DNA of 64,000 bases from Paracyclopina nana (Eukaryota; Arthropoda; Copepoda; Cyclopoida; Cyclopettidae). The notes beneath the pieces are model-generated. The model saw only the letters and a list, made by a program, of their open reading frames with translations. It did no database searches and was not told the origin of the DNA. This document shows, in pieces, positions 1 through 64,000 of the stretch; the stretch's first letter is position 1, and each line of letters begins with the position of its first letter. A program made the translations under genes and the position numbers. Location of the stretch: contig JAGUCH010000001.1 in the NCBI GenBank assembly GCA_019096065.1, positions 12,028,001 through 12,092,000 on the forward strand. The letters are read 5' to 3'.

Positions 1-56
1 ATAACTGAGCTGGGGTCAAGAATTGGTGATACTGTGTCACGACTGACCATAGTTGG

Positions 57-371
57 TTGAAAACGCAAGAACTTCAAAATTCACTCCTGGCTTTTCTGAC
101 CGAAATCTTGGACTGGATTACTTGGATTCAAAATTCACTCTTGGCTGGTTTTAACGCCATCTTAAACAGCAACACTTGCATTCAAAATTCACTCCTGGCC
201 TTTCTGACCGAAATCTTGGAATGCATTACTTGCATTCAAAATTCACTCTTGGCTGGATTTAGTGCCTTTTTGAATAGCAATACTTGCATTCAAAATTCAC
301 TCCTGGCCTTTCTGACGTTGAGCGCCTTACATGGTCCCAACCAAACTTTTTCAACAGCTTCTTCATCGTAA
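57..371 (+). repeat. 54-bp tandem repeat with an open 18-residue-period frame
   Basis: The phrase TTCAAAATTCACTC recurs at 73, 127, 181, 235 and 289, exactly 54 bp apart. Odd and even units differ: one type continues CTCCTGGCCTTTCTGACC, the other CTCTTGGCTGG, so there is a 108-bp higher-order period. One frame is open across the whole array and encodes about five 18-residue repeats beginning QNSLLA. There is no clear ATG context, intron or neighbouring exon, and the frame ends in unrelated sequence. It may be a piece of a repetitive protein gene or a minisatellite that happens to be open because its unit length is a multiple of three. I do not call it a gene. Confidence 0.75.
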
Positions 372-639
372 ATTGGGTAAGGTATCTTAAAAAACCAATA
401 TGTTTTCATGATTCAGATTTTCCGTTTTTAGACCAACACCTAAATTAGGATGAGGCGTCGATTTTGTTTTTTTAGCTCTTCCATGATTCCAAGTTGATCG
501 GGGAAAAAATTCTGTCGTTCAACAGCAAGTCATTTCTTGCAACCCGAGTTGGTGAATCCACAGAGAAAGGAAGTGGAGTGGAAACAGTCGATGCGATCAC
601 GGTGACAAGTCCTGGTCATCGTCAGCGAGAATCATCGAT

Positions 640-1525
640 CGTTGGCCATGGTCAAGTGTAGGGACTCCTACCCATGGATCGACATAAGATCGTCCGTGGA
701 TAGACTAAGACGAACCGGACTTGGATTGACAAAACGAATCATCCTTGGATCGACTATGAGAACACTCAGTCCTTAGATAGACCAGGACTGACTGTATTTG
801 GTTAGACAAGAAAAACGCACTATACCTGGATAGACAAGACGAACCACCATCCTTGGATCGACAACGGATCGTTCTTGGATCGACTGGTGAACTCCAGTCA
901 CCCAAGTTTAACAAAAAAAGTCTTGCTTGTCAGCCGAGACTTGCTGTGCAATTTTGCTTGAAATCTTTTATTTTGCAATTCTCACTTAGTAATTTTTCTT
1001 AAAATTCTTACTTTGTAACCTAAACAAGTCTTTGCTTAAGAAAAAATTCTCAGCTGGACTAGGTTAGTTCTAGTCTATCCAGGGACTGTTTGTTATTTCA
1101 GTCGACCCAAGGATGATCCGTTTTTCGATGCAGCGTTTTTCGATGCAGCGTTTTTCGATGCAGGTACAGTGCGTTCTGCTAGTCTATCCAAGTACAGTTT
1201 TGTACCTTTTCATGAAGGACAGCTTTTAAAAGTTATGACTGAAATAGTCGTTGTAGATAACCAGGGCATTAAAACAGATCCTTGTAGATATTAAAACAGA
1301 CGCCAATAGACTTTAAAACACAGGTACAAAACTGTCTCCAGCTACTCAGCCTTAGATCTTAAAAATATGGTTGTAGATCGTAAAACATAAACACCCTGTA
1401 GATCTTAAAACGTAGATCAAAGTACGGTTTCCCACAGTGAGTTCTCATAGTCTATCCAGGGATGATCTGTCGTAGCCTGTCCAGGGACAGGGGCAGTATG
1501 TTCTAGTCGATCCAAGTACGGCCGA
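640..1525. repeat. Foldback-like repeat with iterated GGATCGAC arms
   Basis: From about 640 to 910 a degenerate motif of the form CTTGGATCGAC or GGATAGAC is repeated about eight times. From about 1060 to 1520 the complement (GTCGATCCAAG, GTCTATCCAGG) is repeated about seven times, so the two halves are inverted copies of one degenerate minisatellite. The centre carries three direct 15-bp units starting GTTTTTCGATGCAG at 1120, 1135 and 1150, and a second degenerate motif, GTAGATCTTAAAAC, repeated at 1240-1420. A similar GTAGATTTTAAAAC motif reappears near 39225. No ORF of note. Possibly a decayed foldback transposon. Confidence 0.5.
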
Positions 1526-1903
1526 CCAACGGGAGCTAAATTATAAACGCATCCAATCATTTGAAGCTAAAAAATCCGGAACCTTGAAAAAGTAAGTTTT
1601 TTTAAAAAAATTATCATTTTGAGAACAGATAGGATTACCCAAACACGTTGACGTTTAGAGACATCGAGCAGTTTTGTTTCCTTTCTAGACTGAGTTTATG
1701 ATGGAAAGCAATTTTCGCATGTATAATTTAGTTTATCAATTCATCTCAGTTCATATAACTACACATACATAAAAGCTCTGACATTTTACTTTATCAAGTG
1801 ACACACATTATAAAGTATTTTATAATGTGTTGCTCCTCTGTTTGACCAGAGACCATGATATTGTCCAAGAAGTAAATCCCATTGCAGAAAAAAGGAGAAA
1901 AAA

Positions 1904-1976
1904 TGCCTTGTATGGGGATTGAACCCTGATCATCTAGATCTGGAATCCGACGCTCTACTGACTGAACTACTGATTT
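1904..1976 (-). pseudogene. Degenerate tRNA-Trp-like sequence
   Basis: On the minus strand there is a recognisable A box (around TAGTTCAGTCAGTAGAGC), a TTCCAGA anticodon loop giving CCA (Trp), and a B box (GGGTTCAATCCCC), followed by a T run. The 5' acceptor strand does not pair with the 3' strand, and the T stem has only three good pairs. It is therefore a pseudogene or the tRNA-derived head of a SINE, not a working tRNA gene. Confidence 0.5.
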
Positions 1977-2984
1977 ACTAAGAATTTTGTTGGTAAAATT
2001 TGTTTTAAGAATGACATTTGTGCTCTTCTACTAAGCTTAGCTCAGCTCAGTAGAAGTCTCTTTCAAAGATACCAGACAAACTTGATCTAACACATCTTTT
2101 AGCTTCAAAAAGTGCCAAATTCAAAATGCACACTTTTTAAGTGATTGATTAACACTTTCAGCTACTCTTGCACTACTGAGGGCCTCTCAACCCAATCCCT
2201 CAAAGTAATTGTTCAAATGATAAGTTAAAATTGCATGGTATAGTAACTTCATTAAAATTTAAAAATTAATAACAATCATATAAAAGCGTATATAGAAATA
2301 AACAAATTATAAAACAGGCTTACAAAATATCTGAGCTCATTTTACAAAGTAAAAATCTCGTAGCATTACTTGTCTCTCGCAAGCTCAAGCCCGCAAAGTT
2401 GCCACTCGATTGTTACTTTACAAAATTTGCTCAGCTATTTTATTAGCTTGTTTTATAAATTGTTTACATATATAAATAGATATTATCCTGTGTTTTGCCA
2501 CCAAATTATAATTTTTGAATGATGCTAATCTGCCCAATCATGCTATGAGTCTTATTATGATGATGCAATTTCTTAACGACATATCCTCTCAACGGAGCCG
2601 CCCTGATGAATCTCAGGCAAATCTTTAATATACTGCAACATTTGCTAAGCAAGTTTTTATTTTATTTTTTTGTGCATTTCGATATTTCCAATAATATTTT
2701 TAATTGAATTTTACTTTCAGACTTCTATCACTCATATTCGGACGGAATGGCTTAGAAAAATGGCAAGATGTGGCCTGGCTCAAAATTGAACCATCATAAT
2801 TGCCTTTCCAAGAAAATCACCATTAACTGTGCAATCACCAAAGCTCAATTTGAGCTGAAAAATATCACTCCTAGTTTTTCTTGAAAACGCCAAGAACAAC
2901 GTTGGTTTTATTGAGTGGCAGCCATGGCCCATGTCGAAGAAATGTAATATCCCCAGCGACAAGGTAAGTTGGATGCCTATACCA
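1977..2984. other. AT-rich stretch, no gene seen
   Basis: Low-complexity AT-rich sequence. I see no exon with plausible splice sites and no clear repeat structure. The stretch 1526-1903 is equally unremarkable. Confidence 0.5.
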
Positions 2985-4025
2985 GGAACTACAAACAGAA
3001 CGCACGCAAAACTACAAATAACGGACGCGCACATGGATCTACAAAACTTTTTTTTATTAAACCAACCTCATATGGACCTACACTGAACCAAGCGCACCCA
3101 AGCTACATTTAACAGATACGCACATGAACCTACATAAAAAGCTGTTAGCACAATGAACACTGATGATTCGCACATGAAACTACATTTGACTAAACGCACG
3201 GACTATTTGTACTTTTTTGACTAATTGGACTTTTTGGTCAATTGGCTTTTCTGCCCTCTCAAACTTTTAGGACTTAAGGGCGTTCTCATATTGGACTTTA
3301 GCTTACCAAAACCTGATTTTGGTTAACCAAAAACTGGTTTTAGTAAAGCGCTATGTAGTGGCTACCTACCGAAAACAGGTTTTTGGTTAACCAAAATCAA
3401 GTTTTGGTAAGCTAAAGTCCAATATGAGAACGCCCTTTAATGAACAATTTGGACTTTTTTGACTATTTCAACTTTTCAAATGTTAAGAACTATTTGGACT
3501 TATAGGACTATTTGGACTTTTTTGACTAATTGGTTTTTTTGGTCTATTGAATTTTCTACCTTTTCAAACTAGTCAAAATAGTCAAAAGACCAAAAGGTAC
3601 AAATTGTCAAAAAAGTTCTCAAAGTTTGAAAAGGTAGAAAAGTCAATAGATAGCATAATTATTCGGTAAATCCACTCATATTTAGTTAAAAGTAGGCGAT
3701 TTTTAGCTAAAAATAGTACTTGAAATTGATAACCATCATTAAAAAGTTTTTTTTACTATTTAAGGATAGTCTTACTCTTGTGGATTCTTGTGCACTTGGT
3801 ATTGTATATTAATGTGCGTTCATTCTGTTGCTCAAGTGCTCTTTGATTTGCTTGTAGTTTAGTGTGCGTATCCGTCATTTGTAGTTCATGTGCTATTAGT
3901 TTTATGTAGATTCATGTGCGATTGGGGTTGTTTACATTCTGGGCCAAAAATCTTTGTAGTCTGACGTGCGCACTGTTTTGTAGGTTTATGTGCGATCGGT
4001 TGACTGTAGGACAAAGTACGCGCCC
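2985..4025. repeat. Large foldback-like structure with CGCACATG arms
   Basis: The left arm (about 2985-3190) repeats a degenerate unit of the type CGCACATGAACCTACA. The right arm (about 3785-4025) carries the reverse complement (TGTAGNTTNATGTGCG) several times. Between the arms, 3200-3660 holds iterated GGACTTTTTTGACTA phrases and a hairpin formed by CTATTGAATTTTCTACC (3544) and its complement ending at 3652. A separate short inverted-repeat element is inserted at 3277-3436. This is a composite of nested repeats; the outer structure resembles a foldback element. No coding sequence is visible. Confidence 0.5.
3277..3436. mobile_element. MITE, family 1 copy A (AGGGCGTTCTCATATT termini)
   Basis: A 160-bp, almost fully palindromic element. 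It starts AGGGCGTTCTCATATTGGAC and ends with the exact complement, and is flanked by a 3-bp duplication TTA (3274-3276 and 3437-3439). Inner arms contain GGTTAACCAAAA on both sides. It has no coding capacity. Two longer relatives with the same termini and 3-bp duplications lie at 41210-41574 and 45166-45561. The superfamily cannot be fixed from the termini alone; 3-bp duplications are known for PIF/Harbinger and CACTA types. Confidence 0.8.
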
Positions 4026-4339
4026 CCGGTAAGTTGAGTTACGCTGCATTTGATTATATGGGTGCCCGTTAAAAAGCCTGAATATATGTTATGTTGCTTT
4101 GACCGAGCTTGATAAAAACGTACCTTTCAACCCTAAGAAATGATTGGTTTTACCATACAATAGCTTTAATAATTCAGCCCCCTCTATTATGACGAAAAAC
4201 GGCGGTAGAATTTGCTTATCTAAACGCCGTTTCTTTAGGCAGACTACATTCATTCGAGAGATTATCCCTTGTATTTGCTACTAAGAGTAAACAAAACTGC
4301 ACCTTTTTGATAAGGGGTTTTTTCCTTTTTTCATTGGCA

Positions 4340-5892
4340 ATGTCTAGAAGCCGCACAATTATTTTTGTTATAGCATTAGCAATATCTAGCTTCTGGATAG
4401 CTTGTTTTAGCATATCTCATGAAGACCCAAAAACTGACCCTGGAGGTTTAGAGAGTCAACCTGAGCTGGATAATGGTACGTTAATGAGGAGGTGTGTTGT
4501 AAAATAACTGAGCCTTTCAACCGATTCAATTTGATGCAAAATTGAATATAACCCATGGCCATATTTGCTCCGTTTTATTGGAAAAAAGCAATAATAAGCC
4601 GTAATAGCTTGCAAATTTTTTGGCAATAAAGTGTGATCTGATACATCTGATTCAGTTGTATTGCTGAATAATGAAGCATTCATTCTATAAAGTTTATTGC
4701 ATTTTATTCGGTTTCACCGTCAGTCAAATACTATTTGGATATTTTTTAATTCACAGCAAAAATCACGGCAAAGAAAAAAGTGCATTTATTAATTTTCAAT
4801 TCCGAATTGGTTCATTAAATCCATTTTAGAGGGATCTGAAATGAGTGAAAGTACAAGTGACAAAGGCGTATCTCACATGATTGATATCACCGAGCTAGGT
4901 AAGCATGTGTTTTTTTTTTCTTTGCCAAGAAGCCCTTTACTAAAGGTTCCTATCAGGCATCTTCGATTTTCACAATCTGACACTGGAGGGTGCAGACGTA
5001 TCCTCCAATGTGGTTATAATTGTCATAACCCGCTGGAATGCTTATGAGGCTAGAAAATCAATTCGCAACAGTTTTGCTCAATTTCATCAAGGAAAAAATT
5101 TTACTTACACCACACTTTTCTTATTTGGGTTTGATGAGCAAGTAAGAAAAGAAGCCATGCTCAAGTTGAGGTATGAAAGTAGGACGTATGGTGATTTATT
5201 AGTACCTGAAGTGGAAGACAACTATCACACTGTGGCCATGAAGTTACTAGCTGCTTTTCATTGGATCTCAAACAATCTACCAAACGTTGAATGGATTGTA
5301 AAAGCCGATGATGATGTCATTCTCAACATGCTGCTTTTAGACGATTATTTGAGCAAGGCTGATGCGAGCAACATCCATTGTAAAGTAATGTCAGACAGGC
5401 CTGTCATGAGATCACCAACGGCTAAATGGTTTGCATTTTTCTAGAAAAATTAAGCCTGAAGGAACGCTTTTGTGCTTTTTTCAACTTTTCACTCTATTTT
5501 AGGTATATTTCCAAGATGGAGTACAAGTTGAGCACTTATCCAAAATATTGCCTAGGACCTACATATATCATGAGCAGGGCCACTATTGATTTAATTTTTA
5601 ATGCTTTTTGTACTTCATTCAAAACTGACTACATCTGGATAGAAGATGTTTACCTCACGGGTAACTCAAGTTTTTTCACTATTTTTCGAATCGGATATGT
5701 AGAGGATTATTTACATCAGGAATCTTGGCTGAAAGGATAGGCATTGCTCATGCGGACTTCTCTTTTCATCTGAAATTCAACCAAGACAATCTTAGGTTTA
5801 TCTCGGCTCTTGTTGACCAGATATCAGTAGAGGAGCGAGCTGAAAAGTGGCATGAACTTTTTGATAACAAATCACTGGATGACTTTCTTTGA
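4340..5892 (+). CDS. GT31 family beta-1,3-glycosyltransferase (galactosyl- or GlcNAc-transferase-like)
   Basis: Five exons: 4340-4475, 4830-4898, 4957-5428, 5503-5660, 5720-5892, all GT-AG and in phase, giving 335 residues. The start is the first ATG of exon 1. Residues 5-23 are a single hydrophobic segment, so this is a type II Golgi-type membrane enzyme with a short cytosolic tail. Family signatures are present in order: RKSIRNSF near residue 108 (the R-x3-R motif), the DDD metal/nucleotide-sugar motif at about 186-188 (KADDDV), YPKYCLGPTYIMS, and EDVYLTG at about 273-279. Length and motif order match galactosyltransferase family 31, which transfers Gal or GlcNAc in beta-1,3 linkage onto glycoprotein or glycolipid acceptors in the Golgi. 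Acceptor and donor cannot be told from sequence. It converges with the DPP4-like gene, 146 bp away. Confidence 0.87.
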
Positions 5893-6038
5893 ATAATTCG
5901 AAATGAACATGCTACAAGCGTCCCTATTTATTTCTATCTTAGAAAATACCGAATAATATTCTGGTTCCACGCATTTTTGAACAGGAAATCCGTCAACAAT
6001 CACAAGTAGAATTTCAAAGAATTGGAACAGAGAACTTG

Positions 6039-9000
6039 CTATTCTACTACCAGGGGATCAAATTTGGCGAAGCATTTTTGCAGGAAATTCGTCACAGAGC
6101 TGTACAGATGAACTTTGACACCAGCCAAAAAGTGGCCCTCGTCCGGATAGAACTGCAACAATAGAGGAGTTGATCATTTACGTGAAATCCATGTGGTGAG
6201 ATGCTTCTTACGTGTTGCTCGAAAGGAATGTTGTGCGAAACCAAAGCTTTGGCCAGGATCATGCTATTTTGAAAGTGAACATTCCTATCCGCCATTCCAT
6301 GCGCGAGAAAAAACTCTTTGCCTCGAATCCATTTGCACCGATCAATCAAGCTGGATTTTTGGTAGCCTCGAAAGTTTTCCGTCGGCAATGGCAACCCCAT
6401 GTAACGTTCAGTGTACGCAGATTCTGCAGGCAAAAGAAAAAGTCATTACTAAACATCTATATCAATCTCTGGATGTCGATGGCAGCAAAAAACAACGGGA
6501 TTGAACTCATTGTAGCAGAAGATCATAAAATGGCTAACCATAGAATCTCCAGTCCACAACTGGCGAGACGGCAACGCCACAAGCCAAAAGATCTGAATGC
6601 CTTTCCGCAAGCATCATTGAGGCAATGTATCCACCATAGCTCACTCCAGTGACAGCCATTTTGTCTGCGTTGACAAAAGGCAGCCTCATTGCGTACCTAG
6701 AACAAATTATACGCTTTACTACAACTCCATTCTTCTCAAGTTGGCCTATAGTCAATTCAGTGTAACCTCAAAGCAACCATTTGATCCTGCACTTCCAGCT
6801 CCCCGAGACGATTTTTCACGATCGTTTCATGAGCCTCTCCTTGGCCTCCGGATCCGTAGCCGTCAACTTCCAGCACAATAAAGCTGAGGCCAGAGGACAT
6901 GTAGGTGTTAAAGTCGATTTTCCATTTATCTAGCAAGAGTTGAGAGCCAGGACCTGAATACCTACAAGTATGGATTAAGTTTATTTTTGGGTGCAGAACC
7001 AGCAATTGTGCTTGGCTTTTTTCTCAAAGGTTAGAAAGTTGGCAGCCTCGTGCTTAATGCATTTAATTACAAATTCATTAACTCGAGGCAGAGCAAGTTT
7101 GGTCCCAACTCCAACATATAAGCAGAAGTTCCCTTCCAAAATATTTTTCTTTTCCCCTAAATGCTGAAAGAGCTAGGAGACTTACACATGAAGTACCAGG
7201 GGAAATTCAACGAACTCATCAGTCCGGAGTTCTGGAGGGTAATAGAATTTGGCGCGAAGCATCCGGTCGGAATCCGGAACCGGAATTAGCACCTCTTCGA
7301 TTTGCGGTGGGGACATGGTATCCATTAATTCGACTAGTTCTTTGTATTCATCCAGAACCTTGACGATGTTATAAGAATCCGGAGGAGAGATGGCTACCAA
7401 GAAATTACTTGGAAGATCTGGCCCTTGGCACTCGAGCACAAAATAACTGAAGCTAAAACATCATATTGATTTGTATATAATGATGAGGCCTATTTAAATA
7501 ATTACTTCGGACTAAATATCGCGTTGCTATAGGTGCATGTGTAATTGGGCAGCTGCGCGGCTAGATCACATGTGATGCATTTTGGGGTTGATTTGGTCGT
7601 CATCCATCTATCACTAGTTGAATAGATATGCCGCTGTGACGGATTATTTTCGGGTGTTCCCTGGAAGTATCTGTAAAGAAAATTCTATATCAATTTCACT
7701 CAGAGCATCTTGGTTTTATTTTTACACTAGGCCTTGGTCCTCGTTCCAGGCCAGAATTTTCTCCACTTCATAATGGCCAAATGTCAGTGGATGCACTATG
7801 TGTGTTCGATTTGTCTCTATGAGAGCTATGTGGGCATAGTTTCCGAAATCCCCATCTCGCAAAGGGGCTAACAAGAGAAACGCGTCGCCATTCCGCGAAT
7901 ATAACGGCGGGGAATAGAGAGTCGACCAGGCATTGGCATCTACTTCTTCGCGATAAGTCTGTGGGCAAAAAGAAACGATGTCAGCACTTTTGCTAAATTA
8001 TTAGCCGTTCAATGAGGCCTGTGCCATTTTTGGGAAGTACAACTTTCATGCTATTGACAAGGGAATATCCGCTCTTATGACAAAAGCATCTTCCATTTTT
8101 ACAAAAGATGCTAAGCGATGGTCAAAGTATCTCATGCTCCTTGCTTGCGTGCATCTTTGATTTTCATTTTTTGACAGCTGCTCATGCTCAGCATTTCATA
8201 CAAAATCAACTGCTTCAAAGCGACAAAATTATATGCTCTGGAATACAAAAGGCCAAATGGAAATTTATGGTGTTATTTCAAATGCACTTGTTATTACACT
8301 CTTTTAGGGAATTCACTGTGGTGCGGAAATTTATATTCTCCAAGGCACCACTGCGTTATATGTGGGAGAAGCTGGCATCAAAACTACATGCAAAAAGAGA
8401 TGAATTTATTTTTTGCGAAGAGACGCTGGAAGTCTGGAGCATCAGAAGTAGTCTTACTAGTACATGCTTTTGGTTTTACTGGCTTTCTGAATTAAATGGT
8501 GCGCGTAACGATCTTTTTAGGCAAAACTGTGCAATTTTTGCAATGGGACAATACACTATCTGCGAGCGTCCAATTATGCTTGTGAAGCCAGCAGCATTTT
8601 TTGGATATGATGAAATTAATGCGGCAAACTAGTTGTTGTATGATAAATGCTGGGTTGATAAATGAAAAAGTAGCAATATACTACAAGCATGGCTAGCTGA
8701 AATAATCCTAGAGGAATTACTATAGAACGTACCACGCTGCACACCCAAGTAGGTTGATTGCACTCCGTGACCAGGCTTATATTTTGAGCTCGGTTCATCC
8801 AAATCACGGCCACTGCATCAGACCTCACCCAGCTGACAGCCGTAAAGTAATATTCACTGAAATTATTACATTACGCGTCTTTTTTTCTCACAGCAATCAC
8901 AGATTATTTTTGCTTTTACTAGACAATACTCACATTTCTCTAAAGATTGGCGGCGTCCGCAGTTCTTGGTACTGGAGGTTATCTAGGTCGGATAGGTCTA

Positions 9001-11467
9001 CGTACCACAGGGTAACTTGGGGATTTGGCGTTCCAGCCTAAAGAGAGCAATTTGGAAAAAATGCCAACATTCTGAAATGATGCTGTAGTTTTACCTTAGG
9101 ATAGCGCATAAAAGCATCTTTGGGGTACGGATTAATGATGGCATCGCTTCCGTCTCCGTACATTTTCCACTGAACTGTCTGTACTTGAGAGTCGTTGAAG
9201 GTAGCGTAGACAAGTTTCTTTTTATTTGGCGACACCCAAATGGCATTATCTCTCCTCAAAATGTCCTCTGAGAGAATTAGAAATGTGTTGCTCTGAAAGC
9301 TTTCTCTTTATACTGTAGTCGTTTGAGATATATGTACCTTCGTATACCCAATCTGGTATACCATGAAATACCACTTCAGGTTGAACAACTTCAGTTTGGC
9401 TGATGGGGAAGATTTTCTTCTCGTTCGCGCTCACATCGGGAATGTAAAAAATATTGTAATTTTCGACAAAGAGAATAGCATCTGCGCTAGAATCCGGAGA
9501 TGTCATCCATCTCGCGTGCATTAGGGCTGGTTTCGTTGCTGCTTCTTCCAGAGATGAGTCTTTGTCATCTTGACGAGCAGTAACCTCCCATAAAAGCCTG
9601 AATGGAAATCAATATACATGTATGCACGTTTTGTGTGCAGCTCGTTCATTTACTAAAATCCGAAATGGAGATGTTCCCATGGGAGTTCTATTTTTAAAAG
9701 CAAGCTCATCTTTCATATTAATCGATGAATGGCTCCCCATCTTCCGAAAATGATTTATACCGCATTTTTTGTTCCCACTACCTCTTCCAGTACCCGTTTC
9801 CCTTACAAGTTTTCAAGAAAATTGCATGTATTTGCCAACGTACAATTGCTCCTTCTTCAAACTTATCTTGAAGGTAGTAGTAGAAAGTGAAAGCAATAAT
9901 AGTGGCCACATGGGAGCCAGACTTTTTATTCATGATTTTCTAGTGCCAATGCTGGTCTACTTGTGGCTGCTCTGTCCTTGTTGTTTTCAAGATCATAAGG
10001 CCGAAAAAAAGACCTTGCCATGCAAATACTCCCATGGGAGCCAGTGCTAAACTTTTTCTCGTTTTTTTCTACTTACCCAGTTTTGACTTCATAGATGGCA
10101 TAGTGTGCAAAGGATGAATATCGGTAGCGCTGAAAAGGAAGCAAAAAAGAGCTTTCTCCTTTTTCATTTTTGGTCTAAATTGCCAGCTCTAATTAATGGC
10201 CAAGTGATTTTTGGCAAGTCACAGCTATAAATAAAGGAGAAAAAGTGCTTTTGCTGCTCCAGTCAATGAGTGAAGAAAATATCATTATATGGTTGCTAGT
10301 GGCGTGGTAGCTTTTCCTCACGAAAGCTCCAGCCTTCATCGAATCTAGCTGGAAAGTTGCAATTTCGTCAATGGAAAAATGCTTGCATTTGAAAAAGAGA
10401 CATGTTTTTCTCTGTGTTTGCCAATAATTGGGCAATGGGATGCAATGTTTGCCCTCAGGCTTTGTGCTATTGGAGAAATTATTGCAAACCCAAACTTTCT
10501 TGTGGATTGCTGAAAGAAAAGCTAACCTTTGAGGCCTGCTTTGCTTAAATGCCAGATAAATAGCGAAAAATTTTGCTTTAATGGCGTGCGTGACATCGTC
10601 ACATCATAGCAACAATATCGGGTTTAAAGAGGAAATAGCATTATTACCTGGACAGCGCCGTACTGAAGGAGCACAAATCTCCTTAAAGGCGAAAGAAAAA
10701 AATTGGCCACATTGTAGCGTCTCTGGAAGGAGCAATAACATTAATTGGGCTCTTTTCAAGGAAGCTATTGCCCCACTCACAAAAGTTGTGTTGCTGATAA
10801 TTTGAGTGACGTTGAAAGTATCAAGTTGAACGGTTGACAGTCCTCCCCAAGAATCGCGAAAGAGGAGCTCATTGTCTGAAATCCAACTGCCAACATAACC
10901 AGGAGGGTTGAACCGACGGTCTAAAATATGATCAATCCCGAACCGATGCCCCCTGACTCGAGGGGGCTCTTCTTCGGGTGTCATTAAGACAACAGAAATG
11001 CCCACGCTGCCGAGTATTAACAAAATGACCAATATTGCTATCGTGATGCCTTTCCAGTTGCGTTGGCTAGGACTGGCTGCCACGAGTTCCTGCAACGAAA
11101 AAGCACACGGAATAATAACACATACTAGCTTGTTGGTATTGGTCTGCATGTGGTACATTAGGCAATCGGATTTCTGATGTGAACAAACCAGTTGAGCCGA
11201 AAGGAAGCTGATCAATATTAAACACTCTTGAGCAGCCAGATAGAGGATGTGAAGGTTCAAAACAGCGAGGGGGGAAAGTCAATAATTTATGAGCACCTCA
11301 ATAGTAACAGTAGAAAATTCGAATTTATCTGCTTGCTCTACCTTGTCAGCTTCAAAGCCAGGGATGGGAGTGCTGATTTCAGTGTAGCCCAGTTTAGACT
11401 TGACCCTGTGTACCATTGTGACGACAGCCACATCTGGTAGCTCTGGTGGGGGAGGCAAATCTGCCAT
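6039..11467 (-). CDS. Dipeptidyl peptidase 4-like type II membrane serine peptidase (S9B)
   Basis: Exons on the minus strand: 11467-11342, 11089-10781, (10381-10322 tentative), 10129-10077, 9597-9338, 9267-9095, 9037-8934, 8856-8733, 7958-7726, 7670-7506, 7446-7186, 6961-6767, 6696-6539, 6423-6212, 6152-6039. They join in phase to about 848 residues. Residues about 56-78 form a signal anchor preceded by SQRNWKG, a context typical of arthropod DPP4. The beta-propeller follows; DWVYEE (about 265-270) supplies the double Glu that binds the substrate amino terminus. The hydrolase domain has GVSYGGY (Ser about 707), HGMADRNVHF (Asp about 786) and PDEGH (His about 818), so the triad is intact and an active Xaa-Pro dipeptidase is expected at the cell surface. 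The weak point is the propeller between NTTF and RYRYSSF: the 60-bp exon proposed there is about eight residues shorter than in relatives and has a poor acceptor. The intron at 7959-8732 is unusually long. Confidence 0.9.
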
Positions 11468-12031
11468 TGCTCTGTTCTTTCAATGCATAAATATGCGATA
11501 CCCGTTATTTTAGCACAATGATTGCACAACTATTGAAACATGGTGCATGCTCCTCAATTACTCCGCATGCGCCTCTCATCATCATGAAGGCGCCTCTTAG
11601 CACTCTACAGGGTAATGCAACTTAAAGGAAATCCACATTTGATCGAAATGGACGCTTTTGGCATAGCCAATGAATGTCATTTGAAAGTTTGCTTCTTTTG
11701 CTGCGATCTGCCGTCCCTTGGGAATAATGTAGTGAATGAAGATGTCTTCTTTGTACTGCCCTTACAAAAAGGCCTAGCCTGAATAGACCAAAACGATGTG
11801 GGTTTTTAATAGTTTTACGCATGCTATACCTTGCAAAGTACCGCTTTTCTGGCACGTGCCATGAAGAAACGTAATGTAGCTTGACCCAGTACATCCTACT
11901 TTGGATGCTAGCTGCTGTATCGCCTGAACCACCACAAAATGTTGCATTACATTGACTTGCATAACTATATGTAGATAGCTTGCTTTTTCTCAAGGTTGCC
12001 TAAGTTAATTTACCTTTAACATATAATTATT

Positions 12032-12199
12032 GGCTTAGTCTTTTGCAAATTTTGTGTAGTCACACTATTTAAATAGCTCATAGCATAACATGTATTTAAA
12101 TAGCCTCTAAATGTATTGAAATAGCTGCTATTTAAATACGTTTTATGTTATGAGCTATTCAAATAGCGTGACTTTGCAAAACTTGCGAAAGACTAAGCC
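12032..12199. mobile_element. MITE, family 2 copy A (GGCTTAGTC termini)
   Basis: A 168-bp palindromic element starting GGCTTAGTCTTTTGCAA and ending with its near complement (TTGCGAAAGACTAAGCC). Both inner arms carry CTATTTAAATA and TCATAGCATAACAT-like sequence in opposite orientation. It is flanked by the 3-bp duplication ATT (12029-12031, 12200-12202). No ORF. Related ends occur at 33824, 46164-46308 and 48573-48717. Confidence 0.78.
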
Positions 12200-12202
12200 A
12201 TT

Positions 12203-15200
12203 ATTTAATCATATAATATAATTCCATCTAGATGTGAACGATGCAAGCATTCCAGTTAACGATTTTGCAGCTGCAAATTGCGAGCTCTATACGGTTTTTG
12301 TGAACTTGTGAAAATGGCTTGTGCGCCTTTGGTGAAAGGTTTCTCTTATTTTCTAGAGGTTTTCACAAATGGGTGAGCATTACAGTTTATCAGATAGATA
12401 GGGTTTTTGGATAAACCTCGCGAGTGGAGCAGTCCCTTACGATGGAAATCTAGCCAGTTTTTCTTACCTTCCTTCACCAACGAAATTTGTTCCTCTCCAA
12501 GGGCTTGCCAAGATTAAAATTGTAGAGGAAAGGCAAGCATTTGTTGCCAAACTTACAGAGAAGTACTTCTCAATGCCAAACATCATGTGTTACAATCATT
12601 TACGAGCTGTGTGTGTACCACCGTTATCCAACTGAATCCCATGAAAGATGGAGACTAATCTTTGAATTAAATTGTGTGCTCTGACAACCCCACTAAACAA
12701 AATGAAAATCGGTCCAGTTAAAATTGGGATTTACTACCGAAAAAAATTCACTATTCTATTAGGGAAAAGTCCGAGATTACCGTGACGCTTTGATTAAATA
12801 AATCGATCGTAGGATACGGATTTTTTAAATGTTGTCCTATGACTTTTTTTTCATTTTTATAGTCATTTATGGGCTGTTTTAAGTATGCGCAGCCATTTAA
12901 TTTTTTTAAATTTCACTTATTAGAGAAGCTACTAATGACTTAAGTTATTTGCAAAGTAGATTAATTGTAGATTTTATCTGGGTTTCCGCCATAAAGTTGG
13001 GAATTTTTTTTTCTGTAAATTTTTGAGATAAAACTGTACTTTCATCTACACTAAACATCAATTATATCCCTAGTAATAGTATTTTTTCCTAATTTTTGGT
13101 TGATCACCTTTTTTTCCCAATTTTATGTATTTTAAATGCATTAAAAGGGGAATGATTTTTTTATCTGGCATTGTGAATTCTGATGTCAATTTCATCCCAA
13201 TTATATGTCAATTTTTATGATAAAAATGTGATTTCTTAATTACCTTTTTCCCCACTTTTATGTATTCCAAATACATTAAAGGGGGATTTATTTAGTTCAC
13301 AACTAATTAACAAGATACATACAAATCCTGAAAATCAACTATGTTACATAATGTTTTGAATTTTTATGTGAGCCTGAAATTTGAAGGCTCTCTCCACTCT
13401 AATGACCCATTTCATAGGTAAGTCTTTAGATATAGAAAGTTATGATCCGGAAAAAATAGAGTGGACTAAATTGATTGTGGTACATGTAAAAAAATATTGA
13501 AATATTCTAAAAATCTCAGTTTTTGTATAAAAACTGAGGTTCATGATACTTACTAACTCACCTTTCATGTTGTTCTAAACAACATCTATTAATGAGGATT
13601 TTTGAAATCTCAAAACCACTAAAAGTTGTAGATAAGAATAATTTCACAAATTATTGAATTGCAAGCAGAGCCATCTCTGAACAGTTTACAAAGTTAGATT
13701 TAAAAATTCTTAAGAACAAACTCAATTAATTCAAAAATAAATATTGAAAATTGAGACTTAATTGAGAGAAAATTGACACATTTTATATCTACAGCTAAGT
13801 CAAAAATAAATATCAAAAATTGAGACTAAATTGAGAGAAAATTGAGACATTTTCTTATTTTTTTAATTATTTTAATGTGATGCAAGATAAAATTCATATA
13901 CTATTCCACAGTTAAGACAACAAATGCTCAATGTACTTTAGTTCTTTGCAAATTCGTTATTTCACATTGTGATAACAATTTTTTCGAGCCAATTGACTGT
14001 TGGACATTAGTGCTACTTGTATTTTGTGGCAATTGAGATGGGACAGATTTGCTATTGGCAAAAGTGGCGAAGTCCAGATAAAATAGCTGCCTACGAAATC
14101 GGGAGTACGGGGAATTAGTGGGGAAAAAGTATACCATTTTTGTTTAGGTCAAACTCGGGCCAATTGACTGTTGGACATTGGTGCTAATTGTATTTTGTGG
14201 CGATTGAGAGGGGACAGATTTGCTATTGGCGAAAGTGGCAGAGTTCAGATAAAATAGCTACCTACGAAATCGGGAGAGTGGTGATATAAACCGGATTTTT
14301 TTTTAGTCAGACTAATTGGTAAATCCTAAAATAATTCACAATTAAGCATGTAAACTAATTGGCATTAATATACATTCCTTTTAAACAATTTTTTGTAAAA
14401 ATGAAACATATTGATAGGGACAAAAAATTATCCCAATTTTATGTCAATTTAATCTAAAAAATTGTAATTAAACTTACAAAAAATAGTAATATTGATTTTT
14501 AGGTTTTTTAAAAAAAAATTAACGATGAATGACAGAATTATTAGCTAAAAAATTCATATCAATTCAAAAATTAAAGATTAAGAAAATTTTTTTTAAGACT
14601 TTGAGTATGTCAATTTGTCGCCAATTTGAATATTTTAAAATTAAATATCTTGAAGACTAATTATGATAAAGCAAAAAAATAACATGTGAGTACTCTATGG
14701 TTAAAGACGAATTGATGTATGTCAAAATAAATCGATTTGGACACAATTGAATTTCCAACTGGAGTTAGCAGGGAAAAACTACGGATCTTTTGTTTAGTGG
14801 GGAAATGGCATTTTGAAAAGCCCCTTTTAATCAACAATCATAGTAGATGAATAATTCTCAAAAACGTGGAGGAATTTCCCTTTTTTGGGCCCCATTTCTA
14901 ATGCTAATATAAACAGTACCAAACGGGAGCAAAAAACCTGACAACTTTTTCGGACTGATTGAGGAGTCGCGCGCGCGAGTTTCTTTCATATCGATGTAAT
15001 GGTGCTATGTTATGGTCCGCGTGTTTTTTTGAGCGTTTGCCATATCTAAATGGCCGCCATCGATCACGACGGCAATAAGGCCAAGACCATTGGCATCCAA
15101 AATGATGGATTCTTTCATGAAAAGCTGCATAAATAATGCGAAAGGTTTCGTGAGCTTTCTCTTTTCTGAATCCGAGCTGAGGAGAATAATGGCATAGAGC

Positions 15201-16905
15201 TTTTTGATTAAAACTACAGGAGTCGCGAGGCATAAGTATTTTGTGCAAGCAGCTTACATAAAAAATGAGAACTCTCAGCTGGTATTCAGTAGCAAATATG
15301 AAATGGGCCATTTCTCTGATTCTTTTCTAGCTTTCCAGCTAGGTACGTAGGAAAGCCATAAAAACCATATGACTGTAGCGAGCAATTTTTCCTCACAGAA
15401 GATAAATCAGATTAATTATCATCAGACTCAGGCCTAACTTTTGCTCTTTTCGATTTTTTTCGTGAACCATCATAATAGAAAGTTTGCAGAGCACATCAAA
15501 GTTGTCAGAAAGGGAGAGAAAAAAGGAACAACTCTCCTACTCCACTATACGTATTTCCCTTCCACATTGAACACCTGACATTGATTTCCCCTTTAGTCAG
15601 CATTTTTCATGTTTGGCGAACTTTACTGGCCTTTATTTTCACATATCCTTCTTGACATTAATCTTGTCACTCTAAAGACACGATCAGCTAATCGAGAAGA
15701 TTTTTCTACTTCATCTGGATGGAGATCACGTAGTAGCTTCAAGAGTGAGCCATACTTCATATTGTTCAATGTTCTAGCCTGGTCCCTTGTGCGGGCGAAG
15801 CAAAGCCAAACTGACAGCCACAAATGGCTCTTATTTTAATAATAATTTTCCAGAAAAGATTCATGAATTTCATTAAGGTCTGTTATTTCTTTGGTATGTA
15901 TTTTAGCTTTTAAAAATGGCTTGCGAGCTCGTGGCATGAAGCATCCATATGGTTTAGCAACTCGCTATAATGCAGTTCTTTTCATTGTCAAGCAAAGAAA
16001 AAATCAGGTTGCGAGTACTCAGGCTGAACATAAATATGCACGAATCCCTTATTCCGAAAATGGGATGAGTAAATAAGCTTACGGCTTTCGTTTAACCATT
16101 GCTTTGTACACAGTTTACACTAAAAGGTGCATTTCTCGAAAAAAAGTGCCTTCTTAACGGCAAGTTGAAGTAATTTTTTCTATCAACTTTCCATCGCCTG
16201 CTCTCGAAAACTATGGGTAGCAAGTTATATCACCAAGGAGAAAAGAGCCTTGTGTGGTAATTAAATTACCTCCTCTTGTCAGTTCAGTGAACTGAAATGT
16301 GCACAGGATCTAATCAAAATGTCCTTCAAATGCTCTCTAGTCAATCCTTGATTGACGAGAAAATTTATTCAATTCCCTAATGCAATGCAAATCATATATC
16401 GTCGTCAGACTTGCAAATTTTTACCTCTCCGTCAAAGTATTCTTTGCCTCCGGGTCCTCCAGCCTCCATATTTTTACCTCATTGCTCTCACAATCCGAAA
16501 ACAAGTTTTTTCTGCCTTAGCCACGGCACTATGTTGGTGCTGCAACGTCTGAGAGGTTAGCCGCGCAAAGAGTGACTACTTTGAGGTCCTCGAGCTCTCA
16601 TGCAACTGTACAAAAGCGCGTCGCATCTGAAGTAGCAGTCCCTGAACTAGCAGCCACTGGATATGTACCAAGAGTAGTATGTGTATACTTGATTGCTTGG
16701 AGTAAGCTTTATTTTAAGCCCAGTTGCGGCGCTAGGGGGCGCTGCTAAAATTCGAACACCAAATTTTGGCGTATGAAGCGGGTTCATAGAAGTTTCCGCT
16801 TTTCTTGATTCTTTCATAAATAGTCAGAGTAATAAAAGGTTACATTACAATCTTTCTAGCACCATTGAAGTAGATCAGACCCGAAAAAAGCAAAAAATCC
16901 AAAAT
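12203..16905. other. AT-rich intergenic region with diverged tandem duplications
   Basis: No convincing gene. Three diverged direct duplications are visible: units at 13107 and 13243 (about 136 bp apart, TTTTATGTATT plus CATTAAA core); units at 13751 and 13820 (about 70 bp apart, TTGAGACTAAATTGAGAGA core); and units at 13990 and 14159 (169 bp apart, CCAATTGACTGTTGGACATT core, about 125 bp well matched). A minus-strand frame at 15823-15623 reads as a charged helical peptide and stays open for 66 codons, but no partner exons were found. Confidence 0.5.
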
Positions 16906-16909
16906 ATGG
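16906..16909. repeat. Target-site duplication, left copy (ATGG)
   Basis: The 4 bp ATGG directly precede the 5' LTR and recur directly after the 3' LTR at 30508-30511. BEL/Pao integrases typically give 4-6 bp duplications, so this marks a single integration event. Confidence 0.75.
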
Positions 16910-17390
16910 TGTTATGTTCTGGTCCGCCCGCCCCCATTTCTCCCGCTCATGGACAACTACGCCTGCCCTGCTCAGTCTGCTGTTTTTGTGCCAACTCACC
17001 GCGTTTTCTTTAGTACTGAACAAGAAGCCATTGAATAAACCCAAGTTTACTGCCAATTCTCTATATTTTATGTCACCATTTTGCTATTACAGTTATATGA
17101 TATGAACTTCTTGAGCATTGCTCATTTGCATCCTTCCTTGCCATTGCAAGAAGGCTGCTCCATTTAGGCCAGAAAGGAGGCCTTCCTCTCCACAAGCTTT
17201 GCTTGTACTTGTCTTTGGCATTGCCATCCTGGATTGAATCCTATCCTGGGCTGCCATCCTGCCTTGTTAGCTTGCCCCTTGCTGGAAAGTAAGAGTTAGG
17301 TTAATTAGCATTGCTACTTGTCTTCGCATCGTATCGCGATCATTGTCATCTAACATCGGTTCAAGCCTTGTTGGGTTGCAGAACATATCA
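16910..17390 (+). repeat. 5' LTR of the BEL/Pao element
   Basis: 481 bp, begins TGTTATGTTCTGG and ends CAGAACATATCA. It has the same length as the 3' LTR with 4 substitutions. It contains three GCATTGC-centred palindromes (17113-17123, near 17220, near 17312). The frame of the gag-pol ORF is open back into the LTR, but the first in-frame ATG is at 17446. Confidence 0.95.
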
Positions 17391-17393
17391 GTT

Positions 17394-17411
17394 TGGCGCC
17401 CAACGTGGGGC
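17394..17411 (+). other. Primer-binding site
   Basis: TGGCGCCCAACGTGGGGC starts 3 nt after the LTR. It begins TGG, complementary to the CCA end of a tRNA, and continues for 18 nt as expected for a minus-strand primer site. I have not identified the tRNA. Confidence 0.8.
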
Positions 17412-17445
17412 CCTCGAATCCACCCTAGAAAAAGAGTCTCTTCCT

Positions 17446-20400
17446 ATGCCACGTAATCGCAAGGCCAACTCTGGAGGGAAGAAGAAAGTTGCAACTGAAC
17501 CCACCAGGAAAAGCCGACGCAACCAAGGGCAAAGTCCATATGATTATCAGGGTAAAATCAATCTAGAAATATCCCCTTATCATCAAGCCCTTAGGGATCT
17601 TCGTCAAGAAAGCGCCAAAGAATCCGATTCTGACGCGAGAGCTGCACTGTTTCAAGACGTGGCCGCTGAAGTCTCTGATCCGGATTACGTGGAAGAAATT
17701 GTCTCCCTAATCCAGTCTCCTCAAGCTCAACGTTCTAGTCCATCTTTTGAGTCCACTCCACTCCCCTTTAAGGCTAAGAAGACGAAGATGCCTGTTCAAC
17801 ATACACCTCCTAATACAGGAGGAGCAGGTTACAATCCGGATCAATCGGTCTTTCCTGATACCCCCATGCCAGTAGGAAGCAGAAGATCTCATCCCATTCC
17901 AGGTGTTAATCCTGGAGGCACAGGAGCTTCTGCCTCAGGCTTTCAGGCTCCTCAGTTGCCCCCTGTTGCGCAAGGCGCACTACCCCCAAGCTCTACTCCC
18001 CATCGGGGAACTACAGGCATTGCCGGTTCATCGAAGACCACGCCTTCCAATACCACCTCTACGACTGTCATTGCAAATCCTGGATTGACTGCTGGAAAAA
18101 ACACTGGAGGTTCTGTCCCAGGTCGCAATACTTCGGGAAGAGTTCTAGGCATGCAAGCAGGTAACCCTATTCCACCCCCTTCAATGGGTCCAACGATGTC
18201 ATCACAAGACGAAATGGGATCTCAGTCGTCATTGGCGGCCTCCGCTTCTGCAATGCAGCCGAGAGATTCTCATGTTCCTGCTGGAGGCAAAAGAAAAGCC
18301 ACAGGGGCAGGCAAGAAATCCACCACGTCAAAAGCAGCCTCTGATCTTGAATACACTCCACGGGGCTCTCGATCAAGACCCAACGCTGCCAAGAAAACGA
18401 CCAAACAAATTCAAGATGCCAAGAGGGCAGAGGTAGAGGCTTTTGCTCACACTGAATCTCTGCAGAATTTGTTTCAGATCACCAATCCCTTTGTGAGGAA
18501 ACATAGGGCAGCTTTCCTTGACGAGAAGACAAAGACCACCAAGGCTGATGCAAATGAAGCTCTACAGCACTTGAGGTATTATGTCAAAGAGTATGATAGA
18601 CTTTACAAGCTTTATGAAGAAGCAGTTCGCATTGCGAATTTGGAACCTTCTTCCACTTTGAAGGAAGCTTATGTCAAAAACTATCGCGCCTGCCAAACTC
18701 TGCTCCATGCCGCAAATGAGATCCTGAGAACATACAAGAGCCCCACTTCAAATGCACCCAATTCTGCAGAAGAGGATCCTCTTGCCGATTACTATCAACA
18801 ATTGGAGCGTGAAGCTCAACAGACCGATCAAGAATCCAATTCCATGCAACCGGATGAGGGAAGTGGAGCTCGTGATCAACACGAAGCGAGAGTGGAGGTT
18901 TATGAAACTACGGGAGGCTGCCATGTCATCATGAATGATGGTAACTACTATTATCTCGATGCACAGCAGGTCAACAATGCAGCCACCGCCAATTGGCTCA
19001 ACAAGCAGCTGCAAGTGAGGCCAGGCACCTTTTCCCGGGAAGCTGCAATGCAGCCGAGGCAGTCTCAGCAAGGTCAGCCCACGGCTGAACCAGAAGCTGC
19101 CGCTGGAGTGGGAAATGAGAGCCAGCAAGCGGGCTCTCGTGGAATTTCCACCTCAACGCACAACTCAGCTATGCTGGAAAGTGCGAACGGCACTTCGCGA
19201 CGCGAAATGCCCATCGGAAATGTTGCCTCAAATCAACCCTCGCAAACTAAACCTCCCGACCCTGGAGTTCTAATACGGGCAGCGAGGGATTTTGGGGGTG
19301 CAATCTCACATTTCAGGGCGTGTCATAGCACAATGCAAAATGAGATCGAATATGGGACACCCGCTGTTGACGTTCTTGCTGACTACGGAAGTTATTCACA
19401 ATCTTTGATGTCTGCGCAAGAATCTGCACAACGTTTTGAGGCTGCTGGAGGTCAATTGGATGACGCTGATCGACGCGCACTTGTACAGGGCGACCGCATG
19501 ATTGAAACTCTCAGAGGAATGGCTAAAGAGTTGCCCGCAGGAGCTGTGGCATCTCGACAACCACAGGATCTTTACATGGCTAGCCAACCTCCATCTAATT
19601 CAGCCCCTCCCAATCCAACGGCACAAAGCTCGGCCCCACCCATGCAGCCACCACCTGTGAGAGGTATTGTGAGTGGAAGTGTGTATGTGCCAAGTAGACA
19701 GAACACTACAATGTCGCAAACCGTGGTCAGTCAAGCTTCAAGCGCATTGCGCTATCGTCCAGGATTACCAGGGGGAGCTCCACCAACTACCACAAGCACG
19801 CCCCATTTTTGGCCAACGCATTTCACAGCCCCGCCACCAACTCGTGGTAATCACCCTCATGCAATGAGTGCTGCTCCGCCACAGGTGCAACCTCCCTGCC
19901 AACCTCCGCCAAGATTTAACCAGGCGCCCATTTACAGCAATGCTGTTTCTGCCTCTATGAACCCCCTGTTTCCTCCTCACTATAGTGCGCCACCTTCACA
20001 AGGTAACAATTTTCCGGCTCCCATCCTCAGTCATGGAACCGCGTACTCTCATCCAAACCCAATTATGTCGAGTTCTCATGAAGCAGGAGGTTATTCAGTG
20101 AGCCAACAACCCAATTTGATTCCCGGTTTCAATAACCTTGGAGGACAGCAGCCTCCTTACTTTCAACCTAACTTGGTTCCCGCTGGACAGTGTGCAAGCA
20201 TGCAAAATGTAGCTCAACCTCCGCATGTGCCTTTTCAGTCTGCATTGCAGCCTCCCATGCTAAATCAACATGGGTACCCCATGAACAATCAACAATCGCA
20301 AAATGCAGCTGGAACAAATCCATTTGCCCCGCCCTTTGCTGCCGCCCCGCCTCCGATTGGTCAGCCTGCATTGCAGGCTGGTAACCAGAGTTTTGGCCAT

Positions 20401-23400
20401 TATCAGGCGCCTCATCTTCAGGCTGCAATGCAGCATTATGGGCAATATGGCTATCAACCTCAACAACCAAATCGATACAAGGCTAAACTTCCTCCAGTCA
20501 ACATGTACAAATTCACTGGTCATGACATCTCTGAATTTTACGCATTTAGAGATCAGTTCCGCTCATTCATACATGAAGATCCCACCATGCCTTGGCCCGA
20601 GAAATACTCGAGACTCATGGAGCTGACTCAAGGCGGACCAGCGGGAGATTTCGTCTCGAGGCAGCCTCAAACCGAGGCTGGATATCTGTATTGCTTGGAG
20701 GCTCTGCAAGCAGATTATGGATGTCCCAAACTGCAGATGGATTGTTTGATCAGTAAATTGATGAATATGTCACCACTTGATCATGAAAACGCGTCCTCAG
20801 TCATGACAGCCAAATTGGCTGTCGGCGACATCTATCGTCATGTCACAGCTCATTGGGGCTATCCCGGCATTGCCGCCTCTATGGATTTGCATGACTCTTA
20901 TATTTTCAGATCGCTTCCAATGACACTAGGAACCAGAAACGACATTGATCAGTTCGTCAACGGAAGAAATGACGACTCCAATTCCTATCTGAACGGTCCC
21001 TTGTTCGAAAAGTGGTGTAACAAGAAATTGCATCGTCTCAGGTCTCAATCCATTAAAGCCACCATCAACAATCCCACACCAAAGCCCAAAGCTGCAAGAC
21101 CTGTTCCCGGTGCATTGCACCACTTCGAAGCAACTTCAGAGGACCTAACAAAAGAGGAATACTTGCCTGCATACTACCCAGAGGAAGAAGCTCGTGCCTC
21201 GTCCAACGTTATGCAATTTTCCTCCAGTACGGCGTCAACTTGCAATGAAACCGAAGAAATACTAATGCCCGATGAAAGTGGTCAAGGCTTCACAATCCTA
21301 ACGGTAACAAAAAATGACCAAAAATACTATGTAAAGTGCCCTGAGTGCAGCTCAACTGAGCATCGGTTTTTCAATTGTCCCAACATCTTGGCATTGCCAC
21401 CCAGAGGACAGGCTCTCAAGTGTTTCAAATACAAGGCTTGTCTTCGCTGCATGGCAGGAGCCCACAACACCAGAGAATGCATCAGGAGCTGGAAATGTGA
21501 AAAATGCCAATCTGACAGTCACCACACAAGACTCCATGGAGCCTGGGACCACAAGGACAAGAAAAATGAAACCACAGAGGGGCCAAAAAACCAAGGCAAC
21601 CCGCAAAAGAACTCGAATGAGAACCTGGTTGCACAATTGGCGGAAGCTTTGCAACAATTGAACAAGAAAAATGACCCCACTGAAGACGTCGACCCTATCA
21701 AAGAAGAGGTAAGAAAGAGCAATGCTCATCTTCACTTCACTTCTGTTTCCGCCAGTGAATTTGATCAAAGCGAAAACCTTTCACAACTTAATGACAGTTG
21801 CAATGCAACTCTCGAGGATGTATTTGTTGACCCAAAAAATGACGCGTCCTCGGTTTTGGATCACACAAATGGTGGGGGGGGTAACATAGATCAACAGGAT
21901 AGTGCCATCATTGAGGCCAAGGTTTCCACAACCTCGTTGAAAATCGCGAACTGCTCAAAAATCTCAGACGCAGCTGGCAAGTCTTCAAAGCAGAGCATTG
22001 CTCTAAACAACGCAACAAATAGGCCAGCTAGAAATTCTAGAGAGCTGTTGAGTTTTTGCGTCGTACCACTGTTAGTTGCCAACCCTTCGCATCCAGACGA
22101 GTATGTCAGGGTGAATGCCTTCTTGGACACGGGAGCTCAACTGTCACTTGTCTCTGAATCTCTGGCAGACAAGCTCAAGTTGGACGGTGTATCGGATGAT
22201 CAGATCCTTAAGATGATTGCTACCACTGTCACCGTTACCAGCAATGCTGTAACATTGAGGGTAAAGTCTCCCATGGGGGGACCTCATCATGATTTGGCTC
22301 TTCACACCATTGACAATCTGCCATCCACTGTGCACGTTCCACCGTTGGACAGACTCAAGAAAAAGTTCGAGTTTTTGTCCAGTCTGGAGCTGCCAACCTA
22401 TGCCAGCCCTCCTCATCCTGATCTCCTTATTGGTATTGATTACTATAATTTGATCATGCCTGAACACATCGTGCACAAGAAGGATGGAGAGCCATACATT
22501 TACGACTGTGCCTTGGGAAGAGTTGTCACCTATTATACTCCTGAGCAAGTAAAAGGGGCCTCTCAGTATGGTGTCATGTTGGGAAGCATTGCTTTACCCA
22601 CTGGAGATGAAGAAGAACCTCCTGTCCCTCCGTGCCAATTGTGTGAAGGTAAGGACATTCCGCCACCGAATGAATTGTTGAAGGCCCTTTGGGAATACGA
22701 CGATCCGCTGGGACCACCGCCCCTCACAATGTTAAGTGTGAATGACAAACGCGCACTCGACATCCTTACCACCACCATATCGCAAATTGATGGCAAACAA
22801 TACCAGATGAGCCCAATGTGGAGGCCAGGAGAGCCTTATTTTCTCAATAACCGCCTTGCGGTCATGAAGGCCACCGCCGCTGTTGAAAGAAGGCTAAGAT
22901 TGTTTGACATGCCCACATATGAAAAAGCCACCAAAGAGCTCAAGGAGTGGCTGGATTCAGGGTTTGTCAGGATCCTTGACCCTGAAACGGAAGACCTCGA
23001 TGATGGTTATTATTTGGACTGGTTACTGGTGGAAAGAAAAGACAAGCCTTCAATGCCCGTCAGGGTTGTGTTCGATGGATCAAGGAAACATCACGGTAAA
23101 AGCTTAAATGATGCCCTTTTGCCCGGCCCGAAGTTGCAACGCGACGTTTTCGAGATTCTCGTCGGGGCTCGCGAAAAACCCATCATAATTGTCACGGATA
23201 TAAGTAAAATGTTTCTGCGTTTTGCCTTGGATCCGGCCTCGAGAAAATTTCATAGGTTTGTGTGGCAGGGAGTTCACTATGAGGCTGTATCAGTGGTGTT
23301 TGGCACTGCAAGTGCCCCTTGCATGGCGAATTTCGCAGTCAAGCACCACATTTCAAAATATCAGGATACGCACCCATTGGGCTATCGCGTCCTCGATAAC

Positions 23401-26355
23401 AGCCTCTACGTTGATGACGTTTTTGCCTCAGTGGAGGACGTGGCCGAAGGACGAGAGACTGTGAAGCAGATTCTTGATTTAGGGGAGTCAGGTGGGATGC
23501 CATTCAGGAAATGGGGCAGCAATGTTGCCTCAGTTCTGGATGGGATTGATGATGCCCTCAAGCTTCCTGGATTTGCCGTCAATGATGAGAAAGCTGAGGT
23601 CACTAAGGCTTTAGGCATGTATGTGGACTGCCAAGGAGATCAGATCATATTTCAGCCACCGAGTTATGACACCATGCGCAATGCGCCACTGACTCTGAGG
23701 CTCATGGCTCAATATGTGCCAAGGCTCTTTGACCCGTTGGGGCTTCTGGCTCCAATCATTCTTCGGGGCAAACTTCTCATACAAAGAGTAATGGCGCTTC
23801 GTACCGTATTTGATGTTGATTGGGACACCGTATTTGACATGGTTGATTCAGAGGAGATTGATTTAATAACCAAAGAATGGGGCCACTATGTGGAGGAAAT
23901 CTCAAAAATTGAATTAGTTCGAATTCCTCGCGCAATGCGCCACAAACCCGCAAAGCGGATCTCCCTCCATGTGTTTTCTGATGCGAGCGAAGCGGCAAAG
24001 GGAGCTTGCGCTTATATTCGTGTGGAGTATGAAGAAGGAAACTATGACTGCACCTTGCTCGCATCGCGACTTAAGATCACTCATCTGACTGAATCTCGCT
24101 CCATGCCAGAGCTTGAGCTTGATGGATGTGTTATGGGCTCTGATCTTTGTGTGGATGCGATCAGATCTCTGGAGAGGGTTGATGAAGTGCATCTATGGAC
24201 AGACTCGCAATGCGTTCTCACATGGATCTCCAAGCCCGCCTGCAAGTATAAAAAATATGTAGCTAGGAGAGTCACCTTGATTGTAGAAAAAACCATCAAT
24301 TATAAGTGGCATCATGTTCCTGGAAAAGTCAATTCGGCCGATTTAATCACGAGAGGGACCAGCGTAGCTGATCTTGCAGATTCTGATCTCTGGATCCATG
24401 GACCAAGGTTTCTGAGGGCAAGTGACGAGCATTTTCCAAAGTGGACTCCCGAAGTAACTGATGATGAGAGAGCGGCATTGGAAAAGTATGAAAAGACTGG
24501 TCTGAGTGCAAGGCGTGCAAAGAAAGTCATAAAAAAGATTGTCTTGGTCAACCAATTTCAAAGAATGGGAGGGTGTGAGGTTCCCAGACACCTGAAGCCC
24601 ACTGAAGCCATCAAAGCAAGCTGGGGTAACATGCGCAATGCGCATTGCCATGTAGATCTCTCTCGTTTTAGCAACTGGACTCGAGCAGTCAGAGCACTGT
24701 GCTATGCCAGAAGATTTGGTTTGTTCGTGATCTACAGAGAGCCCGTGGACGAAAAGGGCGAAGACCTCACACCCGAAGAGCTCAATCTTGCAGAGGCTAG
24801 CATTGCTACCTGGCTGCAGCAAAAGGAATACTCAAAGGAGATTGATCACTTTCTTGAGAGAGCTATCTGGCCAAAAGGAAGTCGACTCGCCCTCATGGAT
24901 CCTGTACTTTACCCTGGAGGAGAACTGAGGACCAAAGGAAGGCTCGATGCCTCGCCAGTTCAGTGGATAGGAAGAAGGCAATTGATCGTACCAGGTGCTG
25001 GGAGAAGGTTGATCCTGGAAGACTATCATAAGAAGCTCGGTCACGGATTGGGGAGGCTGCGTTATGTAAGCGAAGCACTAATGAAATATTGTATTCCAGG
25101 CGCAAAGCGCATCATGACTGAAATCCTGAACAACTGTGCAAAATGTGCGAGGCACAAATTGGTGGCATTGCCACCTCATATGGGCCAACTTCCCCCGCAC
25201 ATGGTGCCCTTGACAGAATTTCTGCCCTTCAAATTTACAAGCTTCGATATGTGTGGTCCATTCGCAACCCAGTTCAACCGTTCGCAGTACAACATGTACG
25301 TGGTGGTCTTCATTTGTCTACACTCGAAAGCAATTCACTGCGAAGAGCTTTACGATATGACCACTGAAAATCTGATGCGAGCCTTGGAGATGTTTGTCGC
25401 CAGAAGAGGATGTCCTCACACCTTGAGAAGTGACAATGGAAGCAACTTCTTGGGCTGCAGAGAAGCCATCAGAACCAATCCCCGCTACCAAGAGCTGCTG
25501 GAAAAATTGCAAGTGATCGATTGGGAAAGATTAAGACAATATGGAGGGAGAATCGGGGTAGTCCAATGGACGCTTTCACCTCCTTTCTCGCCCAACTTCA
25601 ATGGTTTGGCTGAATCAGCCATAAGGATCTTCAAGAGAGCCCTCTACCGGGAATTCTCTGGACGTGTCACTGATCTTGAAGACTTTCGCTACATTGTAAT
25701 AAAATCTGAGGGTTTCGTCAATGGCAGGCCAATTGGAGAATTAGATGGTTATTTTCTCACCCCTAATCATTTTCTGACACGCGGACCACCAGGGGAAGTA
25801 CTTCCGGTCATTGACCCTGAGCAACTCAAAACCCTTGAGGCAAGGTATCGCACAATTGAGGCCGCATTGCAGTCTCTATGGGATTTTTGGACCACTGAAT
25901 GGGTGGAGCAATTGAAAAAGATGCCAATCTGGCAACACCATAGAAAAACTTTGAAGACGGGGGATGTGGTGGCCGTGTTGGAGAAGCCTCAATTCCACAA
26001 GAGATTTTGCTGGCCTTTGGGGATTATACACAAGGCCATTCGCGATCAAGATGGAGAGTGCAGACGAGCCATTGTCAAGATCGTCCCGCCAGGAGAAGTC
26101 GAGCCAGTTTATTACGAAAAATCTGCGCAATTTCTCATTCCCCTCAACGTGTTCAGAGAATCAGATGAGTTAATGGTCTACAACAAGGTAGGTGAATCTA
26201 TTTCACCCGACTTAGCACATTTGGCTGACGAAAAGGATTGGGAAAGTTTAGAGAGATACATGGCTGCAATGCAGGCTTCTCACAATACACAGGACGCTTA
26301 TGATGTGCAGCCGCCCATACTCTCCAATCGCACTGTCACCAAAGGCAGTGTTTAA
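17446..26355 (+). CDS. Gag-Pol polyprotein of the BEL/Pao element
   Basis: A single ORF of 2969 residues from the first in-frame ATG. Residues 1 to about 1010 are a long gag leader: basic at the start, then Pro/Gln-rich at about 770-1010. About 1018-1210 resembles the BEL gag-like domain (DUF1759 type). Cys/His clusters at 1298-1360 form a zinc-knuckle region. The aspartic protease has FLDTGAQLS with Asp 1561. Reverse transcriptase shows VTDIS (Asp about 1918) and YVDD at 1988-1991. RNase H has FSDAS (Asp about 2179) and WTDSQ. The integrase has an HHCC zinc finger (His 2528 and 2533, Cys 2564 and 2567) and a DDE core at about 2601, 2663 and 2723, followed by a DUF5641-like tail (GDVVAVLE). 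No stop or frameshift separates gag from pol, so processing must be proteolytic. The gag portion is much longer than usual for BEL/Pao elements. Confidence 0.95.
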   Translation: MPRNRKANSGGKKKVATEPTRKSRRNQGQSPYDYQGKINLEISPYHQALRDLRQESAKESDSDARAALFQDVAAEVSDPDYVEEIVSLIQSPQAQRSSPSFESTPLPFKAKKTKMPVQHTPPNTGGAGYNPDQSVFPDTPMPVGSRRSHPIPGVNPGGTGASASGFQAPQLPPVAQGALPPSSTPHRGTTGIAGSSKTTPSNTTSTTVIANPGLTAGKNTGGSVPGRNTSGRVLGMQAGNPIPPPSMGPTMSSQDEMGSQSSLAASASAMQPRDSHVPAGGKRKATGAGKKSTTSKAASDLEYTPRGSRSRPNAAKKTTKQIQDAKRAEVEAFAHTESLQNLFQITNPFVRKHRAAFLDEKTKTTKADANEALQHLRYYVKEYDRLYKLYEEAVRIANLEPSSTLKEAYVKNYRACQTLLHAANEILRTYKSPTSNAPNSAEEDPLADYYQQLEREAQQTDQESNSMQPDEGSGARDQHEARVEVYETTGGCHVIMNDGNYYYLDAQQVNNAATANWLNKQLQVRPGTFSREAAMQPRQSQQGQPTAEPEAAAGVGNESQQAGSRGISTSTHNSAMLESANGTSRREMPIGNVASNQPSQTKPPDPGVLIRAARDFGGAISHFRACHSTMQNEIEYGTPAVDVLADYGSYSQSLMSAQESAQRFEAAGGQLDDADRRALVQGDRMIETLRGMAKELPAGAVASRQPQDLYMASQPPSNSAPPNPTAQSSAPPMQPPPVRGIVSGSVYVPSRQNTTMSQTVVSQASSALRYRPGLPGGAPPTTTSTPHFWPTHFTAPPPTRGNHPHAMSAAPPQVQPPCQPPPRFNQAPIYSNAVSASMNPLFPPHYSAPPSQGNNFPAPILSHGTAYSHPNPIMSSSHEAGGYSVSQQPNLIPGFNNLGGQQPPYFQPNLVPAGQCASMQNVAQPPHVPFQSALQPPMLNQHGYPMNNQQSQNAAGTNPFAPPFAAAPPPIGQPALQAGNQSFGHYQAPHLQAAMQHYGQYGYQPQQPNRYKAKLPPVNMYKFTGHDISEFYAFRDQFRSFIHEDPTMPWPEKYSRLMELTQGGPAGDFVSRQPQTEAGYLYCLEALQADYGCPKLQMDCLISKLMNMSPLDHENASSVMTAKLAVGDIYRHVTAHWGYPGIAASMDLHDSYIFRSLPMTLGTRNDIDQFVNGRNDDSNSYLNGPLFEKWCNKKLHRLRSQSIKATINNPTPKPKAARPVPGALHHFEATSEDLTKEEYLPAYYPEEEARASSNVMQFSSSTASTCNETEEILMPDESGQGFTILTVTKNDQKYYVKCPECSSTEHRFFNCPNILALPPRGQALKCFKYKACLRCMAGAHNTRECIRSWKCEKCQSDSHHTRLHGAWDHKDKKNETTEGPKNQGNPQKNSNENLVAQLAEALQQLNKKNDPTEDVDPIKEEVRKSNAHLHFTSVSASEFDQSENLSQLNDSCNATLEDVFVDPKNDASSVLDHTNGGGGNIDQQDSAIIEAKVSTTSLKIANCSKISDAAGKSSKQSIALNNATNRPARNSRELLSFCVVPLLVANPSHPDEYVRVNAFLDTGAQLSLVSESLADKLKLDGVSDDQILKMIATTVTVTSNAVTLRVKSPMGGPHHDLALHTIDNLPSTVHVPPLDRLKKKFEFLSSLELPTYASPPHPDLLIGIDYYNLIMPEHIVHKKDGEPYIYDCALGRVVTYYTPEQVKGASQYGVMLGSIALPTGDEEEPPVPPCQLCEGKDIPPPNELLKALWEYDDPLGPPPLTMLSVNDKRALDILTTTISQIDGKQYQMSPMWRPGEPYFLNNRLAVMKATAAVERRLRLFDMPTYEKATKELKEWLDSGFVRILDPETEDLDDGYYLDWLLVERKDKPSMPVRVVFDGSRKHHGKSLNDALLPGPKLQRDVFEILVGAREKPIIIVTDISKMFLRFALDPASRKFHRFVWQGVHYEAVSVVFGTASAPCMANFAVKHHISKYQDTHPLGYRVLDNSLYVDDVFASVEDVAEGRETVKQILDLGESGGMPFRKWGSNVASVLDGIDDALKLPGFAVNDEKAEVTKALGMYVDCQGDQIIFQPPSYDTMRNAPLTLRLMAQYVPRLFDPLGLLAPIILRGKLLIQRVMALRTVFDVDWDTVFDMVDSEEIDLITKEWGHYVEEISKIELVRIPRAMRHKPAKRISLHVFSDASEAAKGACAYIRVEYEEGNYDCTLLASRLKITHLTESRSMPELELDGCVMGSDLCVDAIRSLERVDEVHLWTDSQCVLTWISKPACKYKKYVARRVTLIVEKTINYKWHHVPGKVNSADLITRGTSVADLADSDLWIHGPRFLRASDEHFPKWTPEVTDDERAALEKYEKTGLSARRAKKVIKKIVLVNQFQRMGGCEVPRHLKPTEAIKASWGNMRNAHCHVDLSRFSNWTRAVRALCYARRFGLFVIYREPVDEKGEDLTPEELNLAEASIATWLQQKEYSKEIDHFLERAIWPKGSRLALMDPVLYPGGELRTKGRLDASPVQWIGRRQLIVPGAGRRLILEDYHKKLGHGLGRLRYVSEALMKYCIPGAKRIMTEILNNCAKCARHKLVALPPHMGQLPPHMVPLTEFLPFKFTSFDMCGPFATQFNRSQYNMYVVVFICLHSKAIHCEELYDMTTENLMRALEMFVARRGCPHTLRSDNGSNFLGCREAIRTNPRYQELLEKLQVIDWERLRQYGGRIGVVQWTLSPPFSPNFNGLAESAIRIFKRALYREFSGRVTDLEDFRYIVIKSEGFVNGRPIGELDGYFLTPNHFLTRGPPGEVLPVIDPEQLKTLEARYRTIEAALQSLWDFWTTEWVEQLKKMPIWQHHRKTLKTGDVVAVLEKPQFHKRFCWPLGIIHKAIRDQDGECRRAIVKIVPPGEVEPVYYEKSAQFLIPLNVFRESDELMVYNKVGESISPDLAHLADEKDWESLERYMAAMQASHNTQDAYDVQPPILSNRTVTKGSV

Positions 26356-26646
26356 TCCAATCGTCAAAATACAAAAATCGTGCGCATTGCGCACAACACT
26401 CTAGTCAAAATATGTAAATGCATTGCTCGTTCATAAAATAAGTTGCGCATGACTCTGCTCTCATTAGCATCTCAATTATTGTTATATGTTGCGTGATTTC
26501 GCATTGCGATGTTGCGCGAGGTTTCCGCGGAAAGTTTTCTTGCGTTGCAAAAAAGAGAAACCAGTTTATTGACTTCCGTTTCTCGCCACGCATTGTTCAT
26601 CAACAAAAGCAAATAAAATTGCCATCGTCGGAAAAGTGAATTCCTT
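26356..26646. other. Spacer between gag-pol and ORF2
   Basis: 291 bp without a gene. It contains a perfect 15-bp palindrome at 26380-26394 and another at about 26483-26493, both centred on GCATTGC. It could hold a splice acceptor for a subgenomic RNA expressing ORF2, but I cannot single one out. Confidence 0.6.
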
Positions 26647-27849
26647 ATGGAAAATAGTGTCCCAATTGGGGGGACCATACTGTCCCCCACCCCTTTGGAG
26701 GTTGAAGGCCAGCCTCCCGTGCAAGGCCCGTCGATTGAGGTCAACGAGTGCAAAGAAAATGCAGCGGTCATCGAAGAATTTGACAATCTCCGCGGTCAAC
26801 ACCGAGGCAGCATTGCTGTCCGATCAACAGGTAAAATTGAGTCTAGCATTGCTACTCATTCTCCCTCCCAATCAACTGCCCCGCCCACAATAGAAGAAAA
26901 AATGGAAACTGATCAGCCGCAGCCTCAACAATCTTCTCCTGGTTACACCCCATCTGAAATGTCAGTCGGCTCACCATCGAGCGTGGTCCATGAAGGTAGT
27001 ATATCAACAAGTATACTAGGGTCCGAAAGTGGAGACGAGCTCAACCTTCACGCGGAGGCCAGTGAGGCCGATTTTGGGCTTCTTGAAGAGGACGAGGAGG
27101 AGGGGGAGAAGCAGAAGAAAGTTGACTCTCCTACCAAAAGCGCCCCCGCCTCCAGGAGCTCGTCGCATCGGCGCGACGATCACCAACGTGATCGCGAGCG
27201 TCATGGAAGAAGGTCGAGATCCTCTCCCACGCCATCTACCTCCAGGTCTTCGTCCTCAAGAAGAGCACCGCTCGAAAGATCCAACCTCTCCACCTTCAAA
27301 ATACCCCGTTTACCAAGACGTGATCGACGTGAAGATGCAAGGAGAGATAGAGAGGTTGCCAGGAGCTCAGTATTCTCTCGGTTGGGCAGTCGACCACAAA
27401 TCCCCGAAGAGGTGGAAGAAACTTCAACGGGCGATCAAGAGATGGAAGTTGATTTTGGGGAGGTTTTTTCCCCTTGGGAGCGTGGTTTTTCAATCTTTAA
27501 AGATGAAACCGGAAAAGTATGGCCAAATAATCTGCATCGTTTGTTTTCAGGACTCGGTCTACCCTCAAAACACGAGGAGAGGAGAGCAATGCTCGCTGAC
27601 CATCTACGAGTCCTTGGGATGGCCATGAAGGCTACCACTTTTGTCTTTGAGGATGAAATGGAACACCTCGCCGGGGATCAGCTGTTGAAGCATTATTGCG
27701 ACCCCAGTGTGGCCTTTCTAGCCCATTCCTGGTCTTATGGGCCACCCGACCCGGAAGACCCAAGGGACCACGCCTCCAGGATCGCTGACCCCGCCTATGC
27801 AGCCCGGACTGACCACACCCGCATTGCGGCACTCCACCTGAAGTGGTGA
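26647..27849 (+). CDS. BEL/Pao ORF2: RS-rich protein of unknown function
   Basis: 400 residues from ATG 26647 to TGA 27847-27849. The first 130 residues are polar and low-complexity, then comes an acidic stretch (EEDEEEGE). Residues about 165-245 are rich in Arg-Ser and Arg-Asp dipeptides (RRSRSSP, SRSSSSRR, RRDRREDARRD), like RS domains that bind RNA or splicing factors. The last 130 residues look globular (FSPWERGFSIF ... PDPEDPRDHAS) and match nothing I recognise. The stop codon overlaps the start of ORF3. It lies in the place where env is found in BEL/Pao retroviruses but has no signal peptide or membrane segment. Confidence 0.75.
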   Translation: MENSVPIGGTILSPTPLEVEGQPPVQGPSIEVNECKENAAVIEEFDNLRGQHRGSIAVRSTGKIESSIATHSPSQSTAPPTIEEKMETDQPQPQQSSPGYTPSEMSVGSPSSVVHEGSISTSILGSESGDELNLHAEASEADFGLLEEDEEEGEKQKKVDSPTKSAPASRSSSHRRDDHQRDRERHGRRSRSSPTPSTSRSSSSRRAPLERSNLSTFKIPRLPRRDRREDARRDREVARSSVFSRLGSRPQIPEEVEETSTGDQEMEVDFGEVFSPWERGFSIFKDETGKVWPNNLHRLFSGLGLPSKHEERRAMLADHLRVLGMAMKATTFVFEDEMEHLAGDQLLKHYCDPSVAFLAHSWSYGPPDPEDPRDHASRIADPAYAARTDHTRIAALHLKW

Positions 27850-29996
27850 TGGAAGTCTGCCATCCAAAGGCTGCCAAGGTCTATGAGAGGTACGAGTTCA
27901 GCTGCATCTTTGCCACCCCACCCGTGCACCCGTTGAAGAGGGGCCCTCTGGATGGAGCTCAGCTCGAGGCCGCGAAGGTTGTCTGGGAAGCCAGGAAAAG
28001 GTTCGCCAAAATCATCGTTTTGGGCATGTTCAGAAGCATTCCCCCCAATGAGGACGAATGTTTGAGGCAAGTTTTGTCTCTGGCACCCTCTATGGCGGGT
28101 GAGGAGGTTCCTGAGTGGCTCACTCTTTATTGGCACCACTTCAGCCAGAATCCATCTGTGGCTATTATGGCCGACCCATTTCATGAGCCAGATCTGCTCA
28201 TCGCAGCGCTTCGCACCACTGCCATTGGTGCTCCCGCATTGCGGCCACCACCACCAACTGGAGGAGATCCTCAGCCTACATGCCCTCGAGTGGAAGCAAT
28301 GCTTCGAGATCCTCACTGCAATGCAGAATGCCCCGCCCTCAACTGTGCCATCCATCGTGTGCCAGAAGGGCCTCACGATGCACAAGTTCGAGGTGAAAAA
28401 GGAGAGCATTGCTACTCCACCTTCAGCCTCCGTGAGGCCATTGAGGCCATCAAACTGAAGGCCGGGCCCTTTGATTGCCGTGGATCTGGTGGCAAGAGGA
28501 ATGTCCTCGTCCTTGAGAGGGACGACCAGTGGCCCGCCTTGGAAGCAATGCTTGAGGACAAGTACTCCTTCTTCAGCGACATCGATGCCTGGACGGCCAT
28601 GACTAGTCACATGTACAGTTGGACTGTGCCAGCTCTGGAAAGGGAGAAGTTGACGACCAATGGCAAGCCCAATGAAGGATGCTTCACGCTGCTTGGAGTG
28701 GGGAGCCTCACTGGCACGCTTCTCATCATTCAGTGCAACTATGGCGGCACTTCGCAACAATATTTTGGTGGTGCCAAAATCCCGAAGAAGATCATTGATC
28801 TTCTGGAGTCGCCTTCCATTCGGGTCACTGGCTTCAATATTGGCGAGGAGAAGCGATATGCTGATATTGGCATCGAAATTCGTGCCAAGTGCGAAGCCAA
28901 TTTGGTGGGCATTGCCCTCTTTCCACAGGAAGGAGTCTCTCCCGCGGCCATGAAGACCAATGTCACCTTCATGGCTGACAAACTGGGCTCTGAGGCCGTG
29001 CCGGTCATGGTGACATCTTCCCGAGGTGGAGCCAAGGTTCAAGTTGAACCTCCAAGGAAGATCTTCCAATACAAGAGGGACGCCGATGACTACAGCGTCT
29101 CATACAAGAAATGGTCCTCCCAAATGCAAATGTATGTGTGGATCAATCACGCCATCGCTGCGGCCTCGGTCGTCACTCTCGCGGTCAGAGGAATGCTGAG
29201 ACATGGACTTGGCTTGGATGCTGACGCATTGCGTCACATCCATTTCTACCTGGATCGGGTCAGGAACAAGCGAAGTTCTGGCCAACTTGCAAAAACGGAG
29301 GAAGAGATGCGACCATTCAATAAGAAAGAGTTGCCAACTTCGTCCTCGCATTGCGAGGACGGGCAAGTTGCCCTCTGGATGTGGCTGCAGGAGAACAAGG
29401 CCACCTGCATCAATGGCATCGTGGCTACACGCACCTACTTGCGTAAGGGTTCGCGGCGCTATGCGCTCGACCTACATGCGGTTTCCAAGAAGTTGGCGCA
29501 AGACTTTCTCGCCATCGTGCGGCGGAGCCCTGGCAAGCTCAATTGGAATGACGTCATTGACATTGTATTCCACATGGGGCGCATTGCGCCCCACTTTTGT
29601 CGACGCTGTGGATCCTTCGATCACGAGATTGGGGCCTGCAATGCAGGCCCAGTGCGCTGCATTTACCCGCTGTGTGGGTCTTCGGGCCACACTGTCATGG
29701 TGTGCGAGCTCCTCATGACCCGCTGCGAGCTCTGTCAAGAGCTAGGGCATCGCCCCGAGCATCACAGCTATGAGGGCTCCCAAGGAAAGCCTTGGATGGT
29801 CCTCCTGGAGGAGGCCGCCCTATGCAGCCTACTCAACATCAAAGGATTGCAGCTCCACGAAGGCTTCCAGCTGCGTCTCACTCGCGAAGAAGATCGAGTG
29901 CTCCTTCTGCCCTACAACCGGCTTGTGCAAGAAGGAAATGCCACCCGTTTTGTGTTGGACACACGCCATGTGGCCTTCGCAGCCAAGTGGCCTTGA
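27849..29996 (+). CDS. BEL/Pao ORF3: zinc-knuckle protein, possible exonuclease-like fold
   Basis: 715 residues from the ATG at 27849, whose A is the last base of the ORF2 stop (TGATG), in the -1 frame relative to ORF2. Translation by stop-restart coupling or by -1 frameshifting is possible. Residues about 584-640 hold three consecutive knuckles: CRRCGSFDHEIGAC (C-x2-C-x4-H-x4-C), CIYPLCGSSGHTVMVC (C-x4-C-x4-H-x4-C) and CELCQELGHRPEHH (C-x2-C-x4-H-x4-H). Residues about 254-360 have a pattern reminiscent of DEDD 3'-5' exonucleases (LLIIQC, then LLESPSIRVTGFNIGEE), but the acidic active-site residues are not evident. The function is unknown; a second gag-like or RNA-binding role fits the knuckles best. 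Confidence 0.75.
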   Translation: MEVCHPKAAKVYERYEFSCIFATPPVHPLKRGPLDGAQLEAAKVVWEARKRFAKIIVLGMFRSIPPNEDECLRQVLSLAPSMAGEEVPEWLTLYWHHFSQNPSVAIMADPFHEPDLLIAALRTTAIGAPALRPPPPTGGDPQPTCPRVEAMLRDPHCNAECPALNCAIHRVPEGPHDAQVRGEKGEHCYSTFSLREAIEAIKLKAGPFDCRGSGGKRNVLVLERDDQWPALEAMLEDKYSFFSDIDAWTAMTSHMYSWTVPALEREKLTTNGKPNEGCFTLLGVGSLTGTLLIIQCNYGGTSQQYFGGAKIPKKIIDLLESPSIRVTGFNIGEEKRYADIGIEIRAKCEANLVGIALFPQEGVSPAAMKTNVTFMADKLGSEAVPVMVTSSRGGAKVQVEPPRKIFQYKRDADDYSVSYKKWSSQMQMYVWINHAIAAASVVTLAVRGMLRHGLGLDADALRHIHFYLDRVRNKRSSGQLAKTEEEMRPFNKKELPTSSSHCEDGQVALWMWLQENKATCINGIVATRTYLRKGSRRYALDLHAVSKKLAQDFLAIVRRSPGKLNWNDVIDIVFHMGRIAPHFCRRCGSFDHEIGACNAGPVRCIYPLCGSSGHTVMVCELLMTRCELCQELGHRPEHHSYEGSQGKPWMVLLEEAALCSLLNIKGLQLHEGFQLRLTREEDRVLLLPYNRLVQEGNATRFVLDTRHVAFAAKWP

Positions 29997-30013
29997 AGAC
30001 CTCAGCGTGGTCC

Positions 30014-30022
30014 AAGGGGGGA
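30014..30022 (+). other. Polypurine tract
   Basis: AAGGGGGGA lies 4 nt upstream of the 3' LTR, the expected plus-strand primer site. Confidence 0.75.
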
Positions 30023-30026
30023 CAAC

Positions 30027-30507
30027 TGTTATGTTCTGGTCCGCCCGCCCCCGTTTCTCCCGCTCATGGACAACTACGCCTGCTCTGCTCAGTCTGCTGT
30101 TTTTGTGCCAACTCACCGCGTTTTCTTTAGTACTGAACAAGAAGCCATTGAATAAACCCAAGTTTACTGCCAATTCTCTATATTTTATGTCACCATTTTG
30201 CTATTACAGTTATATGATATGAACTTCTTGAGCATTGCTCATTTGCATCCTTCCTTGCCATTGCAAGAAGGCTGCTCCATTTAGGCCAGAAAGGAGGCCT
30301 TCCTCTCCACAAGCTTTGCTTGTACTTGTCTTTGGCATTGCCATCCTGGATTGAATCCTATCCTGGGCTGCCATCCTGCCTTGTTAGCTTGCCCCTTGCT
30401 GGAAAGTAAGAGTTAGGTTAGTTAGCATTGCTACTTGTCTTCGCATCGTATCGCGATCATTGTCATCTAACATCGGTTCAAGCCTCGTTGGGTTGCAGAA
30501 CATATCA
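30027..30507 (+). repeat. 3' LTR of the BEL/Pao element
   Basis: 481 bp, same ends as the 5' LTR, four substitutions. It is followed by ATGG (30508-30511), the right copy of the target-site duplication. Confidence 0.95.
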
Positions 30508-30511
30508 ATGG

Positions 30512-31910
30512 GCTCAAATTACCATAAAAAAGATTGCCATTCCCACTCACACAAATGCAGACAGACAATTATTCAGCCACTACAGATATCTATAAGGAGT
30601 TATTTCTTTCCCTTTTGGCAAATTTCTTGCTGTGATATAATATTTTCAGGAATTCACTACAGAAAAAGCTCAAAATAGCAATTTAGGTTTAGTTTAGATT
30701 ATTACGTAACCTAATGGCTTTAAGAGCGCCAAGCATCTAACGCCATCTGTGGCGGTTTCGACAACTAAATCGGCGCAGTGCAAGCAATCAAGTATTGCAT
30801 TGTTTTGTATATAGTACAATTCCTACTGCCAGCACAACTGATGAGAAGCTCACTTCACCTCTCCCTAGCCGCAGCCATGCTTTTGGTGGCTCCAACTTAA
30901 AATTGATGACGAGAAAGCAACACCGTCAACGTAAAAGTCGCGGGGGCCATTAATGTGGTTCGAGGTCGACGGTCCTTCTACTGCTAGAAAGGATTGCCAT
31001 AAAAGCCTGCACAATAGACTTCTTCTTCTTCATCATCATTGTGGAAATCCAGCTGGGTGAAAAATAGTCTATTTGGGAATGCTTTCTCTCTGAAATTTGT
31101 GTTAGCTTACAAGGGCCACAATGTTTAAATTATTTCCTCTCGCAACCTATTTGACGTTTGTCTTATTTGCTTGCATTGCTTTTTCGTAGTCTAGGTTATT
31201 AGCAGCTAAAAAGATGATGATGACATCAGAAACAGTAGCATACAGATGAGATCATTAACTACCACTGAAATGTATCCATGCCAGCTCCTAGTAATAAATG
31301 CCATAACTTTATGGGAGTGCAGAAATGTGCGGCATTCATTCTGTAAATCTCGACTGGTAGTGTAGCCAGGATTTGCCGCTTCACACGTGTACCGGTACAT
31401 CAAAGTGCAGCCATTTTGAGGATCAAAGACTTATGGCTTACGTGGCCGTACTGAGAATGCCAAAATAATGAAAGAAAATTTCATTCCTTCCAAAGTTGCT
31501 CGTGCCTTAGCAGAGCCTGGATTTGACAACCACAGAACCACTGGAACTGATCAAGTGAAACTAATTAGCTTTTTTTCTCCCAAATATCAACTGTTTGCTC
31601 TTGGTTTCAGCCAAATCTGAATGATGCATGAGGAGAAGCTTGGAGACAATATTTGCCATCATCCTGGGTAAACAGCTATAATTAGTGTGCCGGCAGATAT
31701 ATGTCACGGAGAAGGCCAAAATTGAAGGCCAAAATGACCTCCTCAGCAATCCTGTGACGACATAAGAAAAGCACCTCTAATAATAGCCAATGTTCGTGAT
31801 ACAGGAAGTCGTATTCCCTTATTTACGACCCTCGAACTCAACTTATGGCTCCTCTAATATCAATGGAAAGCATTATTACGAGCCATTAGAACGTAAGATT
31901 GTTTTATTTC
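30512..31910. other. Intergenic, no gene seen
   Basis: Unique-looking AT-rich sequence. Scattered short ORFs lack splice partners, and no repeat family was recognised. Confidence 0.5.
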
Positions 31911-32828
31911 TTAGGCAATGTGTGCCATCTTATTGTGATACTCATAGTTGCTATCGTCGTCATAGTCCATTCTATTGGGCGCAACACGGTTATGATCCAA
32001 CGCACTTCCCCCCATTCCAAGTGCCATTTTCTTGAACAGACTTTGAACTACCACCCACAAATAGATGAGCACTCCAAAGGACACAACGTAGCCTAATGGG
32101 GGGCCAGAAAGAGAAAAGGTAATATTTTCGTTCATTAGCAGCTGTGGCCGAACTACTTGGATTCATGCACCGGTAAGTTTGCATTATGGAAGCAGAATAT
32201 TGTGCATTGTGAACGGCTAAATAAGGGAATGAATGGAGGAAGGTTGCGTGCCTAAAGGCGGGCAAACTGCCGCCATCTTCCACTCTTTCCTTTTCTATAT
32301 ATACTTGCCTAAGCAATAAAGGACTAGTTGCCAAATAGGCACACTAAGCGCAGACAGGCTATTTGCAATGGCAGAGGCCACAACAAGGCCATAAATTAAT
32401 GGTATCATCCCAATGCCCATTAAAACGATGCCAATCATGTAGAGAATGAGCCATGGCAACATAAAACAACGATTTCCATTAACAACGGCCCAAACTAATC
32501 CCAGATTTGGTAACAAGAAAATCAGCTGAGAGATGACATTTCCGGCCATGATTCCCCCATATGAAGACCCCCACCATTCTTGTAAGGCCAAAGCGTCGCT
32601 GTTAGTCAATGCAATCTTTCCGTCAAAGCATATAATGGTGGAATCGGGGCCTCCGCCATTTTGTGCAGCTTGAGTACCACAGTCATTGAAGGCACTTTTT
32701 CGCTGCTCCAAGATTACAATTGAGGCAATTAAGCTGATCAAGATCAGGAGGGAAAAAACGAGGCCAATGGCCTTCACTCCACCTCTATGGTCGACACAAC
32801 AGCAACAAGTTTCTACGTTACAGCACAT
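31911..32828 (-). CDS. Four-transmembrane (LAPTM-like) protein A
   Basis: Two exons, 32828-32309 and 32092-31911, give 233 residues. The chosen start is the ATG at 32828 (MCCNVETCCCC); an in-frame ATG further upstream at 32912 would add 28 residues. The Cys-rich amino end is followed by GGVKAIG and four hydrophobic segments at about 17-41, 90-117, 121-147 and 160-193, with LPW at the start of the third. The layout, a Cys cluster followed by four membrane segments, resembles lysosome-associated LAPTM/MARVEL-type tetraspans, but I cannot name an orthologue. The intron begins GCAAGT instead of GTAAGT (AG|GCAAGT...TTAG), a GC-AG intron; the join keeps frame and completes the fourth membrane segment. 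It is a paralogue of the gene at 34499-35427. Confidence 0.78.
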
Positions 32829-34083
32829 ATTAACACTGGAACCTCGCGTCTGCCCCCCATGTCTTTTTATAAGCACTAAGTCTCGTTTCCTAGGTAACAC
32901 TACATGTAACATTTGCCAATATAAGAATTAGTACAGTGTGCAAGAAGTATGGGCTCCTATCGACTTTAAGTTAAAAGTGAAGAAAATCTCAATGGACTCA
33001 ATGTATGCGAGAGTATATTTTGATCCTTCTTTATTTTTATAGTGACGTAAGTGACCTTTTGCCTTGTTGTTGGTAGGACAATTTGACTACGTCATTGTTG
33101 AGGAACCAATAAAGTCCTCTTCCCTTTGTTATTGGCACTACTTTCTGGTCTGTACCAGTATAAAGTAAAAAGCTCTATATTGCCTAAGAAGTAATTGACT
33201 AAAGCTGCCACTATGCAACTGAGTGGCTTATCATTTTCTGTTATAAGTAGTGAGTCTTGATAACTTGTTAATAGGCAAATTTACAGTAATTTAAAGACCC
33301 ACGCCGAATTGCTACAGCAAAAAGAGCATTTCCTCCCTACTTAAGAGGAAGTTTGGTGAATTGAAAAGCTCTTGTGGAAACCTGAACCGCGAGAAAGTTT
33401 GAGAGAGTAATAAAATCTTCATCTTGGGTTAATCTAGTAGCTCTATCTCTCCAGCTAAAGGAAATGTCTAAAAGCTTGACGAGATACTTGCAACCTCAAC
33501 CTTCGATGAAATTCAACCATTCTTTGCTCCAGCGATTTGATGTGATGGAATTATTTATGAAGACTCAGCAATTTTGAATATTCCGAAGCTAATGTAGACA
33601 GATTCGATTGACACAAATTTTTGACTTGGCAAAATGCGCTGTAGCAGAATTGATACCCTTTGCCCTGGATATGATGAAGGAGCTGCCTTATCATTGCAGG
33701 TTCTAGCTGGGGTATTAAAACGTAGCTATTCTGAGTCTAAAATGAACTTATTTTGAAGTTCCTTTACCCAAAAACCAAGCAGCATCTGACGTGTTGCTAG
33801 AAAAATGAGAATAAAAAGGCAATGGCTTAGTCTCCTCTGGAGATTTTATAGTGACCAACTGAAAACTCTTAAATTAGCAGCCATTCAGTTGTAAAGGCTT
33901 GCTGAAATGACGCAACTGCATTTGCGGATATTCACGTTTAACTTTTGAAAGAAGCTAATGCAACGCTGATAGTCACCTGTATTATGGTTGATGATGCATT
34001 AGCTTTTAGCAATTGGACTCGCTAACATTCGCATTCGAATAATTTTTTACTTCTTAGCAAAACCGATTTTGTAAGTATAGTAT
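32829..34083. other. Intergenic, with a solo MITE end at 33824
   Basis: No gene is visible. At 33824-33857 the sequence GGCTTAGTCTCCTCTGGAG and what follows matches one terminal arm of the family 2 element at 48573-48717; the opposite arm is missing, so this is a truncated copy. Confidence 0.5.
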
Positions 34084-34156
34084 GCCGTGATAGCTCAGTT
34101 GGGAGAGCGTTAGACTGAAGATCTAAAGGTCCCCGGTTCGATCCCGGGTCGCGGCA
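34084..34156 (+). tRNA. tRNA-Phe (GAA)
   Basis: 73 nt with a 7-bp acceptor stem (GCCGTGA/TCGCGGC, one G-T pair), A box TAGCTCAGTTGGGAGAGC, anticodon stem TTAGA/TCTAA around CTGAAGA with anticodon GAA, and T arm GGTTCGATCCC. There is no intron, CCA is not encoded, and a T run follows within 3 nt as a Pol III terminator. All arms pair, so it should be functional. Confidence 0.97.
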
Positions 34157-34498
34157 ATTTTTATTCGTGCTGTTTATAATATATTTTTTTGGCCTCTTGC
34201 CGTGATGCTTATTAGAAGTATGTCTTTTCTTTTCTTGGAGACAATCAAGCATTGTCTATGGATTTTGGATCGAAAAAGGATCTTACTACCAATTCTTTTT
34301 GATGAGAGTTATTTCAGTAGTACTTTCTTAGAAGAAAAATATATAAGCACCGTTTGAATCGGGTAAGAGCTAAAATTGGAACGAAATCCTATGAACCTTT
34401 GTTGAAGTATCCTTATAGAGGGAAGATTCAATTGGTTGACCATTTGTTGCCCTTACACAAGAATATCTGTATTCAAGAATACTTCTAATACAAAGAAG

Positions 34499-35427
34499 CT
34501 AGAGTACTTTTTTCTCCTCTTGTTCAGCAATTTCAGCTTCTTCCTCAGCTAGCATCTTTTTTGAAGGCGCAACTTCGACAATTGGAGCCGAAGCTTTGTG
34601 ACGAGTTTGCACAAATTCCTGGCCATATAAGTATCCACCATCATACATCGAGTTATAGTAAAAGTCCCTCTCGTATTGGGGATACGGTGCCATGACAGCA
34701 ATTGTTAAAGGCTGTTGTGAATGGGCTTTCTCAGCCTTTTTAGCCTCTGATATTGGGGCCTGTGGTGGGGGCGGCGGAGGAGCAGGAGCCACTTGAGGTA
34801 ATCGACTTGCTCTCAAAAGTTGATCGAAAACGACCTTCACATGGACCCAAAAATAAAGGGAAACCAGGCCTATGGTGATGGGGATCAAGCCCAACAGAAG
34901 ATTGTACTGAATTGCTGGATTATTCACCAATGCTGGGAATCCCAAGTAAGCTATAATGCTTGGCCCATATAGCATCACAATGGCGTACAAAAACTGATAG
35001 ACCATCCACGGCAGAAAAAGCCATTCGTAGTTCTATTAATGGGAGAATTCGAGTTAATAATGAATTGGAAGCAAAATACGAGCTGTGGCATGAAGAAATC
35101 CGATTTGGTGTCATTCTTTGTTTAGCAAACACAAACCTGAGTGGCTGCCCAAACAAGCACAGCATTACAGACGAAACCAACGAGGAAAAACATAATGCCA
35201 AATATCAACAGCTCCTCATAGCCTCCATTTTGCAGGAAAGGCATGTCAACAAAGGTCGTGTTCTCATAAGCGGTCGTATTGCCCCTGAAGTGATTGATTT
35301 CGTATACGGGCCATATGAGGCACAAAAAATGGAGGATAAAGTAAAAGAATCCGATGGCTTTCACTCCCAAGGGGCGATTGGTCAGACAGCAAAAGAGCTT
35401 ATTAAAGTCGCACTCGCATAGACACAT
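34499..35427 (-). CDS. Four-transmembrane (LAPTM-like) protein B
   Basis: Two exons, 35427-35137 and 35032-34499, join in phase 0 to 274 residues. MCLCECDF at the start, then LTNRPLGVKAIG and membrane segments at about 20-43, 74-94, 101-125 and 140-165, with FLPWMVY opening the third. The GVKAIG and LPW signatures and the segment spacing match protein A, so the two are paralogues in the same orientation about 1.7 kb apart. The C-terminal tail is different: a run of seven prolines around residue 182, tyrosine-rich stretches (YPQY, DFYYNSMYDGGY) and an acidic-basic end (EEEAEIAEQEEKK). Tyrosine signals of this kind can direct endolysosomal sorting. The molecular role is unknown. Confidence 0.78.
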
Positions 35428-38400
35428 GTCTCACTTGGTTGGAGGCTAAAAAATAACTACTCCAATATTCCTTGGCAGCAATTTACGCCGAAACTCATTA
35501 AACAGAATTGGTGGGCCTTCAACGATGTTTACCGTCCTGTCAAGCCTTTTTGAATGTGAAGTGGGCCTCTTCTATGGTACCATTGCATTGGCAAATCGAT
35601 ATAACAGTTTCAAAGGCTACGCCACTTTGGAGCACTCAGACTGCTTTGGAAAACTTCCATGGTTACCGAAGTGCGGTGGAGTACCAACAATGGATCGAAT
35701 GGAGGCGAAAAGACAAAATACTACAACATTCTGCAAGTTCATTTCTCGTCTTTCTTGGGTCACGAGCAGTGAATTAATCAAGGCTTGAACAGACAGTTTT
35801 GTGGCTTTGTTCAAGGCTTTGCAAATTGAGTCAGAGGATTGAAAGTTCATAGCTAGCTTGGCGTACTTAAATGCATTATCCTTTAATAAAATGTTGGAGC
35901 AATAGGAGTAACGGGACCAAATTTTAAGCCTTGATATGCCAGTTAATTTTGTGCTTTTTGGAAGTGTATCAGGTGTAAACGCGTACTTTTGTATATCTCA
36001 TATAGATGGCGCTTTCTGAAGAGCCGTAAATAGGGCACAGAGTGACAAGCTCCATCTATAGCGCGACCAGAGAACTAACTATCATCATTTGATCCAAGGA
36101 TGCAGAACAATAAATTGATGAGAGTATCTCGTTCTCAACAACAGCTGACCTTATTTTGGAATAAAATTGCTAGTGTAGAGCTCAAACTTCGCTTTAATCG
36201 GACCGATAACTTCAAGAGTTCATTGCTTTTCGGTGAAATTACCAAATCCCAAATTAAATGTACATATGCTAAAGCTGAACGCATCTCGTTAAAGTGTGCC
36301 TTTTCTTAGAAGTTATTCGTAGCCGGGAGGAAAAATACAAACTGGCTAGCCTGGTACTCGAGCATCAAAAGCTAAAAAACTCAGTAAAAGTAATTTAGTG
36401 ACGACTACTGAGAGCTAAGCAAGAAAGAGAAGAAGAAAGTTTTGATTATAAAGAAAGTTTGCAAAGTACCCAAGTTGTGATGTTTCCTCAGCTTTCCTCT
36501 CTGATTATCGTTTCTCGTAATGGTGGCTTTGAAATCATTTGGTAGCAGATGACTGAAACCCATTGCAAAAAGCGCAAAGATACCACTAGATACTTCCCAA
36601 GATAGCAGCCGGCCAAAGATACCTGGATTTTTTACTTCACAGAAAGTGAGGACATCCCAGAGCAATAGTTGGCTTCTCCACGTTTTGTTGAAAGAGAAAA
36701 ATGGATACCCTTGAGTATCTCTTTAGCATAATTACTCTAGTTACTCACAAGAGGAACGACTCTAGAAGCAATTTTTTACCGTAAATGACTTGAAAATATT
36801 TTATTTTCGGCTTTCTGGCCTCCGACATAGCGGTGTATGCGCACACGAAAGGAAATATAGGCAATAGCGAATGTTAGGGGGAGATATCGGAAATTATGGG
36901 CCAATCCCACCCAACCAAAAACATCATTGGTAACTCCACCGGAATTGCAGCAAGAATTAAGCTTTCGAAATCCATAAGAAGTAAATAGGCAAGTTTGCGC
37001 CTTCGTGTCATCCCTTTTATATATGATTTTGGCTTGGAACATTTGCTGCATAAATAAGCTCTGAACCGAAATATTGTTTGGACATAAAAGTTGTCCATCA
37101 TACTATTGCGTGACAATTAAAACTGCAACGCTCTTTTCCAAGGCCTAATCAACAGTCTGCTTTGGAAAGGAATTGTCAATCAGCAAGAACTGCTCCCGAG
37201 GGAAATGCAGGTAGAATAACACCTAAACGATGTTTTTTATTGCCTTGAAAAGTATCTTCAGTACTCATATTAGGAGCTAGGGCCGCAGCAAATAGCAATT
37301 TCTACAGCATAGCAGCTACATGCATCGAAGGAAGGAAAAACGGCCCCTCGTTTTTCAGGCTATTTATCAAGTGGATGTTTGAATTATTGTATCGTGAAAA
37401 TAGAGCCTGTAGCAGTTTAGATAAAACGTAAATCTCTTGTAAAGCGCGGCAGATCAGATCATACTACGTAAATTTGACCATGGAAGCATATAGTATATAT
37501 GCAATAGGAATCTGTATTTGTATATTTTACCCGATCATGTTGAGTCGGAATTTCGTCAGTATTTCCTTCTACCACTATTTTTCCAGTTTTGCTGATACTA
37601 TATTCTTTTCCACTTTGTTTTGATGACTTGGGATTATGATCCATCACCAAATACTTTGTTTTCCTGCATCTCTGATCACTACCTTCTACTAAGGGGACAA
37701 TTTTGTTTTCTTTGCGTAGCACGTCGACAATCTGTTGATTTGGCATCTTCTTCTTTTGTAGCGCTCTCTTTGAGTGGGACTAAAGGCCAACAATTGGTTT
37801 TGTCATGAGAAGTCCAACCTTTGCTTTGTGTCCGCATTCCAAAAGGTATTACCTACCTAGCCGCTCTAAAAAGTGACCCTTCGGGGCATTCTCATATCCA
37901 AATAAAAGTGAGGCGAGTCTCGTACAAAAATGTGGACGTAATACAATCTTGGATGTAAGCCAGCTCAGTTAAGTATTATTGCTTTCAACCCATGGCATTT
38001 TTCGCATTTTTTTTTTTGTATGCAAATGAAAGCGACCTTTTTGATTCAATTCAGTGGCACTTGAGGAGAGCAAACAAGGGCTTTCTTTTTCCTTGGTAAA
38101 ATGAGTGGCAAGGCTCATTTAATGGACCTTGTGTGACGCATGCAAAGAATAACTAAAGTGATTTTTAGGTGGTTCCATCCCGCAGAAATTCTCCTGGCGG
38201 TATTTTAGGCCAAATGATGATGCGGGCTTTGAAGATGAGAAAAAGTTGGGCTTTCACGTTCATAAAAGGCTACCTTGTGAACCTTTTCAACCTGCTCAAG
38301 TTCAACCTAGCATATTATTATAACCAGTAGGTATAATTGTCACATTGCTCAGACTATTAATATTCGATGAGCTACACGATTGGAAATGAAATTGGCCATG

Positions 38401-41206
38401 AATTCCTATGTGACCACACATAAATTGCGTGGAAAGCCGTACTTATTGGATGCACGCAAGAGAAAAAACTCAAAAGAATTGTGAATAAGGGGATTATTAG
38501 TACGGTCTATGGGGAGAAACCTCATCTCTCATTGTTGGAAAGATTTCTTGTGTGCCCTAGCATAATACCATAGATATACTACAGGCAAGGTGAAATCTCG
38601 AGCACAATGTGTGTAATAGAAGTAGTTCTTTGGTCAGAAAAAAGGTTGAGCCACTCGAGCTTAGCAACTTTCTTCCTGTGTAGTATGCGCTATAAACCAT
38701 ATGAAGTATTTCGCCTTGATACTGCAGCAACACCATTATTTGAATGCTGCGTATTCCATCTTCCCATACCAGTTGACTTCACAATATACATGAGATTGGT
38801 TTTGTCTAGAGCAGAGCTAGATGCCCTAATTGCTATAAGTGAATACGTTCCAAAGTGCAGACTATTGGATTAAGTGTGCTTCGTTTTCTGAGAGAGCAGT
38901 GTGAAAACAAACGGTATTTTTCTTGCTGAAAAAATATAGCTCAGAGTCTGTTGTTTCGCTTTTCAATGGTCGTGGGATCTGCTTAATGATGACAAAACTC
39001 GATTACGACCTTTTCTGATTGAGACCCTTCTTCATTCATCCTAAACATGACTGGATACCGAATGACTGGTAAGTCAAGTTATCTTAGGAAAAAAGTTAAC
39101 TTAGCTTCATTCTATGCAGTACCAGCAAAGCTAAGCTATAGTTGTCAAACTTAACTGTCTAGCGGTCATTTTCTAAAAGAAGGAAAATGGACATTTTCTT
39201 GACTTTGATCAGCTTTAAAAAAATGCTGTAGATTTTAAAACATTATTGTAAGTATTTAAAACTACCTACGTACAGTACAAGGCAGTCTGTAAAGAAGCAT
39301 ATACATAGTTTTGGCACCGTCTTTTATATTTGTTTTTGCTCTGTACCTAAGAATTCTTTTGATTTATTGCAAGTAGCTCCAGTTGTGACTGTATCGAATT
39401 CACTGGCCAGAAAGATAAAACAGCAAAAATGGGTCTCAGAAAAGGAACCTTTTCAGTGGGCTTACCTGCATCAAATCTGAGCCACCTCCAGCACCTCCTC
39501 CAGGAGCTCCACCCACATGCATTTTGGTATGCTATAAACTATATTCCCCACTACCACGCCTCAGACAATTAGAAAGTTATCATGATACTCTCCTATCAAC
39601 AATTGGGTTCGGTCCAGGTCTGATGGGCAACAGATTAAACCAGCAACTGATTCAGCGTACAAGTCGAGGTGGCCTCAGAAACGGTTGCGGCTCTGCCAGT
39701 GAGTAGTGGCCTCTACTTTGCAGCCTCTACTTTAGTAGCAGTAGCATAACAACACCCGTGTAGTGCTGGGAATCTCTACAGCCAGCGCGCAGTCACTGTA
39801 CAAACCCAGAGCTTTGGTTTACGTTTTTTTGTAAGAGGCTATGCTACTCTTACACTAGATTTCCAGACCATCTAACCCTAAAAAGCCCTTCCCAAGAGTG
39901 ATGAAAGAACGTTAACACCACCGAGGACTATAGACTGACCAAGTTTCCTAGATCGGGCCTCGCATTAGAAGATTAACATGGGCTTCAGTTGCGGTGCTTA
40001 CCCACAGACGCGATGATGTAATACATTTACAAACTTCAGACCTTGCTGGTGAAAGTAGCTCGTGAAATTTGCTGGCACGCCATGACATCTCATGGCTGCT
40101 AGATTTGCACTTAAAGGTAAAACTGAGCAACGCTGAATCGCTTTGATGCGACGAAAAAAATCTTTTTTGCTTTCAAGCTTCCTGAGAGTTTTAAAATTGT
40201 ATTTCGTTGCCCTCTAAGATATCTGGTCTATCTTTGTGTCTATCTGAATTGAAAATTGAGAGCGAATCGAGTGGCCTTACCGATTTGAGCCTTAAGAATT
40301 ATTTTTTGCCGGACTAAGCTCGGTGGACGTTTACAGATTTCCTACAATGACTGCCAGAGCTTAGAATTACAGTTCTTTTCTCTGATCTCAATTAATTAGT
40401 TAGTTAATCACTCTTTGCCTTTAACAAATTGCATACTATATTTGAACGAGAGAAAGTACTACCTCACTGCTTTCTTTACAAACGATGCATGCACCACCCA
40501 AAAGGAAAGAACAGCAACCACTATCATTCATTTCAATTTGTAATGCAACCTAAGTATTTGACCTTTTCGAGACTTTCCAATCAGTCACTACGAAGAAGAA
40601 CGACGGAGACGGACAGTTGAATCCTTCCACTTTCATTTGGCGCTGCATTTAATATTGGAAAAACTTGCTATAAGTAAGGGTTTTGCTTTTCTGCTTCTGC
40701 CTGGCTTTTCTCTAAACTAAAATAAACGACATAAAAGTATTTTCTATTCTATCCTAATCTCATCTGCAAAATTCCACTGGCAGGATGGAATCTTTTGAAA
40801 ATATACTAATTGTCGTTGTTTTCATTTGCTTCAACATGCAAGTTTGCTAGTTCCATAATAATTGTCAGTACTAAGCTGAAAATGAACAAGCAACTTTATT
40901 GCGCGAGTGTATCATTGGCTGTGCTGCAAGTCCTAGCTCTGTCGAGAAAGGCTCATAAAAGTAAGCTTTTTGTGAAAATAAAAAATTGAAGCCTCATGGG
41001 AAAGCTTCTCTGAAATTAACGACACACGCTTACAGCAAAAAGAGCCGAAAATGAACGCTATCATGAGAGTTTTCTCAAATAAATGGGAAAACTACGTAGC
41101 CTTTTTTCCAACAGTATCTACGAGCGCAACAAATTGAAGATCCTCACAAAACCTCGCTCTACTTAGCTATCTTTTTTCACTTTTGGCGAAGTTGGTTTTT
41201 TTTGCA
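35428..41206. other. Gene-poor region, no supported gene
   Basis: I found only isolated exon-like stretches: a minus frame at 37746-37459 (95 codons, very charged), a minus frame near 36874-37051, and a minus Gly-rich stretch at 39523-39465 ending at a good donor (ATGCAG|GTAAGC). None could be joined into a gene. Near 39225 the GTAGATTTTAAAAC motif of the 640-1525 repeat reappears. Confidence 0.45.
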
Positions 41207-41209
41207 TTC

Positions 41210-41574
41210 AGGGCGTTCTCATATTCGGCCTTCAGGCTAGGTCGGTCACCAAAAGAGGTTACCAACCTAAAGTAGGCAGGCAATTAAGGTACGATAAGCA
41301 TTTGTAATTAACCAGCTTGCCAACCAGTTGTTAGGTAACCACTACGTAACGGTTGATTAAAACAAGTTTTTGGTTACCTAAAATCAGGTTTTGTTCGTCA
41401 AATGAGAACGAATAATTTTTAGGCAACCAGCTGAGATAGCCAAGCCTGGTTAACCAATAGCTTAATATGGTTCGGTAGCACATACATTATTATTCGATGA
41501 TTCTTTGAGACCTATGTACCTCGCCTACCTACCAAGTTCGGTAACCTCCTAATGTCTGAAGATGAGAATGCCCT
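41210..41574. mobile_element. MITE, family 1 copy B
   Basis: 365 bp, begins AGGGCGTTCTCATATTCGG and ends in the imperfect complement (ATGAGAATGCCCT), flanked by the 3-bp duplication TTC (41207-41209, 41575-41577). The interior repeats GGTTACC/GGTAACC-type sequence in both orientations. No ORF. Confidence 0.72.
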
Positions 41575-41624
41575 TTCAAACTGCCCTATTTCATAAATGC
41601 ATCATCCCTACTAACCTGCATATA

Positions 41625-42285
41625 CAGTCTGTCCGGTAGATTTCTGTACACTTTGAAATCAAAAGTTTGTGTTAAAACTTCTAGAAATACTAGACACAAT
41701 GGATACCGTTGGAAAGCTTGAAACTTAAGCCATTTTTTTAGTTTTGAGATTTTTAAAAAGTATTAATTCAAATTGATAGTTACTCCAAATTCACGCCCAT
41801 TTTCACTGATTTTTTTTTCTTTCACAAAAAAATATTTATTCAATTTCACAAAAAATTGGTTAAGCATTTGATCTTCATAAACTTAAAATCCCAAAAATGT
41901 GATGTTTAAAACACTAATTTTGAAACTTTTTTAGTAGGCAGTGGCCTTATTGTCTTTTTTCTTTTTACTGAAAAATATCCTTTCCAATCATACACCTTTC
42001 TGATGAGCCAGCATAGTGCTGCAAGATTTTTTTTTCATGCTTAGCTGAAAATTTGGTCAATAATAGCCGGTTTTGGCAAAGCTTTTTTGGGAGAAAAATT
42101 AAGGGTACTTCAGGAAAATTAGGTTTTATCATTTTTTTTACTTTTAATTTCTTTTATCCCTTGAAGTAAAAAAAAGATGGCCAAAGATTCAAGCTTTCCA
42201 ATGATATCCATTGTGTCTAATATTTCCTGAATTTGTAACACAAACTTTTGATTTCTAAGTGTACAGAAATCTCCGGGACAGTCTG
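41625..42285. mobile_element. Non-autonomous mariner-type element with ~100-bp inverted termini
   Basis: 661 bp. The left end CAGTCTGTCCGGTAGATTTC and the complement of the right end (CAGACTGTCCCGGAGATTTC) match over about 100 bp with a few changes, including the internal TTTCTGTACACTT and ATGGATA-type segments. TA flanks both ends (41623-41624, 42286-42287). CAG...CTG termini and TA duplication are the mark of Tc1/mariner. No transposase ORF, so it would depend on a partner elsewhere. Confidence 0.8.
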
Positions 42286-42287
42286 TA

Positions 42288-44444
42288 TAGGGAACACTTC
42301 CCATGGCCATATCTGTCCAAACGGATTTTTTTCTAAGTTTTGGATGTCTTTTTTTTTGGCCTGGTTGGGGACATCCAAAACGGTTTTCTGCTAGTTTCTA
42401 AATTGTTGACCTGTTGGTGCATCAGGAACCTTAGTGAGCCCCAAACTTAACACATTTTAAGTCAATTTTATTAAGTAGTACCGATATTGCAAATGCTTGC
42501 AACATGTAAAATTCTAAATTTTGTTGGAACTATCTTGAAAAAAAGATGAAAAGTGGGCTTGCTTTTCTTGCCAGTACAAGAACTGTAGCATGGGCAACAT
42601 AGTTTCCAGAAAGCATGTTTTCCATCAATTTTTTTGATAGACTGGCTTTTCTGAATTAGAAGTGGCTATTTTTGAATGGTTTATTCTGAAGCAGCAACTT
42701 TGTTTTGATCTCTCAAAAAACTGGAGTTAGTAAATTTAAGGCTATTTTGAGCTACAATTTGATCTGTCATGGTGAAGACAAGTTCCTGGTTATGATGTGG
42801 CTTTTGGAAAAGAATTCTTTGACTTGCATGAAATTCAACAATGAGCACACCAATTGATTCCTTGAACTATCAGAAATGTTACAAGCTTTGTTTTAGTTGC
42901 TTACATGGCTTAGATTTTCCTGGAAAACAAAAAATGTTTTTGTTTACATTTGAAATGAAGACTGTGACGTCATCATAGAGCAAGAAAAATGGGCTACTTT
43001 TTTACGCGCACGCTTTGGATGTCTTTTACTGATGCCATCTATTGGAATTTGGGTGCAGGCGGAATCCTATAGGCAGTTAATACTGCATCAGCATAAATTA
43101 AGAGATCCATACATGAAGTAGGCTTTTAAGAAATCAAAATGATAGGGTAAATAGACTTGACCAATTTTAGGGACAGAGAAATTATTACCCAAACATTATT
43201 TAGGACTCAGGAGTTTGCTTTTCTTAAAAAATACACCTTTATAGCCGCAGTATGACAGCATGCGTAAAAAAGCAACTTGAAGCGTTGCGTCAGTTAGATG
43301 TAAGAGCTAGATAGATCCATCTTTTATAAGATCGACTGATCCGAATTGCTCAAATATGTTATGCAATGCTTTTGGCCTTTAGAAAGCATTAGACCAACCA
43401 GGACGATTTCTTTTTAGAAATTGGCGCAGACAGCTTTCGAAAATGGCTTATTTTCTGCTTGTCCGCGAAGATAAAAACAGATAGAGTAAAGCTGAGAAAG
43501 AAAGTTGCACCGAAGATAAAATATTTTGGCTTGTTGTCAGTTGCTTTCAAAATGAAAAATTAGACTTGTATGGTAACGTATGACACACAAACAAGAAATA
43601 GCTGCAATTTCTTACATTTTTTGCGGCTGCCTTAAGCTTTTCTAGGATTTACTCTTGTGTGGGAAATCAAACTTGGATGCAGCATCAATGTACACCAAAT
43701 TCCTTGGCTGGTTATTTATGCGCCTATAATTTGGTTACACCCTATTACCCTTTATTTTGTGCATTGCATTGTCGGTTTCAGGGAATATTAGTTGCACAAC
43801 AGACCATTTGTGTAAAAGTGAAAAGGAGCATATTTACCCTATAGAATTGACTTTGATCGATGTACTGGCCCTGCCAGAAGACTCTCCCAGGCTGGACTCG
43901 GGAGCCCTTTTGCATACCAAATGTAGGCCCTTCTCCTTTTCCAGCATTTGGAGCTGTATCTAGGTGATGACGATGTAAATGAGAAGAGGCTCCCCCAAGA
44001 ACTGTTGAGGCCGCTGAGGCTGCCGCCATTTTGTCACATGTGCCAAAGATTTATTGCTGTTTTTTTCACATTGATGACGACGCTTCTCATGGTTTATGCA
44101 CGGCCCCCTGAAGGAATTCCAACTGCAGCGGAGACACCTGCACAATTGCTTGCTTGCTGAAACAAATATCACATCTTGAGTTGGCAAAAAAACATAAGAG
44201 GCAAAAACACAAAACAAGCTTCTTTATTTATGAGCTCCAATCTTATAATGTTCCCCTTTTTGGTAACCATAGCTCAAAAAGCCAAGTGCTTCTTTGATGT
44301 CATGTGGTGCTTTTACTATCGAAAACTTTGGTAGCAAAAATTCCCTTGGCAAATCATTGTATCAGTTCTGCACTTTCTTAACTCGAGCAACTCAGAACTT
44401 CTTGCAAGCTGATTATTTACAGAGATTCTGAGGAAAAGCATATA
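42288..44444. other. Intergenic, no supported gene
   Basis: A minus-strand frame begins with a good start context at 44029 (ACAAAATGGCGGCAGC) and stays coding-like for about 65 codons to a possible donor at 43832 (AGG|GTAAAT). No following exon was found, so it is recorded here and not called. Confidence 0.4.
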
Positions 44445-44669
44445 CCCGGTTCCAACACGGGATATCAGCATAGTATAGTACGGTAAACCAGTTAAGTCAG
44501 GTTGAGCTGAGCGCGCGAGCTAGCTGTGACCTGACTATGCTAAAAAGTCAAGTTACGTCTCCTAACTATGCTGATTTTCCTTGTTGGAACCGGGCTATTT
44601 GACCTGACTTTGTTAATAAGTCAAGTTACGTCTCATAACTAAGCTGATTTTACTTGTTGGAACCTGGCT
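44445..44669. mobile_element. Inverted-repeat element with a duplicated right end
   Basis: The left end CCCGGTTCCAACA (44445) is complementary to TTGTTGGAACCGGG (44581-44594) and again to TTGTTGGAACCTGG (44655-44668). The right-hand 70 bp is present twice in tandem (about 44529-44600 and 44601-44669, core AGTCAAGTTACGTCTC). The left arm also mirrors the ATCAGCATAGT segment. It is most simply a MITE whose terminal unit has been duplicated. No ORF. Confidence 0.6.
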
Positions 44670-45165
44670 TATACTTCATTTCTGTCTTTAAAGCGGGGTG
44701 CAGTCAACGTAGATTAAAATTATGCCAATTTATAGATCTACCAGCTCACTTTTGCTATTTCTTGTTTCCTTGAAAGATTTGCGGTTTCCATTTGAATGTT
44801 TCTATCTTTTTTTTCTTCTGCGCTGAGACTGCTTGCGGTATAATGATGGCTAAAATAGTCCTTTGCAGGAAAAAAAATTTTAAATGAAAGAACGATATGT
44901 AATATGGCAGTATCAATGGATTTTCTTGGAAGTTTACATGCCCCGAGTATACTGAAGCAAGATTCTCGAGAAGTATTCAATACAATACGTGCAAAGGACA
45001 AACGCTGGTATGTACTACAAGGATATACAGGGTGTCCCTCAGACATACGAATAAGCACTTGTTAGCCTGTGTAGCTTTTTTTCTCCTATGATTGTGGTGG
45101 GACAATCTGTACGTGCAGCAAGCATTATTTATTGGGTCCTCAATAAAGCCCCAAATGAACCTTAT

Positions 45166-45561
45166 AGGGCGTTCCCGTATTGGCCTGTTAGTCAAGTTAA
45201 GTTAGGTAGAAAGTTAAGTTTAGTTCAGTTCCGTTCCCAGATATTTATGTAGGTGGAACTTAACTTAGCTTGATTTTATGTAGTACTAGCTTACTTGCCC
45301 AGCTAAGTTCAGTTGCCAAACTGAACTTGGCCACAAAAAGTGGTCTCATATGCATAGTAACTGAAGCTCGGTCAATTGAGAAAAGCGAACTGTGCTCATC
45401 AGCTGCTGATGTACAACACGTTGGCGTGTCAGCTCAGCGGTCAACTGAACATTGCTAAAAGCGAACCGAACTTGGCTGGAACAAGCTGAACTTAACTGAT
45501 TAAGTAAGGTTACTGTTATGGCAACGTAACTTGACTAAAAATTCGAATATGGGATCGCCCT
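45166..45561. mobile_element. MITE, family 1 copy C
   Basis: 396 bp, begins AGGGCGTTCCCGTATTGG and ends ATATGGGATCGCCCT, flanked by the 3-bp duplication TAT (45163-45165, 45562-45564). The interior is rich in AAGTTAAGTT and TTAACTT phrases in both orientations. No ORF. Confidence 0.72.
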
Positions 45562-45564
45562 TAT

Positions 45565-46160
45565 GAAACAAGGAGCACAAAATGGAAATGCTGCTTAAAG
45601 TAGTAGAATTACCGCTTGCCATAAAAGCGCCTTGTCAATGAAAGGAATGAGGTCATTTCTGAGTGCAGTGCTAGTAGGAAAATGTAAGTCACAAAAGTAC
45701 ACAGGCATTTCTGAAGCCTTAAGAGTACGCACAGGCCAAGAAGACGACAAATGACTTCTTGGTCAGAAATGAGATCCAAATAACAGACGTTAATCGGGTT
45801 CCGAGATGCACTCATCCATTGTTCCTAATACGGATCCATGAACCATGCTAAATCGAGAGTTGGCTTGTAAAAAACCTCACATACAAGGTTTAGAATACAA
45901 AATGAAAGATTCCACTGCAATCTGAGCTTACTAAGGCAATGACATGCCACACCAACCAAAGAAACCTCTTAGCATGAAGTCAAAAGATTCAAATTGAAGG
46001 CATTCGGAACTAGAGAAATACAAATTATGTTTTAGGATTCCAGCTTTAAGATAAAACGCCCTTACACTTTTTCTTGATGTTCTGCTAAGTACATAAATAA
46101 TGTAGCATTGGTATGTGAGGGGTTAGAGAGTGCAATGGCGCACAAAGTTAAATAGCAGAC
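45565..46160. other. Intergenic, no gene seen
   Basis: A 68-codon minus frame at 45815-45609 has no splice partners. Nothing else was recognised. Confidence 0.4.
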
Positions 46161-46163
46161 ATC

Positions 46164-46308
46164 GGCTCATTATCTTCCGCGTCTTTGATCGTAGCATGGT
46201 TGCGGTTGTTATCGGTTCTTATTTACTGACGAGGTTGCGATGTCAGTAAATAAGAAGTGATAACAACCGTGAGCATGCCACGATCAAAGACGCGGAAGAT
46301 AATGAGCC
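46164..46308. mobile_element. MITE, family 2 copy B (GGCTCATTATC termini)
   Basis: 145 bp, almost a perfect hairpin: GGCTCATTATCTTCCGCG at the left and its complement at the right, arms about 65 bp long with a few mismatches. It is flanked by the 3-bp duplication ATC (46161-46163, 46309-46311). No ORF. Confidence 0.8.
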
Positions 46309-46311
46309 ATC

Positions 46312-48572
46312 ATCTGTTTGAAAGAATTGCACAGAATCACAGGGAAAGATGCCATACGCACCAACATTGAGAGGCTGCTCCTGAAGGAAAACTGATATTG
46401 GCTTCAGTAGTGAGCGCGATCTCCTTACGCGTAAATACATTCATCTCTCGTAAATTACTTCCTCTAATGACCTATGTAGCATAAACAAGCTAGGCCAAAC
46501 AGTGAAGTCTCTTAATTGCCACTGTAGCAGTTGAAAGGTGGATTAACAGACTGCATTGTTCGTGTGAGACGCATCTAACTTGTACGTTAATCAATATTCT
46601 TGAAAAATCGATGCCATAGGCACTATCTAAGACAACTTTCTTGGTTCACTCCTTCAATGAGCGGTAGTATTCATGAGAAATATTCTAGAATTGTCAAACT
46701 GTGGATTTTCCGCCAATCACCGAATTTGCAGATTTTAATGGGTGCTCACTTCGACTTGCCTAATATATGTAGTGGAAGAATCATCAGACAACATTTATTA
46801 TTCATATGCAACAGTGCAGTGCAATTGTGCGAAACAGCGATCCAAGCATGCCACAACTAACCATTCAAGCAATTACAAGGGCAACTCCACTAAATTAAGC
46901 TCAGAAATGCTCAAGTTTGATTAATTTACGATTATCACGATTGAAGATCTGGAAGATTCAGATTTTCAGGTTGTCGAAGTGAGGAATTGCATTAGTATTC
47001 ATTATCGCGCGCACTTCCTTCAAGCATTTCTTAGCTCGCAATTTGTGCTGGATTCTAATCTATGGCATTTGTTAATGACAGTCCTTCATTTGGGTGTAAA
47101 CAAGTGTCCAAGGGACAACAAAACCCTATTCATAAGCAATCTCCACACTTGATAGCACTTCTCAGCACGAACTTTCTAAAATGTATTCTAACAATGCAGG
47201 GGGGCAAACACCCTGAAGCATATGCAAAAGTGAGACACGCTAATCAATCTCTGCATTCACTTTTCACGACAAATTATTGCTTATGTGCATATAAATAAGT
47301 AAATAACCAAGGCCTCTTAGGATGGAATGCGAGCCCAAAGTTGAGTAGTTCAGCATAAGTGGATAATTCTTTATTCAACACTCGATGCATATGTACTAGA
47401 TGTATTAAGTTGCCGTTGATGCACTTAAGCTAAATCCTTCAATTACTATTGTTTGTGGAATGCGCATTAATTTTACACTTACTTGGATTTTCGTCACTTT
47501 TGGCACAGCATATAGCAACAGCCTTCAGAAAAACTTAAGGCAAACAGTTTTCGTAGTCAATTTCTCTTAACAAACTTGGATGTTTTTGCTGGGCCGTCGT
47601 CGTTTCTACTGTCGCAGCTCTCTCAAAAGCTCGACTCTCTTCTTGAGGGGATGGGAAATACTTCGCTCTTTGCAGCCTAGCAGAAAAACTAAAGCACTGT
47701 TGCTTCAGCTTCGATTAGGGACACTGTTTCTATGGTATGACCATGAAAAGGCACCATAATTAGTTTTCACCGTGGAACAGTTTTTCAACTGTATCGTTGT
47801 ATTTTGTTGGCTTACAAAGGCGAATTTGGGCTTCAGGGAGATGATTGTGTGCAAAGTTTACAGTTTGTGCAAGTAATGCTCCTCCGCATTAACGAATATT
47901 GCGAAAATGAGAAATGCCGTTTTGCTTGTGATGAGCATTGCACAAGTGCTTGAGATAGAGAGGAAAAAAGTGCAAAAAATGGCAAAAAATGGTAGCTAAA
48001 AGTCGGTCCTTGGGTTGTTACTGTGAGCTAGTATCTTTTGCGTATCATTACCAAAAAGCTTTTTTATGTGTGCTGTTCTACTAGCTGACTTTCATTATGA
48101 AGCATTGCATAAAATAAAAACTGCTCATCGATCACTGACACCTCATGAAGAAAAAATGCCTCATCGATCTATTTGAGCAGTTTTTTCCTTAATAACTATA
48201 CCGCGCTGCGTACTGAAGTAAACAATGTGCATGGTACACTAGATTGCTTAAGGCTCATCAGATGGCAATTATTTTTAATGGCCTCTCTCTCACTTGTTGT
48301 AGGCATAGCTATGGACTTTTAATTTACATTCTTGAGAGGAAATTGAGTAAAGGCATTTTGATTGGATTCTGGATGTATTTTTTTCGATTTTTTTGGCATT
48401 TTCATAAAACAACAAATTCTGTATGATACACGAAAGAGGACGAAGTATTTGCAGAATAGTAGCTACATGTAGCGGAATTCGGGAGGGTGTAATTTTATTT
48501 AAATGCGACCACGATGTTATCAGTTTCCCAAAATGGTTATTTATCACTTGCGGAACAAAAAACAAAACATTT
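46312..48572. other. Intergenic, no gene seen
   Basis: Unique AT-rich DNA. A small hairpin at about 48119-48184 pairs AACTGCTCATCGATC with GATCTATTTGAGCAGTT. No coding exon could be supported. Confidence 0.45.
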
Positions 48573-48717
48573 GGCTTAGTCTCTTCTGGAGATTTCATAG
48601 TGACCAAGCCACGGTCATTATCGATTCTTATGTAGTTCCATCGCAACCTACTCAGTACATAAGAAACGATAATGACAGTGGCTTGGTCACTATGAAATCT
48701 CCAGAAGAGACTAAGCC
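48573..48717. mobile_element. MITE, family 2 copy C (GGCTTAGTCTCTTCTGG termini)
   Basis: 145-bp near-perfect hairpin: GGCTTAGTCTCTTCTGGAG at the left with exact complement at the right, arms about 60 bp. No clear target duplication (TTT against AGT). One arm is also found at 33824. No ORF. Confidence 0.78.
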
Positions 48718-49210
48718 AGTGAAAGGTTCACACACATAAAATGAGATGATGGCAATGGTTTCTTTTTGAATAAATTACATGAAATCAAAGCATAAAAGAT
48801 ATGCAGGGCTAAATTAGCATCATCATTATTATTATTATAGTGTTATTATCTTTATATATAGATTTTTATTGTACATTAAATCATGCGTCAAAGTGATTTT
48901 TTGTTCAGGTTTTTTTTTCGCTTTTTTCATAGTGAATTACAAGTAGAGCTCTCCATTCAGTTTTTGCTTTCAGATCTGTGTATTAAGACAAGACCGAAAT
49001 AGATTGATATTTTTTCAGTAAGTAACATATGCGGATCAAAACGAGGGTGGTGCTTCTTGAAGTGCCTTAAAGTACTCTTTCAATTTTTCTGGTGATGTAC
49101 CAATAAATTATTACTAGTAGCTCAAACCGCCTCTGAATTGCACAACATCAGTCGTTCTATTTTTAAAAGTTTGGGTCGGGAGATAATTTCTGCTAATTGA
49201 TTTTATGCTC
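48718..49210. other. Downstream flank of PHAF1
   Basis: AT-rich; contains a short CAT/ATT microsatellite at about 48819-48839. No gene. Confidence 0.5.
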
Positions 49211-51159
<1,949 letters not shown>

Positions 51160-52002
51160 TCTAAAAAAGGGCCCCAAAGTGTGTCTCGTTGAACTGCACA
51201 CAACAGTTGTAATAGTGTGAGTCAGAACTTGTCCTTGGCCGCTCGTTTCCCAATGCTGGAGAGCAAAAAATGGCAAGAGAGAGTCAAGACTGGATTGGCA
51301 AGGGTTCAATAAGAGTGCTGTCACTGCAACTTGTCACAAATTCAATCCTCAATGATCAACTGCGAAGTTGTTCTTCTATGTATTATAGCAGTATATTGTA
51401 GTCATACAAAGGCACAGTTCAGTACACTGCTACTACGCGCACATCAACTGCTATGTGTAAGGCGGGCCGAGTCGACTACTACGACTTTACGCCATCTTTG
51501 TTGTTATACGATTTGCTTTAGAGGTGGGTCCATTTTCGCAGCTTTTGACAGCACTAGTTTGGCTCGATAATCATCGGTCCGTCACTACCATACCAACTGT
51601 CAAGAAGAGCTCAGCTTGCTGCCAGTCGTGCCGGTACACCTTTCTCAGCTTAGGGTTGATATAGCTAATGAGTAACTTGCGTCTTTTATTCAATATTACA
51701 TTATGAAAGCAATGAATGTGACGAACTTAACATGAATAACGGTTTTCATTGCGCTTATCAAGGTTTATAATCAAAATAGAAATGTGAATAATCAGAATAT
51801 TATTTATTTGTAGTTACCTGTTGGGCTGACCCTAATTTGAATGACCCTAGAGCAATTGCGCAGCAACTCAGCTTGCGTACAGGACAACAGTAACTTAATA
51901 TCAAAGCAATGACCATACACTTCCTTTTTATCTTCCGTGCTAGCAAATGTTGCATAAACACTGCTCAGTAGCATCAGCTGATTACACAAATGGTACCAAA
52001 CT
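51160..52002. promoter_or_regulatory. Shared intergenic region between PHAF1 and DCAF11
   Basis: 843 bp between divergent start codons, so it must contain both promoters and 5' leaders. I see no clear TATA box placed for either gene. The sequence just before the PHAF1 start (TTTTTTAG|A) could be a splice acceptor for a 5' leader intron. Confidence 0.45.
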
Positions 52003-52019
52003 ATGGCAAGTTCAGATGA
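51990..52019 (+). promoter_or_regulatory. Upstream ORF overlapping the DCAF11 start
   Basis: An ATG 13 nt before the DCAF11 start opens a 9-codon frame (ACAAATGG context) that ends 14 nt past the DCAF11 ATG, in another frame. If it lies in the mRNA leader it would reduce initiation at DCAF11. Confidence 0.45.
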
Positions 52020-53873
52020 CAACAGCCTTTTGGAGGAAGGTGCGGAGGAGAATGCAAGTGAGCCCAATCATGGTTACAACCTGAGGTCATCAGGGTCATC
52101 AGCAGCCAGACTTTTAGTGAGATCTCACTTGCCTGACTCCTTGGCCAGGCTAATTAACCTCATCACTGAGAATCCGGGAGACTACGCCAATAGGAGTAAT
52201 ATGAGTGAGGACGAGAGCAGTAGTGACGAGGAGGCTTTGTTTAGCTTTATGCCAGTTAGGAGAGGCAGCTCATTGCCCAAGAAGCCACCAAAGCCTTCCT
52301 CAAGGCAATTAGAAACCCTCAAGAAGAGTGACTTCTACTTTGAGACCAAGGCCAATTTGGGCAACCCCCTTGACAGGTCACACAGATTTGGAGACAGCCA
52401 AAGCTTGAGCAAAATTCAAATGTCAAGAGAGGTACGCGTGTGTGCTTTTCATGACTGCCTTTTACTTCGATTAATGTTCTAAATTTGGGTGTGTTTTCAT
52501 AGTTGGGTGACGTGAATGGACACCGGTTTGGAAGGCTGTCGCGTGGAGCCATGGCTCAACTCTCCTCCCACTTTCTGCCCAATACAAGCCAGGAGGTGGC
52601 TGGTTTTGAGCAAAAAGTATTCTGTGGCACTTACTCAAAATGTGGAGACTTCTTCCTCTCGGCGTGCCAAGATCAGAAAATCCGCTTGTATGACACTTCT
52701 AGTGGAAAGTTCAAGCTGTTGCGGACAATTCATGCTCGTAACGTGGGTTGGAGTGTTCTGGACGTGGCCCTATCTCCTGACAATTGTCACATGATTTACA
52801 GCTCGTGGTGTGATTCAAGTACTTAGAAAGAGTCACTCATTACCTACCGTAGGTCAAATATCCGTTTCTTTCTAGTTCATCAAGTCAGCCTTTTCAACGA
52901 GGATGAGTCCAAGCATAATGCTCTTCCTCTGAGGGTTGAGGACGAGAATCGTTTTTGCATTTTTTCTCTACGCTTCAGCGCAAACGGAGACGAAATCCTG
53001 GGTGGAGCAAACGATGGGTACTTGTACGTTTACGACAGATTTGCTCAAACCCGCTCCCTGCGCATCAATGCTCACGAGGACGATGTGAATGCAGTGGCCT
53101 TTGTCGATTCTGCAACGCACATACTGGCTAGTGGAGGCGATGATGGCCTTTGCAAAATCTGGGACCGCAGATCCCTCAGGGAGGACCATCCTACTCCAGT
53201 TGGCGTATTTGCTGGCCATGTGGATGGCATCACATTCATTGATGCCAACGAGGACGAGCGTCACATAATAACCAACAGCAAGGACCAGTCCATCAAGCTG
53301 TGGGATTTGAGGAATTTCGCATCGAACCAAAGCATTGAAGCTACGCGTAGGGCCGTTCGCAACCAAAGCTGGGATTATCGTTGGGGCAGGTGTCCAGGTA
53401 ATGCGACAATCTACTTTTCTGCTGTGCAAGCCTTTCATAATAATGTTCATATCAGACTACAGGAAATATTCCGCTGCCGAAGATCCATCCATCATGACAT
53501 ACAGAGGACACTCGGTCTTTCAAACGCTGATACGTAGTCGATTTTCCCCTAGCTTTTCTACGGGCCAAAAGTACATCTACACTGGTTGCGCTTCGGGAGC
53601 AGTTAAAAGTAGGACCATATTTTTAGTGCATGCAGTTCTACTCGGACTACTATTGTTTTCTTTTTTATTATAGTCTATGATGTCCTCACTGGAGAAATCG
53701 TCAAAGAGCTGAAAGGCCAAGAAAATTGTGTGCGAGACGTGTCTTGGCATCCCTACATAAATGACATTGTCAGCTCGTCTTGGGATCGAACTGTGCTCAG
53801 ATGGACTTTTTCGGAGGACGACCAGACGGAGAAACGAATCCCGAAGAAGAAACTTTTAAGGGACTTTATATGA
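52003..53873 (+). CDS. DCAF11: DCAF11 (WDR23): WD40 substrate receptor of CUL4-DDB1 ubiquitin ligase
   Basis: Five exons: 52003-52431, 52503-52818, 52876-53389, 53463-53608, 53674-53873, giving 534 residues (human about 546). The first 140 residues are acidic and disordered with a NYANRSN-like segment, followed by WD40 repeats. Diagnostic blocks are IHARNVGWSVLDVALSPDN, GGANDGYLYVYD, INAHEDDVNAVAF, GHVDGITFID, MTYRGH and CVRDVSWHP. IWDRR and LWDLR are WDxR motifs of the kind that dock on DDB1. The exon 3 donor is GGCAG|GTGTCC rather than the stronger-looking site 9 nt later, since only the former keeps frame. In animals this receptor targets NRF2/SKN-1 and other proteins for degradation; that role is inferred from homology. 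Confidence 0.95.
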
Positions 53874-54355
53874 TGATAACAGAGACTGTACCTATATGCT
53901 GGCTGTTGACCGATCGAAATGAACGAGCTCCACTCGTTTTTAGGATATATTTTGCTTAGAGGGTATATTTTTCTCGTATAGTTCTCAGCAGAAATATCAC
54001 AAGGATAAAATCTAATCGTAAGTTATAGCTTTGTCATTCAAAATTAGTGGTCATCACACATTCTGTTTGTCCTGACAATGTATGTTGATCAAATCATCTC
54101 GAATTACGTTCGAGGCCACATACTGCCTCTATCTGATTTCGTTGAGCTTCTTCCATTGGGAATTGTTTAATCATAGAGTTCATTTCAGGAGGACTTATTA
54201 TAGGCGATGGCCAACCACATCAACAATGCATCAATCGTCGAGTTGTCAAGCAGGTTCTGCACCAAAATAGATAAACTAAGTGAAAACAATGCTCCTCTGG
54301 GACTCAAGAGGTCACCAGGCATTTCTTTGGTGGTACCGATTGTCTTTGAAGCTTG
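53874..54355. other. Convergent intergenic region
   Basis: 482 bp between the stops of DCAF11 (+) and the SLC16 gene (-). It presumably holds both 3' UTRs; no other feature was seen. Confidence 0.5.
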
Positions 54356-57121
54356 CTAGACTGCATTTGGTCCTCCCTTGAGATTTGCACTAGGATCATT
54401 TTGCACCGTCGTCGTGTCCATCCTTGATTGGCTTTGAGACTTGCGCAAATCTCGGATGTACCGCGCTGTTCTCAAGCAGGGTAAAATGAGTAACAAGAGG
54501 CCAGACAGGAGTATGAAGAGACCTCCATAACCAAACGTGTAATGCCACACCTTGTAGTAGTCATAAAGGAAGCCAGCGAATGGAGGACCCACAAGATTCG
54601 ACACGCCTTGGACCAAAAGCAAAAGGCCGTAAGCGTTGGAAAACTGCTCAAGCGATACCAGGTTCACCAGGATGGGGGAGGTCAGCGAGTAGTTGGCCGA
54701 GATGCAAAGGCCATAGAGGCCAGCCATGGTGGCCAGCCCGTAAAAGTTGGTGAGAAAGGGGACCAATGCTGTCGCACAGCCGCAAACGATCATGCAACCC
54801 GCATACAGGACGTTGAGGTTCATCCAGGATTGGTCACCAAGCCAGCCCACGCCAACCTCGCCCACGGTGTTCAAGATGCCAATCATGCTGAGCAGAATGG
54901 TGGCATCCGTCGACTCGAACTTGAGGTCGATCTCAGCATAGTTGTAGAGGTAGACGTACATGACATCGTACCATGCGTAGAGGATAAAGTTGGAGAAGGC
55001 AAATACAATGTAGGCTGGGTTCATGAATTGCTTCCACACGATGCAGCAATCAAATACAGAGCTGACTCGTGCGCAAAAGGCCGCTCCATCCTCGGCCTCT
55101 TCCATGTCTGCAATGGTCGTCATAGAGTTTCTGTAGATATCTGGGCAAGATGAGGCTCGTAGCCTGTATCTGGGAATGCTCAGCATGGCTCCCCTGTACG
55201 TCAAGCTCTGCTTTCGCACTCGTAGGTGGTTGAGGTAAAACGAAGGATTGGGATTCGAGGGCTCGTGATGCACCACCCTCGCGTTCGCGGCTGTCGCGTT
55301 CAAGAAGGCCACGCCCTCTGAGTCATGGGTGTACTGTCCCCCCCAAAAAAGTCAAATTATCACAATGCAAAAATTGCACATCTAAATGAGCTTTCTTACC
55401 CTGCTTTCTACTGGCTTGTCAGCCTCGAGGTCTTGCGCCACAGAGGACTCGCGTTCTGTCGCAGGTTTCTTCAGGATGGGCCTTAAAGGCTTAGTCTTGA
55501 ATAAGCTGCTGACTTTTCTCTTCAGCTTGGTCATCTTGGGCTTTTTCGTCTCGACCACTTCGGTGACTTCGGGCGTTTCCGGCCTGCTCAAAGATTGGCC
55601 CTCGTTGAAGCTTCCTCTGAGGCTTTTGGCCAGTACGGAGTGAGGGAAATGCTCTAGGATCAGAAGATGCGCTGCTTTGTTCCTGGACAAAGCGTGCATC
55701 ACCTCGTCGGGTAATGTCTCGTTGCAATGCAAATAGGTGGGCAGGTTCACCAGGGACGATGAGAGCCTTGGACATTCCCTGAGCTCTTCCTGGGAGAACA
55801 GTGCAGTAATGTCCCCCGTCTCCAATATGCTTCGCAGCTCGTTAACTTCAGGCATACTCGACCTATATTGATCCAATTAGCAAAAGCATCGCATTACCCA
55901 AGTTGTTACCTTGAAGGACTCGATAGGCTGGACACGGAGCCCCTCGTATCGAGTTGGTCGCAACTTTTGCTCTTTTTTCGCTTTGGCACGTTGCTCTTGA
56001 CTCGCATCGTTTTGGTCCACTCCAAGTCCCGATAGAGGGAGCCGCAAATGACCATGTTGAGAAAGATGCCAGCCAATATGATGGACGCGCCTCGCCACCC
56101 ATTGTACTCTTCCACCAGATATTGGGTTAAAGGAGCGAAAAGGAAGGTGCCAACCCCGGAGCCGCAGACGGAAATGCCCGTCGCAAACGACCGTTTCGCA
56201 TCGAAATAGTAGGCCACAATCACCACGGCTGCGACGTAGCATAGAGAAAGGCCAAAGCCAGATATAAGGCCGTAGGTAATGTACAAAACTTCCAAATGGT
56301 TAGTGACAGCAGACAATAGGAATCCTACAGAGGCCAGAATGGCTCCTATGATTGTCACTTTCCTGCAGCCGTACCTATAAAGAGGAAGAACGGAGTACAT
56401 CGACTACTATGAAAAAAAGGTTGCATAACGCGTGATCAAGGGCGGGAAAGAAAGTCTTTTCAGAATTCTGGTCGGGAAGTAACAAAAAACTTATAGGAGC
56501 CTTTTAGAAGGCTTTCACACACACACTCACTCGATTTTGAAGCAATTTTCGGGATATCAATCAAGTTTGCTACTAGCATTGATATATACGCGTACACATA
56601 CATACTATACTTATTATAGCGTGCAATCAGTCACTCCAAAAAGTGGATATGTTGCGTAATTTATACCTATCCGTGAGGGCACTTGCCACGGGTCCCGAAA
56701 GGAGAGGCACAGCGTGGAAAACACTCACCACGCCAGCAGTGACAGCCTTGCTCTCTCCAAACTCCTTCTGGAGCTCGTCAAAGAGCACGCCAAAGCTGAA
56801 CGTGACTCCATCAGCGATTAAATTGACCATAAAGGAAGCGATGACAACCACCCAGCCCCAGCCGCCATCTGGAGCCCTATACGAGTAGGCATCTGGAGCA
56901 GGAATGGAAATCTCGGAGGACGAGGACAAAATGGAGGATGCGGCCGAAAAGTAAGAGCTTTCGGAAAGGGTGCGAGTGCGTCTATTGTGTATCTTTCTGC
57001 TATTTCCAATGAGTTCTTCTTCTGCGTCGAGTTCATCTGTGGTGTGAGCAAATTGTACTTTGGAGGTTAGTCCTCTTCGAATATTACTCGAGTCTTTTTC
57101 CTCTTCCGCGGCCTCCTCCAT
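54356..57121 (-). CDS. SLC16 family monocarboxylate transporter
   Basis: Four exons on the minus strand: 57121-56667, 56374-55910, 55862-55400, 55333-54356, giving 786 residues in phase. A long polar amino tail (1-83) leads into the SLC16 signature PDGGWGW (84-90) at the start of membrane segment 1. Segments 1-6 follow in exons 1 and 2 with the typical GFGLSLCYVAAVVIVAYYF stretch; segments 7-12 are in exon 4 (FMNPAYIVFAFSNF through LLSGLLLLILPCL). The family fold is 12-segment MFS with both ends in the cytosol and proton-linked lactate, pyruvate or related transport. The cytosolic loop between segments 6 and 7 is unusually large, about 280 residues, and rich in Ser, Lys and Pro, as in several insect members. 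Substrate cannot be assigned. Confidence 0.93.
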
Positions 57122-58704
57122 GACGACTGAGCCGATTTTCGCAACGCCTCAAGGACAACCCTGTTCATTGGCAGCTAATAATTCGCATCGAAGCCATGAC
57201 GCTACTCAAAAATAATGCTGATGCTGCAAATTCAGTAGAGCTTTCTTGCTTCTCCTGTTGTTGATGTTGCATCTTTCCTTTTGTAGTGGCGGTCATTCAG
57301 ATTTTCAGTTCCGGGGAATTGCTGGCACTTATTCTGAAAAAAGAAAGAATGCGCCTTTAAAAGAGTCAAACGACATTAAAATGCCAATGATGCCATCATC
57401 CCTGCAATAATTAGCTACAAGCGAAGAATAGCTTTTCCCTACATGTGAGACGTGAGCTCTATATCTATTATAAAATTGTTGGTAAATAGAAGAAAGATCC
57501 GGAATTTTTAGCATTGTAAAGATGCAAAAACAACCCAATTATTTACCTATTCTTGGGAGCTATATGCATGCACCCTAAAGAGCCAAGCTGGACTGAAATG
57601 GCCCCAATCACATGTGGGAAATATATGTATACTAGTAATTGAGTGTGTGAACAAGCTAGGCCTTGAAACTAGAATTTTCTTGTTACACCAAGAGCTAAAC
57701 TTGGCAGCTTGCATGCATGGTTATGTTGAGCCTCCCCCTTCAACCACTGCATTATTCCACAGAGGGCCTTTCTCTTCTATGTGTAGTATATATGAAGCTA
57801 GATGAGGATGGCCCTTTTAAGGCCTACATGCATTTCTTGGAGCATTTTTATTTCACAATAAACATTTGATCGCAAAAAATCATAAATTATATAAGTATAT
57901 ATATCAGGTTAAAGGAAGCTATAAAAAGGTGATTCCTGTCAAGGGATGAAAACTAAAAAAATTACTAGCTTATTTCGTGGGCAAAGAAACTTTATCGGCA
58001 GGAACGGAATGCAATACATAGTTCGTGACTGCACCAATAAAAAAGTTAGCATGCATGATTTTGGGAGGAAATAACAGACCCATGAGAGTGGTTAGCAATT
58101 TTTTACCTTGGTCAACTTGGTCCGGATCAGCTGTTGCTGCTTTGTGGATTGACATCGGCTTCAGGGTCGAATGTGTCGTCGTCTATAGCCGTTGCTAGAA
58201 AGGAAATGCGGGCCCGGAGAAAAGTAAAAGCTCGATTTCCACGCAGCGGCCAGCTGTTCTCTTTGTCGAGTAGAAAGCAGCAAAGAATGGATCAATGCTG
58301 CGCTGTACAGATATGTAAGAAAAACGATCAAATATCGCCTCATTCAACACGTTCCCCTGCAAAAAGGTCAAATTACAGCTTATTGTGAATAAATATCATG
58401 TTTCAATTCTCTTCTGAGCTTGTACGGCAAAATTGAGAGGCTTTTTTCAAGGGCAGTCAGCGAAAGCTAACTAACTTCATTCATCGTCCCGTCGAAATTT
58501 GGCATCAAGGTTGCGCGAGTTAGTTTGAAATGTTGCGAAAGATCCGAAACTCACCCTAGAGCGCAACGCAAAACAGAACTTTATCAAAAGCCTGTTCTTT
58601 TTTGAGTCAATGGCATGTTTTGAAAGGACTGCAAAAAGTGAAAAAGTGACTCATAGTGTTTGATTATTTTCTGATTCAAACTGGGGCAAGATAACAGCAA
58701 GGAA
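57122..58704. promoter_or_regulatory. Divergent intergenic region between SLC16 and CHMP1
   Basis: 1.58 kb containing both promoters. Minus frames around 58343-58161 and 58155-57970 could not be joined into a gene. No repeats recognised. Confidence 0.4.
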
Positions 58705-59775
58705 ATGGAAGGTAAGCTTATTTATGTTTTAGTAGCTCAAGCTTTTCTTGTAGCATCTTTACTAACCTTTCTTTAAGAGTCCTTGAAGCCCAAATGACTT
58801 GGTTTCCATTGAGCCAATACTTGTTTTTTTAATTTTACCATAAATTACAAGCTCAGCTTCTGTTAGTCTTGTTTTTTAGGCAACGCCTGTGTAGCTAAAA
58901 TGGAACCACTGAAAGATCCTTTTCCAATTTGTGGATTGCGAGTTTCTAATTTTGGCCCTTCTTGTACCACTTTTTTCCTAAATGCGTTTTCTTTGAAAGG
59001 ATGGATTTGGGCTGTTAATTTCCAACTTGGCTTAAAGCCCATTTGGACGAAAATGTGATTTATTGCCCTGCTTTCCAGACACTCTCTTCCAATTGAAGTT
59101 TTGCTCTAAGCAACTCGCCAGACAGTCGAAGAAGGCGGAAAAGGAGCAAAAACAGCAGGAAGCCCAAGTGAAAAAAGCGTTGGAAAAGGGCAATCCTGAA
59201 GTGGCTCGAGTGTATGCAGAAAATGCAGTTCGCAAGAAAAACGAGAGCCTCAACTATTTGCGAATGTCGAGCAAGATTGACGCGGTTTCTTCTAGGGTTC
59301 AAACTGCGGTCACAATGAAAGGAGTAAGTTTTAATATTCATGCTAATTTTTCCAGGAGATTGCATCAGTTTGATCACAGGTTGCCAAAAATATGGGGTCT
59401 GTGGTAAAGGCCTTGGAGAAGGCCATTAATTCTATGGAGCTGCAAAAAATCAGCGAGGTGATGGATAAATTCGAGACTCAGTTTGAAGACTTGGACGTCA
59501 AATCAGCGGTAATTTAGCATATTTATTCCCCTGCGCATTCGATCATTCCCTATACTTTTCAGGTCATGGAGGACGCTATGGGCTCTGCGACGACCACTAC
59601 AACACCTGAATACCAGGTGGAGGCCTTGATGAAGCAAGTGGCTGATGAAAACGGCTTGGAAATAACCGAGCAATTAGCCAGTGTTCCATCTGCAACGATA
59701 GGTGAAGCCACTGCCACCGCTTCAACCACCGCCGATGACCAACTCAGCAGAAGATTGGCTGCACTTCGGAGCTGA
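58705..59775 (+). CDS. CHMP1: CHMP1: ESCRT-III subunit
   Basis: Four exons: 58705-58711, 59079-59323, 59380-59508, 59563-59775, giving 197 residues (human CHMP1A/B 196-199). The first coding exon is only 7 nt (ATGGAAG before GTAAGC). The protein reads [10 protein letters not shown], followed by the basic helical core ([29 protein letters not shown]), an acidic second half ([10 protein letters not shown]) and the C-terminal MIT-interacting motif [16 protein letters not shown]1 proteins assemble late in ESCRT-III filaments and recruit spastin and VPS4 for membrane scission in multivesicular bodies and cytokinesis. An AATAAA at 60095 is a possible polyadenylation signal. The start exon is supported by the family's M(D/E)DTLF start and by phase. 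Confidence 0.95.
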
Positions 59776-61513
59776 GTTAATGAGCTGTGATTTCTGAAAA
59801 TACATTATTGCTGCTTTTTCCTTCTTCAAAAATATATAGTACATACTCTAATTCTGCCTGCAAAACTGTCTGTTCAAGTCGTTGCAGTTCGGTGATCCAA
59901 TCGAGATTCCCAGAAGAAATGCATCTAACAATGAATGCGGAGCTAAGAACCAGAAAAAGTTGTGCCACCAATAATAGCTAGCAGGTAAACCTTTGCTTGC
60001 TCTTGAATTGTAAGTGTCCCATACTACTCTCGTTTTATGTCAAATGCTCAGGGCTATGTGTCATGTTAGCAACTACACTAAGTTTAGACGGAAGAATAAA
60101 ATTGTGCTTTTAGTGTGGCATAAATCACCGCACATAGTCGTCGGAGCCGTTTTTGCTAAATCGCATGTCAATTGCTTCTTCTATTTTTATATGCTGCGAA
60201 CAAAACCACTTTAGCAGAGGATGACGTCGTCCACAAAAACCTGGTCTTTTCAGACTTTTGAAAAGGCTTAATAAATAAGATGCAATCAGATGTAGGCTTG
60301 ACACGCAGTTGTGTCAAAATTTAGAGAAGAATGCGTGTTAACTTTTTGCGCGAACAGGAAAACGGGAAATTTATGGACTTTTTTCTGACGCGAGGACAAT
60401 TTTTCGCCATCCACACATGCAGTTACAGCAAAAATTAGTGGATGCACGTTACCGTTTTGGTACGGCCTATTTTTGCGAATGCAGTTTGCTCGTTCGTGTA
60501 ATTTCTATATTTGATATTATTTTGCGATCTGCCTATTAGCATAATGTAAGACAACCTTTACCTTCATCAATCATGCAATCGCGGCTCGGCCAAATTGCTC
60601 CAAATTTTGCATTTGCGGAATAGAAATATACCGTGATAATAATAATACTGCTGTCAAATGCACTTTTTCAACTAAATACGAAATTGTTTCACCAAGCTCT
60701 AATTGCCGGTCTCTTTTCTCGGAATTGTTCAAACGCAAAAAAGGCAGCCACGCCAACTCCCCACTTAGCATTGAAGTAGTTTATGCAACAAAAAAGGGAG
60801 TCATTTTTGTCGAGGAGTAAACAACAATCAACTTTCCACATCTGGGCGCAATATATTTCGTCGTCTCGTAGCATACAGAATAGAGCATATGTATATATTA
60901 TTAACGTTGATGATCTCGCGAATGGTGAACAATAATATGATTAAATTTTCACGCACTGGAGGCAGCGCGGCTGGCAAAAGGGGCTTTCTCGTTTGAGCAT
61001 TATGTGATGAATTTAAAGTGGATGATGGTGGGCGCGACCTCACAGAGAATAGACAATTATCGGAGGGATGCAGCACATCGCGTACGCAACTGGCACGAAA
61101 ACCAAAGATTGGCCGACATTCCGCATGTAATTCATATCACTGAGCTAGAGACACGAGAGAGGGTCAAAAAACAATCAGAGGATATGAACTCGGGAATTAG
61201 CATTCTAAATTAGAAGGGAAAATGCCGCGTGTCAATGTCTGCCAATCCTTGCTGCTTGAGCCACTTAGCCGCTACGCGTAGCGGCTTCTGCAACGAGCAA
61301 AAGCGCAGAAAGACAAACAATTTAATAACAGTGAGGACAGGTCGCATCTAGCTGTGGCCGTGGAGGAGAGGTGATCAATCCCAGCGCAGTCGAGGTTATC
61401 GACCTCCCCCCGCCTCCTGATGATGACCTCCTTTGCACAATCCATTTATAGAGGTGATGCATGACACATCAGTTGGCGCCGAGGCTGCTGCTTCCCGACC
61501 GATAATGATCTTC
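59776..61513. other. Convergent region between CHMP1 and SoxC
   Basis: 1.7 kb with no supported gene. It holds the presumed 3' UTRs and a perfect 20-bp palindrome at 61267-61286. Confidence 0.45.
61267..61286. repeat. Perfect 20-bp palindrome in the SoxC 3' flank
   Basis: AGCCGCTACGCGTAGCGGCT is its own reverse complement. It lies about 230 nt past the SoxC stop, probably in the 3' UTR, and could be a protein site or an RNA stem. Confidence 0.6.
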
Positions 61514-64000
61514 TTAGAGCTTGACGAGGTTGTCGTCCAGCCACTGTGCATCCGAGGTCGTCACCGACACCCCAAAGTCCGACAGCAGCAAGTTGGTCAG
61601 CTCGGACGAGCAATTGAAGTCTAAATGGCTATTCGAAAGATCTGTAGTCCTTGGTAGGGGTGGGGACAGGGATATGCATCTGTACGACGAGTTCACGTCC
61701 CAGCCTGAGGAGGAGGCTGCTACTGCTGAAGGAGCTTCCGAGGTCCTGGGCGGGGCCGCAGTGGATCGGGAGGAGGCGTGGTCGTCCAGGTCCCCCTTGA
61801 TGCAAGTAACCTAAAAAACGGATAGTTGATGGAATAAGCTTATAAATAGCCATTTCCCCCCTTTTTTCCATGCTAGAAGGGGAACCTGGTGCGCAAGTTG
61901 TAACTCTACATGAGATGGCCTCGGAGGCCAGCAGCATACGACGACTACAATAGGAGAAAGTTTTATGGCTGAGGATGCCAAATAAGTGTAGCAGCAGTAC
62001 ATTGTGTTTGCTTCTGTTATTCATAGCTCATCTACCGTGCAATCAGTCTGAACATCTGGAAAGTTGACAACATGAAAGGAAAATAATCTGGAGCAAAATC
62101 ATTCGCAAAAGAAAATCTCTATAGCGGAACTGCGCTGCTGCTGCTGCTGCTGCAGCCATCTCATTGCAATTTCACGAAGAAAATCGCTAGCAACTGATAT
62201 GACAAAAGTACCAAATCTGGAGCCATCATGGGCAAGAGGTCGGTGAGGCTGTCGAGGTCAGCCAGGCTGCTGCCAATGCCATCCTCGTCATTTTCCGAAG
62301 GCGTCGTCGAGCTGACCACTGTGTTGCTCCTGGATGAGGCTGGCGAGGCAGTCGTTGGCTGGTGATGACTCTGTAGATTGTAATTCTGCTGCGGCTGCAA
62401 GTAATACCTAAAAGAAGTGGGCATCTCATAGTTGATTAATTGCGCTACAACGGAAAGCTTCGGCATTAAGTTGATCTAGCCACAAAGAATGGCAGCGTAC
62501 AATGATGCTTAATAATTAATGGCTGCGAAGTAGTTTTGTTGCCCTTTTCAAAAATGTTGGCACTAGTGTACTTTTACTACATTCACTATTTGAAATACCA
62601 CATATAAAACGGCGTGTCATAAATAATTCAAAAACTGATGTGATGCAAATACAGCGCAGCAGATCGAATAGGTTTCGTGGGTGATCTGACTATTTGTGCT
62701 GCCACTCTTTGTGCTTAGTAGCAATTTGAGGAGCATGAAAGTGAACCTGGAGTAATCCTCCATGAGCTGAGGCTGAGCTGGCTGTTGCCCAAGGTCTCTC
62801 TTCGGCAAGTGACCCAAGTAGGTCCTCGTGGCCTCCTGGGCCTGAGGCAAGAGATATTGCTGAGACGACGACTGCTGAACATTGGTATGACCATACAGAG
62901 AGCGTTTCGCAGTGCTTGAAGATAAGAACTCATCGTAGAGCGAGGCCTCGAATCCATTTGGGCACACCATGGTCGTGCTATCGGGGCTGGTGCAACTCGA
63001 GGGGCTGCCAGGCACCTTCGCGGGTGTAGAATAGCTTGTGCCAGAGGTCGAGGCAGTCAAAGCAGGAAATGCAGTCACTTTGGCCACCAGTTGAACTGGA
63101 GAAGAAAGGAGAATTCAGGGCCTATATGCTATATGGTTTTTAATAAGCAGCCAGAATATGGCCTCAAAGTGGAGAAGGAGGACGGTGCTCTTTGGAAGCA
63201 AAAGTGCACCTCTCCTCAGAGCTATGGCAAGAAAGCCCTTTGATCTCGCGAAAAGTAATTGGCGAAATTCCCGAGGACTTTACCAGGCTGAGGTTGTTGC
63301 TGGAGTGGTGGAGGCTGCTGCCTCAGGGGGGCCATGGAGGCGCGGCCCTGCCTCAGTGAGGCCAGCAAAAGCTTGGTTTTTCGCGGCCGCCGAGGCGCTG
63401 CCGGGTTAGCCCGAGGGGTTCGGGCTCGGGGCTTGCGTGGTGCGTCGGGGTTGGCCGGTCGACGGCCTCGTGGTTTGTGGCCTCGTTCGTGGGGCTTGAG
63501 CTTTTTTCGAGGCTTGTACTTGTAGTCGGGATACTCCTACAACAGAATACATTTGGTTGCTTTATTTCCCGGCCATACAGATCGTCCCACAGGCATTGAA
63601 GCAAACAACGATCGTTTACTATGAAAGACCGAGCTAAGCCTACTCAGCGAGTGCATGGCACCAATCATAATGCCTTATACAGTGTCTTAGAAATATGGAA
63701 TAGATTTATCTAAATACTAATTATATTACTCAGAAACGGGAAGGGCAATCTGTATATGCTGTAGCTGGTGCGGTCAGTAAATACCTTTTGATGAAGCAGT
63801 CTTAGCCTCTCAGCCTCGTCAATATAGGGTTGCCTGGCCTCCTCGTCGAGCAGCTTCCACCGTCGGCCGAGCTCCTTGGAAATTTCTGCATTGTGCTTGT
63901 CCGGATTGTGCTCCACAATTTTCCTTCTCTCGAGCTGCGACCAAACCATAAAGGCATTCATCGGCCTCTTGATATGATTGACTGGATGTTTTTTTGTCTG
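61514..64000 (-). CDS. SoxC transcription factor (Sox4/11/Sox14-like), amino end beyond window
   Basis: Exons in the window on the minus strand: 64000-63785 (continues past the right end), 63536-63284, 63095-62747, 62407-62212, 61810-61514. They join in phase to 436 residues. The HMG box starts within the first 15 residues seen ([20 protein letters not shown]) and continues [16 protein letters not shown] to [25 protein letters not shown] with YPDYKY points to SoxC, close to insect Sox14. A basic Arg/Pro-rich stretch and a Gln/Ser-rich middle follow. The C-terminus (HLDFN ... [12 protein letters not shown]) resembles the SoxC transactivation helix (DLDFN ... WLESSISNL). An intron splits the HMG box after LLHQK. 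The intron 61811-62211 contains a (CTG)7 run near 62134. Expected role: DNA-binding regulator in development. Confidence 0.93.
62134..62154. repeat. CTG trinucleotide repeat in a SoxC intron
   Basis: About seven perfect CTG units between exons 62407-62212 and 61810-61514; a simple microsatellite. Confidence 0.8.

Follow-up and report, generated by a model that had tools for sequence, protein, structure and literature searches.

The BEL/Pao retrotransposon copy at 16910..30507 (+ strand) of the window, the 64,000-nucleotide stretch of DNA analysed here, carries a dispersed palindromic unit of 11 bp, NNGCAWTGCN'N', in which the constraint ends sharply at ±5. This unit is that of clade A; sister clades use different codes, and the positions of the sites turn over. 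In the explanation that we favour, at roughly even chances, the sites are dispersed RNA hairpins that serve as clade-specific self-tags on genomic RNA and are read for packaging by a putative reader, Gag or the zinc-knuckle protein of the 3' ORF.

Palindromic sites along a BEL/Pao element

The element was identified as a BEL/Pao LTR retrotransposon by its domain set and LTRs, and is flanked by a 4-bp target-site duplication, ATGG. The 3' LTR (30027..30507) was located by LTR comparison, and the end of the 5' LTR (16910..17390) was inferred from the constant spacing of 13117 bp to the 3' LTR; the pair is 99% identical over 300 nt aligned. The Gag-Pol ORF of 3014 aa in the mechanical ORF list (17311..26355) includes DUF1759, DUF1758, RVT_1, Peptidase_A17, H2C2, rve and DUF5641. 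By Pfam analysis, Peptidase_A17 (1.3e-32), DUF1759, DUF5641 and rve were above cut-off, and RVT_1 and DUF1758 scored below their own cut-offs. In the window copy the 3' ORF is in two parts, ORF2 (26647..27849) and ORF3 (27843..29996), the latter with three CCHC-like zinc knuckles. All these features are on the + strand.

Search for the GCAWTGC core, with measurement of arm length, detected 49 copies within the element (32 GCATTGC and 17 GCAATGC), giving a site density of about 3.6 per kb. The first-pass annotation had estimated about 29 and 16, and its figure of about eight for the rest of the window agreed with our recount of 8 (5 GCATTGC and 3 GCAATGC) in the other 50.4 kb. Arms of at least 5, meaning at least two complementary pairs beyond GCA/TGC, were observed at 43 of the 49 cores inside the element but at only 1 of the 8 outside, in agreement with the earlier claim that nearly every core is the centre of a palindrome. 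The seven long palindromes listed in that annotation all had correct coordinates (arms 9, 7, 7, 7, 10, 9 and 9).

All sites are given on the + strand. Each LTR contains three T-centred sites, at 17112..17124 (arm 6), 17216..17226 and 17306..17316 (both arm 5) in the 5' LTR and at 30229..30241 (arm 6), 30333..30343 and 30423..30433 (both arm 5) in the 3' LTR. Between the LTRs, the longest arms were found at 29341..29361 (arm 10, T centre), followed by arms of 9 at 20362..20380 and 29575..29593 (T centre) and 29632..29650 (A centre). Arms of 7 are located at 25161..25175, 26380..26394 (spacer) and 29222..29236 with T centre, and at 21796..21810 and 24631..24645 with A centre. Arms of 6 surround a T at 18626..18638, 19741..19753, 21109..21121 and 21992..22004, and an A at 19042..19054, 19934..19946, 20422..20434 and 28293..28305. 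Sites with arm 5 are T-centred at 20240..20250, 20865..20875, 21389..21399, 22584..22594, 24798..24808, 26499..26509 (spacer), 26808..26818, 26844..26854, 27819..27829, 28234..28244 and 28907..28917, and A-centred at 18248..18258, 21717..21727, 22239..22249, 23676..23686, 23930..23940, 26264..26274, 27584..27594, 28316..28326 and 28543..28553. Arms of 4 were observed at 18016..18024 and 28405..28413 (T centre) and at 24206..24214 (A centre), and three T-centred cores were without paired arms (24642..24648, 25864..25870 and, in the spacer, 26420..26426). The sites thus lie in LTRs, spacer and every ORF and use all three codon frames, a spread that had already been recognized in the first reading of the sequence.

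A first-order Markov model of the element gave 3.9 cores (maximum 10 in 300 runs) against 49 observed, and 0.22 cores with arms of at least 5 (maximum 2) against 43. The codon-preserving shuffle, suggested earlier as a check, yielded far fewer arm-bearing cores than observed in each ORF: for arms of at least 5, 22 were observed against 0.36 (maximum 4 of 1000) in 17311-26352, 4 against 0.04 (maximum 1) in 26647-27846, and 9 against 0.21 (maximum 3) in 27843-29993. For cores with any arms in 17311-26352, the observed number was 26 and the expected 4.3. Both the Markov and the codon shuffles rule out chance or codon use as the origin of the cores.

Covariation and conservation in clade A

Covariation of the free stem pairs was 0.520 for the window sites compared with 0.138 ± 0.026 in 500 shuffles, and dropped to 0.08-0.15 when the sites were slid; this set consisted of 46 of the 49 window sites, the three 3' LTR copies being omitted as duplicates. 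The window element together with seven related loci yielded 274 distinct cores; their two outer pairs were complementary in 257 and 238, and the pairs further outward in 124, 106 and 85 before reaching background. At orthologous sites with the core kept (92 aligned site pairs from eight overlapping family pairs), identity reached 0.90-0.98 at ±4 and ±5, the positions free to vary, and 0.92 at the centre, as against 0.55-0.85 outside the unit, positions ±1 to ±3 being identical by construction. Relatives retaining the core at aligned sites also retained complementary arms, the outcome of the sibling-copy comparison proposed in the first-pass annotation; with the low shuffle counts above, neither of the two refuting outcomes named there was obtained. 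The palindromes had been described there as a trait of one element; instead, they are clade-wide, each clade A element stretch carrying 19-49 sites distributed end to end, and sister clades have other codes. With respect to the centre, T was found in 24 of 24 cores of seven 5' LTRs, which favours the RNA reading, and A in 5 of 16 spacer cores, which counts against it. Insertion of ready-made palindromes is disfavoured because the aligned relatives hold non-palindromic DNA of equal length, as judged from gap-free alignable sites (for instance, 30 of 49 between the window element and fam6, the remainder being dropped).

Codes of the sister clades in the same genome

Codes of similar design, GCC-W-GGC (loop C-W-G) and GCG-W-CGC (loop G-W-C), were found in sister clades of the same 92-Mb genome. 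One element, representing clade D, uses the palindrome NCTTAAGN' / NCUUAAGN' (CTTAAG element), which is a perfect even palindrome with complementary flanks in 33 of 33. In clade E the stem sequence is free and the constant part is the GAAA tetraloop that closes it, confined to the plus strand (GAAA 12, TTTC 0), and in a second clade E element piece 7 of 13 GAAA had at least 3 pairs with G.U allowed. Against codon shuffles, the counts were 13 versus 0.46 for clade B, 12 versus 0.17 for C, 15 versus 1.55 for D and 12 versus 0.61 for E. Two related families, fam11 and fam12, retain the stems and additionally use CAT/ATG loops, at 27 sites in fam11 (outer pairs complementary in 26/27 and 24/27) and at 18 in fam12 (16/18 and 15/18).

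On the RT tree, the codes form clusters. When pol was aligned, no clade A site fell on a B or C site (0 of 22 and 0 of 21 places), which makes position-specific regulatory sites unlikely. No convincing code was detected in the 3-6 kb each of L036, L037 and L039-L042, among which L040 gave a weak GAAAG loop signal (3/13) and L037 has a 3' ORF, yet no code in 6.2 kb. A scan of viral contigs yielded no confirmed locus related to Pao. Nematode SL1, searched for as a clue to the host, had no match here or in any of 14 control genomes, a result that is uninformative.

Candidate reader

A 3' ORF with zinc knuckles was found alongside the codes in clades A-E, a correlation that is confounded by phylogeny; its open frames are about 900-1600 aa in most relatives. 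Pfam analysis of three 3' ORFs gave no family above cut-off, the zinc knuckle alone appearing, sub-threshold, and among 7998 scored candidates of a protein collection none reached E 0.001 with ORF3. The AlphaFold model of ORF3 alone had a mean pLDDT of 32.5 and was set aside. As sister clades within one host carry different codes, an element-encoded reader is favoured over a shared host protein. The probable reader of the tags is the Gag of the element itself or the zinc-knuckle protein of its 3' ORF, with packaging as the candidate role.

Following this explanation, the genomic RNA of clade A would be studded with minimal hairpins, each composed of a triloop A-(U/A)-U on a stem of G-C and C-G plus two free, strictly complementary pairs. 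Other clades would swap the loop for C-W-G, G-W-C or GAAA, or in one element for the palindrome NCUUAAGN', and the folded RNA may be the recognized form in the non-GAAA clades as well. Many weak sites would act jointly, so that the reader, an element-encoded nucleic-acid-binding protein such as Gag or the protein with three zinc knuckles, could pick out its own RNA from the many Pao RNAs present in the cell, coat it and package it; for this reason, sites and reader would change together when a lineage splits. More tentatively, at somewhat below even chances, the system may represent a modular self/non-self code, in which tens of minimal foldback tags per genomic RNA, with clade-specific loops read by a co-evolving zinc-knuckle protein, keep the genomic RNAs of the clades apart in a shared germline, and which would have switched from triloop to triloop, from triloop to GAAA tetraloop, and from hairpin to 8-nt palindrome with re-siting.

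RNA or DNA as the recognized form

Predicted stem probability was higher for the plus strand in clade A (0.659 versus 0.594; n=195, p 0.009; six of eight families), for the CAT/ATG sites (0.668 versus 0.491; n=38, p 0.006) and for clade E (0.717 versus 0.561; n=11, p 0.03). In clade D, with one element, it was 0.124, below the transplanted contexts, so that the sites of this clade have no predicted hairpin. The plus-strand excess over transplanted contexts was weak in clade A (p 0.108; 0.022 in a cruder test) and absent in clades B and C. The two free pairs of clades A-C show 74 mismatches, of which 12 are G.U and 13 A.C, indicating no extra tolerance of G.U, which is unusual for an RNA helix. 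In clade E, the number of hairpins increased from 12 to 20 when G.U was allowed and to 15 when A.C was allowed. The RNA-level reading is well supported for the GAAA clade only, and a simple hairpin model accounts neither for pairing that is strictly Watson-Crick and lacks G.U nor for the CTTAAG element. The first-pass annotation had offered RNA hairpins or sites for a dimeric protein. Its hairpin or strand-folding part is favoured by the covariation, the loop changes with kept stems and the GAAA clade, but outer pairs that vary and yet stay strictly complementary are not accounted for by a dimeric DNA-binding protein of the classical type.

A DNA-level reading, which we consider unlikely, is that an element protein binds duplex or extruded palindromes of the chromosomal copy, for example in anti-silencing of the VANC type. 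It agrees with the strand-symmetric and strictly Watson-Crick nature of the mismatches, with the distribution running from LTR to LTR, and with the perfect even palindrome of clade D. The loops of clades A-C, moreover, occur as reverse-complement pairs in both orientations (ATT/AAT, CAG/CTG and GAC/GTC), as expected of double-stranded DNA sites, and family-specific motifs are known for VANC proteins (PMC5735166). The clade E motif, however, is strand-specific with a non-palindromic loop, the CAT/ATG loops disrupt the palindrome and yet the stems persist, and a dimer needs no complementarity at positions without base specificity.

Hairpins recognized by a host protein, or used for export, localization, stability or as a shield from small-RNA silencing instead of packaging, share the structural evidence of the favoured explanation, and coating is compatible with the distribution over the whole RNA. 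The different codes of sister clades in one host argue against this alternative, which we consider improbable. A little less probable still is intermolecular pairing, by which self-complementary sites would join the genomic RNAs of a family in pairs, annealing them at many points, for family-specific dimerization. Pairing of this kind accounts for clade D (NCUUAAGN') and for the G.U intolerance, since one such change would put two mismatches into each duplex, and Ty3 genomic RNA has been proposed to dimerize via a short 5' palindrome (PMC11381356). The self-complementarity seen in D is nevertheless interrupted by a central mismatch in A-C sites and by three mismatches in CAT/ATG sites, and is absent from the clade E loops; the Ty3 site is single and near the 5' end, against dozens over 13 kb here.

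A mutational origin, in which perfect palindromes are left behind when reverse transcription involves snap-back copying or the correction of quasi-palindromes, would by reasoning produce complementary arms that have no preferred sequence and lack G.U. It was one of the origins suggested at first, but it accounts neither for a core that is fixed and clade-specific nor for conservation stopping exactly at the 11-bp boundary. In several gap-free alignments, neither arm of the site matched that of the relative, and such sites were therefore not made by copying one arm; we regard this origin as very improbable. Internal targets of the element's own integrase, reported to be palindromic in some LTR retrotransposons such as Tos17 (PMC6911290), were rejected as next to impossible, because the 4-bp duplications (ATGG, AGCT, TGTT, TTAA and TGCT, from the 5 of 11 copies directly readable) are unlike GCAWTGC and their even centre does not fit.

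Comparison with known systems

Dispersed packaging signals, which act in the packaging-signal-mediated assembly of MS2, STNV, parechovirus and HBV, are likewise many genome-wide stem-loops with a common short loop motif in variable surroundings (PMC6281560); in HBV the loop motif is RGAG. The Pao elements also have multiple dispersed potential stem-loops sharing a loop motif, although clade E is the only one in which specificity for the plus strand is clear. They differ from these signals of ssRNA viruses in that the carrier is an LTR retrotransposon, the stems are strictly Watson-Crick, the core can be found simply by counting words, the code differs between sister clades of a single genome, and contact of the sites with a coat protein is putative. 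If the favoured explanation is true, they would be a natural example of dispersed packaging signals of unusual clarity.

VANDAL/VANC, a sequence-specific anti-silencing system of Arabidopsis, resembles the present one in its dense short family-specific motifs, which differ between related families in step with a protein that the element encodes (PMC5735166). As sites in DNA, however, the VANC motifs lie mainly in noncoding tandem repeats in the same orientation; the Pao sites, by comparison, are dispersed in coding and noncoding regions in both centre orientations, with arms free yet complementary, and this difference also speaks against the DNA-level reading.

For Ty1 and Ty3, short palindromes or structures of the genomic RNA have been proposed for RNA-RNA pairing or reading by Gag (PMC11381356, PMC4974528); the mapped elements lie near the RNA ends, in contrast to the end-to-end sites of clade A. 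The choice of own RNA by LTR retrotransposons is poorly defined even in yeast, where according to PMC4974528 packaging sequences are not clearly delimited and scattered sites may contribute. As the same source reports that the internal sequence of Ty3 is dispensable when proteins are supplied in trans, dispersed signals are apparently no general need of LTR retrotransposons. Among the papers listed from one literature library, none described hairpins of this dispersed and family-specific kind for Pao elements. Dozens of sites can be spotted by eye here, a single genome contains several codes, and the elements themselves encode candidate readers; packaging specificity and the co-evolution of code and reader thereby become directly testable. 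The element of the window shares its domain set and LTRs with other BEL/Pao elements, but differs from them in the extra zinc-knuckle 3' ORF and the dispersed code.

Results

The window lies at C1:12028001-12092000 in a genome of 92 Mb and 10 contigs, probably eukaryotic given its Pao elements, and its positions 16910-30507 hold a BEL/Pao LTR retrotransposon carrying Pao peptidase, RT, integrase, DUF1759, DUF1758 and DUF5641. The LTRs are 99% identical across 300 nt aligned, the target duplication is ATGG, and four more near-identical copies were matched, at C1:11.73, C1:11.74, C1:14.51 and C3:6.04 Mb. Downstream of pol, the extra 3' ORF region of the window copy (26647-29996) consists of two overlapping frames, ORF2 (26647-27849) and ORF3 (27843-29996); it is unsplit in the C3:6.04 Mb copy, as one frame of 1130 aa.

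The first-pass annotation had claimed about 45 palindromes sharing the GCATTGC core across this element. Both the excess and the palindromic arms were confirmed: GCAWTGC (GCATTGC plus GCAATGC) occurs 49 times in the element vs 8 in the other 50.4 kb of the window, and 43 of the 49 have arms of at least 5. In Markov and codon-preserving shuffles, cores were less frequent by a factor of about 6 to 13, and those with such arms by a factor of about 40 to 200. Across the whole genome, GCGCATTGCGC and GAGCATTGCTC, both palindromic 11-mers, were found at 143 and 158 places (10 and 11 for their backwards readings), and the non-palindromic GAGCATTGCGC at 26 (5 backwards). Among the matches listed for GCGCATTGCGC on C1, 39 of 54 fall, by manual count, inside the expected span of an element of clade A, the Pao clade with GCA-W-TGC.

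Many of the GCGCATTGCGC matches listed on C3 sit instead in tandem arrays (C3:760753-762284, 3978710-3982099 and 4119737-4125659) where copies lie about 169 bp apart or at multiples of that distance, possibly a satellite having the clade A palindrome in common. Copies of GAGCATTGCTC about 13.4 kb apart flank two relatives of 66-67% RT identity (C2:8640454/8653834 and C4:4136800/4150163), and perhaps belong to their LTRs. The window element also contains 29 odd palindromes with 5-bp arms and a non-code core, vs a Markov mean of about 15.5, a modest surplus outside what the code explains.

Constraint on the 11-bp unit was analysed with seven related loci (C3:2.17, C1:7.18, C8:4.13, C1:9.80, C6:2.00, C1:5.39 and C6:4.45 Mb), whose alignable DNA is 69-76% identical to that of the window element; two of them, C1:7.18 and C1:9.80, are near-duplicates (99% alike). 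Each locus holds 25-48 cores in the fetched stretch, flanks included, with arms of at least 5 in 23-41. For the 274 distinct cores of window element and loci together, complementarity holds in 257 at the first pair beyond GCA/TGC and in 238 at the second, then in 124, 106 and 85 at the following ones, before a background near 27%. At 46 of the 49 window sites, the first free pair is AU 14, CG 13, UA 10 and GC 6, the second CG 15, GC 12, UA 10 and AU 4, with no G.U at either, and covariation is 0.520 vs 0.138 ± 0.026 shuffled. All Watson-Crick pairs are thus accepted in the free stem. In eight chosen family pairs out of 28 possible, gap-free aligned orthologous sites kept the core in 92 site pairs and lost it in 57 more. 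Among these 92, ±4 and ±5 show 0.90-0.98 identity, the centre 0.92 and positions outside the unit 0.55-0.85; ±1 to ±3 match by definition. Compensatory pair changes number only 0-2 per family pair, indicating that individual sites are maintained and do not drift.

Sister clades carry other codes, the longer stretches for B, C and D representing one element each. GCC-W-GGC (clade B) replaces the clade A core in L029, L030 and L032 (RT relatives, 63-66% protein identity), and L043+L044 contain 29 GCCWGGC with the two outer pairs complementary in 25 and 23. GCG-W-CGC (clade C) was found in L033 and L034 (53-55%), and both outer pairs are complementary in 18 of the 19 GCGWCGC of L045+L046. Clade D (L038, 47%) has CTTAAG, 33 times within 10 kb at L047 of the same element; the flank is complementary in 33/33 (GC 23, CG 6, AT 2, TA 2) and the next position out in 13/33, then background. 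In clade E (L056+L031), equal to B in closeness to A, GAAA closes 12 hairpins of at least 4 pairs among 80 GAAA, and TTTC closes none; a second piece (L057, 1.2 kb) has at least 3 pairs around 7 of 13 GAAA, G.U allowed. Within clade A, families fam11 and fam12 use CAT/ATG loops alongside ATT/AAT with the stem type unchanged, and L035 mixes GCGSCGC and GCGWCGC, three of each. A loop/stem scan of sampled stretches detected no convincing code in L036, L037 or the 41-43% clade L039-L042.

Three side observations concern these stretches. Five-base GAAAG loops are weakly enriched in L040 (C1:14146000-14149000; 3 hairpins/13 occurrences), perhaps a further code. CAA triloops are also enriched on the plus strand of L056+L031 (C3:1041500-1048900; 9 hairpins/212, TTG none), and occur in fam11 and fam12. 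Odd palindromes with 5-bp arms look rarer in L039-L042 and L037 (41-48% RT identity; 3, 1, 0, 0, 0 per 3 kb) than in other sampled elements.

In an RT tree of 22 rows, with a long-branch warning for L037 and L042, A, C and E each form one branch; E joins three B rows (100/99), the branching order inside this group being open. At aligned pol positions, clade A sites match B sites at 0/22 and C sites at 0/21, and B and C match at 0/13; within clade A, 5/23 and 5/22 match. Since sites of A, B and C never coincide, they were re-sited between codes. Their number and density, not their place, seem to matter.

Discussion

The foldback tags are real, are under strong constraint and carry a code that differs by clade; among the papers listed by our literature search, we found no report of such a code in Pao elements. 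We judge RNA three to four times likelier than DNA as the form read. The clade E motif occurs on the plus strand only, with a GAAA loop that we take to be a GNRA-type tetraloop, and allowing G.U pairs increases its hairpin count from 12 to 20, allowing A.C pairs to 15. For six clade A families, stems are predicted with greater probability on the plus strand than on the minus strand (0.659 vs 0.594, p 0.009), as they are for CAT/ATG sites (0.668 vs 0.491, p 0.006), with no significant difference for B and C. Native and transplanted contexts contrast weakly (p 0.108 for clade A, 0.087 for CAT/ATG; 0.022 for clade A in a cruder analysis). Cores of seven 5' LTRs are T-centred in 24/24 (about ten independent positions by manual reading), and those of the spacers between pol and 3' ORF are T-centred in 11 and A-centred in 5 by manual count. 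The strand-specificity and G.U tolerance of clade E, the plus-strand stem excess of clade A and the T-centred LTR cores count towards RNA. Were the palindromes DNA sites instead, the plus-strand GAAA hairpins of clade E would be hard to accommodate. Three features count towards DNA: clade A-C mismatches include no more G.U than A.C (12 vs 13 of 74), the loops come in reverse-complement pairs, and the clade D motif is a perfect even palindrome for which a hairpin is not predicted (0.124). Clade D is the chief difficulty for RNA.

By mode of working, the nearest kind is that of dispersed packaging signals, as described in PMC6281560, of which the tags would be putative members.

The tags may have an element-encoded reader. 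Gag-Pol shows CCHC-like cysteine patterns by eye, and three CCHC-like knuckles are conserved close to the C-terminus of the 3' ORF. A Pfam scan of three 3' ORF members gave no family above its cut-off, and window ORF3 had no match among the protein candidates scored. The 3' ORF is present in clades A to E and in the lineage of L037; two queries, on whose sensitivity the result depends, did not find it beside L036 or L039-L042, the stretches where a code was not found either. This distribution, drawn from few independent lineages, fits a candidate reader role, L037 (3' ORF without code) being an exception.

Additional observations

Among the contig ends sampled (L048-L051, L053), three have irregular TTAGG-type repeats. 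The start of C1 has CCTGG-rich repeats, and the end of C8 an apparent 18S rDNA by eye.
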